The notes beneath the pieces were generated by a model. It was given only the letters and a program-made list of their open reading frames with translations, was not told where the DNA came from and searched no databases. Made by a program: the position numbers and the translations under genes. Source: an endosymbiont of Lamellibrachia barhami (lineage in GTDB: Bacteria; Pseudomonadota; Gammaproteobacteria; Chromatiales; Chromatiaceae). From it: a DNA stretch of 60,280 nucleotides. Shown here in pieces: positions 1 to 60,280 of this stretch. Where the stretch lies: positions 1,466,246 through 1,526,525 of the forward strand of contig NZ_JAAVSH020000001.1 in assembly GCF_011947365.2 (NCBI RefSeq). The letters are read 5' to 3'. The first letter of the stretch is position 1; every line of letters begins with the position of its first letter.

Positions 1-312
1 GCATCGCATACCGCATCAATACATCTGTGCGCGATTCGCTACTTGATGCTGGTACACAATAAACTGGAAGGTCAGGATTATCGTATCGGAGACATTCGGT
101 CACAGATGCAGGATCAGCTGGATTCACTCAGTTTTGCCGGACGGCTATGGCAAATATTTCGCGCCATCATATCCGGTACGCTCAATGAACTACGGAAAAC
201 GCTTGGTTGTTCAGTCGATACTATTATGCTGGCAATTGATAACCGCGTTCATGAGTTTTTTATCCAGAGCCTTCAGCTTGATACATTTACTATGCAATTG
301 GAGCATGATTGA
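1..312 (+). pseudogene. C-terminal fragment of a probable transposase
   Basis: The frame is open from the window edge to a TGA at 312, giving about 103 residues; the first ATG is at 43. The sequence is basic and helical (RYLMLVHNKLEGQDYRIGD near the start, SVDTIMLAIDNRVHEFF near the end). This resembles the C-terminal tail of DDE-type transposases, but I cannot name the family. No catalytic residues lie in the visible part because the 5' portion is outside the window. The setting (attC site, IS110 fragment and gene remnants next door) supports a mobile origin. It could be an intact gene cut only by the window edge. Confidence 0.4.
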
Positions 313-369
313 GGGGACGGCTGGGACTGATTTTTGCTATTTTGAACTCCGAAACTTGAGTTTTTTAGA

Positions 370-488
370 GCCTAACGTCGCAAATCACCGGAAGGCAAAA
401 GCGTTGTTTGGTTTGTGTAATAATAGAGCGTAGCGAAATACACAAACCAAACAACGCTTTTGACTGTCCGAGTGAATTTGCATTGTAT
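370..488 (-). other. attC-like integron recombination site, inverted and degraded at one end
   Basis: On the minus strand this 119-bp stretch is a close copy of the attC at 4299-4419. It has the same CAAATTCACTCGGACAGTC arm, the same long imperfect hairpin (AAAGCGTTGTTTGGTTTGTGTA pairing with its complement, written here only in outline), the same CCTTCCGGTGAT arm, and an R' box GTTAGGC (plus strand GCCTAAC, 370-376). The opposite box is degraded: plus strand GTATGGA where GTTAGGC stands in the other copy. It therefore looks like a paralogous attC in inverted orientation, probably no longer efficient. No integrase gene is in the window. Confidence 0.7.
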
Positions 489-775
489 GGATAATCATAA
501 CCGTTTCCGGGTAAAGTGTGACCCGGGCTTTAGCAGCAACTAAAGCCCTCCTATGTAGTAGCTCGTGATTTGCATGGCTCCTCTTTCGAGAGACCGATAA
601 CAAGTGTGAGCGCTACATCGGACACCGAGCTATAAACTCGAATAGTCAACCGGGCATTAAGCCCGTATTTGCAAGGCGGAGTCAGCTTATTATGTCTACC
701 TCAAGTAACGAAAACAATATTAATGTCGGTGTTGATACCGGCAAATCCCAATTGGATATCTACTTCGTTCAATTA
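489..775 (+). mobile_element. 5' end fragment of an IS110/IS1111-type insertion sequence
   Basis: An open frame begins at ATG 692 behind an AAGGCGGAG ribosome-binding site. Its first ~24 residues contain [14 protein letters not shown], the N-terminal DEDD-type motif (first catalytic Asp) of IS110-family transposases. The match stops near 770, where the frame runs into a glmS-like remnant. The ~200 bp upstream (489-691), with GGGCATTAAGCCCG just before the gene, would be the element's noncoding left end. The rest of the transposase is missing. The fragment abuts the degraded end of the attC-like site, and a subgroup of this family is known to target attC sites. Confidence 0.65.
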
Positions 776-1153
776 CATGTGCTCCTTGAAGAGGCCTTGA
801 AGCTCAAGAGGATCGGCTATCTGCACGCCGAGGGTTACACCGCCGGTGAGATGAAACATGGCCCTATCGCTTTGGCAGATACCGAGCTCTTCATAATTAC
901 CTTAATGACATGAAGCAGTCTTTACGACAAGATCAAAAGCAATGTGGATGAGTTGTCGGCCTGGGACTCGACCATAGTAGCCATCCACTGAGTATTTTAA
1001 GTTGGCCGAAGACATAATCAAGATCACCCTATAGTGGAGTTTTTTGAGATGATGGCAGTTGTGCAGTTGCTTGTGATAGAGATTGCCATCCGGCACGGCA
1101 GTGATGTGGATATGCCGCGCAATCTGGCCAATAGAAGTATGACAGTGGAGTAG
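776..1153 (+). pseudogene. glmS-like (SIS-domain aminotransferase) C-terminal remnant
   Basis: Three separate stretches match the C-terminal isomerase half of glucosamine-6-phosphate synthase. First, [20 protein letters not shown] then [13 protein letters not shown] (776-880, active-site region). Second, SLYDKIKSNVDEL in another frame (about 915-955). Third, IAIRHGSDVDMPRNLA at 1078-1130, followed by a Val-Glu-stop end as in GlmS. Frameshifts and internal loss separate them, so this is a dead fragment. The first piece is read as a 73-aa chimera with the IS110 N-terminus (692-913). It could derive from a GlmS paralogue in a polysaccharide locus, which fits the exostosin and gmd-like neighbours. 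Confidence 0.75.
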
Positions 1154-1156
1154 TAG

Positions 1157-2191
1157 TTGTTGTCAAACGAGCGAAGCCATCCTTGGGAAAGATCTGGAAG
1201 TCTATTGGCTTTTCCACAAGGTTGGCAACGTCCGGCTAAAACCGAAGAGTGGGTATATGAGCAATGTCTTGGAGAATTGCCGGAATCCGTCTTTTCCCAA
1301 CTGGTTTGTTTTCCTTGGGCTACGCTGATTGATCTGCTTAGGTCCAATAGGCAGCCGAAGGCAGGCCCTTATCTTGATGTCTTGGCTTTGGCTCCTCCTC
1401 GAACCACTTTAATTCGCGCTACAGTCTGCCAGCATATCTATGCCCTGGATATGCTGGAGTGGTTTCAAAGGTTAAGCATTACCGATCTTTATTGGTCTCA
1501 TGCAGTCAGGGATGTGAGAGGAGTAGAGGGGGTCCGTGTACATCCCTTTCCGCTCTATCCGGTTCGCTGTTTCGATAACCCTGATGTTGATTCGCATGAG
1601 GTCAAGTCATCGTCCGAAAGAAAGTATCTTTACAGTTTCATTGGCGCCTATGATGCCAATCTTTATCTTTCTCCCGTGAGGAAGTGGATTCATAAGCTGC
1701 CCGTTCGCTCGGATGCTTTTGTAAGTGGGCGTAACGAATGGCACTACGAAAAGCAGGTTTATCATCAGCAGATTGGTGGATTCAAGATTGCGGATAGGGA
1801 CCAGAAATCGCATCTTCAGCAAAGCGAAGAATATTCCCGTGTGATGGCCAATTCAGTTTTTTGTCTTTGCCCCTCCGGATCTGGCCCTAACAGTATACGT
1901 TTATGGGAGGCCTTGGGTTTTGGTTGCATTCCCGTGATTTTGTCTGATGATCTGCTTCTTCCTGGAAGCCGGAGTGATTGGAATAAGGCCGTAATCCAAG
2001 TCAAGGAAACAGAAATCGCTGTCAGTCAGCTGCCAGCGTTGCTGGAGGATCTGGCTAGCCAGCCAGAGCTGTTGAAGAGAATGCAAGAGGCAGGGCATGA
2101 ACTGTGGAGATTGTATGGTGAACAAGGGCCTGTAACGATATTGAGCGAGTTGACACAATTGGGTGTCGTCAGAGACAGGGTGTTGTCATAG
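1157..2191 (+). CDS. Exostosin-family glycosyltransferase-like protein
   Basis: A 344-residue frame starting at TTG 1157, directly after the stop codons that end the glmS-like remnant. The segment around residues 230-255 reads [18 protein letters not shown] followed by [17 protein letters not shown], the signature of the exostosin (GT47-like) family, which transfers sugars onto polysaccharide or glycan chains. The frame is uninterrupted and the C-terminus looks complete. The N-terminus is uncertain: no clear ribosome-binding site precedes the TTG, and the frame continues from remnant sequence, so the true start may be internal or the gene may be 5'-truncated. Neighbours are remnants of sugar-nucleotide genes, suggesting a leftover of an O-antigen or capsule cluster. 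The acceptor sugar cannot be deduced. Confidence 0.6.
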
Positions 2192-2204
2192 CTGGGGTAC
2201 AAAC

Positions 2205-2365
2205 CAGAACTCCGTCTGCTGTCAGTTTCGAGGCGCCTGAATATGCTGCCGATGTTGTTGGTATGTGTACACTTCGCCTGCTTGAGGCGATTCGCTTACT
2301 GGGGCTTGAGAAGAACGCGTGCTTCTACCAGGCGACCACCTCCGATCTATTTGGGCTTGTACAGT
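2205..2365 (+). pseudogene. gmd-like (GDP-mannose 4,6-dehydratase) internal fragment
   Basis: The frame [17 protein letters not shown] then [30 protein letters not shown] matches the middle of GDP-mannose 4,6-dehydratase, including the T-S-D/E-L(F/Y)G catalytic Ser/Thr region. Both ends are missing: no Rossmann GxxGxxG upstream and unrelated sequence after 2365. About 55 codons of a ~370-residue enzyme remain. A longer open frame (2263-2475) runs through it but its tail is unrelated. Confidence 0.75.
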
Positions 2366-2511
2366 ATAAAGGGGGGCGTTACTTAATATCATGGAAGATT
2401 CAAAGACTACCGTCGGTGGCAACTGGCCTGGATGCCGACATCCTTACTGCACAAACCACTGCCAGGAGGAGTTAGACTGGCCTTCATACCTTGAAGCTCT
2501 TGGTTAGCATC
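2366..2511 (+). other. Unassigned sequence between gmd remnant and toxin-antitoxin operon
   Basis: One frame reads [20 protein letters not shown] and then stops near 2490. This looks like the tail of some protein, probably another remnant. Another frame from ATG 2391 gives 38 residues with four cysteines. Neither is convincing as a gene. Confidence 0.3.
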
Positions 2512-2552
2512 TTTGTCACTATCTTGACAAAGGCACCATATTGACGTACATA
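2512..2552 (+). promoter_or_regulatory. Promoter with overlapping operator palindrome for the antitoxin-toxin operon
   Basis: A TTGACA box (2524-2529) lies 17 bp before TACATA (2547-2552), 40 bp upstream of the antitoxin start. A perfect inverted repeat TTTGTCA-ctatct-TGACAAA (2512-2531) overlaps the -35 box. In DUF1778/GNAT modules the antitoxin, with the toxin, binds such palindromes to repress its own promoter. The promoter call is from sequence only. Confidence 0.55.
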
Positions 2553-2591
2553 ATAAGTATCCGTTATCGTTTTTTCCTCAAGGTACATATT

Positions 2592-2876
2592 ATGAACGTT
2601 ACTGCTGAAAAAAATGAGCGAATCAACTTACGCTTGAAAAAAAGCGCCAAGAGTCTCATTGAGCGCGCAGCAAGCTTCGAGGGTAAGACTGTAAGCAACT
2701 TTATTCTGTCCAGTGCCCTGGCGACTGCCGAAAAGACCATTCATGAGCAAGGGTATATCCAGCTCAACGAGTTGGATGCGCAATGTTTTTTTGATGCATT
2801 GGCCAAACCAGTCGCGTTCAACAGCAAGCTGACTGAGGCTCTGGCGGAACATGATCGCCGCGTAGTTTCCAAATAA
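2592..2876 (+). CDS. DUF1778 (TacA-like) antitoxin
   Basis: A 94-residue ribbon-helix-helix antitoxin. The N-terminus ERINLRLKKSAKSLIERAA is the DNA-binding ribbon-helix-helix, followed by SNFILSSALATAEKTI; the C-terminal part (LDAQCFFDALAKPVAFN) is the toxin-wrapping tail typical of TacA/DUF1778 proteins. Start ATG 2592 gives the usual length; an in-frame upstream start at 2541 would lie inside the promoter and is rejected. The toxin-like GNAT gene starts 9 bp after its stop. It probably neutralises the GNAT partner and represses the operon. Since the partner is shortened, its present use may be limited to DNA binding or cross-neutralisation. It lies next to integron cassettes, though no attC precedes it. 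Confidence 0.85.
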   Translation: MNVTAEKNERINLRLKKSAKSLIERAASFEGKTVSNFILSSALATAEKTIHEQGYIQLNELDAQCFFDALAKPVAFNSKLTEALAEHDRRVVSK

Positions 2877-2885
2877 GCGAAGTTC

Positions 2886-3308
2886 ATGACGGATGCTCCC
2901 CAAGGACATGGGATGATCACAAACGGCTCTGAAAATGGCCTCATCATCATTGAGCCTTTAAGCAAAAACCACAAACGGAGTGCTTTCGATTGCGGTATAG
3001 AATCCCTGGATGACTACCTGAGGTATCGGGCCAGCCAAGACATAAAACGCCACGTCAGCCGCGTGTTTATTGCCTGCGGCCCCCAGGATAAAACAAAGGT
3101 GTTGGGCTACTACACGCTCAGCACCCTCTCCATCGACTTGTCGGTTTTGCCTGAAAAAATAGCTAAGAAGTTACCCAGGCATCCTATACCAGCTGCTCTC
3201 ATCGGCCGTTTGGCGGTAGATACTTCAATGCAGGATAAGGGTATAGGCAAAATGCTCCTTGCCAACGCCATCAAGCGCACCCAGGCGGTAAGCGAAGCCA
3301 GCATATAG
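2886..3308 (+). pseudogene. TacT-like GNAT toxin, C-terminally truncated
   Basis: A GNAT-fold N-acetyltransferase of the type that acetylates aminoacyl-tRNA. Visible: an N-terminal block FDCGIESLDDYLRYRASQD (family motif F-xCG-xxxLdxyL), the central beta strands, and the acetyl-CoA pyrophosphate loop MQDKGIGKMLL near residues 117-127. The frame ends at 3308 just after AVSEASI, about 25 residues short of the usual length. This removes the last strand and helix and the catalytic Tyr that family members use near the C-terminus. Downstream sequence belongs to a different gene (GFA family) that lacks its own 5' end, so a deletion probably fused the two. Acetyltransferase activity is unlikely. A short functional variant cannot be excluded. 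Confidence 0.75.
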
Positions 3309-3326
3309 AATTAGGAAGAAAATCAC

Positions 3327-3654
3327 ATGAGATGCACGTTCTACGTATTGCCCATGTGTCGCAAAGCATTTAGTTCACAAGCTTCAGCATATGCACAGAT
3401 AGAACCAGAAGAATTCTCATGGGTAAGTGGAGAAAATTTACTAACCAGCTACGAATCAAAAAGTGGTGCAGGATTGCTTTTCTGTAGCATATGCGGCTCA
3501 ACACTTTGTGGTACATATAAAGACAAAGTTAATGGAGAAGGTGATCCAGAAATAGAGATTTGGAATGCATATTTTTGTAGGTTCTAAGGCATCCTGGGAA
3601 ATCATCCCTGAAGGAGTTCCACAACATGATGAATGGCCACCAAAAAATGCCTAA
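3327..3654 (+). pseudogene. GFA-family (glutathione-dependent formaldehyde-activating-like) cassette gene, frameshifted
   Basis: The frame from 3327 gives MCRKAFSSQASAYAQIEPEE, then GLLFCSICGSTLCG, the zinc-binding cysteine pattern of GFA/Mss4-like proteins. At about 3561 one extra T shifts the frame. In the next frame the expected C-terminus continues as GMHIFVGSKASWEIIPEGVP, QHDEWPPKNA, ending in a TAA (3652-3654) that sits inside the GCCTAAC box of the attC at 3649. A stop within the attC box is typical of cassette genes. The N-terminal CxxCG motif is missing, so the 5' end is also lost. The gene is dead. Confidence 0.8.
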
Positions 3655-3685
3655 CAAAAAGCTCCAGCGGACAGTTTGTTTGGTA
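3649..3685 (+). other. Broken attC site (left arm only)
   Basis: GCCTAACAAAAAGCTCCAGC at 3649 is a standard left end of an attC: an RYYYAAC box followed by one arm of the imperfect hairpin. No matching right arm or GTTRRRY box occurs in the following 150 bp, so the site has been cut by a deletion. Sequence from 3686 to 3797 shows only a short tail-like frame (NIRAISESCGYGYFIYATWV, stop near 3770) that I cannot assign. Confidence 0.6.
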
Positions 3686-3797
3686 GCCAAATTGAAACCA
3701 CTCAAAATATTCGTGCCATATCAGAAAGTTGTGGATACGGCTACTTTATCTATGCCACATGGGTATAATATCGCCATTACCCTTTGATGACATTAAT

Positions 3798-4234
3798 ATG
3801 AGCAACGAGATAAATTACAAGAACAACCCCACGGTGTTGGTTTGAAAAGCTTGTTAATTGAAATGGTAGATCAGTGTGGTTTTGAGATGCTCTTTGCCTA
3901 TTTAAATATCAATTGCTTTAAGACCAATCCAAGCATTGATTCCAGTGTGAAGTTTCTAAAAAAAACGGATTGGGCGCGTGAAAAAATTGAAGCCTTCTAT
4001 TTGTATGAGTTTAACAACTTACCTAGGGCATCTTCTGAACAGTTTTTATTACCTCCAAGAGAGCGGATTATTCCAGAAGACCAAACGCCGGGTAATCCTA
4101 AGGAGCTGAGTTTTGAAGATGCTGAGCGGTTACGCGAAAATCGTGCAAATAAGTCAGCTGCACGAAAGCCGTGGGTAGGGCAGCACTCGGGAAAGAGTAT
4201 CGATCCATGGGCTAATCGTAAAAATAAAACCTAA
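3798..4234 (+). pseudogene. VF530 (DUF2132) family cassette gene with a frameshift
   Basis: ATG 3798 begins MSNEINYKNNP, the usual opening of VF530 proteins (NNPLHGV...). The family's Leu-His step is damaged: about 4 nt appear deleted near 3828, so the start frame stops at 3843. The next frame carries the rest, LKSLLIEMVDQCGFEMLFAY, NINCFKTNPSIDSSVKFLKK, TDWAREKIEAFYL, then a polar tail to the TAA at 4234. An open frame of 130 residues can start at TTG 3842, so a shortened protein might still be made. Function of the family is unknown; it is a DNA-binding-like fold common in marine gammaproteobacteria. It is followed by an attC site. Confidence 0.7.
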
Positions 4235-4298
4235 ACGATTACGGAACGAATAGATGCCTAGAGAGCTAGATAAATTGTTACTTAAAGTCGAAGAAAAT

Positions 4299-4419
4299 GC
4301 CTAACAAAACAAATTCACTCGGACAGTCAAAAGCGTCGTTTGTTTTGTGTATTCCGCTACGCTTCATTTTACACAAATCAAACGCCACTTTTGCCTTCCG
4401 GTGATGTGAGACGTTATGT
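4299..4419 (+). other. Integron attC site (121 bp)
   Basis: The left box GCCTAAC (4299-4305) matches RYYYAAC and the right box GTTATGT (4413-4419) matches the GTTRRRY-type end with one deviation. Between them lies a long imperfect hairpin: TCACTCGGACAGTCAAAAGC on the left pairs loosely with GCCACTTTTGCCTTCCGGTGA on the right (shown in part), with an inner stem of TTTGTGTA / TACACAAA around TTCCGCTACGCTTCATT. A 15-codon frame ending in a TAA inside the left box (4254-4303) precedes it. The same sequence, inverted, occurs at 370-488. Confidence 0.85.
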
Positions 4420-4503
4420 GCACAATAAAATCAAAGATCTGTTTTTGTAATGGTGATAGCGAAAACAGAATTATTTTTTTCACTATAAAGTAGAGAGCAC
4501 AAT

Positions 4504-4710
4504 ATGAGTAAAGGTACAGTAAAGTGGTTTAATGCGGACAAAGGCTTCGGTTTTATTACTCCGGAAGATGGCAGCAAAGATCTGTTTGTTCATCATTCAG
4601 AAATTCAAGCCGGTGGCGGATACGCATCACTGAATGAAGGTCAGGCCGTTGAGTTTGAAGTGGGTCAAGGTCAGAAAGGCCCATGTGCAAACAAAGTTAA
4701 GGCTTTGTAA
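4504..4710 (+). CDS. csp: Cold-shock domain protein carried as an integron cassette
   Basis: A complete 68-residue CspA-family protein. RNP1 is [11 protein letters not shown] (residues 14-24) and RNP2 is [10 protein letters not shown] (28-37), starting [14 protein letters not shown]. It should bind single-stranded RNA or DNA and melt secondary structure. The gene lies exactly between two attC sites (4299-4419 and 4720-4809), 10 bp before the second, which defines it as a gene cassette. A TATAAA box (4484-4489) and an AGAGAG ribosome-binding site precede the ATG, so it may have its own promoter. Its 5' leader would be short, unlike the long thermosensing leader of enterobacterial cspA, so cold induction by that route is not expected. 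This is the only cassette gene here that looks fully intact. Confidence 0.92.
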
Positions 4711-4719
4711 GCGATAAGC

Positions 4720-4809
4720 ACATAACAAAAAGCTCATGCTGAAAACCGTGAGTTACGGCCTTGAAAAACAGGCCTCCACTCACGTTTTCAGCATAGCTTG
4801 GTGTTAGAT
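4720..4809 (+). other. Integron attC site (90 bp)
   Basis: The left box ACATAAC (4720-4726) and right box GTTAGAT (4803-4809) fit RYYYAAC and GTTRRRY. The arms GCTCATGCTGAAAACCGTG and CACGTTTTCAGCATAGC pair almost perfectly, except for unpaired C residues on the left arm. These match the extrahelical bases that integrases read in folded attC. An inner GGCCTTGAAAAACAGGCC hairpin caps it. Confidence 0.9.
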
Positions 4810-4855
4810 TCAAGGAATAAACAAAGAAGCATGGATATACCCCTACCACAAGAAT

Positions 4856-4958
4856 AATAGGGGACGCACCACGTTTTCCCGTTTTACGCGCCACTTCTGG
4901 TACTTGATGATCGGGTGTGGTACGAGCTGATCACGGGTAACGTGGTGCGTCCCCTATT
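4856..4958. repeat. Palindromic element with 20-bp perfect terminal inverted repeats
   Basis: AATAGGGGACGCACCACGTT (4856-4875) is exactly complemented by 4939-4958. The 63 bp between them includes TGGTACTTGATGATCGGG. Inverted repeats of this GGGGACGCACCAC type occur at REP-like elements mobilised by Y1 (RAYT/IS200-like) transposases. No transposase is here, so this is a nonautonomous copy or scar. Confidence 0.7.
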
Positions 4959-4992
4959 GTTTAGTACTTTACGCAAGTGTGATAAAGATGGT

Positions 4993-5140
4993 GTTCACTG
5001 CCGCACAGGCAGCTCAGAAATCGATTTCAGCCTGCATCTGTGCAATGGTGCGGTTCACTGCCGGACAGGCAGCTCAGAAATGACTGAGGTCAAAACTTTT
5101 GACCTAATCCAAGTTCACTGCATGATAGGCAACTTAGCTT
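4993..5140 (+). CRISPR. Orphan type I-F CRISPR array, 3 repeats and 2 spacers
   Basis: The 28-bp repeats at 4993-5020 and 5053-5080 differ at one base (GTTCACTGCCGC/GACAGG...). They match the canonical type I-F repeat, which begins GTTCACTGCCG and ends in CAGAAA or similar. The repeat at 5113-5140 is degenerate (GTTCACTGCATGATAGGCAA...), as expected at the trailer end, so the array reads left to right. Both spacers (5021-5052 and 5081-5112) are 32 bp, the I-F norm. No cas gene lies in the window, so function depends on Cas proteins encoded elsewhere. Confidence 0.92.
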
Positions 5141-5336
5141 CATTATTATAGATCTTGTAATAATTGCATTTGCTGCAAGCATCTATCTTGCCTTCAATTA
5201 ATGCTCGATATTGTATAAAAATATCACTATGGTCATAACATGAAGTACCCTCAATTTCCCAGCATTGTAGGTCATCAATTGTGCGTCTAACACAATCCGC
5301 CTCTTCGCAACATAAAAACTCGTAACATTTTTCCAT
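5115..5336 (-). CDS. Small cysteine-rich hypothetical protein
   Basis: A 73-residue frame with nine cysteines: MEKCYEFLCCEEADCVRR, then QCWEIEGTSC, and near the end ACSKCNYYKIYNN. The C-W-E-x-E-G-T-x-C plus CxxC layout recurs in small metal-binding-looking proteins of Deltaproteobacteria and Gammaproteobacteria whose function I do not know. The last residues (AKLPIMQ) and the stop codon are encoded by the degenerate terminal CRISPR repeat, so the natural C-terminus probably lay just upstream. It reads toward the array. Zinc or iron-sulfur binding is an inference from the cysteines alone. Confidence 0.6.
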   Translation of the reverse strand: MEKCYEFLCCEEADCVRRTIDDLQCWEIEGTSCYDHSDIFIQYRALIEGKIDACSKCNYYKIYNNEAKLPIMQ

Positions 5337-5466
5337 GGCAAATAACCAAAAGTTAAATGAGAAAGTACTTATTCTATACTTAAAATGAAAAATTTTTAAT
5401 AAAATTGACTGCCAAAATACTTTTTCAGTCTGATCCAGCTAGCGTTTTTGACGCTTTTTATTCGTT

Positions 5467-7569
5467 TTATTTCCGTGCTGAGTCCGGCCTGTTTTTTGTG
5501 GCTTGGCTGATCTGAGGTTGGGACGTTTGCCACTCCTGCCTTTGCTGTTTTCGTCTCTCCCCCCCCTCTTTCGGCTGCCAGCTTGGCACCAGGTGGCGTT
5601 TGCCGTTGCCGATCAGGTCTGCCCGTCCCATACTTTTTAGCGCTTCCCGCAGCAGGGGCCAGTTTTTCGGATCGTGATAGCGCAGGAAGGCTTTGTGCAG
5701 ACGACGCTGTTTCAGGCCTGTGGCGACAGGGAGGTGGGGAGAATTCCGGCGAACCTTCTTCAGTGGATTTCGACCGGTATGATACATGGCAGAGGCAATG
5801 GCCAGAGGGGTCGGCAGAAAAGCCTGCACCTGATCCGGCCGAAATCCGTTTTGCTTCAACCAGAGGGCAAGGTTGAGCATATCCTTGTCTGTTGTGCCCG
5901 GATGTGCGGCGATAAAGTAGGGGATCAGATACTGCTCCTTGCCCGCCTCGGCAGAGTATTTGTCAAACAGCTTTTTGAATTTGTCATAGCTGCCGATTCC
6001 CGGTTTCATCATATGTTCCAGCGGGCCGGATTCAGTGTGTTCCGGGGCGATCTTCAGATACCCGCCGACATGGTGAGTGACCAGTTCCCTGATGTATTCC
6101 GGCGAACGTATCGCCAAATCGTAACGCAGGCCGGATGCGATGAACACCCGCTTGATGCCGGGCAGTTTGCGGGCGCGCCGGTAGAGTTTGAGCAGTGGTC
6201 GGTGGTCGGTGCCCATGTTTGGACAGATGTCCGGGTAGACACAGGAGAGGCGCCGGCAGGCAGCTTCGATCTTTTCGTCCCTGCAACTGAGTCGGTACAT
6301 GTTGGCGGTGGGGCCGCCCAAGTCGGAGATGTTGCCGGTAAAACCGGGAACCTGGTCACGAATCGTCTCCACCTCGCGGATGATGGAGTCCTCCGAGCGG
6401 CTCTGGATGATGCGTCCTTCGTGCTCGGTGATTGAGCAGAAGGTGCAGCCGCCGAAACAGCCGCGCATGATGTTGATGGAGAAACGGATCATTTCCCAGG
6501 CGGGGTTCTTCGCCACCCCATAGGCAGGGTGGGGTTTGCGGGTGTAGGGCAGTTCGTAGATCCTGTCGAGTTCTGTGGTGGTCAGCGGGATCGGCGGCGG
6601 ATTGAGCCAGACATCCCGTTTGCCGTGCCGTTGCACCAGCGCGCGGGCGTTACCGGGGTTGGTCTCCAGGTGGAATACACGGGAGGCGTGGGCGTAGATT
6701 ACCTCATCCTCCACCACTTGATCGTAGGAGGGGAGCCGCACCAGGGTCTTCTCCCGATCGAGCTTGCGGGGACGATTATGGGGTATGACTACCTGAGGCT
6801 GTGGGCAGTCAGGTGCCGCCTGATAAGGGTCGGGATGGAAGGCTTTGGGACCGGGTGTGTCGAGTTCAGTCGAGTCGATGACTGTCCGGTCAGCCGGAAT
6901 CTGTTGTGACATGAATCCGGTGCCGCGAATATCTGTGATCTCGCTGATCTTCTCTCCCGCTGCCAGCCGGTGCGCCACCTCCACCAGCGCCCGTTCCGCG
7001 TTGCCGTAGATCAGCAGGTCGGCCTTGGAGTCGGGCAGAATGGAGCGGCGTACCTTGTCCGACCAGTAGTCATAGTGGGCGATGCGGCGCAGGCTGGCCT
7101 CGATGCCGCCGATGATGATCGGCACGCCCTTGAGCGCCTCACGGGCGCGCTGGGCGTAGACGATGACGGAACGGTCCGGGCGCTTGCCGCCCTCGCCATC
7201 CGGCGTGTAGGCGTCGTCGCTGCGGATGCGCCGGTCTGAGGTGTAGCGGTTGACCATCGAATCCATATTTCCGGCAGTGATGCCGAAAAAGAGGTTGGGC
7301 CGCCCCAATTGCAGGAAGTCTTCGCTGTTGCGCCAATCCGGTTGGGAGATGATGCCGACACGAAAACCCTGGGCCTCCAGCAGTCTGCCCACCAGCGCCA
7401 TGCCGAAACTGGGATGATCCACATAGGCATCGCCAGTGACGATGATAATGTCGCAACTGTCCCAGCCCAGGTCGTCCATCTCCTCCCGGGACATGGGCAG
7501 TACGGGTGCAGTGCCGAAACGTTTGGCCCAATGGGGGCGGTAGGAAAATATGTCAGGTGCGGTTTGCAT
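5467..7569 (-). CDS. ygiQ: YgiQ family radical SAM protein
   Basis: A 700-residue protein of the UPF0313/YgiQ family. The N-terminal domain (about 1-340) opens with a B12-binding-like fold ([20 protein letters not shown]). The radical SAM core follows, with the [4Fe-4S]-binding CFGGCTFC at residues 371-378, and then a C-terminal family-specific domain with a Lys/Arg-rich tail. Length is near the family norm (about 710-740). The substrate of YgiQ proteins is not established. It is a single gene on the minus strand, upstream of a divergent accessory region, with several long antisense frames that are shadows of its GC-rich codons. Confidence 0.95.
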
Positions 7570-7596
7570 GAGCCGATAATGATTGCCACAGAGGAA

Positions 7597-7844
7597 TTAA
7601 GTTAACGTAACCAACCCTGGCCCCAGAATCGAGGATTGAAAGTTGCATGGGTCTCGAAACGCTCACAGGCTGTTTAGCCATTCCACCCCTAGTTCCGGCA
7701 GAGAAAAAACCTCAGGGAATTTTAAGTTAGCGTAACCAACCCTGGCCCCAGAATCGAGGATTGAAAGTTGCATGGCCCTCGAAACGCTCGTGGCTGTTTA
7801 GCCACTCTACCCCTAGTTCCGGCAGAGAAAAAACCTCAGGGAAT
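7597..7844. repeat. Tandem duplication (124 + 123 bp) of the end of the O-antigen ligase-like gene
   Basis: 7597-7720 and 7722-7844 are nearly identical: both start TTAAGTTA(A/G)CGTAACCAAC and end CCTCAGGGAAT. Copy 2 is the live 3' end of the gene at 7727-9172, coding its last ~39 residues. Copy 1 lies beyond the stop codon and has a 1-bp difference (CTCACAGG vs CTCGTGG) that breaks its frame. It is a recent partial duplication. Confidence 0.95.
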
Positions 7845-9172
7845 ATGCCCTGCGCCACGCCTGCGATGGAGAGCAATATAACAAACAAAAATAACCACTT
7901 CGCGGTGTGTCCGGCTGAACTGTCTGGTGTGATCTGCAGGGGTTGCACTATGCCGTACATCCAACCGATAACCAGACACATCATTATCTGGCTTAATGGC
8001 GTGGTTAATACACCGCTGATCTGTGAGTGAAATGTAGCAGCAAGCAGTGCTGCAGTCAGCGAAAGGTGGACCGGGTTTGCCGTGGTTCGCTTTACCCAGA
8101 TGGTGAAGTTGGAAATGGCCAGGAGAGAGACCATCAGTAGTACTGGAAGTCCCCATTCAGAGGCGATTTGCAGCATGCTGTTATGAGGGTGTGCAGCATA
8201 AGGGTTACGAAAATATGCGTAGTGCAAGGGACCCGTACCCAGAAGTGGATTGTCTTTAATGAGCTGGAGCGCCTGTTCCCACAATGCCATCCGGCTGACG
8301 AGACTCTGGGCAATAGCGGCAAAATTGTCGTAGCGGAGCTCCGGTACAAAGACAGTGAAGTAGATAAAGAGTCCGGCCAGCAGGGCGTAAAATTGTATGA
8401 GCAGCCAGTCCCGGCTTCTGCCACGAAAAATAATCGCGACCACTATCCATCCAATAAGCAGCCCCAGAAGACTTCCTTTAGACCCATTGGCAATGGCAAT
8501 AGCCCACCAGGTTCCGGCGATCAATAGCGTGGATAAAAAGATCAGTTTACGCCTGGTTGGTGTGCTTTCCTGAGCAAGGAATATTGGCAGCGTGATCAGA
8601 GGAAGCGTCCAGGTTAGGAACTGGCAAAGAAAGCGGCTGTTTACGAAAATCGGGTGAAAATAGAAAATCCTGTCCTGAACAGCATGATCAATAAATGATT
8701 TTATAAATGCACCTTCATAGATGATTACCGCGAGCACAATGATGAGAACCAGTATCTTGTCGTAAGCGTTGCCGTAATGGTGCCGCTGGGTTGCAATAAA
8801 CAGCGTAAAGAAGAAAAGAAGGGCAACATAGCTGAGGGAGAGAAAAGCATCTTGGGGGATGGGTGCAGCGATGGAAGAGATTGAGCCGAAAATGATAATG
8901 CCGCTGATCAGCAGTTTCGTTTGATGGGTTAGTCGGGAGAAAAGGGTAAGCCATGACTGGCGTTCTTTTTGGGAAATGAGCAGTATCAGACAGATACCAA
9001 ATAGTAATGCTGTTTCCAGTATGCGTTTGGTGTCATAGGGGTTGTCTTCCGACAGGAGAAACCTGGAGAGCCGGCCATTTAGCGCAAACGCAAAAAAAAT
9101 AGCCAATGGAGCCGAGATAATCTCAGCGCTGGAACTGCGTATTTTTGTCATTGTGGAACCATTTTTCTGCAT
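7727..9172 (-). CDS. O-antigen ligase / polymerase family membrane protein
   Basis: A 481-residue polytopic inner-membrane protein with about 11-12 hydrophobic segments. The Wzy_C-type core sits around residues 300-350: LLGTGPLHYAYFRNPYAAHP, then HNSMLQIASEWG. That H-x-H-N-S-x-x-x-x-x-x-E pattern in a periplasmic loop is typical of WaaL/Wzy/PglL-like enzymes, which transfer or polymerise lipid-linked glycans. The C-terminal TPR or Wzy_C_2 domains of protein O-glycosyltransferases are absent. No glycan gene neighbours it, so its acceptor (lipid A core, pilin or other) is open. Start ATG 9172 or an internal ATG at 9151 are both possible. Its 3' end is tandemly duplicated. Confidence 0.85.
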   Translation of the reverse strand: MQKNGSTMTKIRSSSAEIISAPLAIFFAFALNGRLSRFLLSEDNPYDTKRILETALLFGICLILLISQKERQSWLTLFSRLTHQTKLLISGIIIFGSISSIAAPIPQDAFLSLSYVALLFFFTLFIATQRHHYGNAYDKILVLIIVLAVIIYEGAFIKSFIDHAVQDRIFYFHPIFVNSRFLCQFLTWTLPLITLPIFLAQESTPTRRKLIFLSTLLIAGTWWAIAIANGSKGSLLGLLIGWIVVAIIFRGRSRDWLLIQFYALLAGLFIYFTVFVPELRYDNFAAIAQSLVSRMALWEQALQLIKDNPLLGTGPLHYAYFRNPYAAHPHNSMLQIASEWGLPVLLMVSLLAISNFTIWVKRTTANPVHLSLTAALLAATFHSQISGVLTTPLSQIMMCLVIGWMYGIVQPLQITPDSSAGHTAKWLFLFVILLSIAGVAQGIFPEVFSLPELGVEWLNSHERFEGHATFNPRFWGQGWLR

Positions 9173-9266
9173 GGATTTTTATATCATAGTTATTCTTTCG
9201 GCAGGATTAAGGTTTCTCTTAATTGAATTACATTTGCAATCCGTTGGGAAGCGTATTAGCTTGCAT

Positions 9267-9622
9267 GTGGGAGTCGGCCGGACAGTCGCTGTTTTACTTT
9301 TGTGAAGCGGAGGAAAGTCCGGGCTCCATAGGGCAGGGTGCCAGGTAACGCCTGGGAGGCGAAAGCCTACGGAAAGTGCCGCAGAAAATATACCGCCTAA
9401 GTCTCTTCGGAGGCCGGTAAGGGTGAAATGGTGACGGTAAGAGCGCACCGCGCTGTCGGTAACGATAGTGGCAAGGTAAACCCCACCCGGAGCAAGACCA
9501 AATAGGGGAACATTGGTGCGGCCCGCACTGTTCCCGGGTAGGTTGCTTGAGGTGTGTGGCGACGCACATCCCAGATGAATGACTGTTCTCGACAGAACCC
9601 GGCTTACAGGCCGGCTCCCACT
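9267..9622 (+). ncRNA. rnpB: RNase P RNA, class A
   Basis: The class A landmarks appear in order: GGAGGAAAGTCCGGGCTCCA (9308-9327), AGGGCAGGGTGCCAGGTAAC, GGTAAGAGCGCACCGCGC, CCACCCGGAGCAAGACCAAA, and ATGAATGACTGTTCTCGACA near the 3' end. The ends pair (GTGGGAGTCGGCC with GGCCGGCTCCCAC), fixing the boundaries. It lies in the usual gammaproteobacterial position upstream of the mraZ cluster. It is the catalytic RNA for tRNA 5' maturation. Confidence 0.97.
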
Positions 9623-9788
9623 TTTCCCCCTCTCTTTCCGTTGGTCCGGATTTTCTCCGATTTTCTTGATACTCCACTTTAGGTTTGAGCTTTAATCTGC
9701 TGTATTTTCAGTGGAAATCTACTGCTTATTCCTGTGTAACTTCCTCTTGTAACCCCCTGAACACAAAAGACTTTTACCCTAATTAACC

Positions 9789-9851
9789 TTGACAGATCCA
9801 GGTATCGGCTCCTAAGATGGATGGAAAGTGGGATAAAGTGGGTAAAAAGGG
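9789..9851 (+). promoter_or_regulatory. mra promoter with MraZ-type GTGGG operator boxes
   Basis: TTGACA (9789-9794) and TAAGAT (9813-9818) are 18 bp apart. Just downstream, direct repeats AAAGTGGGAT-AAAGTGGGTA-AAAAGGGAAA run at a 10-bp period (about 9824-9853). MraZ is known to bind TGGG repeats separated by 5 bp and to repress its own operon. The third box is imperfect. The transcript would cover the division and cell-wall cluster. Confidence 0.8.
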
Positions 9852-9877
9852 AAAATTTTACCCAAGGGGGGAGTTTT

Positions 9878-10333
9878 TTGTTTCGTGGTGTCTCCAAGCT
9901 CAATCTGGATGCTAAAGGCCGTATGGCGATACCGACCAGGTATCGCGACGGGCTGGTGGAGACCTGTGCCTCTCAATTAGTGATTACTGGGGATAAAGAT
10001 CGTTGTCTGTTGATCTATCCTAAACCAGCTTGGTTGGTGATTGAAGAGAAACTCAAAAAGCTTTCCGCCTTAAGCAGATCAGCCCGGAACCTACAGCGAC
10101 TCTATATCGGCTACGCCCATGAAACTGATATGGATGGCCAGGGGCGTATTCTCCTGCCGACAGAACTCAGAGAGTTCGCCAGTCTCGACAAAAAGGTGGC
10201 GTTGGTGGGACAGGGGGACAAATTCGAGCTCTGGGATGACGCGGTCTGGAGTCGGCAGCTTGATGACTGGCTCAATAAGATCGATGAGGAAGGGCTGGAA
10301 CTGACTGAAGAGCTGGAATCGCTCTCGCTCTGA
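9878..10333 (+). CDS. mraZ: MraZ transcriptional regulator
   Basis: A 151-residue MraZ with two SpoVT-AbrB-like halves: [20 protein letters not shown] (residues 2-21) and [20 protein letters not shown] (about 84-103), each with the DxxGR motif. The start is TTG 9878: it follows a GGGGGGAG ribosome-binding site by 6 bp and gives the standard M-F-R-G N-terminus. The ATG at 9821 would place the promoter region inside the gene. MraZ forms ring oligomers that bind the GTGGG boxes upstream. Its stop overlaps the rsmH start by one base (TGATG). Confidence 0.95.
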
Positions 10334-11271
10334 TGATGGAAGAACCGAGAGCACACCGGCCGGTACTTCTGGACGAGTCGGTGGCAGCACTGGCTATTCG
10401 TCCGGATGGCGTCTATATCGACGGTACCTTCGGGCGTGGCGGACACAGTCACTTGATCCTGGAAGGTTTGGGTGAAGCCGGCCGTTTGATCGGTATCGAC
10501 AAGGATCCTGAGGCCGTTATCCATGCCCAGGAGGCATTTGGCGGAGATGGCCGGTTTGTTATTGAGAGGGGTAGCTTCGCTATGTTGGCGACGATTGCAG
10601 CACAGCACGGGGTGGCGGGAAAGGTCGATGGAATTCTGTTGGATCTGGGGGTCTCCTCACCGCAGTTGGATCAGGCGGAGCGGGGCTTCAGTTTTCTGCA
10701 GGAGGGTCCACTCGATATGCGCATGGATCCAGAGACGGGGTTCAGCGCTGCCGACTGGCTGATGGGTGCGGAGGCGAAGGAGATTGCGGATGTGCTTAAA
10801 ACCTTTGGCGAAGAGCGTCATGCGCGGCGTATCGCCCGTGCGATTGTGGCAGCCCGTCAGGAGCAGCCGATCAGGACCACACGCCAGTTGTCCGAGATCG
10901 TCAGTGCGGCCAATCCCGCCTGGGAGAAGGGTAAACATCCGGCCACCCGCAGTTTTCAGGGCATCCGGATCTTTATCAACCGGGAGCTTGAGGATCTGGA
11001 GCGTTTTCTGGACCAGGTGCTGGACGTGTTGGCCCCGGGCGGTCGGTTGGCAGTGATCAGTTTTCACTCCCTTGAGGACAGAATGATAAAGCGTTTCATG
11101 CGCGATCAGGCGAAGGGTGATCGTTTTCCGCCGGGTGTGCCTGTGACCCAGGCTCAGTTGAATCCAAAGTTACGGCTGCTGGGCAAGGCCATCCGGGCCG
11201 GCAAGGCAGAGATAGAGGAAAACCCCCGGTCCCGCAGTGCGGTGCTGCGGGTGGCGGAGCGGCTCTCATGA
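10333..11271 (+). CDS. rsmH: 16S rRNA m4C1402 methyltransferase
   Basis: A 312-residue RsmH (MraW) protein. It has an N-terminal [13 protein letters not shown], the SAM-binding GTFGRGGHS (about 33-41), [18 protein letters not shown], and a C-terminal [14 protein letters not shown]. It methylates N4 of C1402 in the 30S P-site. ATGATG offers two adjacent starts and the first overlaps the mraZ stop. It overlaps ftsL by 4 bp (ATGA), so translation of the cluster is probably coupled. Confidence 0.97.
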
Positions 11272-11540
11272 GCTACTTCAAATTCCTTCCGCTGGCTGGA
11301 TTGATGTTGGCGGTAGTGCTTTCCGGCGTCAGTGTTGTCTATGCCAAGTATTTGAGCCGCAAGGCATTTGTGGAACTGCAGGTGCTGCATGCCGAGAGGC
11401 GGCAGATCGATGTCGAGTGGGGACGCCTGCAGTTGGAGGAGAGCACGCTGGCGACCCATGCAAAAGTTGAAAAGGCTGCGGATCGGGAGTTGAAAATGCA
11501 CCGGCCGCGATGGGGTGATGTTGTGGTGATCAGGCGCTGA
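11268..11540 (+). CDS. ftsL: Cell division protein FtsL
   Basis: 90 residues: one transmembrane helix near the N-terminus ([20 protein letters not shown]), then a coiled-coil-forming periplasmic part ([20 protein letters not shown]) and the short C-terminal region typical of FtsL. It is slightly shorter than the E. coli protein (121 aa), because its cytoplasmic tail is almost absent. It bridges FtsQ and FtsB to FtsWI in the divisome. Its position between rsmH and ftsI is diagnostic despite weak sequence conservation. Confidence 0.9.
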
Positions 11541-11542
11541 AG

Positions 11543-13276
11543 ATGGTGGGATCGAAGAAAAAGCGGGGACATGCTGAGAAGATCAAGGTGCCGAGCTACA
11601 AAGCTCGCCGCCTTTTTCTGCTTGCTGTGCTGGCTTTTGCCTTCGGTTCTTTGATCTGGCGTTCGGTTGAGCGGCAGGTATTCGAGACGGCCTTCCTGCA
11701 GCAGCAGGGGGAGAAGCGTTATCTGAAACCGATGAAGGTGCGGGCGAGCCGCGGCATGATAACCGACCGGAATGGCGAACCGCTGGCGATCAGTACCCCA
11801 GTGAAAAGCATTTTCGCTAACCCTCGCAAACTCAAGGCCGACGGTAAAACCATTGGTGCGATTGCTTCTATCCTGGATCTGAATCCTGACAGGGTACGGC
11901 GTCTGCTGGCCAGTGACCGGAGGTTTGTCTATCTCAAACGGCGCGTCAATCCGGATGTGGCACAGCGGGTAAAGGCGTTGGATCTGGAAGGGATTGGCCT
12001 GGAGTCGGAGCACCGGCGCTTCTATCCCAGTGGCGAGGTGATGGCCCATATGGTCGGGCTGACGGGCATTGACGATCAGGGACTGGAGGGGATGGAGCTG
12101 GCCTACAATGAGTGGCTTTCCGGAGTGAATGGCGCCAAGCGGGTCATCATGGATGGTCGCCGCCGGGTGATCAAAGAGGTGGAGAATATCCAGTCCCCAC
12201 GTCCGGGTAATGATCTGGTATTGAGTCTCGATCGGCGCCTGCAGTTTCTCGCTTATCGGGAACTCAAGAAGGCGGTGATGGCCCACAGAGCGGTTTCCGG
12301 CTCAGCCGTAATTCTGGATGCCAAGAGTGGTGAGGTGCTGGCAATGGTCAATCGTCCCGCCTATAACCCGAACGGCCGCCGCAGCAACCACCGGGGTAGC
12401 TTCCGCAATCGCGCAGTGACCGATGTGTTTGAGCCGGGATCCACGGTAAAGCCCTTTGTGGTGGCCGCTGCATTGGAGCAGGGACGTTTCAAGCCGGACA
12501 CGCCGATCGATGTGAGGCCCGGACTGCTGCGCGTTGGACGTCATCTGGTCAAGGATTCGCACAACTACGGCCGCATCGACGTGGCAACCGTGTTGAGTAA
12601 ATCGAGCAATGTGGGCGCCAGCAAGATAGCGCTTGCACTTAAGCCGGAGATCCTTTGGAAGCTCTACTCCCAGTTTGGCTTCGGTCGTTCGGCCGAAAGC
12701 ATGTTTCCCGGTGAATCATCAGGCCGTCTGCCGCATTTTTCGGATTGGAGCCAGTTTGAACAGGCCACCCTCTCCTTCGGCTATGGACTTTCGGTGACCC
12801 CGCTACAGCTTGCCCGCGCCTACGCCGTATTGGCCAACGATGGGGTGAGACTGCCGGTCTCCCTGTTGAAGGTGAGTGAGCTGCCCAAGGGTGAACGTGT
12901 GGTACGTCGCTCCACCGCGCGATCAGTGGTTCACATGTTGGAAGCGGTGGTGGCCAAAGGCGGTACCGCACCGTTGGCGGCAATCCCCGGCTACCGCGTG
13001 GCGGGCAAGACCGGCACCGCCAAGAAGTCGGTTGCCGGAGGGTATGCGGAAGACAAATATCTCTCCCTGTTTGTCGGCATGGCGCCTGCGAGTGATCCAC
13101 GTCTGGTGATGGCGGTGATGATTAATGAACCAAGGGGTAAGGATTACTATGGCGGCAAGGTGGCAGCACCGATATTTTCCAAGGTGATGAGCGGTGCATT
13201 GCGGCTGCTCAATATCCCACCCGATGCACCGTTGGTGGTGACGCCGTTGCTGGCGGGTTCAGGGGAAAGGCGCTGA
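11543..13276 (+). CDS. ftsI: Peptidoglycan transpeptidase FtsI (PBP3)
   Basis: 577 residues. Short basic cytoplasmic tail, one transmembrane anchor (LFLLAVLAFAFGSLIW), a pedestal domain (RGMITDRNGEPLAIST) and a class B transpeptidase domain. Active-site motifs are S-T-V-K in PGSTVKPFV (catalytic Ser about residue 299), S-S-N in SKSSNVGASK, and K-T-G in AGKTGTAKK. It crosslinks septal peptidoglycan with FtsW. The C-terminus is normal. Its stop overlaps the murE start. Confidence 0.97.
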   Translation: MVGSKKKRGHAEKIKVPSYKARRLFLLAVLAFAFGSLIWRSVERQVFETAFLQQQGEKRYLKPMKVRASRGMITDRNGEPLAISTPVKSIFANPRKLKADGKTIGAIASILDLNPDRVRRLLASDRRFVYLKRRVNPDVAQRVKALDLEGIGLESEHRRFYPSGEVMAHMVGLTGIDDQGLEGMELAYNEWLSGVNGAKRVIMDGRRRVIKEVENIQSPRPGNDLVLSLDRRLQFLAYRELKKAVMAHRAVSGSAVILDAKSGEVLAMVNRPAYNPNGRRSNHRGSFRNRAVTDVFEPGSTVKPFVVAAALEQGRFKPDTPIDVRPGLLRVGRHLVKDSHNYGRIDVATVLSKSSNVGASKIALALKPEILWKLYSQFGFGRSAESMFPGESSGRLPHFSDWSQFEQATLSFGYGLSVTPLQLARAYAVLANDGVRLPVSLLKVSELPKGERVVRRSTARSVVHMLEAVVAKGGTAPLAAIPGYRVAGKTGTAKKSVAGGYAEDKYLSLFVGMAPASDPRLVMAVMINEPRGKDYYGGKVAAPIFSKVMSGALRLLNIPPDAPLVVTPLLAGSGERR

Positions 13277-14817
13277 TGACCGCACATGTGAACGCACAGG
13301 GCATACTACTCTCCGAGTTGCTTGGCGGGTTTGTGAGCGTGACCCCGAAAGAGGACCGGGTGGTCACAAATATCAGCCTGGACAGTCGCTTTATAGAGGA
13401 AGGCGGACTCTTTCTTGCCTGTGTGGGGGGGAGTGTCCATGGGCTCGATTTTGTCGATCAGGCGATAGGGCAGGGTGCAGCCGCCATCGTTTGGGAACCG
13501 GACGGCGTGGTGAACGAGCGCAAAGCGGAGAGACTGGCGGCAGAGGTGGATATTCCACTTTTGCGGGTTGAGAACCTGGCGCGTCAGGCAAGCCTGTTGG
13601 CAGCACGCTTTTATGGCTATCCCAGCCGCTCCATGACGGTGATTGGGATTACCGGCACCAATGGCAAGACCAGTGTCAGTCATCTGCTGGCGCAGGCGCT
13701 GGAACCGGAGACACCCACCGGCATCATCGGCACCTTGGGGGCGGGTTTTATCGGTGCGTTGATTGATACCGGTTTTACCACCCCTGATGCGGTGACGCTG
13801 CAGTCACTGCTGGCGCAGCTGAAAACCGAAGGGGCAAAAGCGCTGGTGATGGAGGTCTCCTCCCACGCGCTGGCTCAGGACCGGGCAGCCGCGATCCATT
13901 TTGATATTGCCGTATTCACCAACATCAGCCGGGACCACTTCGATTTCCACGGCACCATGTCGAACTACTTTGCCGCCAAGCAGCGGCTGTTTCACATGTC
14001 TGACCTGTGCTGCGCGGTGATCAATCTCGATGACCCCTTCGGTCCTGAACTGCTCGATTCCCTGGCAGCTGATGTAGATGCGGTGGTCTATTCGGTGAGT
14101 CCGGAGGCCTGTCCACCGGATGGTATCAGTGGCTGGATCAGGGCGGAGGTCATCCTGCCCGCTGCCGACGGCATGGAGATCCACTTCTCCAGTCAGTGGG
14201 GCAGAGGCGTGTTGCATACCTCCCTGATGGGCCGGTTCAATGCCAGTAATCTGCTCGCCGCTCTCTCGGTCTTGCTCTACAAAGGCTGGGCGCTGGAGCA
14301 GGCTTTGGCAAAACTCTCAACGGCTACAACAGTAGAGGGACGCCTTGAGCGCTTCGGCAATGATGAGCGTCCCTGTGTGGTGGTGGATTTTGCCCATACG
14401 CCGGATGCCCTGGAAAATGTTCTGCTTGCGGTGCGCAGCCACTGCGCCAGTCGCATGACTATCGTTTTTGGCTGTGGTGGGGATCGGGATAGAGGCAAGC
14501 GGCCGCAGATGGGGCGTATTGCCGAGCAGTATGCGGATAACATTATTGTTACCGACGATAACCCCAGGAGTGAGGAGAGTCGCGCCATCATCGATCAGAT
14601 ACTGGCTGGGATGGAGCATCCCGAGCAGGCCAGGGTCGAGGCTAATCGGGCAGAGGCGATCCGTCTGGCGGTGCTCAGCGCCGGGGCGGAGGATCTGGTG
14701 CTGGTGGCCGGAAAGGGTCACGAGACCTATCAGCAGATAGGAGATCGGAAGCTGCCGTTCAGTGACCGGGAGCAGGTTATCCAGGCGCTGGACGATTGGC
14801 GGGATGGGGGTAACTGA
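13276..14817 (+). CDS. murE: UDP-MurNAc-tripeptide synthetase (meso-DAP adding)
   Basis: A 513-residue Mur ligase. The P-loop is [15 protein letters not shown] (about 125-139), the central domain has [13 protein letters not shown], and the C-terminal domain carries [14 protein letters not shown]. The DNPR motif is the signature of ligases that add meso-diaminopimelate. It is a single MurE; no MurF domain is fused. In most gammaproteobacteria murF comes next, but here mraY starts 3 bp after the stop. Confidence 0.96.
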
Positions 14818-14819
14818 CG

Positions 14820-15902
14820 ATGCTGCTCTATCTGACCGATTGGCTTTCGCAATATGACACGGCATTCAATGTCTTTCAGTATCTGACACTGCGTACCATT
14901 CTCGGGGTACTCACCGCGCTGCTGATCTCATTGATGGTCGGCCCGGTGATGATCCGCAGACTCAGTACCCACCAGATCGGGCAGACCATAAGGGACGATG
15001 GTCCGGAGACCCACTTCTCCAAGGCCGGTACGCCCACCATGGGGGGAGCGCTGATCCTGGTAGGAATAGCCGTCGCCACCCTGCTTTGGTCCGATCTGGG
15101 CAATCGCTATGTCTGGATCGTGCTGTCGGTGACGTTGCTGTTTGGCGTCATCGGCCTGGTGGATGACTACAAGAAACTGGTACTCCAGGATCCACGCGGA
15201 CTCGCCTCCCGCTGGAAATATTTCTGGCAGTCGGTGGTGGGCCTCGGGGCCGCCTGCGTGCTCTACTTTAGCGCGCAGAGTCCGGTGGAGACGCAACTGT
15301 TGATCCCCTATCTAAAAAATGTGGCGTTGGATATCGGCCCCTGGTACATCCTGCTGACCTATTTGGTCATTGTGGGTTCATCAAATGCTGTGAATCTCAC
15401 CGATGGCCTGGATGGTTTGGCGATACTGCCGACGGTGATGGTGGGTGGGGCGCTGGGTCTGTTTGCCTACCTTACCGGACACGTTGACTTCGCCGCCTAT
15501 CTGAAAATCCCCTATATCCCAGGACTGGGTGAACTGATCATTTTCTGCGGCGCTCTGGTGGGTGCAGGGCTGGGGTTTCTCTGGTTTAACACCTATCCGG
15601 CGCAGGTCTTTATGGGAGATGTGGGCGCACTGGCCCTTGGCGCTGCCTTGGGCGTGGTTGCGGTTGCGGTACGCCAGGAGCTGGTGCTGTTCATCATGGG
15701 GGGAGTCTTCGTCATGGAGACCATATCCGTGGTGCTGCAGGTCGCCTCGTTCAAACTCACTGGGCGACGCATCTTCATGATGGCGCCCTTGCACCACCAT
15801 TTTGAATTGAAGGGTTGGCCCGAACCCCGGGTCATTGTGCGTTTCTGGATCATCACCGTCATCCTGGTGTTGGTCGGATTGGCGAGTCTGAAGATCAGAT
15901 GA
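14820..15902 (+). CDS. mraY: Phospho-MurNAc-pentapeptide translocase
   Basis: A 360-residue integral membrane enzyme with about ten helices. Signatures: [20 protein letters not shown] in helix 2, GLVDDYKKL (catalytic Asp pair region), [15 protein letters not shown], and [11 protein letters not shown] near the C-terminus. It moves phospho-MurNAc-pentapeptide onto undecaprenyl phosphate to form lipid I. The length equals the E. coli enzyme. It sits directly behind murE with no murF between them. Confidence 0.97.
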
Positions 15903-17266
15903 GGGATGGAATGCAGGTCATGGCGCAGCAAGCAGGTAAAATCCTGATTGTCGGTCTGGGCAAGACCGGGCTCTCCTGCGCCCGTTATCTTATGCGGCAG
16001 GGTGTGCCTGTTGCAGTGACCGATAGCCGTGAGCAGCCGCCCGGGTTGCAGGATCTGACCGATGAGATGCCGGATGTGGCGCTGTTTCTCGGTAGTTTTC
16101 AGCCTGAGGTATTCCTCGCAGCGGAGCAGCTGGTAGTCAGTCCCGGCTTGTCGTTGCAGGAGCCCTTGATCCAGGAAGCCCAGCGGCGGGGCGTTGAAAT
16201 CGTCGGTGACATCGAACTTTTCTGCAGAGCGGCACAAGCCCCTATCGTTGCCATTACCGGCTCGAATGGTAAGAGCACGGTCACCATGCTGTTGGGTGAG
16301 ATGGCCCGTGCCGCCGGGTTGAATGTTGCCGTTGGCGGCAATATTGGAGAGCCGGCGTTGGATCTGCTGGATGAAACAGTGGATCTCTATATTCTTGAGC
16401 TGTCGAGTTTTCAGTTGGAGACGACTCAGTCCCTGAAGGCCGATGTGGCAGTGGTGCTGAACATCTCCGCAGATCATATGGATCGCTACGCCTCACTCGA
16501 TGAGTATGCGAAGACCAAGGCGGCAGTTTACCAGAACGCCAGGGTTGGCCTGGTCAATCGGGACGATTCGCGGGTCGTTTCCATGAGCGGTGCTGCCAGC
16601 GCTGAGTCGGGATTTACCCTTGAGGCGCCACTGAAAGACGATTTCGGCATTTGCGAGAATGCAGAGGCCCGCTGGTTGTGCCATGGAACCACCCCCCTGC
16701 TGCCTGTGAGCGAACTGAAGATCCCAGGTTTGCACAACCAGGCAAATGCGCTGGCCGCCTTGGCGCTGGGTGTGGCGGTGGATCTGCCCATGCAGCCGAT
16801 GTTGGCTGCCCTGCGGGGTTTTACCGGCCTGTCTCACCGTACCCAGTTTGTCGCTGAAAAAGGAGGTGTGCGCTGGTACAACGATTCCAAAGGCACCAAT
16901 GTTGGTGCGACCATTGCCGCACTGGAGGGTCTCCACCCCCAGAACGGAGAGAGCCGCAGCGTGCTGATCGCCGGTGGCGACTGCAAAGGGGCGGATTTCT
17001 CCGAGTTGGCGCCGGTAGTTGAACGCACCGCCCGAGCAGTGATCCTGATCGGACGGGATGCCCAGGTTATCGAACAGGTGCTTTCCGGCAGGATTGTTGT
17101 GGAGTGTGCGGAGAGCCTTGAAGCGGCAGTGAACCGGGCAGCGGAATTGGCAAAACCTGGAGACCGGGTGCTGCTCTCACCGGCGTGCGCCAGTTTCGAT
17201 ATGTTCCGCAATTATGAAGCCCGTGGTGAAGCCTTCATTCAGGCGGTTGAGGGGTTGGTGTCATGA
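15899..17266 (+). CDS. murD: UDP-MurNAc-L-alanine:D-glutamate ligase
   Basis: 455 residues from ATG 15899, which overlaps the mraY stop as ATGA; ATG 15911 is an alternative. An open frame extends back to 15815 inside mraY, but that part is a shadow. Features: N-terminal Rossmann [18 protein letters not shown]-loop [26 protein letters not shown], and C-terminal [16 protein letters not shown]. It adds D-glutamate to UDP-MurNAc-L-Ala. Confidence 0.96.
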
Positions 17267-18462
17267 GTGCCATGGCAAGACCACAGGCGATCATCGGCGG
17301 TAAAGAGGGCGTTCTCTCGCCACCAGTCATTGACTACTGGCTGATGGGGGCTGCACTGATCCTGCTCATGTTTGGTCTGGTGATGGTGGCCTCCTCTTCC
17401 ATGTACGCCGGTGAGCGTATCGCAGGATCGCCCTTCTTCTTTGTGATCCGCCACACCATTGCGCTCTGTATTGGACTGGTTGGCGCTGTGGTGCTGTTTC
17501 GCGTACCTGTCTCAACCTGGGAGAGGGCAGGGCCGGTACTGGTGTTCGTCGGTTTGGTGATGTTGGTGCTGGTATTGATACCGAATATCGGTAAAGAGGT
17601 GAACAATGCGCGGCGCTGGATTCCACTGGGGGTCTTCAACCTGCAGAGCTCTGAGTTCGTGAAGTTGTTCATGGTGATCTATATCGCCGGTTATCTGGTG
17701 CGCCGTCAGAGTGAGGTTACCAGTTCGCTGTGGGGTTTTGCCAAGCCAATGATACTGGTGCTTCTGACCAGTCTGCTGATTATGCTGGAACCCGATTTCG
17801 GCACCACGGTGGTGCTCTTCGCCACGGTCTTGGGCATGCTCTTTCTGGGCGGAGTCGTATTGTGGCAGTTCACTATTCTGCTGACATCCTCTGCCCTGGC
17901 TGGTGGCGCACTGATCTACTTTTCAGACTACCGCTGGCGGCGGATCACCGCCTTCATCAACCCTTGGGATGACCAGCGGGATAGCGATTACCAACTGGTG
18001 CAGGCGCTGATCGCCTTTGGCCGTGGTGAAGTGACCGGTGTCGGTCTCGGCAACGGCATACAGAAACAGTTCTATCTGCCCGAGGCGCATACCGACTTCA
18101 TTATGGCGGTGATTGGAGAGGAGTTCGGTCTGATCGGAACCCTGGGGGTGATTTTCCTGTTTGCCTTCATTACCTGGCGCGCCTTTCAGATCGGTACCCG
18201 GGCGATGGCCCGGGAGAAGCGTTTCTCCGCTTATACCGCCTACGGTTTCGGTATTTGGATCGGCCTTCAGTCGTTCATCAATATCGGGGTGAACGTGGGG
18301 TTGCTGCCCACCAAGGGTTTGACCCTGCCCTTTATAAGCTACGGGGGTAACAGCATTATCGTCACCTGTCTGGTAATCGCCGTGCTGCTGCGTATCGATC
18401 ATGAATTGCGGCAGCAGAGTGACGGCGTAAAGCCGGGAGGCCGCTCATGGAGCCGCGTGTGA
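17263..18462 (+). CDS. ftsW: Lipid II polymerase / divisome protein FtsW
   Basis: A 399-residue SEDS-family protein with ten membrane helices. Conserved segments: PDFGTTVVLFATVLGMLFLG, the large-loop YLPEAHTDFIMAVIGEEFG, and NIGVNVGLLPTKGLTLPFIS. The Asp of PEAHTDF-IxAVIGEE is the region needed for glycosyltransferase activity in SEDS proteins. It works with FtsI. It overlaps murD by 4 bp and murG by 16 bp. Confidence 0.97.
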   Translation: MSAMARPQAIIGGKEGVLSPPVIDYWLMGAALILLMFGLVMVASSSMYAGERIAGSPFFFVIRHTIALCIGLVGAVVLFRVPVSTWERAGPVLVFVGLVMLVLVLIPNIGKEVNNARRWIPLGVFNLQSSEFVKLFMVIYIAGYLVRRQSEVTSSLWGFAKPMILVLLTSLLIMLEPDFGTTVVLFATVLGMLFLGGVVLWQFTILLTSSALAGGALIYFSDYRWRRITAFINPWDDQRDSDYQLVQALIAFGRGEVTGVGLGNGIQKQFYLPEAHTDFIMAVIGEEFGLIGTLGVIFLFAFITWRAFQIGTRAMAREKRFSAYTAYGFGIWIGLQSFINIGVNVGLLPTKGLTLPFISYGGNSIIVTCLVIAVLLRIDHELRQQSDGVKPGGRSWSRV

Positions 18463-19526
18463 TGGTGATGGCAGGCGGCACAGGCGGACATGTCTTTCCC
18501 GCGCTGGCGGTGGCTGACTGGCTGATGGCAGAGGGCATTGCTGTCTTCTGGCTGGGTACGCGGCGGGGAATGGAGGCGAAACTGATCCCGCAGCGGGGCA
18601 TTCCTATGGAGTGGATCGAGGTCCGTGGCGTTCGCGGCACGGGTCTGCTGCGTCGGCTGGCAGCGCCTTTTGTGATTTTGAAGGCACTCTGGCAGACGTT
18701 GCGGATACTGCGCAGAAACCGCCCGAGTCTGGTACTGGGGATGGGGGGTTTTGTCTCTGGTCCGGGTGGCCTGATGGCACGCTTGTTGGGTATTCCACTG
18801 GTGATTCAGGAACAGAATGCAATCCCGGGTTTTACCAACCGTCTCCTCTCCCATTTTGCGACTCGGGTATTCGAGGCGTTCCCCGGCAGTTTTGACACAG
18901 CCAGGAGAGCGGTTGAGTCGGGCAATCCGGTGCGCCTGGAGATCGCTGAACTGCCGGAACCTGCAACGCGGTTCGAGGGCCGGGTCGGGCCGTTACATCT
19001 GCTGGTGCTGGGCGGATCCCTTGGCGCCCAGGCATTGAATGAGACGGTGCCAGCCGCACTGGCCCGGCTGCCGGTTGGACAACGGCCCGAGGTGCGCCAT
19101 CAGGCGGGCGAACGGAGCTATGACACGGCGGTCTCCGCCTATGAAAAGCATGGAGTAGATGCGGATATCAGCGCCTTTGAGCACGACATGGCGGGTGCCT
19201 ATGGCTGGGCTGACCTGGTGATCTGCCGGGCCGGGGCGCTTACCATTTCAGAGCTGGCGGCCGCCGGGTTGGGTGCAATCCTGGTCCCCTTCCCCCATGC
19301 GGTTGACGATCACCAGACCCGCAACGCGGCCTATCTGGTGGATGCCGGTGCTGCACAACTCGTCCCTCAGACTTCGCTGGATGCAGTCACCCTGGCAGAT
19401 ATGCTGGAAGCGCTGTTGGCAGATCGAAAGATACTATTAAGTATGGCCGTCGCTGCACGCCGATTGGCACGTCCCGATGCCGCAGAACGGGTAGGCCGGG
19501 CCTGTCTGGAGATGATTGAAAGATGA
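18447..19526 (+). CDS. murG: Lipid II synthase MurG (GlcNAc transferase)
   Basis: A 359-residue GT28 enzyme. The N-terminal glycine-rich loop is [17 protein letters not shown], followed by [20 protein letters not shown] and [13 protein letters not shown]. The C-terminal UDP-GlcNAc site is [17 protein letters not shown] with [20 protein letters not shown] and [17 protein letters not shown]. It adds GlcNAc to lipid I on the inner membrane face. Start ATG 18447 overlaps ftsW. Confidence 0.97.
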
Positions 19527-20962
19527 GTGACAAGAATCGCCGCCGCCACGCCCCCGACAGCATGGGCCGCATGCGCCGCATCCATTTTGTGGGTATCGGT
19601 GGTGCCGGTATGAGTGGTATCGCCGAGGTGATGGTGAATCTGGATTATGCGGTTTCCGGATCCGATCAGCGTGAAAGCGCGGTGACCCGGCGGTTGGCTG
19701 GATTGGGCGCGCAGATATTCATCGGTCATGTTGCGGAGCAGGTCAGGGATTGTGATGCCGTAGTGATCTCCAGCGCCGTGAAAGCGGATAATCCGGAAGT
19801 GCAGGCTGCCAGAGAGTGGCGTATCCCGGTGGTGCCACGAGCGGAGATGCTGGCGGAGATCATGCGTTTCCACTACGGCATCGCGGTGGCAGGTACCCAC
19901 GGCAAGACCACCACCACCAGTCTGGTGGCGAGTGTGCTGGGAGAAGCGGGGCTGGACCCCACTTTCGTGATCGGTGGACGCCTCAACAGCGCCGGCGCCA
20001 ATGCACAGCTGGGAGAGGGAGACTATCTGGTGGCGGAAGCGGATGAAAGTGATGCCTCATTCCTCTATCTGCAGCCCATGCTGGCGGTGGTGACCAACAT
20101 CGATGCCGATCATATGAGCACCTATGGCGGCGATTTCGACCGTCTTCGCGGGGCCTTTCTGGAGTTTCTTCACCACCTGCCTTTCTATGGTCTGGCGGTG
20201 CTCTGTATCGATGACGCCGAAGTCCGTGGGCTGTTGCCTGAGATCACCCGGCGGGTGCGCACCTACGGATTCTCCGAAGATGCTGATGTGCGGGCGGTGG
20301 AGGTCACCCAGAAGGGGGCGATCACCCGTTTCGGATTGGAGTGCGAGGGCTGGAATCAGGATCTGCGGGTCACCCTCAATATGCCGGGACGCCACAATGT
20401 GTTGAACGCCCTTGCGGCGATTACCGTAGCGCTGGAGCTGGGTGTCGAAGAGGCCAGTATCCAGCGGGCGTTACAGAATTTTCAGGGGATCGGCCGACGC
20501 TTTCAGACCAGCGGCGACTGTCTCGTGGGCAATGACCGGGTGATGTTTGTCGATGACTATGCACACCACCCCAGCGAGATAGCCGCCACTCTGGCGGCAG
20601 TGAGGGCCGGTTGGCCGGAACGGCGTCTGGTGCTGTCTTTTCAGCCCCATCGCTACACCCGGACCCAGGAGCAGTTCGAGAATTTCGTGCAGGTGCTCTC
20701 GCAGACCGACGTGTTGCTGCTTACCGAGGTCTATGCCGCAGGGGAAGCGCCTATTCAAGGTGCGGACGGGCGTGCGCTGAGCCGCGCTGTGCGTATGCGC
20801 GGGCAGGTTGATCCGGTATTTGTCGAGCTGCTGGAGGAGTTGCCGGAGGTCCTGGCCGGACTGCTGCAGGAGGGAGACATAGTCCTCACCCTCGGAGCGG
20901 GCAGTATTGGAGCCATCGCTGCGGATTTGCCGAAAAGACTGTGTGAGGGGATGGTCGGATGA
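19523..20962 (+). CDS. murC: UDP-MurNAc:L-alanine ligase
   Basis: 479 residues. The N-terminal domain is [18 protein letters not shown], the P-loop [20 protein letters not shown], the catalytic region [16 protein letters not shown], and the C-terminal domain has [20 protein letters not shown]. It starts the cytoplasmic peptide stem. It overlaps murG by 4 bp. It is not followed immediately by murB: 187 bp separate them, the only sizeable gap in the cluster before ftsZ. Confidence 0.97.
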
Positions 20963-21149
20963 ATAAATTGTTCGATATGAGTCGGCTCCATCAGGGTTGT
21001 GGGGAGGCCTTGAATTCCGCGCATCTCCAGCTGTGCTTCGGCGTGGCGCAAGACCATGAGAAAGATGGGCTGCAGCAGACCGGGCGGAATCGATCCCTGC
21101 TTTCACCTCATCGACCAGATGATCAAAGATGTGTAGGGGAGCCCCGGAA
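20963..21149. other. Unexplained 187-bp gap between murC and murB
   Basis: This stretch breaks an otherwise overlapping gene chain. Plus-strand frames (for example from ATG 20959) have no recognisable content. On the minus strand one frame reads LLQPIFLMVLRHAEAQLEM, then [20 protein letters not shown], which looks protein-like but matches nothing I can name. It may be a remnant inserted or left by rearrangement. It does not look like ddl. Confidence 0.4.
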
Positions 21150-22049
21150 ATGATGCCTGCGCTGGACGAACAATCGCTGCGGGGTGAACTGCTGCTCGAC
21201 GAGCCCCTGTCCGGTCATACGACCTGGCGGGTAGGCGGTCCGGCGCGTCGTTTCTACCGTCCTGCGGACAGCGCGGATCTGGTGCGGTTTCTACAGCAGT
21301 TGGAAACGGATGAACCGCTGCTCTGGCTGGGTCTGGGCAGCAACCTGCTGGTGCGTGACGGTGGTTTTCCCGGCACGGTGATTGCCACTCAGGGTCGGCT
21401 CAACAGGCTGGAATGGCGGGACGGGTCACGGCTCTACGCGGAGGCGGGCGTCTCCTGCGCCAAGGTGGCGCGCACTGCGGCGCGGGCGGGTCTCTGCGGG
21501 GTCGAGTTTCTGGCGGGTATCCCCGGCACACTTGGCGGTGCTCTGGCGATGAATGCCGGTGCCTTTGGCGGTGAGATCTGGGATCAGGTGAAACAGGTGG
21601 AGACCCTGGACCGTTACGGGGAGGTGCGGAAACGCACTCCAGATGACTTCGATATCGGCTATCGCAGCGTAAAGGGTACTGCAGGGGAGTGGTTCCTCTC
21701 CGCCGAACTGCAGCTGCAGTCGGGGGATGTGAGCGCGTCGCAGCAGGTGATTCGGACGCTGTTGGACCGGCGTGCGGCGACTCAGCCCACGAGTCTGCCG
21801 AGTTGTGGTTCCGTATTCAGAAATCCGACTGGTAACCATGCGGCAAAACTGATTGAGGCAGCAGGTCTCAAGGGGACGCGGATTGGCGGTGCACAGGTCT
21901 CTGAAAAGCACGCTAATTTCATTATCAACACCGGCGATGCCACTGCGGCGGATATCGAGGCGTTGATAACGAAGGTGCAATCTGAGGTTGAACAGCGCAG
22001 CGGTGTGCTGTTGGTACCGGAAGTCCACCGGGTTGGAGAGGCGCGGTGA
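21150..22049 (+). CDS. murB: UDP-N-acetylenolpyruvoylglucosamine reductase
   Basis: About 299 residues from ATG 21150, which has GGGGAG 9 bp upstream; the in-frame ATG at 21129 lacks a ribosome-binding site. FAD-binding segments are HTTWRVGGPARRFYRP and WLGLGSNLLVRDGGFPG, with GVEFLAGIPGTLGGALAMNA. The catalytic Ser is in LPSCGSVFRNPTG, and VSEKHANFIINTGDATAADI follows. This is the short type without the E. coli insertion. The stop overlaps ftsQ. Confidence 0.96.
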   Translation: MMPALDEQSLRGELLLDEPLSGHTTWRVGGPARRFYRPADSADLVRFLQQLETDEPLLWLGLGSNLLVRDGGFPGTVIATQGRLNRLEWRDGSRLYAEAGVSCAKVARTAARAGLCGVEFLAGIPGTLGGALAMNAGAFGGEIWDQVKQVETLDRYGEVRKRTPDDFDIGYRSVKGTAGEWFLSAELQLQSGDVSASQQVIRTLLDRRAATQPTSLPSCGSVFRNPTGNHAAKLIEAAGLKGTRIGGAQVSEKHANFIINTGDATAADIEALITKVQSEVEQRSGVLLVPEVHRVGEAR

Positions 22050-22858
22050 AGCGGCGGCAGAAAAAAGCGCCGCTCAGCCGGTGGAAAAAGGGGGTGATCC
22101 TTCTGCAGGTGTGGGGGTTTGCACTCCTGTTGTCCGTACTGGGTGGAATTGGCGCAGCTTGGGGGATTGCCCAGCTGCAGGATCCAAAAGTGATGCCGCT
22201 GCGGGTGATTGGGATCGATGGAGAGATATTACATCTCGATCCAAAGCTGCTGAAACAGACAGTGATCAAAGCCATTCGCGGTAGCTTTTTCAGCGTCGAC
22301 CTCAATTTAATCCGCGCCGAAGTGGAAGGATTGCCTTGGGTGGCCAGTGCAAGTGTGCGGCGGGTCTGGCCCGATACCCTGCGGGTCAATGTGGTGGAGC
22401 AGGTGGCGCTGGCACGTTGGGGTAAGAGGGGGTTGGTCAACCAGCAGGGGGAGATCTTTCGTCCTCAGCGGCTACCAAAACTGCCTGAACTGGTGACTTT
22501 GGAAGGGCCGGAGAGCAACGCTGCCGCCATCAGTCGTGACTTTCTGCGCATCGAGGCGCTGCTGAAGACCGTGGAGCTGGATCTGAAACATGTCTTGGTC
22601 GATGCCCGTCAGGCGTGGCGGCTGAAGACCCGGCAGGGTCTGACATTGAATTTGGGACGATCTGACATCGCCCAGCGGCTGGCACGTTTTGTACGGCTCT
22701 ATCCCGGCTTGGGAGATGGTAAAGAGGGGCGGTTGGAAACGGTGGATCTGCGTTACACCAATGGATTTACGGCACGCTGGAAGGCGTTGCCGAAGCAGGA
22801 ATTATCAACAGACAATCCGGCTCGGCAGAGCGGGAAAAAACGGATTGCAGGACTTTGA
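22046..22858 (+). CDS. ftsQ: Cell division protein FtsQ
   Basis: 270 residues from a GTG that overlaps the murB stop (GTGA). A basic cytoplasmic tail, one transmembrane helix (ILLQVWGFALLLSVLGGIGA), a POTRA domain (LRVIGIDGEILHLDPKLLKQ through VRRVWPDTLRVNVVEQVALA) and the beta domain (AWRLKTRQGLTLNLGRSDIA, VDLRYTNGFTARWK). It recruits FtsL and FtsB to the septum. In most relatives ddlB sits just upstream; here it does not. Confidence 0.95.
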   Translation: MKRRQKKAPLSRWKKGVILLQVWGFALLLSVLGGIGAAWGIAQLQDPKVMPLRVIGIDGEILHLDPKLLKQTVIKAIRGSFFSVDLNLIRAEVEGLPWVASASVRRVWPDTLRVNVVEQVALARWGKRGLVNQQGEIFRPQRLPKLPELVTLEGPESNAAAISRDFLRIEALLKTVELDLKHVLVDARQAWRLKTRQGLTLNLGRSDIAQRLARFVRLYPGLGDGKEGRLETVDLRYTNGFTARWKALPKQELSTDNPARQSGKKRIAGL

Positions 22859-24094
22859 ATGACCAAGAAAAGTGAAAAAAATCTGATTATTGGCCTGGAT
22901 ATCGGCACCTCCAAAGTGGTGGCCATCGTGGGAGAGGTCAAGACCGGTGATGAGATAGAGGTCATCGGCATCGGTTCCCACCGCTCACGCGGGTTGAAGA
23001 AAGGGGTCGTAGTGAATATCGAGTCCACGGTTCAGTCGATTCAGCGGGCGGTGGAAGAGGCGGAATTGATGGCGGGCTGCGAGATCCACTCGGTCTTTGC
23101 CGGTATCGCTGGCAGCCATATCAGCAGCCTCAACTCTCACGGCATCGTTGCGATCCGTGACAAAGAGGTGACCCAGGGTGATGTGGAGCGGGTGATCGAT
23201 GCGGCCAGGGCGGTGGCGATCCCGGCGGATCAGAAGATCCTGCATATCCTGCCCCAGGAATTCATCATCGATGAACAGGAGGGGATCCGCGATCCCATCG
23301 GTATGTCGGGTGTGCGCCTCGAAGCCCGAGTGCACATGGTCGCTGGCGCCGTCAGCGCGGCGCAGAACATCATCAAATGCGTGCGCCGCTGCGGTCTGGA
23401 GGTCGATGACCTGATCCTGGAACAGTTGGCGTCGAGTTACTCGGTCCTGAGCGATGACGAAAAGGAGCTGGGGGTCTGCCTGGTGGATATCGGCGGCGGC
23501 ACCACCGACATAGCGGTCTTCACCGGTGGAGCGATTCGTCACTCCGCAGTGATCCCCATCGCCGGGGATCAGGTGACCAATGATATTGCGGTGGCGCTGC
23601 GCACACCGACCCAGCACGCAGAAGATATCAAGATCAAATATGCCTGTGCCCTGACCCAGTTGGCCACCAACGATGAGAGCATCGAGGTGCCCAGTATCGG
23701 TGACCGGCCGCCGCGCAGGCTTTCGCGTCAGACCCTGGCGGAGGTGGTTGAACCCCGTTACGAGGAGTTGATGACACTGATTCAGGCGGAATTGCGACGT
23801 AGCGGTTTTGAGGATGTGATTGCGGGCGGCGTGGTGCTGACCGGCGGAAGTTCCAAGATGGAAGGGGTGATCGAGTTGGCGGAAGAGGTGTTTCACATGC
23901 CGGTCAGACTCGGGGTGCCGCAATACGTCACCGGGCTGGCCGACGTGGTGCGCAACCCGATCTATTCCACCGGCGTCGGGTTGCTGCTGTTCGGTAACAC
24001 AAACCGGAGTCGTGGTGTGGTGGATCTCTCCCATGATGGGGGAATGAAAGCGATCTGGGAACGGATGAAGAATTGGTTTCAAGGTAATTTTTAA
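22859..24094 (+). CDS. ftsA: Cell division protein FtsA
   Basis: A 411-residue actin-like ATPase. It has phosphate-binding LIIGLDIGTSKVVAIVGEV, the 1C domain, LGVCLVDIGGGTTDIAVFTG and VVLTGGSSKMEGVIELAEEV, and a C-terminal amphipathic membrane-targeting helix (AIWERMKNWFQGNF). It tethers FtsZ to the membrane. It starts immediately after the ftsQ stop. Confidence 0.97.
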   Translation: MTKKSEKNLIIGLDIGTSKVVAIVGEVKTGDEIEVIGIGSHRSRGLKKGVVVNIESTVQSIQRAVEEAELMAGCEIHSVFAGIAGSHISSLNSHGIVAIRDKEVTQGDVERVIDAARAVAIPADQKILHILPQEFIIDEQEGIRDPIGMSGVRLEARVHMVAGAVSAAQNIIKCVRRCGLEVDDLILEQLASSYSVLSDDEKELGVCLVDIGGGTTDIAVFTGGAIRHSAVIPIAGDQVTNDIAVALRTPTQHAEDIKIKYACALTQLATNDESIEVPSIGDRPPRRLSRQTLAEVVEPRYEELMTLIQAELRRSGFEDVIAGGVVLTGGSSKMEGVIELAEEVFHMPVRLGVPQYVTGLADVVRNPIYSTGVGLLLFGNTNRSRGVVDLSHDGGMKAIWERMKNWFQGNF

Positions 24095-24151
24095 CTTTAT
24101 GTAGTGCAGGCTGTTGGCAGACAGACGGGCGGATAAAAGAGGAGATAGGCA

Positions 24152-25327
24152 ATGTTTGAACTAATGGATACACACAGTCAAAACGCTGTGATCAAAGTGG
24201 TAGGCGTAGGCGGTGGCGGTGGCAATGCAGTGAACCACATGCTGACGGGCGAGATTGAGGGCGTTGACTTCATCTGTGCCAATACCGATGCGCAGGCACT
24301 GCGCAACAGTGAGGTGCGTACGCTGTTGCAACTGGGTTCCGATATCACCAAAGGCCTGGGTGCAGGCGCAGATCCTGAGATAGGCCGGCGGGCTGCCCTT
24401 GAGGATCATGACCGGATCCATGAGGTGCTGGAGGGGGCCGACATGATCTTCATCACTGCTGGCATGGGCGGCGGCACAGGTACCGGCGCAGCGCCGGTGG
24501 TTGCCCAGGTGGCCAAGGAGTTGGGCATTCTGACGGTGGCGGTAGTGACCAAGCCCTTTGGCTTCGAAGGCAGCAAACGCATGAGGATTGCCGAAGAGGG
24601 CATGGCCGAACTGTCGAAGAGTGTCGACTCCCTGATCACCATTCCCAATGAGAAGTTGTTGGCGGTGCTGGGCAAGGATATGAGTCTGTTGAACGCCTTC
24701 AAGGCGGCAAACGATGTGTTGCTGAACGCGGTGCAGGGCATTGCAGATCTGATTACCCGTCCCGGCCTGATCAATGTGGACTTCGCTGACGTGAAGACAG
24801 TGATGTCGGAGATGGGTGCGGCAATGATGGGTTCAGGTGAGGCAACGGGTGAGAACCGGGCCCGTGAGGCGGCGGAGAAGGCGATTCGCAGTCCGCTGCT
24901 GGAAGACATCAACCTGTCAGGCGCAAAAGGTATTCTGGTCAATATCACAGCGGGTCTGAACCTCTCCATCGGCGAGTTCGACGAGGTGGGCAATACCGTG
25001 CGGGAGTTCGCTGATGAAGACGCCACTGTGGTGGTGGGAACGGTCATCGACGGCGATATGCAGGAGGAGATGCGGGTTACCGTGGTCGCCACCGGACTGG
25101 GTGATCTGTCTGCGGCCGAATTACCGAAACCGGCTCGTCAGGCCGATGCGGGACTGGAACTGGTGGGTACGGATGTCGTCAAACCAGGCCCGACTGACTA
25201 CAGAGAGCTGGATCGTCCGACGGTGGTGCGCAAGGGTTTGGCGGCCAAATCTGCCGCCGAAGCGCCGACAAAGACCAGTCTCGACTACCTTGATATCCCG
25301 GCATTCCTGCGTCGTCAGGCCGATTGA
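24152..25327 (+). CDS. ftsZ: Cell division GTPase FtsZ
   Basis: A 391-residue tubulin homologue. Features: N-terminal [16 protein letters not shown], tubulin signature [15 protein letters not shown] (about 105-119), T7 loop region [11 protein letters not shown], and the C-terminal peptide [15 protein letters not shown], which binds FtsA and ZipA. The start ATG 24152 follows AGGAGATAGGCA. A 57-bp gap separates it from ftsA. Confidence 0.98.
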
Positions 25328-25452
25328 ACTTTGTGGGATAGCCGCGTTCAGAGTGTTGGAGTTTCAGGGTGGTGCAGCGTGCCGGGGGCGGAATCAAATT
25401 TGGTTCCGATCCCGCATGTTCAAAGAATGCGACGGCCTTTTTGTCGGATAAT

Positions 25453-25486
25453 TTGACATGTGATAACATTCCCGCGCTCATAAAGG
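25453..25486 (+). promoter_or_regulatory. Candidate lpxC promoter
   Basis: TTGACA at 25453-25458 is followed about 20 bp later by CATAAA, in the 187-bp gap between ftsZ and lpxC. The -10 match and spacing are poor, so this is tentative. lpxC commonly has its own promoter in this position. Confidence 0.35.
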
Positions 25487-25514
25487 TCAATTTCTCAAGG
25501 GAGCGAAAACGGCA

Positions 25515-26426
25515 ATGATTCGGCAACGCACACTGAAAAATGTGATTCGCGCCACTGGCGTCGGATTGCATACAGGTCAAAAGGTCTATCTGACCCTAAG
25601 GCCTGCTGCGCCGGATACAGGTATCGTATTTCGCCGGGTTGACCTGGATCCGGCGGTGGAGATCCGTGCCTGCCCGGAAAATGTCGGTGACACTCGTCTC
25701 TCTACGACCCTGATGCAGCACGGTGTCAGGATCTCGACGGTGGAACATCTGCTTTCAGCCCTGGCCGGACTCGGTATCGATAATGCCTATGTCGATGTCA
25801 GCGCCCCCGAAGTGCCGATCATGGACGGCAGTGCCGGACCCTTCGTATTCCTCCTCCAGTCTGCCGGAGTGGAGGAACAGAACGCGGCCAAGCGCTTCAT
25901 CAAAATCAAGCGCAAGGTCGTGGTGGAGGATGGAGACAAACGCGCCAGTTTTGAACCTTTTGATGGATTCAAGGTGAGCTTCGCCATCGATTTCGATCAT
26001 CCGGCGTTTGAGCAGCGGGCGCAGTATGCCAGCGTCGACTTCTCCTCCACCTCATTCGTCAGAGAGGTGAGTCGCGCCCGGACCTTCGGCTTCCTGCGTG
26101 ATATCGAGATGCTGCGTCAGCGGGAACTTGCCCTCGGCGGCAGCATGGACAACGCGGTGGTCGTGGATGACTATCGGGTGCTGAACGAAGATGGTCTGCG
26201 TTACGAAGACGAGTTCGTCAAACACAAGATCCTCGACGCCATCGGCGATCTCTACCTGCTCGGCCACAGCCTGATCGGCGCCTTCAGCGGCCACAAATCG
26301 GGACATGCCCTCAACAACCGCCTGTTGCGGGAACTGATGCAGGACCAGGATGCCTGGGAAGAGGTCACCTTCGACGAGACCGAAAAGGCGCCTATCTCCT
26401 ATATGAAGCCTGTTCAGGTGACCTGA
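25515..26426 (+). CDS. lpxC: UDP-3-O-acyl-GlcNAc deacetylase
   Basis: 303 residues, normal length. It opens [20 protein letters not shown]; the zinc ligands and catalytic residues lie in [50 protein letters not shown] and [20 protein letters not shown]. It performs the committed step of lipid A synthesis, so the cell makes LPS. GGGAGCG precedes the ATG. A terminator follows at 26453. Confidence 0.97.
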
Positions 26427-26452
26427 CTCAATCTCCGGCTTACGCCGAAAAA

Positions 26453-26483
26453 GGCCGCTTCCGTCTGGAGGCGGCTTTTTTTT
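26453..26483 (+). terminator. Rho-independent terminator after lpxC
   Basis: GGCCGCTTCC-gtct-GGAGGCGGC (one mismatch or wobble pair) is followed by eight T residues. It closes the division and cell-wall transcription unit. Confidence 0.9.
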
Positions 26484-27064
26484 GCGGCGAACTTTTTCCT
26501 TTCGGCGGCAGAATTGGGTGACATTCTAAGATTGACAAACACCTCATCATGGAAGGAGCGGCGCTATCGCCGCGATTTGCCTAACTATGGAGTAATCGCG
26601 GCAGTATGGTTCATTGCCTCCGTCCTGTTTAATCGTTGAATGCATCCACACCACCTGAAGTGTTCTTGTCCATCGGGACAGAGAAACAGCAGGAAGTGAG
26701 GAAAACCATAATCGAACGACAAGATGGGAAAGAGAGTTTTTTGGGTGGGAGCGCGAGTGTTTTTTTGAGCCGGTCTTTTACTGATTCAGATCAATATTTC
26801 GGTGCGCAATTAAAGAATATTCTTCCCATATGGCCTATAAAAAGTTTAGAGGGTTCTATTTTCTGGAAGGATTGAATATTTGGAGTCGTTGTTTTCTGGT
26901 TCGATATTTACGAAGTTTTGGCAGATGGTCAGAGGGCGCTGACGTAAGAAAAGTCTGGGAGCGTGATTGTATAAATTATATTCCCTTCGCGCTTTGTTCC
27001 AATAATAAACATGGCGTCCTGTGGTTTGGTGCTTGCAGCGTGTATGCAGCAAATGGAGGTTGTT
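26484..27064. other. 581-bp AT-rich intergenic region upstream of the secreted protease gene
   Basis: No convincing gene. Frames at 26636-26875 and 26830-27168 have no recognisable content. AT-rich stretches with TATAAA-like and TATAAATTATA (about 26969) sequences could be promoters of the gene at 27065. The composition change begins here, marking the edge of an insertion into the conserved lpxC-secA neighbourhood. Confidence 0.4.
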
Positions 27065-30000
27065 ATGCGAACATCAGCTTTATTTTTTTTGGCAGCAATA
27101 GCCATAGCGTCAATAGCCGGTCAAGTCCATGCGTGGGGGCAGCTAACAGTAGACGAGTTGAACAATAAAATTTCAATGTACGTACAGTTTGGACCAGATT
27201 CATGGTACCAAAGTAGTGTAGATGCTCAACAAGACTTTATTAAAGGTGCGCGTGTTGGCATGGAAATGTGGGAATCAGTAATCCCTGAGTTGGACGTTGT
27301 ATGGAAAGGTAATCCTGAAGATACTAACATAATTCTATCTGTAAAAGATTGGAGTCCTAGTTCATGGACCGCTCTCTCATTTTTTCCAAACGGGTTCCGC
27401 ACAGGGCTAACGTCGAACTGCACTGATCAGTATCAATGTGAAATACGATTCCACGATCGTAATAAACAAGACTTTAAATATAATTCTTTGCTGTACAAAT
27501 CAAAAGAAGATGCATTTTTTTCATACCAACCTGCCACATACCCGCCTGTCTACTATCATGGGTCTCCAATCGATACCTGTGAAGAAGCTTCGTCAGAACC
27601 CGGTAATATTGGCTTCATAGATGGAACCACTTTCACCACACCATTCAACCCAAGTGCTCAGGTTTCTGATTCAAGCAACCAAGCATCAATAATCATGTTT
27701 CACGAGTTTGGGCATACGTTGGGCATGCAACATTGGCGTCTACCAGTAGATGAATGGATTGACTATTATGGAAATCCGAATCCATCTGGTGGTGATCCCA
27801 TAATCACTGTAGACAAAACACTCTACCCTGACCTTCCTGATGAGTATTATGGCGGTGGAACATGTAAGGATCCATGGATAGGAGACCTTGACTTAAATGC
27901 ACCTATGGTCACTAATCATTTTGCAGATGTAAGTGGTACATTGCCAGAAGGTATACCAGTCGCACCACTAGTACACAATACCCAAGTGGTTTTTTCATCT
28001 GATGTGGATCGTCCGTTTATGCAGAATTACGATCTAACCTACCCGCACACGAGCAAAATTATCGTCATGTCAAATATCAATGAGGACTATTATCACACCA
28101 ACAATTGGTATGACGCGATATATCGGATGTTTGAAACGGAACTACTTTACACAGATAGATACTATGTAATTGATCTGGACTCCAATATTGTTTCAACATA
28201 TGTAGGAACAGGCGAATCAGGTGATTTGGATGGTGATATCACTGCAGCCAGCTTTAATGCCCCATCTGGTTTTTTTGTTGATACAGATGGTTCTCTATAC
28301 ATTGGTGACAGTGGCAATAATAAAATCCGCAAAATCTCACCTGATGGGATAGTTTCGACAGTAGCTGGCACCGGCGAACAAGGCTATAACAATGGCCCAA
28401 TCAATACTGCAACCTTTACTTCACCGGCTTTTTTCGGAAAGGATAGCAGTGGTAACTCATACATTATTGAGGGGGCAGGGCATCACATAAGAAAGATTTC
28501 TGCCGAAGGTGTTGTTACAACATTTGCAGGAACCACTGGTGTGGCTGGTTATGGTGATGGGGTAGGTACATCTGCCCTGTTTAATAACCCCAATTCATTG
28601 GCGATTGATTCGAATGATAATGTTTTCGTATCGGATGGTGGTAACAATAGAATAAGAAAAATCTCTCCTGACGGAATGGTTACTACATTTGCAGGAACTG
28701 GAACTGCTGGCTTTGCAGATGGCCATAGGTTATCAGCGCAATTTGACTATCCTGCAGGCGTTGCCGTTGATAATGTTGACAATATATATATTGCAGATTA
28801 CCAGAATAACAGAGTTCGAAAAATCAAGGCGGGTACTGACAACGTTATTACGATCGCAGGCAATGGATCTAATGGGGTGGTTGACGGTTTTTATCCAATC
28901 GCAGAATTTGGTTCCTTGTCGGATATTTTTGTAGACGATACTGGCAATATTTATGTTACAGAATATTTTACAAGAGTGGTTAGAAAACTTACGCCTGTAG
29001 GTAATGATAGTTACGAAGTCAGTACAATTGCCGGTGCTTTCACAGAGGATGCTGGTTATCAAGATGGTCCGGGAAGCATCGCAAGATTCCATAACCCATC
29101 TGACGTTGGCGCAGATTCAAGAGGCAATATCTTTGTTACTGATCACACAGACCATAGAATAAGAAAAATAAGCACTGCAATTCAACTAACAGTTAATGGA
29201 TCTAAAGTTGGTGGCCGCATCAATAATGCTGATACAGACAACTGGTTTGAGTTCACAGTGTTGACAGAAGACTTATTCACAATTGAAACGCATTCAGGAT
29301 CTTTAAACGATACTTACATTTCATTATACGGGCCGAGTGATGAATATAGACTATTAAAAGAAGATGACGAAAGTGGCGTTGGAAACGCAGCAAAGATTAT
29401 TACGCATCTACTTCCAGGCGCATACAAAATAAAGGTGACCGCGCCTGATGACACAGTCGTCCAAGAAGGTGCTTATACCATTAGAGTCACCTCATCCTCT
29501 TTATATCTAAATTTAGATGGAACGCATACGGACGGCAATATTTCTTTTGCGGGTGACAATGACTGGTATGAGTTTGATGTTATTACAAGGGGAACTTACA
29601 CCATTAAAGCTTCAATGGTTGCAGTATCACAATTAAAAAATGCCCACATGTACTTATATGGCGATGGCTCCGCAGGACAGAATATCCCGACCACTCTTGT
29701 TGAAGAATCCAAGGATACAGTTAACATCGGGGAACCTTCAATTATGAAGGCAGAATTAGACCCAGGAAAATACTGGCTTAGAGTCAGAGCTGAAGAGATG
29801 GATGATACAGGCGCTTACGAACTCACTATTACTTCCAGACTACCACCCATTCCACTAACTAACGGCCCATGGACCGCAGTCGCAGGAAATCCATTGATAT
29901 TCGATGGAACAGCATCATATGCCCAGAATCCCGGTACAACTATTGTGTCGTATGAGTGGGATCTGGATGGTGACGGTATCTTCAACGAAGAACTTGATGA

Positions 30001-30493
30001 TGGAATCATCACTTCACCAGGCATAGTGACCAAAACAATTACATTGCCAAGTTCTGGTGTTGCCGTATTAAAAGTAACAGATAGTATTGGTGACTCTGCA
30101 GAATCAGATGCTGAGATCATAACGATCGGATTGGCCTTTGTAACAAACTACCAAAATTGCTGGGTCAATCGTTTGACGCGCTTTATCAGTCGTTATGGGA
30201 TTATTGTTACTATTAAGAATATTGGCAGTGATGAAATAGAAAATCTCGTGCTGACACTAACAGAGGTACCTAGCAACCGCTTTATCTATGTTCCAGCCAA
30301 AACGTCGGAATTGGGTAACTTGGCACCTGGTGATGAAGCCACTACCGCATGTAATCCTACCACCAAGGAAGCTGACATTCAGACCACCCTCAATCGACGC
30401 ATCCCACCAGACGGCAGTTGGAGTTGGGAGGCTGAATTCGACTTGGGTGGATCTCACTATATAATTCCAAATCTTCCGCCGCTGGCGCCGTAA
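27065..30493 (+). CDS. Secreted multidomain protein: zinc protease, NHL repeats, two PPC domains, PKD-like domain
   Basis: 1142 residues from ATG 27065 (GGAGG 6 bp upstream), which begins with a signal peptide (MRTSALFFLAAIAIASIAG, cut after VHA). Residues 213-223 are HEFGHTLGMQH, the HExxHxxGxxH zinc motif of metzincin-like proteases. From about 377 to 705 there are six NHL-type repeats (GNNKIRKISPDGIVSTVAGT, NNRIRKISPDGMVTTFAGTG and so on), forming a beta-propeller. Residues ~707-810 and ~812-923 are PPC domains (NNADTDNWFEFTV, FAGDNDWYEFDV). About 926-1020 is a PKD-like domain (VSYEWDLDGDGIFNEEL). The last 120 residues are unassigned. Codon use is AT-rich compared with its neighbours, and the gene interrupts a conserved gene order, which suggests transfer. 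The substrate is unknown; adhesion or host-protein cleavage is speculation. Confidence 0.9.
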   Translation: MRTSALFFLAAIAIASIAGQVHAWGQLTVDELNNKISMYVQFGPDSWYQSSVDAQQDFIKGARVGMEMWESVIPELDVVWKGNPEDTNIILSVKDWSPSSWTALSFFPNGFRTGLTSNCTDQYQCEIRFHDRNKQDFKYNSLLYKSKEDAFFSYQPATYPPVYYHGSPIDTCEEASSEPGNIGFIDGTTFTTPFNPSAQVSDSSNQASIIMFHEFGHTLGMQHWRLPVDEWIDYYGNPNPSGGDPIITVDKTLYPDLPDEYYGGGTCKDPWIGDLDLNAPMVTNHFADVSGTLPEGIPVAPLVHNTQVVFSSDVDRPFMQNYDLTYPHTSKIIVMSNINEDYYHTNNWYDAIYRMFETELLYTDRYYVIDLDSNIVSTYVGTGESGDLDGDITAASFNAPSGFFVDTDGSLYIGDSGNNKIRKISPDGIVSTVAGTGEQGYNNGPINTATFTSPAFFGKDSSGNSYIIEGAGHHIRKISAEGVVTTFAGTTGVAGYGDGVGTSALFNNPNSLAIDSNDNVFVSDGGNNRIRKISPDGMVTTFAGTGTAGFADGHRLSAQFDYPAGVAVDNVDNIYIADYQNNRVRKIKAGTDNVITIAGNGSNGVVDGFYPIAEFGSLSDIFVDDTGNIYVTEYFTRVVRKLTPVGNDSYEVSTIAGAFTEDAGYQDGPGSIARFHNPSDVGADSRGNIFVTDHTDHRIRKISTAIQLTVNGSKVGGRINNADTDNWFEFTVLTEDLFTIETHSGSLNDTYISLYGPSDEYRLLKEDDESGVGNAAKIITHLLPGAYKIKVTAPDDTVVQEGAYTIRVTSSSLYLNLDGTHTDGNISFAGDNDWYEFDVITRGTYTIKASMVAVSQLKNAHMYLYGDGSAGQNIPTTLVEESKDTVNIGEPSIMKAELDPGKYWLRVRAEEMDDTGAYELTITSRLPPIPLTNGPWTAVAGNPLIFDGTASYAQNPGTTIVSYEWDLDGDGIFNEELDDGIITSPGIVTKTITLPSSGVAVLKVTDSIGDSAESDAEIITIGLAFVTNYQNCWVNRLTRFISRYGIIVTIKNIGSDEIENLVLTLTEVPSNRFIYVPAKTSELGNLAPGDEATTACNPTTKEADIQTTLNRRIPPDGSWSWEAEFDLGGSHYIIPNLPPLAP

Positions 30494-30566
30494 GTATGGA
30501 TGAGGTATTTGGGGTCTATCTAACCGGGGTGCAGGTCTTGCGATAGAGCATGGGTGGGTTCCCTTT

Positions 30567-31046
30567 TTATCTGCTCCCGTGCTTACTCAGGCGCAGCAGC
30601 GCCTCCCGCAGTTCGTCTGATTCGGTACACTCGGCGGTACTGCGAATCATCTCGGCGCTCTCTGCGGAAAGGGTCAGCGGTTCCTCCGGGTGGTGCCGTT
30701 CGGCCGGTGCCGATTGGGGCAGGAATACCTTGATCTTGATACTTTCCAGCGCCACGCCTTCGGACTTCATTTTTTCCCGCAAATCCCGTCCCAGGTAACG
30801 GAACCGGCTGGCCCAGGCGGGTGAGTCGACAAACAGCACCAGCCGGGTTTCATGGGGTACAGCTCCGATGCAATGGTCGCCCAGGGGTTCGGGCAGCAGC
30901 TGGCGAATCCTGGCCAATAGCGCCGCATGTTGCGCCAGTTTTTTGTTCAGGGTTTTGATCGATTCCCGGGAGCCAAACAGCTCTTCCAGCGACTTCATCT
31001 TGCTTTGCATGGGCAAATCATAGGAGAATGCGCGGCTGTATGCCAT
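30567..31046 (-). CDS. DUF721 / DciA-like protein
   Basis: 159 residues. The core LNKKLAQHAALLARIRQLLP, then HCIGAVPHETRLVLFVDSPA and WASRFRYLGRDLREKM matches the DUF721 family. DciA, its characterised member, loads the replicative helicase DnaB in bacteria lacking DnaC. This short gene divergent from the M23 peptidase, between lpxC and secA, is typical of gammaproteobacteria. The start could be internal (ATG at about 31010 or 30998) because the first 12-16 residues are not conserved-looking. Confidence 0.85.
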   Translation of the reverse strand: MAYSRAFSYDLPMQSKMKSLEELFGSRESIKTLNKKLAQHAALLARIRQLLPEPLGDHCIGAVPHETRLVLFVDSPAWASRFRYLGRDLREKMKSEGVALESIKIKVFLPQSAPAERHHPEEPLTLSAESAEMIRSTAECTESDELREALLRLSKHGSR

Positions 31047-31137
31047 CGCAATTGGCAGAGAAAGGCCTAAAGGTTTCGGCTTAAGCGGTCGATAAATGCT
31101 GTAGTTCCCCCTGAAAATCCCGGATAGAACTGGTTAA

Positions 31138-32076
31138 ATGAAGATCATCTACCTGCGTGGCATCGGAAAGAGCTGTAGTACTACAGGACGTTGTCTATCG
31201 GCAATCACCCTACTTGGACTGCTTTGCGTCTTTGGCGCAGGCATGCTCTTGACCGGTTACAAAATGGGTGTGCAGGACGTGACCTTTCCTGAGCACCAGC
31301 TGGTGCGTTCCCTGAGAGATACCTTCATTCAGGAGCGCCTTCTGCTGGAAGATACCAGGACCGATGCCCAGGAGCGCATCGATGGCCTGGCCATGCGGCT
31401 GGGGCAGTTGCAGGCCAATCTGCTGAGGTTGGATGCCCTTGGACAGCGTCTGGTGGATATCGGCAGCCTGGATAAGGGTGAGTTCAGTTTCGAGGCGCCG
31501 TCAGCGGTGGGTGGCCCGGTAGTGGCTGAAGTTGCGAAATCGCAGTCGGTGCTGCCGGAGATCCTGAAGGATATGGACAGTCTGGAAGCGCTTATTGCGA
31601 ACCGGGAACAGCAGTTGATGTTGCTGGAAGATCTGATTATGAACTCGGAGCTGGAAAAATCCGTACACCCTGCCGGTCGTCCCGTGGCCAAGGGATGGAT
31701 CTCCTCTTACTACGGCATGCGCAACGATCCGTTTACCGGTAAGCGCACCATGCACAAGGGGATGGACTTCGCCGGCAAAAAGGGCTCGGATGTGGTTGCG
31801 GTGGCGGCAGGCGTGGTGACCAAGGCGGGCAAACAGAGTGGCTACGGTTACCTCATTGAGATCAATCACGGCAAAGGTTACGTTACCCGTTACGGCCACA
31901 ATGCCCAGGTTGATGTCAAAATCGGCGATCGGGTGCAGCAGGGTCAGACCATCGGCAGCATGGGTTCCACCGGCCGCTCCACAGGTCCTCACGTCCATTT
32001 CGAGGTGCTGCGCAATGGTAAAACCGTCAATCCCACCAAATATATCCGTTCCAAGCGCACCGAAGCGCGAGCCTGA
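31138..32076 (+). CDS. M23 family metallopeptidase with N-terminal membrane anchor
   Basis: 312 residues. One N-terminal transmembrane segment (AITLLGLLCVFGAGMLLTGY), a coiled-coil region (about 60-180, rich in Leu and Gln), and a C-terminal LytM domain. The domain has HKGMDFAGKKGSDVVAVAAG (first His ligand with the Asp), GYGYLIEINHGKGYVTRYGH, and PHVHFEVLRNG (HxH). All zinc ligands are present, so it is probably an active peptidoglycan endopeptidase. M23 proteins beside secA are common in this clade. Confidence 0.93.
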   Translation: MKIIYLRGIGKSCSTTGRCLSAITLLGLLCVFGAGMLLTGYKMGVQDVTFPEHQLVRSLRDTFIQERLLLEDTRTDAQERIDGLAMRLGQLQANLLRLDALGQRLVDIGSLDKGEFSFEAPSAVGGPVVAEVAKSQSVLPEILKDMDSLEALIANREQQLMLLEDLIMNSELEKSVHPAGRPVAKGWISSYYGMRNDPFTGKRTMHKGMDFAGKKGSDVVAVAAGVVTKAGKQSGYGYLIEINHGKGYVTRYGHNAQVDVKIGDRVQQGQTIGSMGSTGRSTGPHVHFEVLRNGKTVNPTKYIRSKRTEARA

Positions 32077-32272
32077 TTTCCGCAAAGCTCTCTTTTTCTG
32101 AAATCCTGTTGGTCTTGAATCCAGCGGATTGATCCGCATATTTGCTGGAACAGTGCCGGATAAGGTGCTGGAACAGCATCATCACTCCATCTTTCCCCTC
32201 CTGTCTTCATGAAATCGATGGCATGGGGTATGATTGCCCGATTTCGCATTTTTCACGGACACCAACAACTAC

Positions 32273-35089
32273 ATGGTCACCAATATCTTCAAGAAGGTCT
32301 TCGGCAGCCGCAACGAGCGTCTGATCAAGCGGATGAGCAAGAGTGTTGCTCAGATTAGTGCGCTGGAAGCGGATATGGAGGCGCTTTCGGATGAAGCGCT
32401 GAGTGCCAAGACTCAGGAGTTTCGCGAACGTCTGGAGAAGGGGGAGTCTCTCGACTCACTCCTGAACGAGGCCTTTGCCGCAGTGCGTGAGGCGGGGCGT
32501 CGGGCCATGCAGATGCGTCACTTCGACGTGCAGCTGATCGGCGGTATGGTGCTCAACCAGGGCAAGATCGCGGAGATGCGAACCGGTGAAGGCAAGACCC
32601 TGGTCGCCACTCTGGCGGTCTATCTCAATGCCTTGCCCGCCAAGGGTGTGCATGTGGTGACGGTGAACGACTATCTGGCCCGTCGCGACGCGGTCTGGAT
32701 GGCCAAGATCTACCACTTCATGGGGCTGAGTACGGGTGTCATCAACTCCTCCGGTGGAGCGGGGTCTGACAGTGCATCCTACCTCTATGATCCCGAACAC
32801 AATGGTTCCACGGGTGGCTTCCCGCACCTGCGCCCCGTTGAGCGTAAAGCGGCTTATGCCGCTGACGTGATCTATGGCACCAACAATGAATTCGGCTTCG
32901 ACTATCTGCGCGACAATATGGCGTTCAGCGGAGAGCAAAGGGTACAGCGTCCCCCTTTCTTTGCCATCGTGGATGAGGTGGACTCCATCCTCATCGATGA
33001 GGCACGTACACCGCTGATTATCTCCGGCCCCACCGACGACAGTTCCAATCTTTACCAGGCGGTCGATGCGATCATTCCGCAGCTGACGCGGCAGGATCCC
33101 ATCACCAACGACGAGGGGCAGCCGGACTTCGGTCCCGGTGACTTTTCGGTGGATGAGAAGGCGCGCCAGACCTTTCTCAGCGAAGAGGGACATCAGCATG
33201 TGGAGGATATGCTGACTGAGGCCGGGCTGCTGGATGAGAACGCAAGCCTCTACGATTCAGCCAATATCATGCTGATGCACCATGTGAATGCGGCGCTGCG
33301 TGCCCATGCTCTGTTCCAGAAGGACGTGGAGTACATCGTCAAGGATGGGCAGATCGTTATTGTCGACGAATTTACCGGCCGCACCATGCATGGCCGCCGC
33401 TGGTCCGATGGGCTGCACCAGGCAGTCGAGGCCAAAGAGGGTGTGGAGATTCAGCACGAGAATCAGACGCTTGCCTCGATCACCTTCCAGAACTATTTCC
33501 GGCTTTACGAGAAACTGTCGGGTATGACGGGTACTGCCGATACCGAGGCCTTCGAGTTTCAACAGATCTATGGATTGGAGGTAGTGGTCATCCCCACCAA
33601 CATGCCCATGATCCGTGACGATAAGGGTGACCTGATTTTTCTTACGCCGGATGAGAAGTATCAGGCGATCCTCGAAGATGTAGAGGATTGCGTGAAGCGG
33701 GGTCAGCCGGTGCTGGTGGGCACCGCCTCTATCGAGACCTCGGAACTGGTCTCCAATCTGCTTCAGCAGGCCAATGTCGAGCATAAGGTACTGAACGCCA
33801 AGCACCACGAGCACGAGGCCGAGATCGTAGCTCAGGCCGGTGCGCCGGGAGCCGTTACCATCGCCACCAATATGGCGGGCCGTGGTACGGACATCGTGTT
33901 GGGCGGCAATCTTGAGACTCAGTTGGCTGTGTTGGGAGAGGAGCCGGACAAGGTAAAAGTCGATGAGATGACTGAGACGTGGGGGTTGGTTCACAAGCAG
34001 GTCATTGAGTCTGGTGGTCTGCACGTGGTGGGTACCGAGCGCCATGAGTCCCGCCGTATCGACAACCAGTTGCGGGGCCGCTCCGGCCGCCAGGGTGATC
34101 CGGGTTCAAGCCGCTTCTATCTTTCGCTGGACGACAGCCTGATGCGCATATTCGCCTCCGACAAGATGAGCGGTATCATGAAGCGGTTGGGCATGGAGGA
34201 TGGCGAGGCGATCGAGCATCCCTGGGTGACCAAGGCGATCGAGAATGCGCAGCGCAAGGTTGAGGGGCGCAACTTTGATATCCGCAAACAGCTGCTCGAA
34301 TACGATGATGTGGCCAATGACCAACGCAAGGTGGTCTATCAGCAGCGTAACGAACTGATGGAGACGGAGGACATCTCCGAGACTATCGCCAGTCTGCGCG
34401 CCGACGTGGTGGATGTGGTGATGCACCGGTCTATCCCCCATGAGAGCCTTGAAGAGCAGTGGGACATTCCCGGACTGAGTCAGACGCTCTCTGATGAGTT
34501 TAGTGGAGAGTGGCCGATCCAGCAGTGGCTGGATGATGACCATGATCTGCATGAAGAGACTCTCCAGGCGCGTATTGAGGAGACGCTCAAGGCTGAGTAC
34601 CAGAAGAAAGAGGGTTTCGTCGGTGCTGAGGGGATGCGTCAGTTCGAGAAGGGCGTGATGCTGCAGACGCTCGACGGTATCTGGAAAGAGCATCTGGCCG
34701 CGATGGACTATCTGCGCCAGGGGATTCACCTGCGGGGATATGCGCAGAAAAATCCCAAGCAGGAGTACAAACGCGAGGCTTTCGAGATGTTTTCCAACAT
34801 GCTCGACAGCATCAAAACTGAAGTTGTGGGTGTTCTCGCCAAGGTTCAGGTACAGATGCCGGAAGAGATGGCGCTGCAGGACCACTCTCAGCAGGACACT
34901 GACTTTGAGTTCAAGCATGAAGAGTTTCATGGCCTGACCGAAGAGGAACAGACGGTGCCGCAACAGGCCGCTGCTGGAAAGGAAGAGCATCAGCCGTTTG
35001 TGCGCGAGGGACGCAAGATCGGGCGCAATGAACCCTGCCCATGTGGTTCTGGTAAGAAATACAAGCAGTGTCATGGGCGCATCGCCTGA
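32273..35089 (+). CDS. secA: Preprotein translocase ATPase SecA
   Basis: 938 residues from ATG 32273; the upstream in-frame extension to 32234 lacks similarity. Walker A is [14 protein letters not shown], the DEAD-like motif [16 protein letters not shown], the second motor domain has [14 protein letters not shown], and [20 protein letters not shown]. The C-terminal zinc finger is [14 protein letters not shown], which binds SecB and ribosomes. It is slightly longer than the E. coli protein (901), mostly in the first third. No SecM-like leader was found. Confidence 0.98.
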
Positions 35090-35091
35090 TC

Positions 35092-36294
35092 ATGGGGGGT
35101 GACGTCTACTCTGTCCCCGGCATTCGCCTGGGGGTGGCGGCAGCGGGCATCAAGTATTCCGACAGGAATGACCTGCTTGTCATAGCGTTACCTGAGGGGG
35201 GGTGTTGCGCCGGCGTCTTTACCCGTAATGCGTTTTGTGCGGCCCCGGTGCAAGTGGCCAAACAGCATATGGGGGCAGAAGCCCCCCGTTATCTGCTGAT
35301 CAATTCAGGAAATGCCAATGCCGGCACCGGCGACCAGGGCATGTTGGATGCGCAACGCTCCTGTGCGGCGCTGGCTGAGGTTACCGGCTGTAAGGCTGCC
35401 CAGGTTCTGCCCTTCTCCACCGGTGTGATTGGTGAGAATCTGCCGGTCGATTGCATTGCACAGGCGCTGCCGAAAGCGATTGAGTCGTTGGATGAGGCGT
35501 CGTGGGAGGTGGCCGCGGCGGCGATAATGACCACCGACACCCGCCCCAAAGTGGTATCCCGACAGTTTGATCTGGCGGGAGAGACTATCACTGTGACTGG
35601 CATTGCCAAAGGCTCCGGTATGATCCGGCCCGATATGGCCACCATGCTGGCCTATCTGGCAACGGATCTGGCCGTGGATGTTTCGCTGTTGCAGCAGTGC
35701 CTGCTCGATGCGGTCCAGCCCTCCTTCAATAGCATTACCGTGGATGGGGATACCTCCACCAATGACGCCTGCATGCTGCTGGCCAGTGGCAAGGCCGGGG
35801 TTGAATTGGTGTCTGATGTCGATTCTGAGGCATACCGGAAACTGAGTCAGACGGTCACCGAGGTCTGCATGTCTCTTGCGCGTGAGATAGTGCGGGACGG
35901 CGAGGGCGCAACCAAACTGGTCGAAGTGCTGGTGGAATCCGCAACCAGTGAGCGGGAGGCGAGATCGGTTGCCTATACTATTGCCCACTCCCCACTGGTC
36001 AAGACCGCGCTTTTTGCCTCCGACCCCAACTGGGGGCGTATTCTCGCCGCAGTGGGGCGGGCTGGCCTGGAAGATTTGGTCATTGATCGGGTGGAGATCT
36101 GGCTCGATGACGTATGTATCGTCCGGGATGGGGGACGCGCCGCAGACTATACGGAAGCGGCAGGACAGCAGGTGATGGATCGCGCCGAATTTACCATCGG
36201 TGTGAAACTGGGCCGAGGTCATGCCGCAACACGGATACTGACCTGCGATCTTTCCTACGACTACGTCAAGATCAATGCTGAATACCGAACCTGA
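35092..36294 (+). CDS. argJ: Bifunctional ornithine acetyltransferase / N-acetylglutamate synthase
   Basis: 400 residues from ATG 35092, two bases after the secA stop. The self-cleavage site is KGSGMIRPDMATMLAYLATD, with the Thr after Ala-Met-Ala becoming the nucleophile. Substrate-site segments are TTDTRPKV and SDPNWGRILAAVGRAG, and the C-terminus Y-V-K-I-N-A-E-Y-R-T is standard. It recycles the acetyl group in arginine synthesis. It follows secA as in many gammaproteobacteria. Confidence 0.97.
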   Translation: MGGDVYSVPGIRLGVAAAGIKYSDRNDLLVIALPEGGCCAGVFTRNAFCAAPVQVAKQHMGAEAPRYLLINSGNANAGTGDQGMLDAQRSCAALAEVTGCKAAQVLPFSTGVIGENLPVDCIAQALPKAIESLDEASWEVAAAAIMTTDTRPKVVSRQFDLAGETITVTGIAKGSGMIRPDMATMLAYLATDLAVDVSLLQQCLLDAVQPSFNSITVDGDTSTNDACMLLASGKAGVELVSDVDSEAYRKLSQTVTEVCMSLAREIVRDGEGATKLVEVLVESATSEREARSVAYTIAHSPLVKTALFASDPNWGRILAAVGRAGLEDLVIDRVEIWLDDVCIVRDGGRAADYTEAAGQQVMDRAEFTIGVKLGRGHAATRILTCDLSYDYVKINAEYRT

Positions 36295-36322
36295 TGGATT
36301 GACCTTGACTCACCTCACCACC

Positions 36323-36385
36323 GTAGGCCGGTTCAAGCGTAGCGGAACCGGCAACGCCCGATCCGCTGCGCTTGATCGTGCCTAC
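36323..36385. repeat. Imperfect palindromic intergenic repeat
   Basis: GTAGGC ... GCCTAC ends enclose TCAAGCGTAGCGGA and its near-complement TCCGCTGCGCTTGA (13 of 14). This GTAGGCCGG-type hairpin resembles dispersed repeats in proteobacterial genomes. It lies between argJ and the Nudix-ThiE gene and may also stop transcription partly. Confidence 0.6.
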
Positions 36386-36420
36386 GTCTTGAGCAACTTC
36401 AATCAAGAAACCAAAACAGA

Positions 36421-37362
36421 GTGTTGATCCACGTCGCCGCCGCAGCTATCGAGGACGACCAAGGCCGCATTTTGATCGCCCGCCGTCCGCAACATGTGCA
36501 TCAGGGTGGACTCTGGGAGTTCCCCGGCGGCAAGCTGGAGGCGGGTGAGTCGCCGCTGCAGGCGCTGGAACGGGAACTGCTGGAGGAACTCGACGTCCGG
36601 CCGCTGCGGTCTGAACCGCTGATCCGCATCACCCATCACTATGAAAATCGTTCCGTGCTCCTTGATGTCCACCGGGTGAGTGCCTTTGCGGGGACGCCCC
36701 GGGGTGTCGAGGGCCAGCCGCTTCGTTGGTGCAGACCACAGGAGATGCGTCCGGAGGTGTTTCCTGCGGCAGATCGACCGGTCATTACTGCGCTGCAGTT
36801 GCCGTCTCGTTATCTAATCACCGGCGCAGATTCATCACGGCCGGAACAGTTTCTGCGGCGCCTTGAACAGGTTTTACAGCTGGGCGTACGTATCATCCAG
36901 TTGCGCGCCCATGAACTCTCAGATCGGGATTACCGGGGACTGGTGGATGCAGCCAGGAAAGCAACTGGAAAGGTGGGCGCCCGCCTCATGCTGAATCGTC
37001 CGGACAATATCCTGGACTGGGCCGGGCTGGCGGATGGTCTGCACCTCAATCGACATACATTGATGTCACTGCAACGACGTCCTGCGAACGCAGGCCTGGT
37101 GGGGGCCTCCTGCCATGATCCGGAGGAACTTGCTCGCGCTGTCGATCTGGGACTGGACTACGCGCTATTGTCACCCGTGCTGCCGACGGCCAGCCATCCT
37201 GATGCGGAACCTTTGGGGTGGGAACGGTTTGAGGCATGGGTCGATCAAGCCAATCTTCCAGTCTATGCGCTGGGGGGTATGCGGTTGGAAACGATGGTTG
37301 AGGCAAGGCGACGTGGCGCCCAGGGTATTGCGGCTATTCGTGGATTGTGGCCGGAAAACTGA
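36421..37362 (+). CDS. Nudix hydrolase (MutT-like) fused to ThiE-like thiamine phosphate synthase domain
   Basis: 313 residues from GTG 36421. Residues 1-130 are a MutT-type Nudix domain with the box GGKLEAGESPLQALERELLE then EL, all key Glu present; it probably removes 8-oxo-dGTP. Residues ~135-313 are a TIM-barrel of the ThiE/TenI type (QLRAHELSDRDYRGLVDAAR, LSPVLPTASHPDAEPLGW, ALGGM near the end). This fusion downstream of secA/argJ is well known in gammaproteobacteria. Whether the ThiE-like half makes thiamine phosphate is uncertain. Confidence 0.93.
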   Translation: MLIHVAAAAIEDDQGRILIARRPQHVHQGGLWEFPGGKLEAGESPLQALERELLEELDVRPLRSEPLIRITHHYENRSVLLDVHRVSAFAGTPRGVEGQPLRWCRPQEMRPEVFPAADRPVITALQLPSRYLITGADSSRPEQFLRRLEQVLQLGVRIIQLRAHELSDRDYRGLVDAARKATGKVGARLMLNRPDNILDWAGLADGLHLNRHTLMSLQRRPANAGLVGASCHDPEELARAVDLGLDYALLSPVLPTASHPDAEPLGWERFEAWVDQANLPVYALGGMRLETMVEARRRGAQGIAAIRGLWPEN

Positions 37363-37375
37363 AACAGTTTTGGAC

Positions 37376-37768
37376 TCAGTCCTGGAAACCATACTCCTTG
37401 ATCAACTGCTGTACGATATCGATCGCCTCAGGGGCGCTGTTCAGAAAACTGAAACCAGAATCGTAGAATGACCGATTGATGTCGTTGCTGCTCCAGCGGC
37501 AGGCTGCCCGAAACTCAATCTTTTGCTGCTTGCCTTCGATACCTGGCAGACGGATCTCCAGCGAAAACTCTTTGTCTTTGGGGATTGGCTGGTCACTGAG
37601 CAGCATCAATCCCTCGCTGGAGATGTCGACGACATGTCCAAGCAACTGTTCGTAATCAGTCTCCCAAACACGCAGATAGTAGATGAGGTGGCGCCGCTTG
37701 ATTTGGCGACGATCATCCCCAGTGCTTTGTTCGTTCTCATCGTATTGAAAGGGTTTTGTAATATACAT
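37376..37768 (-). CDS. PilZ domain protein
   Basis: 130 residues. DDRRQIKRRHLIYYLRV near residues 18-34 contains the Arg-rich c-di-GMP switch, and VVDISSEGLMLLSD (about 45-58) is the second PilZ motif (D-x-S-x-x-G). It ends in a short helix. It is probably a c-di-GMP receptor. It faces the Nudix gene and is divergent from the kinase at 37921; c-di-GMP enzymes lie elsewhere in the window (49289, 56606). Confidence 0.85.
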   Translation of the reverse strand: MYITKPFQYDENEQSTGDDRRQIKRRHLIYYLRVWETDYEQLLGHVVDISSEGLMLLSDQPIPKDKEFSLEIRLPGIEGKQQKIEFRAACRWSSNDINRSFYDSGFSFLNSAPEAIDIVQQLIKEYGFQD

Positions 37769-37920
37769 GCCAAAGATGCTCCTTGCTTGAGCGGGCGGGG
37801 TGCTGTCTGTTTCTGTTGTTGGACGGACAGCGGCATCAATCTATGTTAGCTTTTCGGCAGATTGCGGTTTTTCTTGACCCAAGCTGCAATAAAAGTCTCT
37901 TTGCCGAGAATAAATAGGGA

Positions 37921-40005
37921 ATGAATCAGATGTTTTCTCGCCTTTTTTCAAGGGAGTTGTTGCATAACTCAGAGTATCAGTCGGCTTGGGTACGTCTGGC
38001 GATCTGGAGTTTCAGTGTTGGTTATATCGGGCTTGGCGCCTGGACCGATTACTATGTGGTCGATGTCGGGCAGTACTATCTCTTTTTCGGTTTCTTCATT
38101 CTGCTCTTTCTGGGCCTGCTGATCAGTATCTACTACGTGCCAGAGATGCCGGCGCGTCGCTACGTCACAGTTGTTTCCGATATCGTTGCCGTCAGTCTGG
38201 CAATATTTCTCACCAACGAGGCAATCAGCCCCTTCTACCTGCTCTACATCTGGATATTCGTCTCCTACGGAACCCGCTATGGCAAGCGGCTGTTGAAGGT
38301 AGCCTCCATCCTTAGCGTCTTCGCCTACAATGTTGTGTTGATCGCCCTGGATGAGTGGCAGCAGCACACCTTCGAGGCCTTTTTCTTCCTGTTGCTGCTG
38401 GTGGTGCTGCCGATGTACCAATACTCCCTGCTGCGCAAGTTGCATGAAGCGCGGCAGGAGGCGGAACAGGCCAATAAGGCGCGGGGGGATTTTCTCGCCA
38501 CCATGACCCATGAGCTGCGTACTCCGTTGATTGGGGTGATTGGTATGTCGCGGTTGATGCAGTCCACCCGCCTGGATGCGGAACAGCAGGAGTATCTGCA
38601 CTCAATCAAGGCCTCGGCTCAACTGCTGCGGGCATTGATTGGGGATATCCTCGATTTTTCCAAGATCGATGCCAACAAGCTGGAGCTGGAAAGCAGTGCC
38701 TTTGAAATCCGGGAACTGCTGCGTGGGGTCACTTCAACCTTGGCAACAGAGGCGCAGGAGAAGCAGGTTGAGCTGATCTGCCAAGTGGATGCGCGGCTGC
38801 CCAGAGAGTTGTTGGGAGATGAACTGCGGCTCTCTCAGATTCTCTTTAATCTGCTGGGCAATGCGATCAAGTTTACCGATGAGGGAGAGGTGGTCCTGCG
38901 TGTCTTGCTGGCTCCGGCTGACGATAAGGTAACCGTGCCGCATGTTCGGCTTGAGGTGGAGGACACGGGGATCGGCATCCCGGCTGAGAAGCTGGAGAAT
39001 ATATTCGAGATGTTCTGGCAGGCGGATGTATCGACCAGCCGTCGCTTCGGTGGTACAGGCCTCGGAACCACGGTGGCTCGTGACTTGGCGCGCCTGATGG
39101 GGGGTGATATCGGGGTCAGAAGCAGGCTGGGTGAGGGAACCTGTTTTTGGGTAAAACTCCCCCTGCTGCCGAAGGACGGCAGTAAAAGTGGGGTTAAACC
39201 CCCTGTATTGTCCGGCCGCCGCTGTCTACTGTTTGAGGCCAACGATACGGGGAGGTCCGTATACAGCGAGGTGGTGACGGCGTTGGGTATGGAGGTAACA
39301 GCGGTCTCCAGCGTGGATTCACTGGCGCAGATGCCGAAACGGGCCTGGGAGCTGATTCTGCTCTGTGATTCAGTCAATGGTATAGATCCGGAGATCGTGC
39401 TGAACCAGCTCGATGAACATGTGACCGGACAACCTCCGGTGCTGTTTGCCGGCTATCGAGGGCGCAGGGTGGACCTGCCGGCACGGGTGATCCCGGCATT
39501 ACTGAAGCCCTTTCTTGTCGATCAGTTGGCGCAAGCCGCAGTGCGGGTGCTACGTGGGGAGAGTGCGAGTGGTGAGGATGAGGCGGCATTTTCCAAGCGT
39601 GGAGGCCGGCGTGCTGAAGACAGCGGTGTGAATATTTTGTTGGCGGAAGATAATTCGATTGCAGCAAAGGTGCTGACGACGCTGCTGGTGCAGAAGGGGC
39701 ACCGGGTGATTCATGCCATTGATGGAAGAGAGGCGCTGGAGGCGGCGACGAGTAACGAATTTCATCTGGCCTTTATCGATCTTCGTATGCCGCATCTGGA
39801 TGGCTTTGATTTCACTCGTCTCTATCGTGAACAGGAGCCTGAGGGACTGCACATGCCGATTCTGGCGCTCACTGCCAATGCCGCAGAGGATGTAATCGAA
39901 CAGTGTCACGAGGCCGGAATGGATGGCTTTATCAATAAGCCGGTAGAGCCGGAGCAGTTGGATTTGGTGATCTCCAGATATGTGCAGACGCAGGAATATG
40001 AGTAG
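37921..40005 (+). CDS. RpfC-like hybrid sensor histidine kinase
   Basis: 694 residues. Four to six N-terminal membrane helices (about 20-170), then a HisKA domain with phospho-acceptor H197 (MTHELRTPLIGVIGMSR). A HATPase domain follows: N box NLLGNAIKFTDEG, DTGIGIP, GTGLGTTVARDLA. A degenerate receiver-like segment (about 425-545) precedes a canonical receiver with D620 (FIDLRMPHLDGF) and a conserved Lys (FINKPVEP). The membrane arrangement and the GTGLGTT box resemble RpfC, the sensor of diffusible fatty-acid signals, but no Hpt domain or rpfF/rpfG neighbour is present, so the ligand is open. Only 5 bp separate it from the next gene. Confidence 0.9.
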   Translation: MNQMFSRLFSRELLHNSEYQSAWVRLAIWSFSVGYIGLGAWTDYYVVDVGQYYLFFGFFILLFLGLLISIYYVPEMPARRYVTVVSDIVAVSLAIFLTNEAISPFYLLYIWIFVSYGTRYGKRLLKVASILSVFAYNVVLIALDEWQQHTFEAFFFLLLLVVLPMYQYSLLRKLHEARQEAEQANKARGDFLATMTHELRTPLIGVIGMSRLMQSTRLDAEQQEYLHSIKASAQLLRALIGDILDFSKIDANKLELESSAFEIRELLRGVTSTLATEAQEKQVELICQVDARLPRELLGDELRLSQILFNLLGNAIKFTDEGEVVLRVLLAPADDKVTVPHVRLEVEDTGIGIPAEKLENIFEMFWQADVSTSRRFGGTGLGTTVARDLARLMGGDIGVRSRLGEGTCFWVKLPLLPKDGSKSGVKPPVLSGRRCLLFEANDTGRSVYSEVVTALGMEVTAVSSVDSLAQMPKRAWELILLCDSVNGIDPEIVLNQLDEHVTGQPPVLFAGYRGRRVDLPARVIPALLKPFLVDQLAQAAVRVLRGESASGEDEAAFSKRGGRRAEDSGVNILLAEDNSIAAKVLTTLLVQKGHRVIHAIDGREALEAATSNEFHLAFIDLRMPHLDGFDFTRLYREQEPEGLHMPILALTANAAEDVIEQCHEAGMDGFINKPVEPEQLDLVISRYVQTQEYE

Positions 40006-40010
40006 CGGTT

Positions 40011-41369
40011 ATGAGTGATCTGGTTGAACGGGCGGCACTCTATGCCACCCAGGCCCATGCGCGTATCGATCAACGGCGTAAATATTCCAATCAACCCTAC
40101 GATGTCCATCTGCGGGCGGTAGCTGAGATCGTGTCGGAGGTCACCGATGATGAACACATGATCGCAGCGGCCTGGCTGCATGACACGGTGGAGGATACCA
40201 CTGCCACGGTGCGCGATATTGAAACGACCTTTGGTCCGGATGTGGCGGCCCTGGTATCGGATCTGACGGACATCAGTCGTGCCAGTGACGGCAACAGGGC
40301 GGTGCGTAAGGCGATCGATCGCGATCATACGGCAAAGGCATCGGTTCGGGCGAAGACCATCAAGCTGGCGGATCTTACCGATAACTGCCGGGATATTTGC
40401 AAGCATGATCCCCGTTTTGGACGTGTCTATCTGGCGGAGATGACGGCGCTGCTCGAGGTTCTTGAGGAGGGCGATGAGCGGTTGAAAAAGCAGGCTCGTA
40501 AAGTCTGGGCACGCTGTCAGGAGAAGATTGGTCACGATCCCGCCGCAGTGTCAAACTCAATAGCGGCGCCTGTACGTACCGGTATCGGTGAGAATTTTGA
40601 ACAGAGACGTGCCCTGCGATTGTTTACCAAGTCGTTCTCTGCGCGGGATATTGCCGAGCCCCTGGCTTCATTCGATGCGGAAACATCGGCAAAATCTGTA
40701 CGCAAGATATTGCAGAAAAATGGCTGGTCGGTAGTCGGGTTGCGGGATGACGGATTGGTCAGCGGATATGTTCATGAAGAGGATCTGCTCTCCGGTTTTT
40801 GCCGGGATCACCACCGGTCATTTGCCAGGGGACAGGTGCTGCGTGAGACTGCATCACTTTCCGATGTGATACATGTTCTGACCCGGCATGAGAGCTGTTT
40901 CGTCTCCATGGTGGGTGGCGTTTCCGGCATTATTTTGCGGGAGCATATACAGAAACCGATTGTGCGCATGTGGCTGTTTGGCATGGTCACCATCATAGAG
41001 ATGAATCTGGTGGAACGGATTGAGAGAATCTTTCCAGATGATCTTTGGCGTGAGCAGTTGAGTGAGTCGCGCCTGGCCAAGGCGCTTGAGATGCAGCAGG
41101 AGCGCACCCGCAGAGGTCAGTCCGGTCGTCTTCTGGACTGCCTGCAATTTTCCGACAAGGCCAAGATCCTGATCAATGATGACAGTCAACTGCAATCGCT
41201 TGGATTCGACAGCCGCCGCACGGCCAAGAATGTAGTCAAGGAGTTGGAGTCACTGCGTAACAACCTGGCCCACTCCCAGGATATCGTCGCGCACAACTGG
41301 CCGCAGATCGCACGAATGACGCAGCGGATCGAGGAGTTGATTCTTTGGGATGGGGAAGAAACGGTGTAG
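40011..41369 (+). CDS. HD (SpoT/MESH1-like) + CBS-like + HEPN-like multidomain protein
   Basis: 452 residues in operon with the upstream kinase. Residues 1-175 are an HD domain of the (p)ppGpp-hydrolase kind: RRKYSNQPYDVHLRAVAEIV, H57-D58 in AAWLHDTVEDT, and KTIKLADLTDNCRDI. Residues ~185-310 resemble a CBS pair (ALRLFTKSFSARDIAEPLAS, GWSVVGLRDDGLVSGYVHEE). Residues ~310-452 are helical and include LLDCLQFSDKAKILI and ESLRNNLAHSQDI, where R416 to H421 fits the RX4-6H motif of HEPN RNases. No ppGpp synthetase domain is present. A regulated alarmone hydrolase joined to an RNase-like module is an inference. The CBS-HEPN part resembles stand-alone proteins in other bacteria; the added HD domain is unusual. 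Confidence 0.75.
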   Translation: MSDLVERAALYATQAHARIDQRRKYSNQPYDVHLRAVAEIVSEVTDDEHMIAAAWLHDTVEDTTATVRDIETTFGPDVAALVSDLTDISRASDGNRAVRKAIDRDHTAKASVRAKTIKLADLTDNCRDICKHDPRFGRVYLAEMTALLEVLEEGDERLKKQARKVWARCQEKIGHDPAAVSNSIAAPVRTGIGENFEQRRALRLFTKSFSARDIAEPLASFDAETSAKSVRKILQKNGWSVVGLRDDGLVSGYVHEEDLLSGFCRDHHRSFARGQVLRETASLSDVIHVLTRHESCFVSMVGGVSGIILREHIQKPIVRMWLFGMVTIIEMNLVERIERIFPDDLWREQLSESRLAKALEMQQERTRRGQSGRLLDCLQFSDKAKILINDDSQLQSLGFDSRRTAKNVVKELESLRNNLAHSQDIVAHNWPQIARMTQRIEELILWDGEETV

Positions 41370-41571
41370 AGATCTGCATGAGTCGTGTGGGAGGTAGTTC
41401 CGGACTTTCACTCCTGGCGTCTGCCGCCGATGAACGACACAATGAGAAATTCTTCAAATCCAACAAAATTCTCCTGTCGACAAAGGAGACATACCCAGTT
41501 TCTCAAGTTGACACTTAAAAGGCAAAATAGCTAATATAGCCGCCCCGAAATATGACTCTTCCTCACGACTT

Positions 41572-42771
41572 ATGACAGCTTCTTTCACCACTCCCGCAGT
41601 CGTCATCGGCGGACTGATACTGCTGCGGCAATTAGAAGGGACAGGTATTCCCTTCGTTTTGATTCCCCGTGCGCCCAAGGATCCCAGCGTCTACTCACGA
41701 TTTTATCGTGGCGTTGGTTTGACCATGGAAGATTTAATGGAGAATGAGACGCTGTTTCTTGAGCGTCTGATTGAATTGGCAAAGGGCTATTCCGAGAAAC
41801 CGGTCCTCTTTTTCGGTGATGATTGGGTGCTCTTTTTTGTTATCAGGCACCGGGAGGTTCTGTCGGAATATTTCCGTTTCACCATGCCTGAGCAGCGGAT
41901 ACTGGAAGAGTGTTCGGACAAGATGGCATTTGCCAAGCTTGCCCAGGAGTATGACCTGCCGGTACCGAAAGGCCTGGTGGAGTCCCCTTCCCTCGATTGC
42001 GCCCAGATCGAAGAACAGATCGGCTACCCCTGCGTCTTCAAACCCGACTCCCACTTGGGTTGGTTTGAGTCAGAGGCGGTAAAAGATGCGGGAGATATGC
42101 CGCAGAAGGTACTGCTGGCGCAGAATCGTGAAGAGTGCGAGCACGCTTTGTCAGGAATCCGTAAATTCACCGAAAAATTTGTTGTACAGGAGTTTATTCG
42201 TGGCGGCGAGGAGGAGATCTACTCCTTCCATACCTTCGTCGGTCGTGATGGCAAGCCGGTGGCTTCATATGTCGGCAAAAAGATCAGGACCTATCCCTCC
42301 ATGGGTGGGGAGAGTAGCTACGTAGGCCTGATTCGCGATGACGAAGTCACACGGCTCGGACTGGAAGTGGCTGAGAAACTTGGCATTCGTGGTGTCATGA
42401 AGATTGACTTCAAGAAGGATGTCGACAGTGGCCGCTATTTCGTTTTGGAGATTAACCTGCGCTTCACCTTGTGGAATCATTTGGGCGCACGGGCAGGCAT
42501 TAATCTGGCGGAACTTGTCTATCGGGATCTGTGCGGTCTGCCAATGGAGGTGCCGGGTGACTATAAAGACGACTTGCGTTGGTTACATCTGGGCCGCGAT
42601 TTTCGTTCATTCGTCAAAGACTACCGCCCGTCCGGTCAGCTCACCACCTGGCAATGGCTAAGTTCTTTGATGCGGCCGAAGGTCTACGCTATGTTCGAGT
42701 GGCGCGATCCCATGCCGTTTTTGGTGAAGACCTTCGACTACATGAAACACAGCATCGGGAAGCTGAAGTAG
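41572..42771 (+). CDS. ATP-grasp carboxylate-amine ligase-like protein
   Basis: 399 residues. The N-terminal part (1-110) is a pre-ATP-grasp fold (TTPAVVIGGLILLRQLEGTG). The ATP-grasp core follows: YPCVFKPDSHLGW, FVVQEFIRGGEEEIYSFHTF, VMKIDFKKDVDSGRYFVLEI, NLRFTLWNH, with metal-binding Glu and Asn in the last. Such enzymes join a carboxylate to an amine through an acyl phosphate. The substrate is unknown; it lies beside an acetyltransferase of the CelD type, which hints at surface polymer or lipid modification. Confidence 0.85.
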   Translation: MTASFTTPAVVIGGLILLRQLEGTGIPFVLIPRAPKDPSVYSRFYRGVGLTMEDLMENETLFLERLIELAKGYSEKPVLFFGDDWVLFFVIRHREVLSEYFRFTMPEQRILEECSDKMAFAKLAQEYDLPVPKGLVESPSLDCAQIEEQIGYPCVFKPDSHLGWFESEAVKDAGDMPQKVLLAQNREECEHALSGIRKFTEKFVVQEFIRGGEEEIYSFHTFVGRDGKPVASYVGKKIRTYPSMGGESSYVGLIRDDEVTRLGLEVAEKLGIRGVMKIDFKKDVDSGRYFVLEINLRFTLWNHLGARAGINLAELVYRDLCGLPMEVPGDYKDDLRWLHLGRDFRSFVKDYRPSGQLTTWQWLSSLMRPKVYAMFEWRDPMPFLVKTFDYMKHSIGKLK

Positions 42772-42797
42772 TCCTCTCGCCCGTTAACCACACTGGA

Positions 42798-43634
42798 TCA
42801 GGAGTCCATGCGCTCTTTCAGCGCATCGAGGCTGGAATCATCCGCCGTGCGAGGGAAGAGCCGGTGACGCAGGCGACCTGCCTTACGCCGAAACCTGTCG
42901 TATAATCCGCTAAACCCATTTGAGTTCTTCCGGCGCCACTTCTGCTCTATGGAGCGTTGCCAGGATGTTTCATGATCAAACTCCACTCTGCGGAATGTCA
43001 CCTTCCCCGCATCGGGATCATAAAGCACATAACTGGCCCATTTCACCTCGCCCCTGGGCTCGCCAACTGTCCCTACATTGACCAGGAACACTCCATCATC
43101 CTGGAGTTCTATCTCGCCGTCTCCCAAGGAAATCAAGCTGCCGTCTTCCTGAATCCTAGTCGCCTTGGTGAGATGGGTGTGTCCGAAGAATGCCAGCGGG
43201 GGCAACCCTCTCTCCCTGATGATTCTGACGGCCTTGCGTAATCGCTCTTCCCGGGACAGGTACTCATCAACCTTGTCCGGAGAGCCGTGAAAGGCGCAGA
43301 ATTTCTCCTCTACGATCATCAAGGGAAGCGTGCGGATGTACTCCCGCCATTCAGGTTTGAGCCGTTTTCTTGCCTGGGTTGAGGAGTAGAGTGCGTAGGG
43401 ACTGCATGCCAGTGGGGCCAGCAGGCCTGCGGCAATCAGGTCGTGATTGCCTGCGATCCACTCGATATCCTGGCTCCGCAGCAGTTCCATGCAGGTGTGC
43501 TGATCCGCATTGTAGGAGGCAAGATCGCCGAGGCAGATGATCCGTTCCGCTCCAACGGACTTAATGTCGTCCAATACGTGCCGTAAGGCATCGATATTGC
43601 CATGCACATCAGAAAAGAGGGCGATAGTCCCCAT
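42798..43634 (-). CDS. Calcineurin-like metallophosphoesterase
   Basis: 278 residues. All motifs are present: FSDVHGNIDAL (D-x-H), CLGDLASYN (GD), AGNHDLI (GNHD), AFHGSP and FFGHTHL (GHTH), binding two metal ions. The length and the DxHGN opening fit the YfcE/MJ0936-like phosphodiesterases. The basic C-terminal tail (RRKAGRLRHRL) is unusual. It is 5 bp downstream of the acetyltransferase on the same strand. Confidence 0.88.
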   Translation of the reverse strand: MGTIALFSDVHGNIDALRHVLDDIKSVGAERIICLGDLASYNADQHTCMELLRSQDIEWIAGNHDLIAAGLLAPLACSPYALYSSTQARKRLKPEWREYIRTLPLMIVEEKFCAFHGSPDKVDEYLSREERLRKAVRIIRERGLPPLAFFGHTHLTKATRIQEDGSLISLGDGEIELQDDGVFLVNVGTVGEPRGEVKWASYVLYDPDAGKVTFRRVEFDHETSWQRSIEQKWRRKNSNGFSGLYDRFRRKAGRLRHRLFPRTADDSSLDALKERMDS

Positions 43635-43639
43635 GTGAT

Positions 43640-44788
43640 TTAGGCGCCGCCCAGCAAACCGATCTCGTCAATGTAGCGTCCTGAGGGCCAGATCTCCTTG
43701 GAGAAAAGCAGCTTGTTTTTCAGCTTTGACGGGTGGGCGATGAATAGATCGTAGCCATCCCGTTCCTCCGCTCCCCATCGCCGTTTATGCTCGCTTCCAC
43801 CACCCAGAAAGTCGTAACCGGAGATGCCTGCATCGATGCACCGCTCAATCACTTCAGTACGCAGCACATTGCCTGAGCCTTGCACATAGTCGGGATCAAA
43901 GCCCTCCTGCAGTTGCAGAAAGACACCATTGTAAACATAGCCGATCTGGACCGATTTGATCTCCCCGTGGTCTGTGAGTGCGATCAGCCACAGCCAGTCG
44001 TTCTTCAGGGCGATGCGAGAAAACTGGCGATAGAATTCAGCCTCGTAGGGCTTGCGACGAAAGGCGCCTACCTGGCCATCGAGCTGCCAGCGTCGGTAGT
44101 GCAGCTCGAACAGGGTCTCGATGAATTGGGGGAGATCTTCCGGTTTTTCACAGAGTACCACCTCGACACCTTCGGTATTGAGTAATTTGCGGCGCTTGCG
44201 GCGCATCTGCTGTCGGCGCTTGGAGGAGAAACTCTCTTCATAGAGCTGCATCGAGTCGGGGAGATCGAAGTAGCTGAAGACTGTAGTACGCGAGTGGTGC
44301 AACAGTCCCTTCTCTTCGCAGGCTGCCTTGATTCTCTCCATGGCCCCTGTCCAGCCCGCCATGCGGGGCATCCAGATGGTATCCCAATCCGACTTTGCAG
44401 CCAGCAGGGCATCCGCAATGGCGGACAGGGCCGCCGTCTCTACATCAGGATCGACGATCCAGTCAGCGTACTCGGAGCCGGTTGCATGATCCGCCATCAT
44501 ACGCAGGGTGCGGAACGGGAGCACTTTTAGCAGGCGCAGTTCCGAGACATAAAACGGCACCGCTCCAACCAGTCGTCCATTTTCATCGCGCACGGTGACG
44601 ACAAACGGCTTAGCGGCTTCCTGCGTGACCTCGCGCCAGGTCTGCAGCCACTCCCAGGTGAGGAAGATCGTGTTGGAGCGTGACCGCTGCAACAGATCGT
44701 TCCACTCCTTGGCGAGCGGGTCGAAGTCGGACCAGCGGGTGATTATTTTTGTTTCCAGAGATAAATGTTTGGCAGTCACGAAATTCAC
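43640..44788 (-). CDS. CelD/BcsL-like GNAT acetyltransferase
   Basis: 382 residues with two GNAT-like halves, as in proteins annotated as cellulose-biosynthesis acetyltransferases (BioF2/FemAB-like fold). Segments: TIFLTWEWLQTWREVTQE near residue 40, FSSKRRQQMRRKRRKLL about 185, RWQLDGQVGAFRRKPYEAEF and SGYDFLGGGSEHKRRWG near the end. It probably acylates a sugar or peptide precursor of an envelope polymer. It forms a two-gene unit with the phosphoesterase and converges on the ATP-grasp gene. Confidence 0.82.
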   Translation of the reverse strand: MNFVTAKHLSLETKIITRWSDFDPLAKEWNDLLQRSRSNTIFLTWEWLQTWREVTQEAAKPFVVTVRDENGRLVGAVPFYVSELRLLKVLPFRTLRMMADHATGSEYADWIVDPDVETAALSAIADALLAAKSDWDTIWMPRMAGWTGAMERIKAACEEKGLLHHSRTTVFSYFDLPDSMQLYEESFSSKRRQQMRRKRRKLLNTEGVEVVLCEKPEDLPQFIETLFELHYRRWQLDGQVGAFRRKPYEAEFYRQFSRIALKNDWLWLIALTDHGEIKSVQIGYVYNGVFLQLQEGFDPDYVQGSGNVLRTEVIERCIDAGISGYDFLGGGSEHKRRWGAEERDGYDLFIAHPSKLKNKLLFSKEIWPSGRYIDEIGLLGGA

Positions 44789-45224
44789 TTTATATTAGAG
44801 AGATAGGAATTTGCTTTTGTGATGGGAGATGGATTTAGCCGCACCGTCCAGTGCTTGGCTTTGGTTCCATTTCATTGTTCTTCTCATCGCGGTTTTTAAG
44901 CAGAGGGTCATTCTCGCCACCCCTCAACCCTACTGTCAACCGGGACGTGTCATTTCTGAGAAATTTCCACTCTGCCTATAATTCGGCGTACCGGGATCAA
45001 GTCGGCGGCGGCAGAGTATTGACCTGATCTCATTAACAAGTTTGATCTCCTCTCGGCTAATTGACCCAGCTCAATAATATGTCGGTTATATGACGGTTTT
45101 GTTACAGTACCTGATGCGGAAATGCACTAACAGGAGTAATATGTGCATGAAAAATAACTATTTCAAAAAGCGTGAGAAAAATGCTCATGAGGGGGATCGT
45201 ATTGGCCTCAGAGGGAGGCGAAAT
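44789..45224. other. 436-bp intergenic region
   Basis: No protein signature was found. A small upstream in-frame extension (45090-45224) of the next gene is open but has no ribosome-binding site. This region probably holds divergent promoters; I could not identify clear boxes. Confidence 0.35.
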
Positions 45225-45461
45225 ATGACAGAACAACTTAACGCGGCAACAGAGAATAACGACCCGTCCGCACCTTGGGCGATTATCCGTTTGGATGCCG
45301 ATAATCAGTGTCTCAACACAATGAAGATGATCCTTGGGGCTGTCGCTTACAAAAGATTGGATCTGCAGGTTGATCTTGTTCCAACCCCCTCGATCGCTGC
45401 CTCCGGTGCATGTGAGATGGAGAGGGCGGAGGCGCTATGGCTGAGTCATGGCAAGTATTAA
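45225..45461 (+). CDS. Hypothetical protein, 78 residues
   Basis: ATG 45225 follows GGGAGG by 7 bp, a good ribosome-binding site. The protein (NDPSAPWAIIRLDADNQCLN, then VDLVPTPSIAASGACEMERA) resembles nothing I can name with confidence. The length and a VPTP-x4-S-x-A-C stretch are faintly like DUF3343 sulfur-carrier-like proteins. Treat it as unknown. Confidence 0.45.
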   Translation: MTEQLNAATENNDPSAPWAIIRLDADNQCLNTMKMILGAVAYKRLDLQVDLVPTPSIAASGACEMERAEALWLSHGKY

Positions 45462-45710
45462 AACTGCTTGCCGCATTTCGCGGCGGCAGTGACGTCCAAC
45501 GAAAAAGGGGGGGAGCCTTTTGAGATACAAAAATTTCGTCTGAATTTAAAGGATGAAGAAGATCCACTGACTGGGCTTCTTTGCGTCGCCTTTTGCTTTC
45601 GGCTAAGGGAAGGGTCACCTGCATGGCGGTGGCTGTCTTTACCTTGTGCGCAAAGGCCTAGGTTCACGCTACGTGATTTATCGATGTTAATTACTTATAC
45701 GGAGACATAC

Positions 45711-46391
45711 ATGCGGACAACCAACCCTATTGCTTCCCTGTTGGGAAGCAGCCCGTTCAAGCCACTGCAGGCCCATATGCGCATCGTTGACGAGTGCGTT
45801 AATGAGGTTCCTGCCCTGTTTGATGCCTTGGTGGCGGGAGACAACACGGCACTTGTCGAGCAGAAGGAGAAGATTTTTGCAAAAGAGGGCGAAGCGGACA
45901 TCCTCAAACATAACCTGCGGGCACACTTGCCAAAAAGCCTGTTCATGCCGGTCGATCGCCGTGATCTGCTGGAGTTACTGGACATGCAGGACACCATTGC
46001 CAACGTCGCACAGGATATCGCCGGCTTGATGACGGAACGGGATATGTCGGTGCCTGAGGGCATGGCTGAGCCATTGGTCGCCTTTGTGCAACGCTGTGTC
46101 GATACCTGCAATCATGCTGCGACGATCGTCGAAGAGCTGGATGAGCTGATCGAGACCGGTTTTCGGGGCCGCGAGGCCACTAAGGTGCAGGAGATGGTCG
46201 AAGCGCTCAGCAAGCTGGAAGATGAGACCGACGACATGGGGATTGCACTCGCTCAAAGCCTGTTTGCAATGGAGGATGATCTCAAACCCGTCTCTGTCAT
46301 GTTCTGGTACCAGACGCTGCAGGCAGGATAGCAAGGATTGGCGGATTACGGCGAGAAGGTTGGTGACCGCGTTGGTATTGACGTTCGTTGA
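45711..46391 (+). pseudogene. DUF47 (PhoU-like) phosphate-transport accessory protein with premature stop
   Basis: From ATG 45711 (GGAG 8 bp upstream) the frame codes 206 residues of a DUF47/TIGR00153 protein: ASLLGSSPFKPLQAHMRIVD, EGEADILKHNLRAHLPKSLF, ELLDMQDTIANVAQDIAGLM. A TAG at 46329 interrupts it after MFWYQTLQAG. In the same frame the familiar tail continues as GLADYGEKVGDRVG to a TGA at 46391. About 20 residues are lost and two are altered, so the protein may be partly functional. These proteins assist PiT phosphate transporters, and the gene is followed by a pit fragment. Confidence 0.75.
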
Positions 46392-46508
46392 TCGAGTCAT
46401 CACCTCCGGCATCAGGCCGGATGGCTGACATCATTTTATTTGTTTAACACGTCTGGCGTGTGGGGAGGCTTTTTTGCCTCCGGCCAGGGGAAATTGAGTA
46501 ATCCAGCA

Positions 46509-46907
46509 ATGGAAATTATCTCCGAATGGGGTTTTTTGTTTATCGGTATGGCCGTCGTCTTTGGTCTCTATATGAGTTGGGGTATCGGCGCCAATGATGT
46601 CGCCAATGCCATGGGCGTGTCGGTAGGTTCCGGCGCCATCACGGTCAAACAGGCCATTATCATCGCCGCCATCTTTGAATTTGCCGGCGCCTTTATTGCC
46701 GGTGGTAGCGTCACAAGTACCATCCGCAAGGGGATTATCGACCCTGCCAGTATCGCCGGATCACCGGAGCTGCTGGTGTACGGGATGTTGGCGGCCCTGT
46801 TAGCTGCCGGCATCTGGCTGATGATTGCCTCGACCAGGGGCTGGCCCGTCTCTACCACTCACACCATCGTCGGTGCTATCGTCGGCAAGATTATGAGCTC
46901 GAATTAA
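46509..46907 (+). pseudogene. pit: PiT-family inorganic phosphate transporter, truncated
   Basis: The N-terminal third of a PiT permease. The signature GIGANDVANAMGVSVGSGAI is intact, followed by IIAAIFEFAGAFIAGGSVTS and the second motif STRGWPVSTTHTIVGAIVGK. Then the frame ends after 132 residues (IMSSN, stop at 46907), where the full protein continues for about 280 more. An upstream start at 46440 is possible. A deletion, probably linked to the ISL3 element 300 bp downstream, removed the rest. Confidence 0.85.
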
Positions 46908-47215
46908 TCCGTGAATACTGATGAGTACTAGATATTTTGCCTTATTATTTTTTCTCATATAGATTTACAACTATAAAAAGGATGTACTTTAATGCCTTAA
47001 TAGACAGTATATGGTTGAGAAGAGAAAACAGTTCATTATTTCAGCCATCACTGGTATTCGATGCTTCTTTCATTTGCTGACGCCTAAATATGGACAGGAC
47101 AGCGAATACCTACCTCCATCATATCGTGCATGTAGTCATTCCGCACACAGCGTTCCGATCATTCTTCACAAAGTAAATGGTGGCAGGAGATTATGTCTGG
47201 CAAGATTAATGGGTC
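46908..47215. other. Unassigned sequence between pit fragment and ISL3 element
   Basis: An 79-residue frame (47011-47250) containing PPSYRACSHSAHSVPIILHK has no recognisable family and runs into the transposon end. It is probably remnant sequence. Confidence 0.3.
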
Positions 47216-48633
47216 TATCCGGGTTTCCCAATGATTTTTCACTGATTTAATGACTTGATTTTAAACGAAAACACGGGCTTCATTCCTTCTGTTGATTGGC
47301 GTCGACCAGAAGGAGGAGAAACCCGTGAGCAACCTGAAGTTGCTAAGCAAAATATTACGCCTGAAAGGCATGAAGATCACCAGTTTTTGGTTCAAAAATC
47401 GTGATAGAGAACTGCATCTTGCGATCAAGCCATACAAAAATGGCTGCCGCTGTCCAGAATGTGGGCGGCGTGGCCGGATCGTGCGCTATGCAACCGAGCT
47501 TCGCAGGTGGGAGGATCTCACCCTCATGGGCATGAAGGTCCTGTTCTGGTATGCACCGAAGGAGATCCAATGCACGACGCACGGGCGCGTACAGGAGATG
47601 ATCCCATGGGCGCCACCCTATTCACGCATCACCTACCGCCTGGAGTGGCGCATCTGCGCCCTGTGCCAGATCATGATTCAGAAGGCCGCTGCTGAGATCT
47701 TGAAAATGGCTGCCTCGACGTTGTCCGATCTGTTGCACCGCATTATCAACCGGATGAGAGATGGCCATAAGATCCGTGGCGTAAAGACGCTCGGAGTGGA
47801 CGAAATCTCCTTCTGCAAAGAGCGCAAATTTGCCACCCTGGTCTATGATCTGGACCGCTCCCACATCCTCTGGGTAGGCCTGGGTAAAGGCAGCGAGACT
47901 ATTGACCGCTTCTTCAACGAGCGACTGAGCAAGGGACAGAAATCCCGTATCCTGTGGGCCAGTTGTGATATGAGTCGCGCCTATACTGAGGCGATCAAGC
48001 ATCACTGCCCCAATGCCACGCTCGTCATCGACCGTTTCCATGTAGTGAAGGCGCTCAACCAAGCTGTAGACGAGGTGCGCAAGGATGAGTGGCGAGTCCT
48101 CGACACCCATGGCCGCAAAGCGATCAAGGGGCTGCGTTGGTTGCTCAGCATGCATTCCAGAAACCGCACCAAGGGAAATACCCGCTTCCTCAATAGCCTG
48201 CGCAACTCCAACCGCCGGATCCACCGCGCCTGGGTACTCAAGGATGAGTTTGAGCATTTCTGGAATTACAGCTATCGCGCCTCGGCAGAGAAGTTCCTCA
48301 AGCGCTGGATTACTGCCGCACTGCAAAGCCGTATTCCTTCGTTGCGCAAGTTTGTCGGCACACTGCGAAATCACTTCGAGAACATCCTTTCCTTCGTCGA
48401 CAGAAACTTGACCAATGCCGTTGGTGAGGGCCTTAACCGCATTGTCAAAATCGTCAAAAACCGAGCTTCTGGATATCGCAATCTAGAAAGTTTCGCCGAC
48501 ATGATTTACCTGACCATTGGTGACCTCGATGTTCCTGCGCAGATTCCCAGTCATTTGCGTACACTGTGAGATAGCCTTGAATCCTTATGAAACAGCTGAA
48601 TTACCGCAATTCACTAGTTGGTAAATCCGGATA
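47216..48633 (+). mobile_element. ISL3-family insertion sequence
   Basis: Imperfect inverted repeats TATCCGGGTTTCCCAA (47216-47231) and the complement of TTGGTAAATCCGGATA (48618-48633) match at 14 of 16 positions and flank the transposase gene. The length of about 1.42 kb suits ISL3. No 8-bp target duplication is visible, so the ends are tentative. Confidence 0.65.
47325..48569 (+). CDS. ISL3-family transposase
   Basis: 414 residues from GTG 47325, behind AAGGAGGAG. The N-terminal zinc-ribbon (CRCPECGRRGRIV), then a helix-turn-helix region, and a DDE core: TLGVDEISFCKERKFATLVY (first Asp), VIDRFHVVKALNQAVDEVRK (second Asp), and the late Glu in NAVGEGLNRIVKIVKNRASG. All three catalytic acids are present and the frame is intact, so it may still be active. 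The frame also opens upstream to 47292. Confidence 0.92.
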   Translation: MSNLKLLSKILRLKGMKITSFWFKNRDRELHLAIKPYKNGCRCPECGRRGRIVRYATELRRWEDLTLMGMKVLFWYAPKEIQCTTHGRVQEMIPWAPPYSRITYRLEWRICALCQIMIQKAAAEILKMAASTLSDLLHRIINRMRDGHKIRGVKTLGVDEISFCKERKFATLVYDLDRSHILWVGLGKGSETIDRFFNERLSKGQKSRILWASCDMSRAYTEAIKHHCPNATLVIDRFHVVKALNQAVDEVRKDEWRVLDTHGRKAIKGLRWLLSMHSRNRTKGNTRFLNSLRNSNRRIHRAWVLKDEFEHFWNYSYRASAEKFLKRWITAALQSRIPSLRKFVGTLRNHFENILSFVDRNLTNAVGEGLNRIVKIVKNRASGYRNLESFADMIYLTIGDLDVPAQIPSHLRTL

Positions 48634-48661
48634 TAGCCAATTAATTGTTTGCTGAATGATA

Positions 48662-49255
48662 TCACTGACCGCTCAATGTGATGGTCTTCTCACCTCCATC
48701 CTCGAGGATGCGAATCACCCGATCCCTCCACATCTCCCGAAACTGCTGCAGGGTGGATGGTTCTGCCTGGCCTTGAAGAATTTGTTGCAGCAAGGGGAGC
48801 ATGTCGGGGTTGGGTGGGATGCTGGCCGGGTCATAAGAGACGCTGACGGAGTCACCGTTATCTGCACGGGTGAAGATAAAGCTGCCAGTGGAATCGGCGG
48901 TGAAATACATCAACCCCTGACGAACATATCGGTCTCCAAGTCCATGAAAACCGTTACGCCCGGCGGCACCGGTCAATAGAGTGAATACCTGGCTGATGGG
49001 GCCATTCACCCCTTGGTCTTCAGCGCCGGCGATAGTGACACGGATCGCTCCACGCTGTGGGGTCTCCTCACCATACAGTGCCTCAAGGGCATGGATTGCC
49101 ATCAGAAATGCACCCGCTACCGTAGGACAGGCGTGACCGGAGAGTTTCACCACATCATCGAAGGTGTAGTGAAAATGACCGTCCCCGGCACCAAGCAGAT
49201 CGGCCAGAGGATCGTAGAGTGTGATGGTGGGTGTCGTAGGGAATTTTGTAATCAT
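48662..49255 (-). CDS. FmdE-like domain protein, function unknown
   Basis: 197 residues. The core DDVVKLSGHACPTVAGAFLM (about 33-52) has the G-H-x-C-P motif of FmdE-type domains, followed by ALYGEETPQRGAIRVTIAGA and EDQGVNGPISQVFTLLTGAA. In characterised relatives the motif binds a metal, probably zinc. No molybdenum or tungsten enzyme is encoded here, so the role is open. It points away from the truncated cyclase gene, and the 23-bp inverted repeat at 49312 lies just upstream of it. Confidence 0.7.
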   Translation of the reverse strand: MITKFPTTPTITLYDPLADLLGAGDGHFHYTFDDVVKLSGHACPTVAGAFLMAIHALEALYGEETPQRGAIRVTIAGAEDQGVNGPISQVFTLLTGAAGRNGFHGLGDRYVRQGLMYFTADSTGSFIFTRADNGDSVSVSYDPASIPPNPDMLPLLQQILQGQAEPSTLQQFREMWRDRVIRILEDGGEKTITLSGQ

Positions 49256-49311
49256 ATAGCGCTGCTGATTGTAGATGAGGAGTTGTGAATGATACTGAAG
49301 TTTGGGGTCAA

Positions 49312-49365
49312 AGTTTGGGGTCAGAGTAACAACTCCAAGAACAGTTGTTACTCTGACCCCAAACT
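49312..49365. repeat. Palindrome with 23-bp perfect inverted repeats
   Basis: The arm at 49312-49334 (AGTTTGGGGTCAGAGTAACA...) is exactly complemented by 49343-49365 with an 8-bp loop. A partial extra copy of TTTGGGGTCA sits at 49300. GGGGTCAGAGTAAC-type repeats are known as REP-like ends mobilised by Y1 transposases. It lies at the point where the cyclase gene loses its 5' end. Confidence 0.8.
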
Positions 49366-50617
49366 GCGCAAAGGCCAGCGTGATTATGTTAGGGAAACTA
49401 TCCGTTTACAACCGAACCAGCAGCATCTCTCCAGGGTGGAGCTGAACAAGGAGCATGGCAGTATCGTCTTTCCACTGCAGCCCGTAATGCGGGTGGCTGC
49501 ACCCATCCATACAAAGAACGGCACTGTTTTTGGTGTGGTGGTTATCAATGCCGATTTCAATGCCTTGGTCGATCCCTTTGATGCACCTCCAGCCAATGTC
49601 TCTTTCATCATGGCCGATCAGAAGGGCGACTATCTCCTTCATCCTGACAAGGATCGGCGGTTTAGCCATGCACTGGGTGGGAGCCCCGGACTAGAGAAGG
49701 ATTATTCCACATTCAAACAAATGCTGCGTTTCCATGAAGGGTATGAATTCCAGGATCTTACGGAACAATCGGCAAGCTTAATTGAGACCCATCTGCGTTA
49801 CAATCCACTGGATCAGACACAGCAAATTATGATAGCGGCCCTTGTATCTCACGATGTGATCAATGAACTTTCGCAAGGGTATGGGCGGCGTTTGACATTT
49901 GGCGTGGTGATAACAGTTTTTCTCATCAGTATTGGGATGGCCCTGCTGGCCCGACGCCTGACAAGGCCGATCAACCAGCTCACTATCGCGGCTGACAGAA
50001 TTGCCAAAGGTGATGAGGTACGCATTCCAGCCATTGATCGCCGTGACGAACTGGGGCAGATGGCAAACGCCTTCCAAACCATGCTTAATCATCTGCATGC
50101 CACACAGCAGGAACTCGAACACCTGGCAACCCACGACGCCTTAACCGGGCTGTATAACCGCAAGGCTCTGGAGAATCGAATAGAAGAGGAGTTGCATAGG
50201 GCGGCAAGGTATAACCGCGATCTTTCTGTGTTTCTGTTGGATATAGATCATTTCAAGTCGATCAACGATACGTATGGCCATCTGTCCGGGGATTCAGTAC
50301 TTCAATGCCTGGCAAAGGAATTGGAGGTTTCGATTCGTAAAACGGATTATGTGGCCCGTTATGGCGGTGAGGAATTTATCGTTGTCCTGCCGGAAACTCC
50401 ACTTCAAGAAGCCATGGGGCTGGCGGAGCGTCTGCGGAGCAGTATTGCAGCTCTTTCTGTCCCACTTGATACGGACACAAAAATCAAGATGACTGCCAGC
50501 ATAGGTGTTGCTGCCTTTCCGGTACATGGCCAATCCTGGCAGGATTTACTGGGAGCTGCGGACGCTGCGATGTATGCAGCGAAAAACGCCGGGCGCGATC
50601 AAATAAAGACACCTTGA
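49366..50617 (+). pseudogene. Membrane diguanylate cyclase (sensor-HAMP-GGDEF), 5'-truncated
   Basis: From about 49370 the frame codes the second half of a periplasmic Cache-type sensor (PVMRVAAPIHTKNGTVFGVV), a transmembrane helix (LTFGVVITVFLISIGMALLA), a HAMP domain (RRLTRPINQLTIAADRIAKG) and a complete GGDEF domain: HDALTGLYNRKALENRIEEE, DIDHFKSINDTYGHLSGD, RYGGEEFIVVLPE. The catalytic GGEEF is intact and no RxxD inhibitory site precedes it. The first transmembrane helix and half the sensor are missing; an open frame from ATG 49289 runs through the palindrome and replaces them. Membrane insertion would be abnormal, so it is probably inactive or misregulated. Confidence 0.82.
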
Positions 50618-50943
50618 ATAAGGGATTCTGGGAGGGATAGGTGTTCGGTGCAGTCGAAGACTTAAATTCATGCTTCTTCAGTCAGCAGTGAGTGTGAATC
50701 ACATATCCCCCGCGATTTCTAAAGTTTACCAAGGAGAACGTTGGATAGGCGGCATCCCCAATTGAGGGACGCCGAATATACATCCCTGTAGGTTCGACGG
50801 CGGCTTCTCGGCAACTGCACCTGCGTTGTTCTACCTTCCCACATCCATGTGGGTCGCATGCCGCCGACTCGCTCATTTGTGTATGTCGCCTGTCCTATAA
50901 AGTATTTAGTAGGTTTGAGTCTGCTGGGATGCGGTGAAAATGA
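50618..50943. other. 326-bp intergenic region with hairpin-forming repeats
   Basis: No gene is apparent. Imperfect hairpins such as GGCATCCC-caattga-GGGACGCC (about 50750-50773) and CCCACATCCATGTGGG (50837-50852) look like a dispersed intergenic repeat. They could act as a bidirectional terminator. Confidence 0.45.
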
Positions 50944-52554
50944 TTAGACTCTTACCAGCTTGGGCCACAGGAATCCGGTACTTTTCCTGTAGTCTTCGTA
51001 TTCCGCTAGGGTTCTCATAAACTTACGCTCTTCAATCTTGGCGCGCACGATCTGCAGCAATACTGCGCCGATAAAAAGATAGAACCCCATAGGTGTTCCG
51101 GACAGGATGGCGATCCCAAAGATATGTACGATCTCACCGAAATAGAGAGGATGCCGGATTCTGGTGTAAGGGCCTGTAGTCACTAGTGTAGCGTCCTAAA
51201 TTGAAGGCATATTAAGTGGTTATTGGTATAATCCTGCTATTCATGAATGGCAGGATTATTATGTATGAGAGTAGCAGCAAAAATCACATTATCTAAGAGA
51301 AATTGTGTGATGTAGTGGGCTTATATTTAAATCCACCTGAAAACGCTATTGTCTTTTGTGTTGATGAGAAGACATCAATCCAGGCGTTGGACCGCACGCA
51401 ACCGGGTCTTCCATTGAAGAAAGGTCGCTGTGGAACCATAACGCATGATTATAAAAGAAACGGTACGAGTACACTTTTTGCAGCGCTTGATGTTGCTACT
51501 GGAAGTGTGACGGGTGAGTGTTACCAAAAGCATACGCACAAAGAATTTCTTAAATTCCTGAAGAAGGTTGAAGGTCAAACTGACAAAGATAAAGACTTGC
51601 ATATTATTGTTGATAATCGCGCACGCATGCTACGAAAGTACGAAACTGGCTGAGGCGGAATAAACGTGTATTTCTGCATTTCATACCGACCAGTTCATCA
51701 TGGCTTAATTTGGTAGAACGATTTTTTGGCGTACTTACAGAGAACTTAAAAGGGGTATTTTTACTCGGTAGTTGAGCTGGAAAAAAAGATTATTGAGTAT
51801 ATCGATAAGAACAACAAAAACCCCAAACCTTTTGTTTGGACAAAATCTGCTGAAGACATTTTAGAAAAAGTAAACCGTGCGCGATTAACCCTTGATAATA
51901 TACAATCAAATTAGGACACTACACTAGTGTGCGGACGGCGGCACGCAGACCAAAGGAGCGTTTCAGGTAGCTGATCGCCCATATGCTGAAAGCAGCTCCA
52001 AAGAGACCTATTATGAAACCTGTCATGGTGAAATAGAAACTGAACAGTGGTGTGATGCTTCTGAAAATTTCCAGTGTTTCCGGTGAATAATCGGGCACGA
52101 ATTGCCTGACTTGTGGAAAAAATAACAGTGTGAAGCCAATGACAGGGACGAATACGGTCAATAGTGGAAACAGGTTTTCCCAAAATCCCTGGGGTTTGCT
52201 TTTAGCCTCCCCGCGCACAATAAAACTGTAAAATGCAAGAAAATCAAAGGCCAGCGCTGTTATGAAGTAGAGGATGTAGGTTAACTCGTTAGTAAGATAA
52301 TAGGCGCCAACCTGTCCATATTGACCCATGCTGCCGATGTTTTTCAGCATCATCCAAAGATTTGGATTGTCAGCCAGATAGCTCCAGAGTCCATAACTCT
52401 TGCTTCCGACGATCAGGGCAAAGAGCAGGATGGGCGCTCCATCCAATTTGATTTTTTCGCTTAACGTCATGTGTAGCCATCCATAGTGGGCGTTCTTGAT
52501 GGGATCGCCTGCATCAAGATAAGAATAAATCTTGTTTGGATTGATAACTGTCAT
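50944..52554 (-). pseudogene. Isoprenylcysteine-carboxyl-methyltransferase-like membrane protein, split by an IS
   Basis: The N-terminal part (52554 to 51927) codes ~209 residues with five to six membrane helices (LDGAPILLFALIVGSKSYGL, TALAFDFLAFYSFIVRGEAK). It ends RSFGLRAAVRT at the insertion. The C-terminal part (51183 to 50944) resumes VTTGPYTRIRHPLYFGEIVH, then KIEERKFMRTLAEYEDYRKS, the SAM-binding signature of the ICMT/PEMT family. The two halves are parts of one ~290-residue gene interrupted by the 739-bp element. The original substrate is unknown. Confidence 0.85.
51186..51924 (+). mobile_element. IS630-type element with internally deleted transposase
   Basis: Terminal repeats GTGTAGCGTCCTAAATTGA (51186) and the complement of TCAAATTAGGACACTACAC (to 51924) match at 17 of 19. 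TA (within CTAG) flanks both ends, the IS630 target. Inside, MRVAAKITLSK (from 51265) is the transposase N-terminus, joined to the DDE core FCVDEKTSIQALDRTQPGLP, HIIVDN, with the middle ~130 codons missing. After ~51630 the frame shifts; LHFIPTSSSWLNLVERFFGV, the region of the last Glu, follows in another frame. It cannot encode a working transposase but could be moved in trans. Confidence 0.88.
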
Positions 52555-52649
52555 AGTATTTTACTGTGGTATTTGTAGATACTAACAGTAAGCCTGATGG
52601 GCGGGGGTGGATATTTTGAATCCTGTAACAGGCTGGTGGAGTGGTGTCT

Positions 52650-53303
52650 ATGAAATGGCAATCTGTCATCAGGTCTTTTGGATTTCTGGGCCTTCTTGTG
52701 TTTTTACCGCCTGCATTCGCTGCAGAGGGTGAGGCATTCACCGAATCCGTGGTTATATTCAACACCATCTGCGCAAAATGCCATGAGGCACAATGCAGTG
52801 GTCGATTGAGTTTCGACCAGGCCTTTGAGAAATCAAGCAGTCATGTCCTGAGGCACTACGGGCAGGCATCCGGCAAGCAATGGCTACAAAAGGAGTTGTT
52901 CGACATTCTTAACTTCATGAAAGAAAAATGCGCCTATTATCCAATACAGACTCCTATACCTTCAAAGAGAATTTGGAAAACAGATATTTTGGATAAATTT
53001 ACGACTTTTATGGAGAGAAACTATTTCATTCCGCTAGGTCACTTTACTCCGGGGCAGTATCGTATTGAACTGGAGCTTGAGAAAGATGCAAAGGTTATCA
53101 CTCATCTTATATCCGGAGAGTTTGAAATGGCGCTGGAGGATTGTTACTTATCAACTGATCGAAGGGTGAATATTCCGGTTCGTATTGAAGAGCCGGGAGA
53201 TTACTACTTTCGCATGTATCCGAAAACGCCTGTCAGGATTCTCAGATTTTCAATACTCCCACAGGAAAGCAATGGTCAGCAGGGTCTAAAGACTCTTATG
53301 TGA
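52650..53303 (+). CDS. Exported monoheme c-type-cytochrome-like protein
   Basis: 217 residues. A signal peptide (IRSFGFLGLLVFLPPAFAAE) precedes one heme-binding CAKCH near residue 45. The start of the mature part (VVIFNTICAKCHEAQCSG) is a cytochrome c fragment; the rest, a beta-rich domain (GHFTPGQYRIELELEKDAKV), resembles nothing I can name. GTG 52641 is an alternative start. It is divergent from the split methyltransferase. No obvious electron-transfer partner is adjacent. Confidence 0.72.
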   Translation: MKWQSVIRSFGFLGLLVFLPPAFAAEGEAFTESVVIFNTICAKCHEAQCSGRLSFDQAFEKSSSHVLRHYGQASGKQWLQKELFDILNFMKEKCAYYPIQTPIPSKRIWKTDILDKFTTFMERNYFIPLGHFTPGQYRIELELEKDAKVITHLISGEFEMALEDCYLSTDRRVNIPVRIEEPGDYYFRMYPKTPVRILRFSILPQESNGQQGLKTLM

Positions 53304-53566
53304 CTAACCTTCTATAATAACGAAGGAAACAGACATCTCCGGTTTACATGCATTCGCGTGTGAATCCATATGATTTACTATTCTGGCCTGCTATATACTG
53401 GGATACGCGTGGTTAAAATCCTACTGTTCTCCGTATTGAGTGGTGTCATAATGGAGTCATTCGAGAGTGGAATTTTCAGTGTTCCGACGATGGTGATTGA
53501 TGAAAGACAAAGCTGTTTCAGGACTCATTGGAATCACATTTTTGCGTTGCTATCTGAATAGTTATC
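53304..53566. other. 263-bp intergenic region upstream of the antiporter genes
   Basis: A 63-residue frame (53370-53561) with a hydrophobic start has no recognisable features. The region likely carries the promoter for the antiporter pair. Confidence 0.35.
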
Positions 53567-55168
53567 ATGGATTTTGAATGGGTTGCCGTTGCGCTGGGAG
53601 ATGTTGCCTGGATCTCACTGGCTTTTTTTCTGGGTTTTCTGGCAAAACAGATTGGATTGCCGCCGCTGGTGGGGTTTCTGGCGACAGGTTTCGTGCTCAA
53701 TTACCTGGGTATCGTAAGCGGCGAGATGCTACAGAAGCTTGCGGATCTGGGTATCACCCTGCTGCTGTTTACCGTTGGCCTTAAGCTGAATCTCAAGGTC
53801 CTGATAAGACCTCAGGTCTGGTCGGTGACACTTCTGCATATCGCCTTGATTATTGTCCTCTTCGGGGCGGCAATATTTGCGCTTGCCTTGATGAGTGTGC
53901 CGCTCTTCTCCGGTCTGGATCTCAAGCTTTCGTTGATGCTTGCCTTTGCCTTGAGTTTTTCCAGTACGGTATTCGTCGTCAAGGTGCTGGAGGAGAAAGG
54001 GGAGATGAAGTCCCTGCATGGCCGGATCGCTATCGGCATCCTGGTGATGCAGGATCTGGCTGCAGTCATCTTTCTGGCGGCATCCACAGGGAAGCTCCCG
54101 TCACTCTGGGCACTGTCGCTGTTTCTGCTTATCCCGCTGCGACCGTTGTTGCACCATCTGTTACAGAAAACGGGTCATGGTGAACTGCTGATTCTATATG
54201 GTCTGGTGCTGGCATTGGGCGGGGCTGAACTCTTTGAGTTGGCCGGGGTGAAGGATGATTTGGGGGCGCTCGTCTTGGGGGTATTGATCTCAGCCCACCC
54301 AAAATCGGCGGAGATGGCCAAGTCTATGCTGGGTTTCAAGGACCTGTTTCTGGTGGGTTTCTTTCTCTCCATCGGCATGTCAGGTCAGCTTTCGTTGGAG
54401 GCATTGATCATAGGGGCCCTGTTGGTGCCTTTTGTTTTCGTTAAATCCGCGATCTTTTTTGCGCTGATGACCCGTTTCAAACTGCGGGCGCGGACCTCCC
54501 TGTTGGCAACGCTTAACCTGACCAACTACAGTGAATTCGGCTTGATCGTTGCGGCCATTGGCGTAACGCATGGTTGGCTGGATGGCGAGTGGCTGATCGT
54601 TATCGCTATTGCACTCTCCCTCTCTTATGTCGTGGCGGCCCCACTAAACAGCAGGGATGACAAAATCTACAGCACATTCAGAGATTATTGGCGGAAGTTT
54701 CAGCGCAAGGAGAGGCTTCCGGATGACACGATTCTGGATACGCTCGGTGCAACCATAGCCATCTTCGGCATGGGCAGGGTAGGCTGTGGCGCCTACGATA
54801 AGATGCGTGTACTTCATGGTGAAACTGTCGTCGGTATCGATTTCGATGCCGATTTGGTCAAGGGACACCAATCGATGGGACGCAAAGTGCTACATGGCGA
54901 CCCCAGCGATGCGGACTTCTGGGATAAAGTAGAGCAAGGGCATAGTATCGAACTCGTCATGCTGGCGCTGCCGAATCTTCAGGCTAATCTGGATGCCCTT
55001 GAGCAACTACAGGAGATATCTTTCTCCGGACGTATTGCTGCAACGGCAAGATTTTCAGATGAGGTGGAATTGTTGCGACAGTCAGGTGCGACCGCTGTTT
55101 TCAATATCTACACTGAAGCAGGCGCCGGTTTTGCTGAACATGTTGAGGATCTAGGTCATGCCCAATGA
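53567..55168 (+). CDS. CPA2-family cation/proton antiporter with C-terminal TrkA-N domain
   Basis: 533 residues. Residues 1-370 contain about 12 membrane helices with FLAKQIGLPPLVGFLATGFV near the start, LSFSSTVFVVKVLEEKGE, IGILVMQDLAAVIFL (the Asp of the ion site), and FLSIGMSGQLS. The C-terminal Rossmann domain begins IAIFGMGRVGCGAYDKM and includes VGIDFDADLVKGHQSMGR, the TrkA-N/RCK fold that binds NAD(H) or another nucleotide. It belongs to the KefB/KefC/YbaL group: K+ or Na+ efflux against protons. It probably shares a transcript with nhaA 60 bp downstream. Confidence 0.92.
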   Translation: MDFEWVAVALGDVAWISLAFFLGFLAKQIGLPPLVGFLATGFVLNYLGIVSGEMLQKLADLGITLLLFTVGLKLNLKVLIRPQVWSVTLLHIALIIVLFGAAIFALALMSVPLFSGLDLKLSLMLAFALSFSSTVFVVKVLEEKGEMKSLHGRIAIGILVMQDLAAVIFLAASTGKLPSLWALSLFLLIPLRPLLHHLLQKTGHGELLILYGLVLALGGAELFELAGVKDDLGALVLGVLISAHPKSAEMAKSMLGFKDLFLVGFFLSIGMSGQLSLEALIIGALLVPFVFVKSAIFFALMTRFKLRARTSLLATLNLTNYSEFGLIVAAIGVTHGWLDGEWLIVIAIALSLSYVVAAPLNSRDDKIYSTFRDYWRKFQRKERLPDDTILDTLGATIAIFGMGRVGCGAYDKMRVLHGETVVGIDFDADLVKGHQSMGRKVLHGDPSDADFWDKVEQGHSIELVMLALPNLQANLDALEQLQEISFSGRIAATARFSDEVELLRQSGATAVFNIYTEAGAGFAEHVEDLGHAQ

Positions 55169-55228
55169 AACAAGGTCACTGGTAGGGTGTTTGACTGGAT
55201 TTCCAATGTTCTCTAGTAGAGTTATTTG

Positions 55229-56587
55229 ATGAAAAAAACGACCGAAAAAGAGTATGTCGCTCCCTGGGAAAAGGCCTTTGATCGGGTATTGACTCCTCTG
55301 GAAGAGTTTATTCACCGACAGACTACCAGTGGCGTTCTGCTGATGCTCTGTGCGGTTGTGGCGCTCTATGTTGCCAACAGCCAATGGAATGAGGCCTACC
55401 ATCATCTGTTGGAACTGCCGTTTACGATCGGCGTGCCGGGGTTCCAACTATCCAAGTCGCTGCATCACTGGATCAACGACGGTTTGATGGCGATCTTCTT
55501 TTTTGTGGTCGGGTTGGAACTCAAGCGTGAGATTCTTGTGGGGGAGCTTGCCGATCCGAAACATGCGGTGCTGCCGATAGTTGCGGCTATTGGCGGCATG
55601 CTGGTACCGGTTTTTTTCTACATCAGTTTCAATCCGGAGGGGCACACCTTAAATGGCTGGGGTGTGCCGATGGCCACCGATATTGCTTTTGCCTTGGGCG
55701 CCTTGGCATTGCTGGGCAAGCGGGTTCCCAAGAACCTGCTGACATTTCTGGTGGCACTGGCGATTGTTGATGATCTGGGCGCCGTTTTGGTCATTGCGCT
55801 GTTCTATACTGAGACAATAAACATTCCTGCCCTGGCCATTGCAGCTGCCATGCTGGGATTGCTGGTTTCATTGAATCTTGGTGGAATACGCCGTCCTTTA
55901 CCCTATATCCTGCTGGGTATTGTGCTCTGGATAGCGATGCTGAAGAGTGGCGTTCATGCAACGCTTGCAGGCATCTTTCTGGCCTTCACTATTCCCATGC
56001 GCCCAAAGTATGATCCGGACCGTTTTCTGTCGCAGATCAATGGGATGGTTGAGCAGATCAAACGGGCCTACCAGCGTGAAGAGAATATCGTCATCAATGA
56101 CGAAATGCGGTCACGGGTTCGGGCCTTGGGAGAGGGTGTGCAGTTGGTGCAGGCGCCTGCTCAGATTCTGGAGCGTAAGATGCACTTGCCGTCCGCCTAT
56201 CTGGTGATTCCCATCTTTTCTCTGGCCAATGCAGGTATCCCAATCGACTGGTCCTCTTTGGGTAGTATCGTCACTCACCCGGTTTCAGTGGGCATAGCTG
56301 CTGGTCTGGTTCTGGGAAAGTTGATTGGCATCGCAGGCTTCTCCTGGGTTGCCGTGAGACTTGGTTTGACCTCGCTGCCACATGGTTTGAACTTCAAGCA
56401 CATTATCGGTGTAGCCCTGATGGGTGGGATCGGTTTTACCATGTCGATATTTATTGCGGAACTGGGTTTTGCTCACCATGCTGAAGATCTGTTGATGGCT
56501 AAAACCGGGATTCTGTTTGCCTCGGCGCTGGCTGGGGTTTCGGGCTTTCTCTGGCTCTATTTTACCCATGAGAAGAGTGCCGAATAG
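55229..56587 (+). CDS. nhaA: Na+/H+ antiporter NhaA
   Basis: 452 residues. The ion-binding aspartates lie in PMATDIAFALGALALLGKRV and ALAIVDDLGAVLVIALFY, matching D133 and D163-D164 of E. coli NhaA. Also present: GLMAIFFFVVGLELKREIL and MGGIGFTMSIFIAELGFAHH. It has a longer N-terminus and an inserted loop (about residues 270-310), as in marine-type NhaA proteins of ~450 residues. ATG 55229 is chosen over the preceding TTG. It suits a saline habitat. Confidence 0.95.
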   Translation: MKKTTEKEYVAPWEKAFDRVLTPLEEFIHRQTTSGVLLMLCAVVALYVANSQWNEAYHHLLELPFTIGVPGFQLSKSLHHWINDGLMAIFFFVVGLELKREILVGELADPKHAVLPIVAAIGGMLVPVFFYISFNPEGHTLNGWGVPMATDIAFALGALALLGKRVPKNLLTFLVALAIVDDLGAVLVIALFYTETINIPALAIAAAMLGLLVSLNLGGIRRPLPYILLGIVLWIAMLKSGVHATLAGIFLAFTIPMRPKYDPDRFLSQINGMVEQIKRAYQREENIVINDEMRSRVRALGEGVQLVQAPAQILERKMHLPSAYLVIPIFSLANAGIPIDWSSLGSIVTHPVSVGIAAGLVLGKLIGIAGFSWVAVRLGLTSLPHGLNFKHIIGVALMGGIGFTMSIFIAELGFAHHAEDLLMAKTGILFASALAGVSGFLWLYFTHEKSAE

Positions 56588-56605
56588 CTTTCCATCCGTC
56601 GAAGC

Positions 56606-57787
56606 TCATTGAAGGTGGTTTCTAACCCATTCAGGCAATTGTCTACCCGGCATTGGTTTTGCAATGAAGTAACCTTGAGCAACATCACATCCGAGGTCTG
56701 ACAGAAGATCCCATGTCTCCTGGTTCTCTATGCCTTCGGCAACCACCTTCATACCCAGTTCGTGTCCCAGCAGGATAGTCATCTTCACAATGGCCAGCGC
56801 CTCCTTGTCGGATGTGGCCCGCATGACGAAGGACTTATCGATCTTCATTTCGGAAAATGGGATGCGATGCAGTTGCTGCAGAGATGAATAACCCGTACCA
56901 AAATCATCGATTGAGAGTTTGATCCGCTTCATTCTCAGGCGGGTCAGAATGTCGAGGGATTTGATCAGCTCCTGCATGAGGGTGGTTTCAGTCACTTCAA
57001 GGGTGACCTGGTCAGATCCCAGGCCATATTGCCTGATCTTCACGTCAATCAATTCCGGTAGATTGAGGTCTTTGAAATTACAGGGCGCCATGTTGATGGC
57101 GACGCGTGTCTTCAGTCCCGCAGCCATCCACTCGCTGACCTGTTTGAATGCTTGCTGAAGCACCTCTGCCGAGAGCTTGTCCATCAATCCGAATTGTTCG
57201 GCCAGTGGGATGATGATATTCGGCATAAGCAGTCCGTGGGCCGGGTGGCGCCAGCGAATCAGGGCCTCCACGCCAACCAGTGAATTATCAGAAAAATTCA
57301 CTTGTGGTTGAAAATAGGGTTCAAGCTCGTCGTTGTTGATCGCCCGTTGCAGCTCCTGTTCAGAGGGAAACTCAAGAAGTTCGATTGCATCGTGTGGTCT
57401 GTTTTTAGGCGGGTAAACAATCGCGTTGAGCATATCCTCCAGTTCTCTGTAGCGAATCGGCTTGGTCAATGTACCGACTACGTGGAGGCCCTGTTCGGAG
57501 GCTAGTTTCTGTGCGGAGTGAAGTACGCCGATGTCATAGCCACTGATCAGAATGATAGAGGCAGTTGAAGCCCGCCCGGCCATAGTGCGCAGGAGTTCCA
57601 CTCCATCACGTCCGGGCATGATCAGGTCAAGTACGACCAGGTCAATGTCGTCCGAGAAGTACTCTTCGAAGCTGTCCGGGCGGTGAATGGCGATTGCTTC
57701 GTAGCCTAAATCCAGCGCGACATCACGCACAAACACACCGATTTCCGGTTCATCATCGATCACCAGCAATTTTCTCTTGTCAGCCAT
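56606..57787 (-). CDS. Response regulator with EAL c-di-GMP phosphodiesterase domain
   Basis: 393 residues. The receiver (1-125) has LLVIDDEPEIGVFV and the phospho-acceptor in LVVLDLIMPGRDG. The EAL domain (about 145-390) has LVGVEALIRWRHPAHGL, VTLEVTETTLMQEL, SIDDFGTGYSSLQQ, and VVAEGIENQETWDLL, with the metal-binding and catalytic residues all present. It should hydrolyse c-di-GMP when the receiver signals. It overlaps the upstream receiver gene by 8 bp. Confidence 0.95.
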   Translation of the reverse strand: MADKRKLLVIDDEPEIGVFVRDVALDLGYEAIAIHRPDSFEEYFSDDIDLVVLDLIMPGRDGVELLRTMAGRASTASIILISGYDIGVLHSAQKLASEQGLHVVGTLTKPIRYRELEDMLNAIVYPPKNRPHDAIELLEFPSEQELQRAINNDELEPYFQPQVNFSDNSLVGVEALIRWRHPAHGLLMPNIIIPLAEQFGLMDKLSAEVLQQAFKQVSEWMAAGLKTRVAINMAPCNFKDLNLPELIDVKIRQYGLGSDQVTLEVTETTLMQELIKSLDILTRLRMKRIKLSIDDFGTGYSSLQQLHRIPFSEMKIDKSFVMRATSDKEALAIVKMTILLGHELGMKVVAEGIENQETWDLLSDLGCDVAQGYFIAKPMPGRQLPEWVRNHLQ

Positions 57788-58172
57788 GACTTGTGTGGTC
57801 TATTGCTTTGCGCAACAGCGCCTCAACCTCCTCTAGGCGGAAAGGTTTGGTGAGTGTGCCCAGCAGATTCAGTCCGTGTGCCGTGGCGATCTGGCCGGCG
57901 CCTCTGAGCAGGGCCTTGTCGTAACCGCTGACCATAATGATGGCGGCTGTGCACCCCAGGTCGGCCAGTGTGTTGATCAACTCAAATCCATCGGTATCCG
58001 GCATGAACAGGTCGATCACGATTACATCATGGTGGGATTGGGTTTCTGCTTCCAGAAGTGCCTTTGCGCTGATTGATACTTCTGACTCAAAGCCAGTCAT
58101 CTCACCGACATCCGCGATCAGTGCGGCCATTTCCGGATCGTCATCAACGACAATCAGGCGTGGTTTACTCAC
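57780..58172 (-). CDS. Stand-alone receiver protein (CheY-like)
   Basis: 130 residues: a receiver domain only. LIVVDDDPEMAALIADVG, phospho-acceptor Asp in VIVIDLFMPDTDGF, the Thr/Ser in IIMVSGYDKALL and Lys in GTLTKPFRLEE. It is strikingly like the receiver of the next gene (shared SGYD and GTLTKP), so the two probably arose by duplication. It overlaps its upstream neighbour by 4 bp. It may relay or sink phosphate from the hybrid kinase. Confidence 0.92.
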   Translation of the reverse strand: MSKPRLIVVDDDPEMAALIADVGEMTGFESEVSISAKALLEAETQSHHDVIVIDLFMPDTDGFELINTLADLGCTAAIIMVSGYDKALLRGAGQIATAHGLNLLGTLTKPFRLEEVEALLRKAIDHTSHG

Positions 58173-60280
58173 GATTCTTCTCCATCCAGGATCTCTCGAA
58201 TTCGTTTCATCAGATCGTCTCTGCTATAGGGTTTTGTCAGGAGATTGGCGGCAACGTGCGCCTGAAAATTTCTGGCGGCCGCCTTTTTGGTGAAGCCTGA
58301 TGTGAACAATACCTTGAGGCCGGGGTTGAGTTCATTGGCCTGTTCCGCCAGCTCATAACCGTTCATTCCACCGGGCATCACCACATCGCTGAACAGCAGG
58401 TTGATATCGTCTCTGGATTTGAGGACCGCAAGGGCTTCCGCCCCCCTGGTCGCAGTATAGATTCTGTAACCTGCCTCTTCCAGGTAGTCCCTGGCCAGAT
58501 CCAGCAGGTCGTTTTCGTCATCGACCACCAGGATTGTCTCATGGCCTTGAGAGGGCAGGATTTCCTCAGGGCCTGTCTCTGGAGTTCGCTTCGCCTCTTC
58601 AATAGTACGGGGCAGATAGAGCCGGATGGTAGTGCTGACTCCGGCCTCCGAATAGGCTTTGACGTAACCGAAGGATCGCTGGGCAAATCCGTACACCATG
58701 CTCAGTCCCAGGCCGGTCCCTTTCTCTGGTGGTTTGGTGGTAAAGAAGGGGTCGAAGATTTGCTCCATGATCTCCACCGGGATGCCGCTGCCGGTATCGC
58801 TCACCGCCAATTGCAGATAGTCGCCGGGGGCAATGGTGGGATTCAGCTCGGTATAGGCCGCGTCCAGCTGCCTGTTGGCGGTCTCAATGGTGAGTTTTCC
58901 ACCCTGTGGCATGGCGTCCCGCGCGTTGAGGATCAGGTTCAGCAGGGCGTCCTCGAGATCGCCGGGGTCGATATGGGTCCGCCAGGGGGCATCGGTCAGC
59001 TGCAGTTCCACCTCCACCGCCGGGGTCACCGAGCGGGCAATCAGACTCTCCATGCCCCGTATCACCTGATTGACGTCGGTGGGACGCGTCTCCTGTGACT
59101 GCTTGCGGGAAAACCCCAGCAGTTGCCGTGTCAGGTCGGCGGCGCGCAGGGCGGCCTTTGATGCCGAGTCCACCCGCTTGAGGGATTTGTCGTTGTCTCC
59201 AACCAGGCGTTTGAGAAAGTCGAGGTTGCCGATAATGATGCCCAGCAGATTGTTGAAGTCGTGGGCGATGCCACCGGTGAGCTGACCGATGGCGTCCATC
59301 TTCTGGGCGCGGCGCAAGACTTGTTCAGCGGCTTTCTGGCCGGTCAGGTCAGTCACAAATGCGACTGCCGCCAAGGTTGTGCCTTTGTCTGTGTGCAAGG
59401 TGATAGCGTTGAAATAGACCGGGATGTTATGGCCGTCACGGTGGCGTAGCTCGACCTCATAGTTGCGTCTGCTGGTTGTGTCTATCCGTTCCATTTGTGT
59501 CAGGAAAATTTTCTGGTTCTCTTCATCGGCGAAATCCAGGGGGGATCTTCCTATCATTTCATCTGTCCGATAACCCAGCATCTCGCACAAGCGCTGATTC
59601 ACCTCCAGAGTCTGGTGGTCAGGTCCAATCAACCAAACGCCTTCAGGTGCACCTTCAAAGATAGTGCGGTAACGTTCTTCGCTGTTTTTCAGCGCCTCCT
59701 CAGCCAGCTTGCGCCCTGTAATATCCCGCACCACGGCGATGAGCTGTAGGCTGTCGGGTAACCTGCTGAGGCGGGCTTCGTACTGTCTGGGGCCTTGCGG
59801 CATTTCAAGGCAATATTCGTATGTGGCCAGCCCTCCCTGCGTGTTTACCTTGGCCAGATTCTCATCAAACTGGCTGGCGACTGCGGATGGAAGCACATCC
59901 TGCATGCATTTGCCGAGGAAGGTCTCAGGCGGTACGTATAGGGCAGATGTTTGTTGGGCGCGGTAGTCTCGTATGGTGCCGTCCCTGTCCATAAGGAAGA
60001 ACAGGTCCGGCAGGGCCTGGAATACGGAATTCAATACCAGTTCGCCCTTGCGCACCTTGGCTTCGGCCCGTTTGAGTTCGGTCAGGTCTACATCGATACT
60101 ATACATCTCCGGTTCATTATTTTTGTTCCGGAACATAACGTGGCTTGAAAAAACCTCTACCTGCGAACCATCAGCCCTGCGCAGGGTCAATTCTGAAGAG
60201 GGGATCTCTTTCTCCTCTTCCACCCAAGTGTCGATGGCCGAAATTACCTGTTCACGCATTTCGTCTGGAATAATGAGGTC
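58169..60280 (-). CDS. PAS-containing hybrid sensor histidine kinase (5' end outside window)
   Basis: At least 703 residues; the frame stays open to the window edge ([11 protein letters not shown] before the first visible Met), so the start is missing. Visible: the end of one PAS domain, two further PAS domains (about 80-190, 200-310 of the visible part; [20 protein letters not shown]), a HisKA with [11 protein letters not shown], and HATPase boxes [20 protein letters not shown] and [13 protein letters not shown] receiver with [12 protein letters not shown] forms the C-terminus. No membrane segment is seen in the visible part. It heads an overlapping operon with two response regulators, the last of which carries an EAL domain. 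Confidence 0.92.

Follow-up and report, generated by a model that had tools for sequence, protein, structure and literature searches.

A conserved bacterial HD-CBS-HEPN family: a putative nucleotide-gated RNase with a fused or neighbouring HD phosphohydrolase

The window analysed here, a stretch of 60,280 nucleotides from an endosymbiont of Lamellibrachia barhami, contains an open reading frame that raises the question of whether an HD domain, a CBS regulatory region and a C-terminal HEPN domain are indeed combined in one chain, and what such a protein would do. A preliminary description had proposed this combination as an uncommon stress or defence effector encoded 5 bp behind an RpfC-like hybrid kinase. 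That interpretation was partly supported: the reading of the modules held, the kinase partnership did not hold as a family trait, and the immediate neighbours of the gene gave no clear support to a role in defence. The features that bear on the question, all on the forward strand, were as follows.

37921..40005, + strand: hybrid histidine kinase, 694 aa, with HisKA, HATPase_c and receiver domains (Pfam)
40011..41369, + strand: HD-CBS-HEPN fusion protein, 452 aa (open reading frame, domain profiles, predicted structure)
40011..40535, + strand: HD phosphohydrolase module, residues 1-175, with a small-alarmone-hydrolase fold; nearest in trees to phage/plasmid HD proteins
40179..40196, + strand: HDTVED motif, residues 57-62; H57, D58, E61 and D62 kept in all 68 HD-bearing rows
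40371..40385, + strand: DLTDN, D121-N125, second conserved motif of the HD site; D121 in 68 rows, N125 in 67
40623..40985, + strand: CBS pair (Bateman-type module), residues ~205-325
40956..41348, + strand: probable HEPN domain, residues ~316-446 (sub-cut-off HEPN_Swt1 match, structure comparison)
41256..41273, + strand: HEPN Rx4H motif, R416-N-N-L-A-H421; R416, N417, L419 and H421 invariant in 72/72 rows

The full-length AlphaFold2 model of the window protein (P0001) had a pLDDT of 89.2 and a pTM of 0.84. At the N-terminus, the Pfam profile HD_4 matched with an E-value of 2.6e-18, structure comparison put the predicted fold nearest to small alarmone hydrolases such as MESH1, and the best PDB sequence match of the protein was fly Mesh1 (E 7.9e-19). 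H33, H57, D58, E61, D62, K118 and D121 were present in all 68 HD-bearing rows of the alignment and N125 in 67, and profiles, fold and alignment together indicate a RelA/SpoT-type HD domain with its active-site residues in place. The region described as CBS-like was predicted to fold as a pair of CBS repeats. In such repeats a [ST]xxD-type motif contacts ribose; the usual sequence in the second repeat of this family was [TSC]-R-x-D, with D at position 312 in 54 of 72 rows, and the nearest relatives of the window protein carried LRxH (LREH in P0001 itself).

The C-terminal part scored 21.8 bits against the Pfam profile HEPN_Swt1, compared to a cut-off of 27.5, and the profile was found at E <= 0.01 in 55 of 72 family members (best E 3.3e-6). 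In a VIA structure comparison that drew on Foldseek's own 254 candidates, the first 9 of 47 rows were HEPN proteins; Foldseek alone gave no match for this part at E <= 0.001. The preliminary description had taken R416-x4-H421 for the HEPN signature, a reading to be given up if the fold were not HEPN or the two residues not conserved. A HEPN fold was predicted, and R416 and H421 were invariant in all 72 aligned homologues, as were C377, Q379, D382, K383, N417 and L419. The motif LRNxLxH occurred in 79 of 80 open frames, the exception (L076) being frame-broken. The Rx4-6H motif and the predicted fold point to a member of the Swt1-like HEPN superfamily, and this part is a probable RNase. Thus profiles, predicted fold and conservation confirm the modules in one chain, with HEPN as probable.

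A scan of genome contigs found 152 relatives, of which 80 were examined. By record title, most of these 80 come from Gammaproteobacteria, tubeworm symbionts and Thiodiazotropha among them, and some from Beta- and Deltaproteobacteria. Of the 80 open frames, 73 carried the HDxxE motif; of the seven that did not, L051, L054 and L066 were truncated or disrupted close to the end of a contig, and four (L094, L111, L116, L117) were CBS-HEPN genes with no HD part. The 72-row alignment comprised P0001 and 71 of the 80 loci, leaving out near copies (L045, L050, L097), a frame broken near a contig end (L051), cut frames (L054, L066, L072, L084) and the frame-broken L076; in a smaller alignment of 35 rows, four rows start inside the CBS region. 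Among 92 genomes, the symbiont's own included, 11 had a near-complete copy and a twelfth (G018) a split one. A survey of the class gave matches at E <= 1e-30 in 13 of 274 genomes, again counting the symbiont's own; eight of the matches were near full length, one of these eight with two in-frame TGA codons. The distribution of the family is patchy.

The type of the HD module was examined in two trees built from 25 fused loci, P0001, eight phage/plasmid proteins and chromosomal comparison sets, the HD regions of L004 and L033 being absent. The sets called SpoT/RelA-sized and short chromosomal were labelled by length and source alone, and the rows comprised no MESH1 sequences. The eight phage/plasmid relatives were stand-alone HD proteins, 41-56% identical to the window HD, compared to 34-41% for short chromosomal HD proteins of related genomes and 34-37% for SpoT/RelA-sized proteins. 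In the first tree, the fused and phage/plasmid HDs fell together, with a branch of support 97/95 between them and the SpoT/RelA-sized and short chromosomal rows; this tree carried a long-branch warning (long branches meet) and its bootstrap had not settled. In the second, from which seven SpoT/RelA-sized rows and the symbiont's own small HD protein (L003) were left out, the split from the short chromosomal rows had support of 100/100, and the fused HDs stood apart from the phage/plasmid rows as a group of their own with weak support (66/51). In the first tree, L003 had been placed among the phage/plasmid HDs, at the end of a very long branch. PaSpo of phage SSU5 was among the phage/plasmid HDs that grouped with the fused HDs in both trees; its exact place is unsure because its branch is long in both. 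The proposal of a SpoT/MESH1-type HD agrees with the fold and the active-site residues; in the trees the module lies apart from the SpoT/RelA-sized and the short chromosomal HD proteins. Small alarmone hydrolases have been defined as proteins containing an HD domain only (PMC3153485, available text); in P0001 a CBS pair and HEPN follow, and only the module is of this kind.

The genes with no HD part led to a further observation. In 194 genomes of the class of the L094 genome (Desulfuromonadia), matches at E <= 1e-25 were found in 10: two were HD-fused, seven were CBS-HEPN without HD, and one was a fragment (positions 57-205). In all seven HD-less cases, a separate P0002-type HD frame lay adjacent or overlapping downstream, and no separate HD gene was found in the 1.5-kb flanks of the two fused genes. 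Such stand-alone HD partners, directly downstream of HD-less genes, were seen at L094:6768-7349 and L111:2964-3576 and among L140-L146. The overlaps are upper bounds because the frames run from stop to stop. Two of the seven (the genomes of L094 and L111) had already been seen before the survey, and three were weaker cases: L144 contains a TAG codon in frame, L146 is truncated by the start of its contig, with the remainder on a second contig of the same genome (L148), and for L145 the HD partner, at the end of a contig, matches partially (44.5 bits). No HD partner was found in the available DNA around HD-less L116 and L117, so that the count over all HD-less genes seen is 7 of 9, and its strength is limited because genomes share ancestry. 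The closest match of the separate HD was to the HD region of the model for multifunctional CCA addition/repair protein (E 3.3e-11 and 3.3e-12), with scores far short of the cut-off that this model sets for a whole protein; among PDB entries it was a poly A polymerase. The HD domain of the CCA addition/repair protein has 2',3'-cyclic phosphodiesterase activity. These findings show that the three-module gene represents a family conserved among bacteria, in some members of which the phosphatase part is encoded by a gene of its own alongside. Direct support was thus obtained for the modules, their predicted folds, the conservation of both active sites and the fused-or-adjacent link between HD and CBS-HEPN.

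Relatives on mobile elements were partial. No near-full-length relative of P0001 (80% coverage) was found among 291 phage and 364 plasmid records, and in the best 20 rows coverage was 31-46% for phage and 32-44% for plasmid records. The CBS-HEPN part had no match in 50,697 phage records and seven matches on haloarchaeal plasmids. The CBS proteins encoded there (L126:5953-6807 and on other plasmids) share 21-24% identity with the CBS-HEPN part, and the combination may, judging from such similarity, reach into archaea. An IMG/VR contig of phage-like content (integrase, Nu1-type packaging protein) carries at L125:5001-5813 a CBS-HEPN gene, 33% identical over residues 203-431, with one in-frame stop. 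Pfam gave nothing on the two pieces of this broken gene, and its DNA had no match in E. coli, a search that probes near relatives of that DNA only.

The gene lies 5 bases downstream of the hybrid kinase, and in the Thiodiazotropha loci L048-L050 the two overlap by 4 bases, so they likely share an operon in this group only. RpfC is a hybrid kinase with a C-terminal Hpt domain. The spacing and the hybrid kinase of the preliminary description were correct, but the RpfC architecture was not, as Pfam at E <= 1 gave only HisKA, HATPase_c and Response_reg, with no Hpt domain. Nor did co-occurrence with the kinase extend to most homologues: of the 74 loci in which an upstream ORF was visible, six had the kinase adjacent, all six in one group, and L076 had kinase-like fragments; an RpfC-type partnership as a family trait was rejected.

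The scan covered neighbours at position ±1, namely 111 of the 122 with a length of 90-800 aa, some of them perhaps shadow ORFs in GC-rich genomes. Among the first 25 of 102 Pfam families, two-component kinase domains led with 6-7 members, followed by MTHFR, a cation:proton exchanger with TrkA_N and OprD with 5 each of 111. A Kef-type cation:proton exchanger ORF lay immediately upstream of the family gene in L067, L070, L074, L080 and L094 (by Pfam name for L067 and L094, by blastp clustering and Pfam tally for the others). PADLOC models (E <= 1e-15, first 25 of 51) were GajB/UvrD-type helicases and one RTasHel model, with two members each; ordinary UvrD-like helicases may explain these matches. 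A defence island was looked for with Pfam and PADLOC in these 111 neighbours, and no clear sign of one was found. Elsewhere in the symbiont genome, a relA-type gene (L136, G000:C1:2415500-2420500) appears interrupted, with its synthetase part twice in tandem, which is either real or an assembly fault. A further alarmone-synthetase-like ORF of 310 aa (L135:1199-2131, - strand, G000:C1 near 509779) overlaps the end of an ORF resembling, by eye, a membrane sensor.

Our leading reading, held tentatively, is that of a cytosolic, CBS-gated HEPN endoribonuclease whose HD module removes phosphates from a signal nucleotide or an RNA end. The HEPN active site (R416/H421) would lie between two subunits of a dimer, nucleotide bound to the CBS pair would switch the RNase, and the HD module would remove a 2'/3'-linked phosphate or pyrophosphate from the activating nucleotide or an RNA 3' end, thereby resetting or limiting the RNase. 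We infer RNase activity, dimerisation, CBS control, HD substrate and reset role alike. Removal of phosphate at RNA 3' ends or from 3'-pyrophosphorylated nucleotides is supported because relatives of both HD types, PaSpo-SSU5 and the HD of CCA addition/repair proteins, act there, and control of HEPN by CBS has precedent because defence by DS-11 is lost through a CBS mutation as well as through mutations in HEPN (PMC13092281, available text). In a more specific form, which we regard as rather doubtful, HD would act on RNA and not on free alarmone: HEPN would cut RNA, perhaps tRNA, once a nucleotide is bound by the CBS pair, and HD would clear the phosphate or pyrophosphate from the 3' end. If so, the protein would be a cut-and-heal or reversible tRNA-inactivation machine, and the fused PaSpo-like and separate CCA-repair-like HDs would be independent solutions to one 3'-end task.

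A somewhat unlikely alternative is that the protein serves the stringent response, with HD hydrolysing (p)ppGpp or a relative, CBS sensing the same pool, RNA decay thereby coupled to the alarmone level, and the upstream kinase as the input in this group. The MESH1-like fold and PDB match, RelA/SpoT synthetase domains at four places in the symbiont genome and the close kinase spacing agree with this, whereas the restriction of the kinase to six loci and the grouping of HD with phage/plasmid proteins, away from SpoT/RelA-sized and short chromosomal HD proteins, argue against it. We also consider it unlikely that the family acts in abortive infection, in the manner of DS-11, where infection would shift a nucleotide, CBS would release the HEPN RNase, and HD would limit self-damage or counter alarmone-type toxins. 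That a CBS-HEPN protein defends against phage (PMC13092281, available text), that a phage-like contig carries such a gene, though stop-interrupted, that residues 346-430 weakly match PADLOC model PDC-M34B (E 0.007) and that the family is patchy all fit; the commonest families among the 111 immediate neighbours are two-component kinase domains, MTHFR, the cation:proton exchanger and OprD, the helicase and RTasHel models had two members each, and the CBS-HEPN part was not matched in the phage records. Finally, HEPN might only dimerise or bind RNA, leaving HD as the single working enzyme. Some Swt1-like HEPN domains have been called inactive (PMC3710099, available text), yet in the same 2013 survey the fusion with CBS and HD counts as 'active' on the strength of its motif, and with R416, N417 and H421 invariant throughout the family this appears improbable. 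Taken together, the sequence evidence suggests a conserved, nucleotide-gated HEPN RNase, probably active, with an HD phosphohydrolase partner.

The exchange of fused and adjacent HDs, together with their PaSpo-like and CCA-repair-like types, suggests concrete substrates for testing; if the leading reading is right, a single chromosomal protein would link the sensing of nucleotides to the cleavage of RNA and the removal of 3'-end phosphates. No experimental study of the three-module fusion was found in a search that left most subscription papers and all preprints outside, nor, beyond PMC3710099 and PMC13092281, any report of a CBS domain with a HEPN domain; alr3009 was found in PMC3710099 only.

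The architecture has been described before. The available text of the 2013 survey (PMC3710099) has an entry for Swt1-like HEPN in fusion with 'CBS and HD (alr3009), active', gives alr3009 and gi 118580987 of Pelobacter propionicus as examples of such fusions of Abi2/Swt1-family HEPN, and suggests ligand-controlled RNA stability for CBS-HEPN fusions. The window protein has the same combination by module content, with HEPN of the Swt1 type, the likeness being one of description; the HD of the survey's fusion is called a phosphohydrolase, and ppGpp is absent from that text. DS-11, a single-protein CBS-HEPN system reported in 2026 to defend E. coli against phage (PMC13092281, available text), likewise has CBS and HEPN in one chain, both needed for defence, but is described without an HD domain and is likened by description, not sequence. 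PaSpo-SSU5, which takes off the tRNA modification installed by the toxin FaRel2 and so counteracts that toxin (PMC11559606, available text), is 37% identical to the HD module over residues 5-202 and lies in the same part of the trees, but is a stand-alone protein of 213 aa on a long branch, without CBS or HEPN. MESH1 and the small alarmone hydrolases are stand-alone enzymes without an RNase module, unlike the window protein. By their structure titles, AbiF (8vz6) was solved with bound ncRNA and MNT-HEPN toxins with MNT antitoxins or alone, whereas the HEPN of the window protein is preceded in its own chain by CBS and HD. The architecture was thus already known, and what is added here is the type of the HD module and its fused-or-adjacent pattern.
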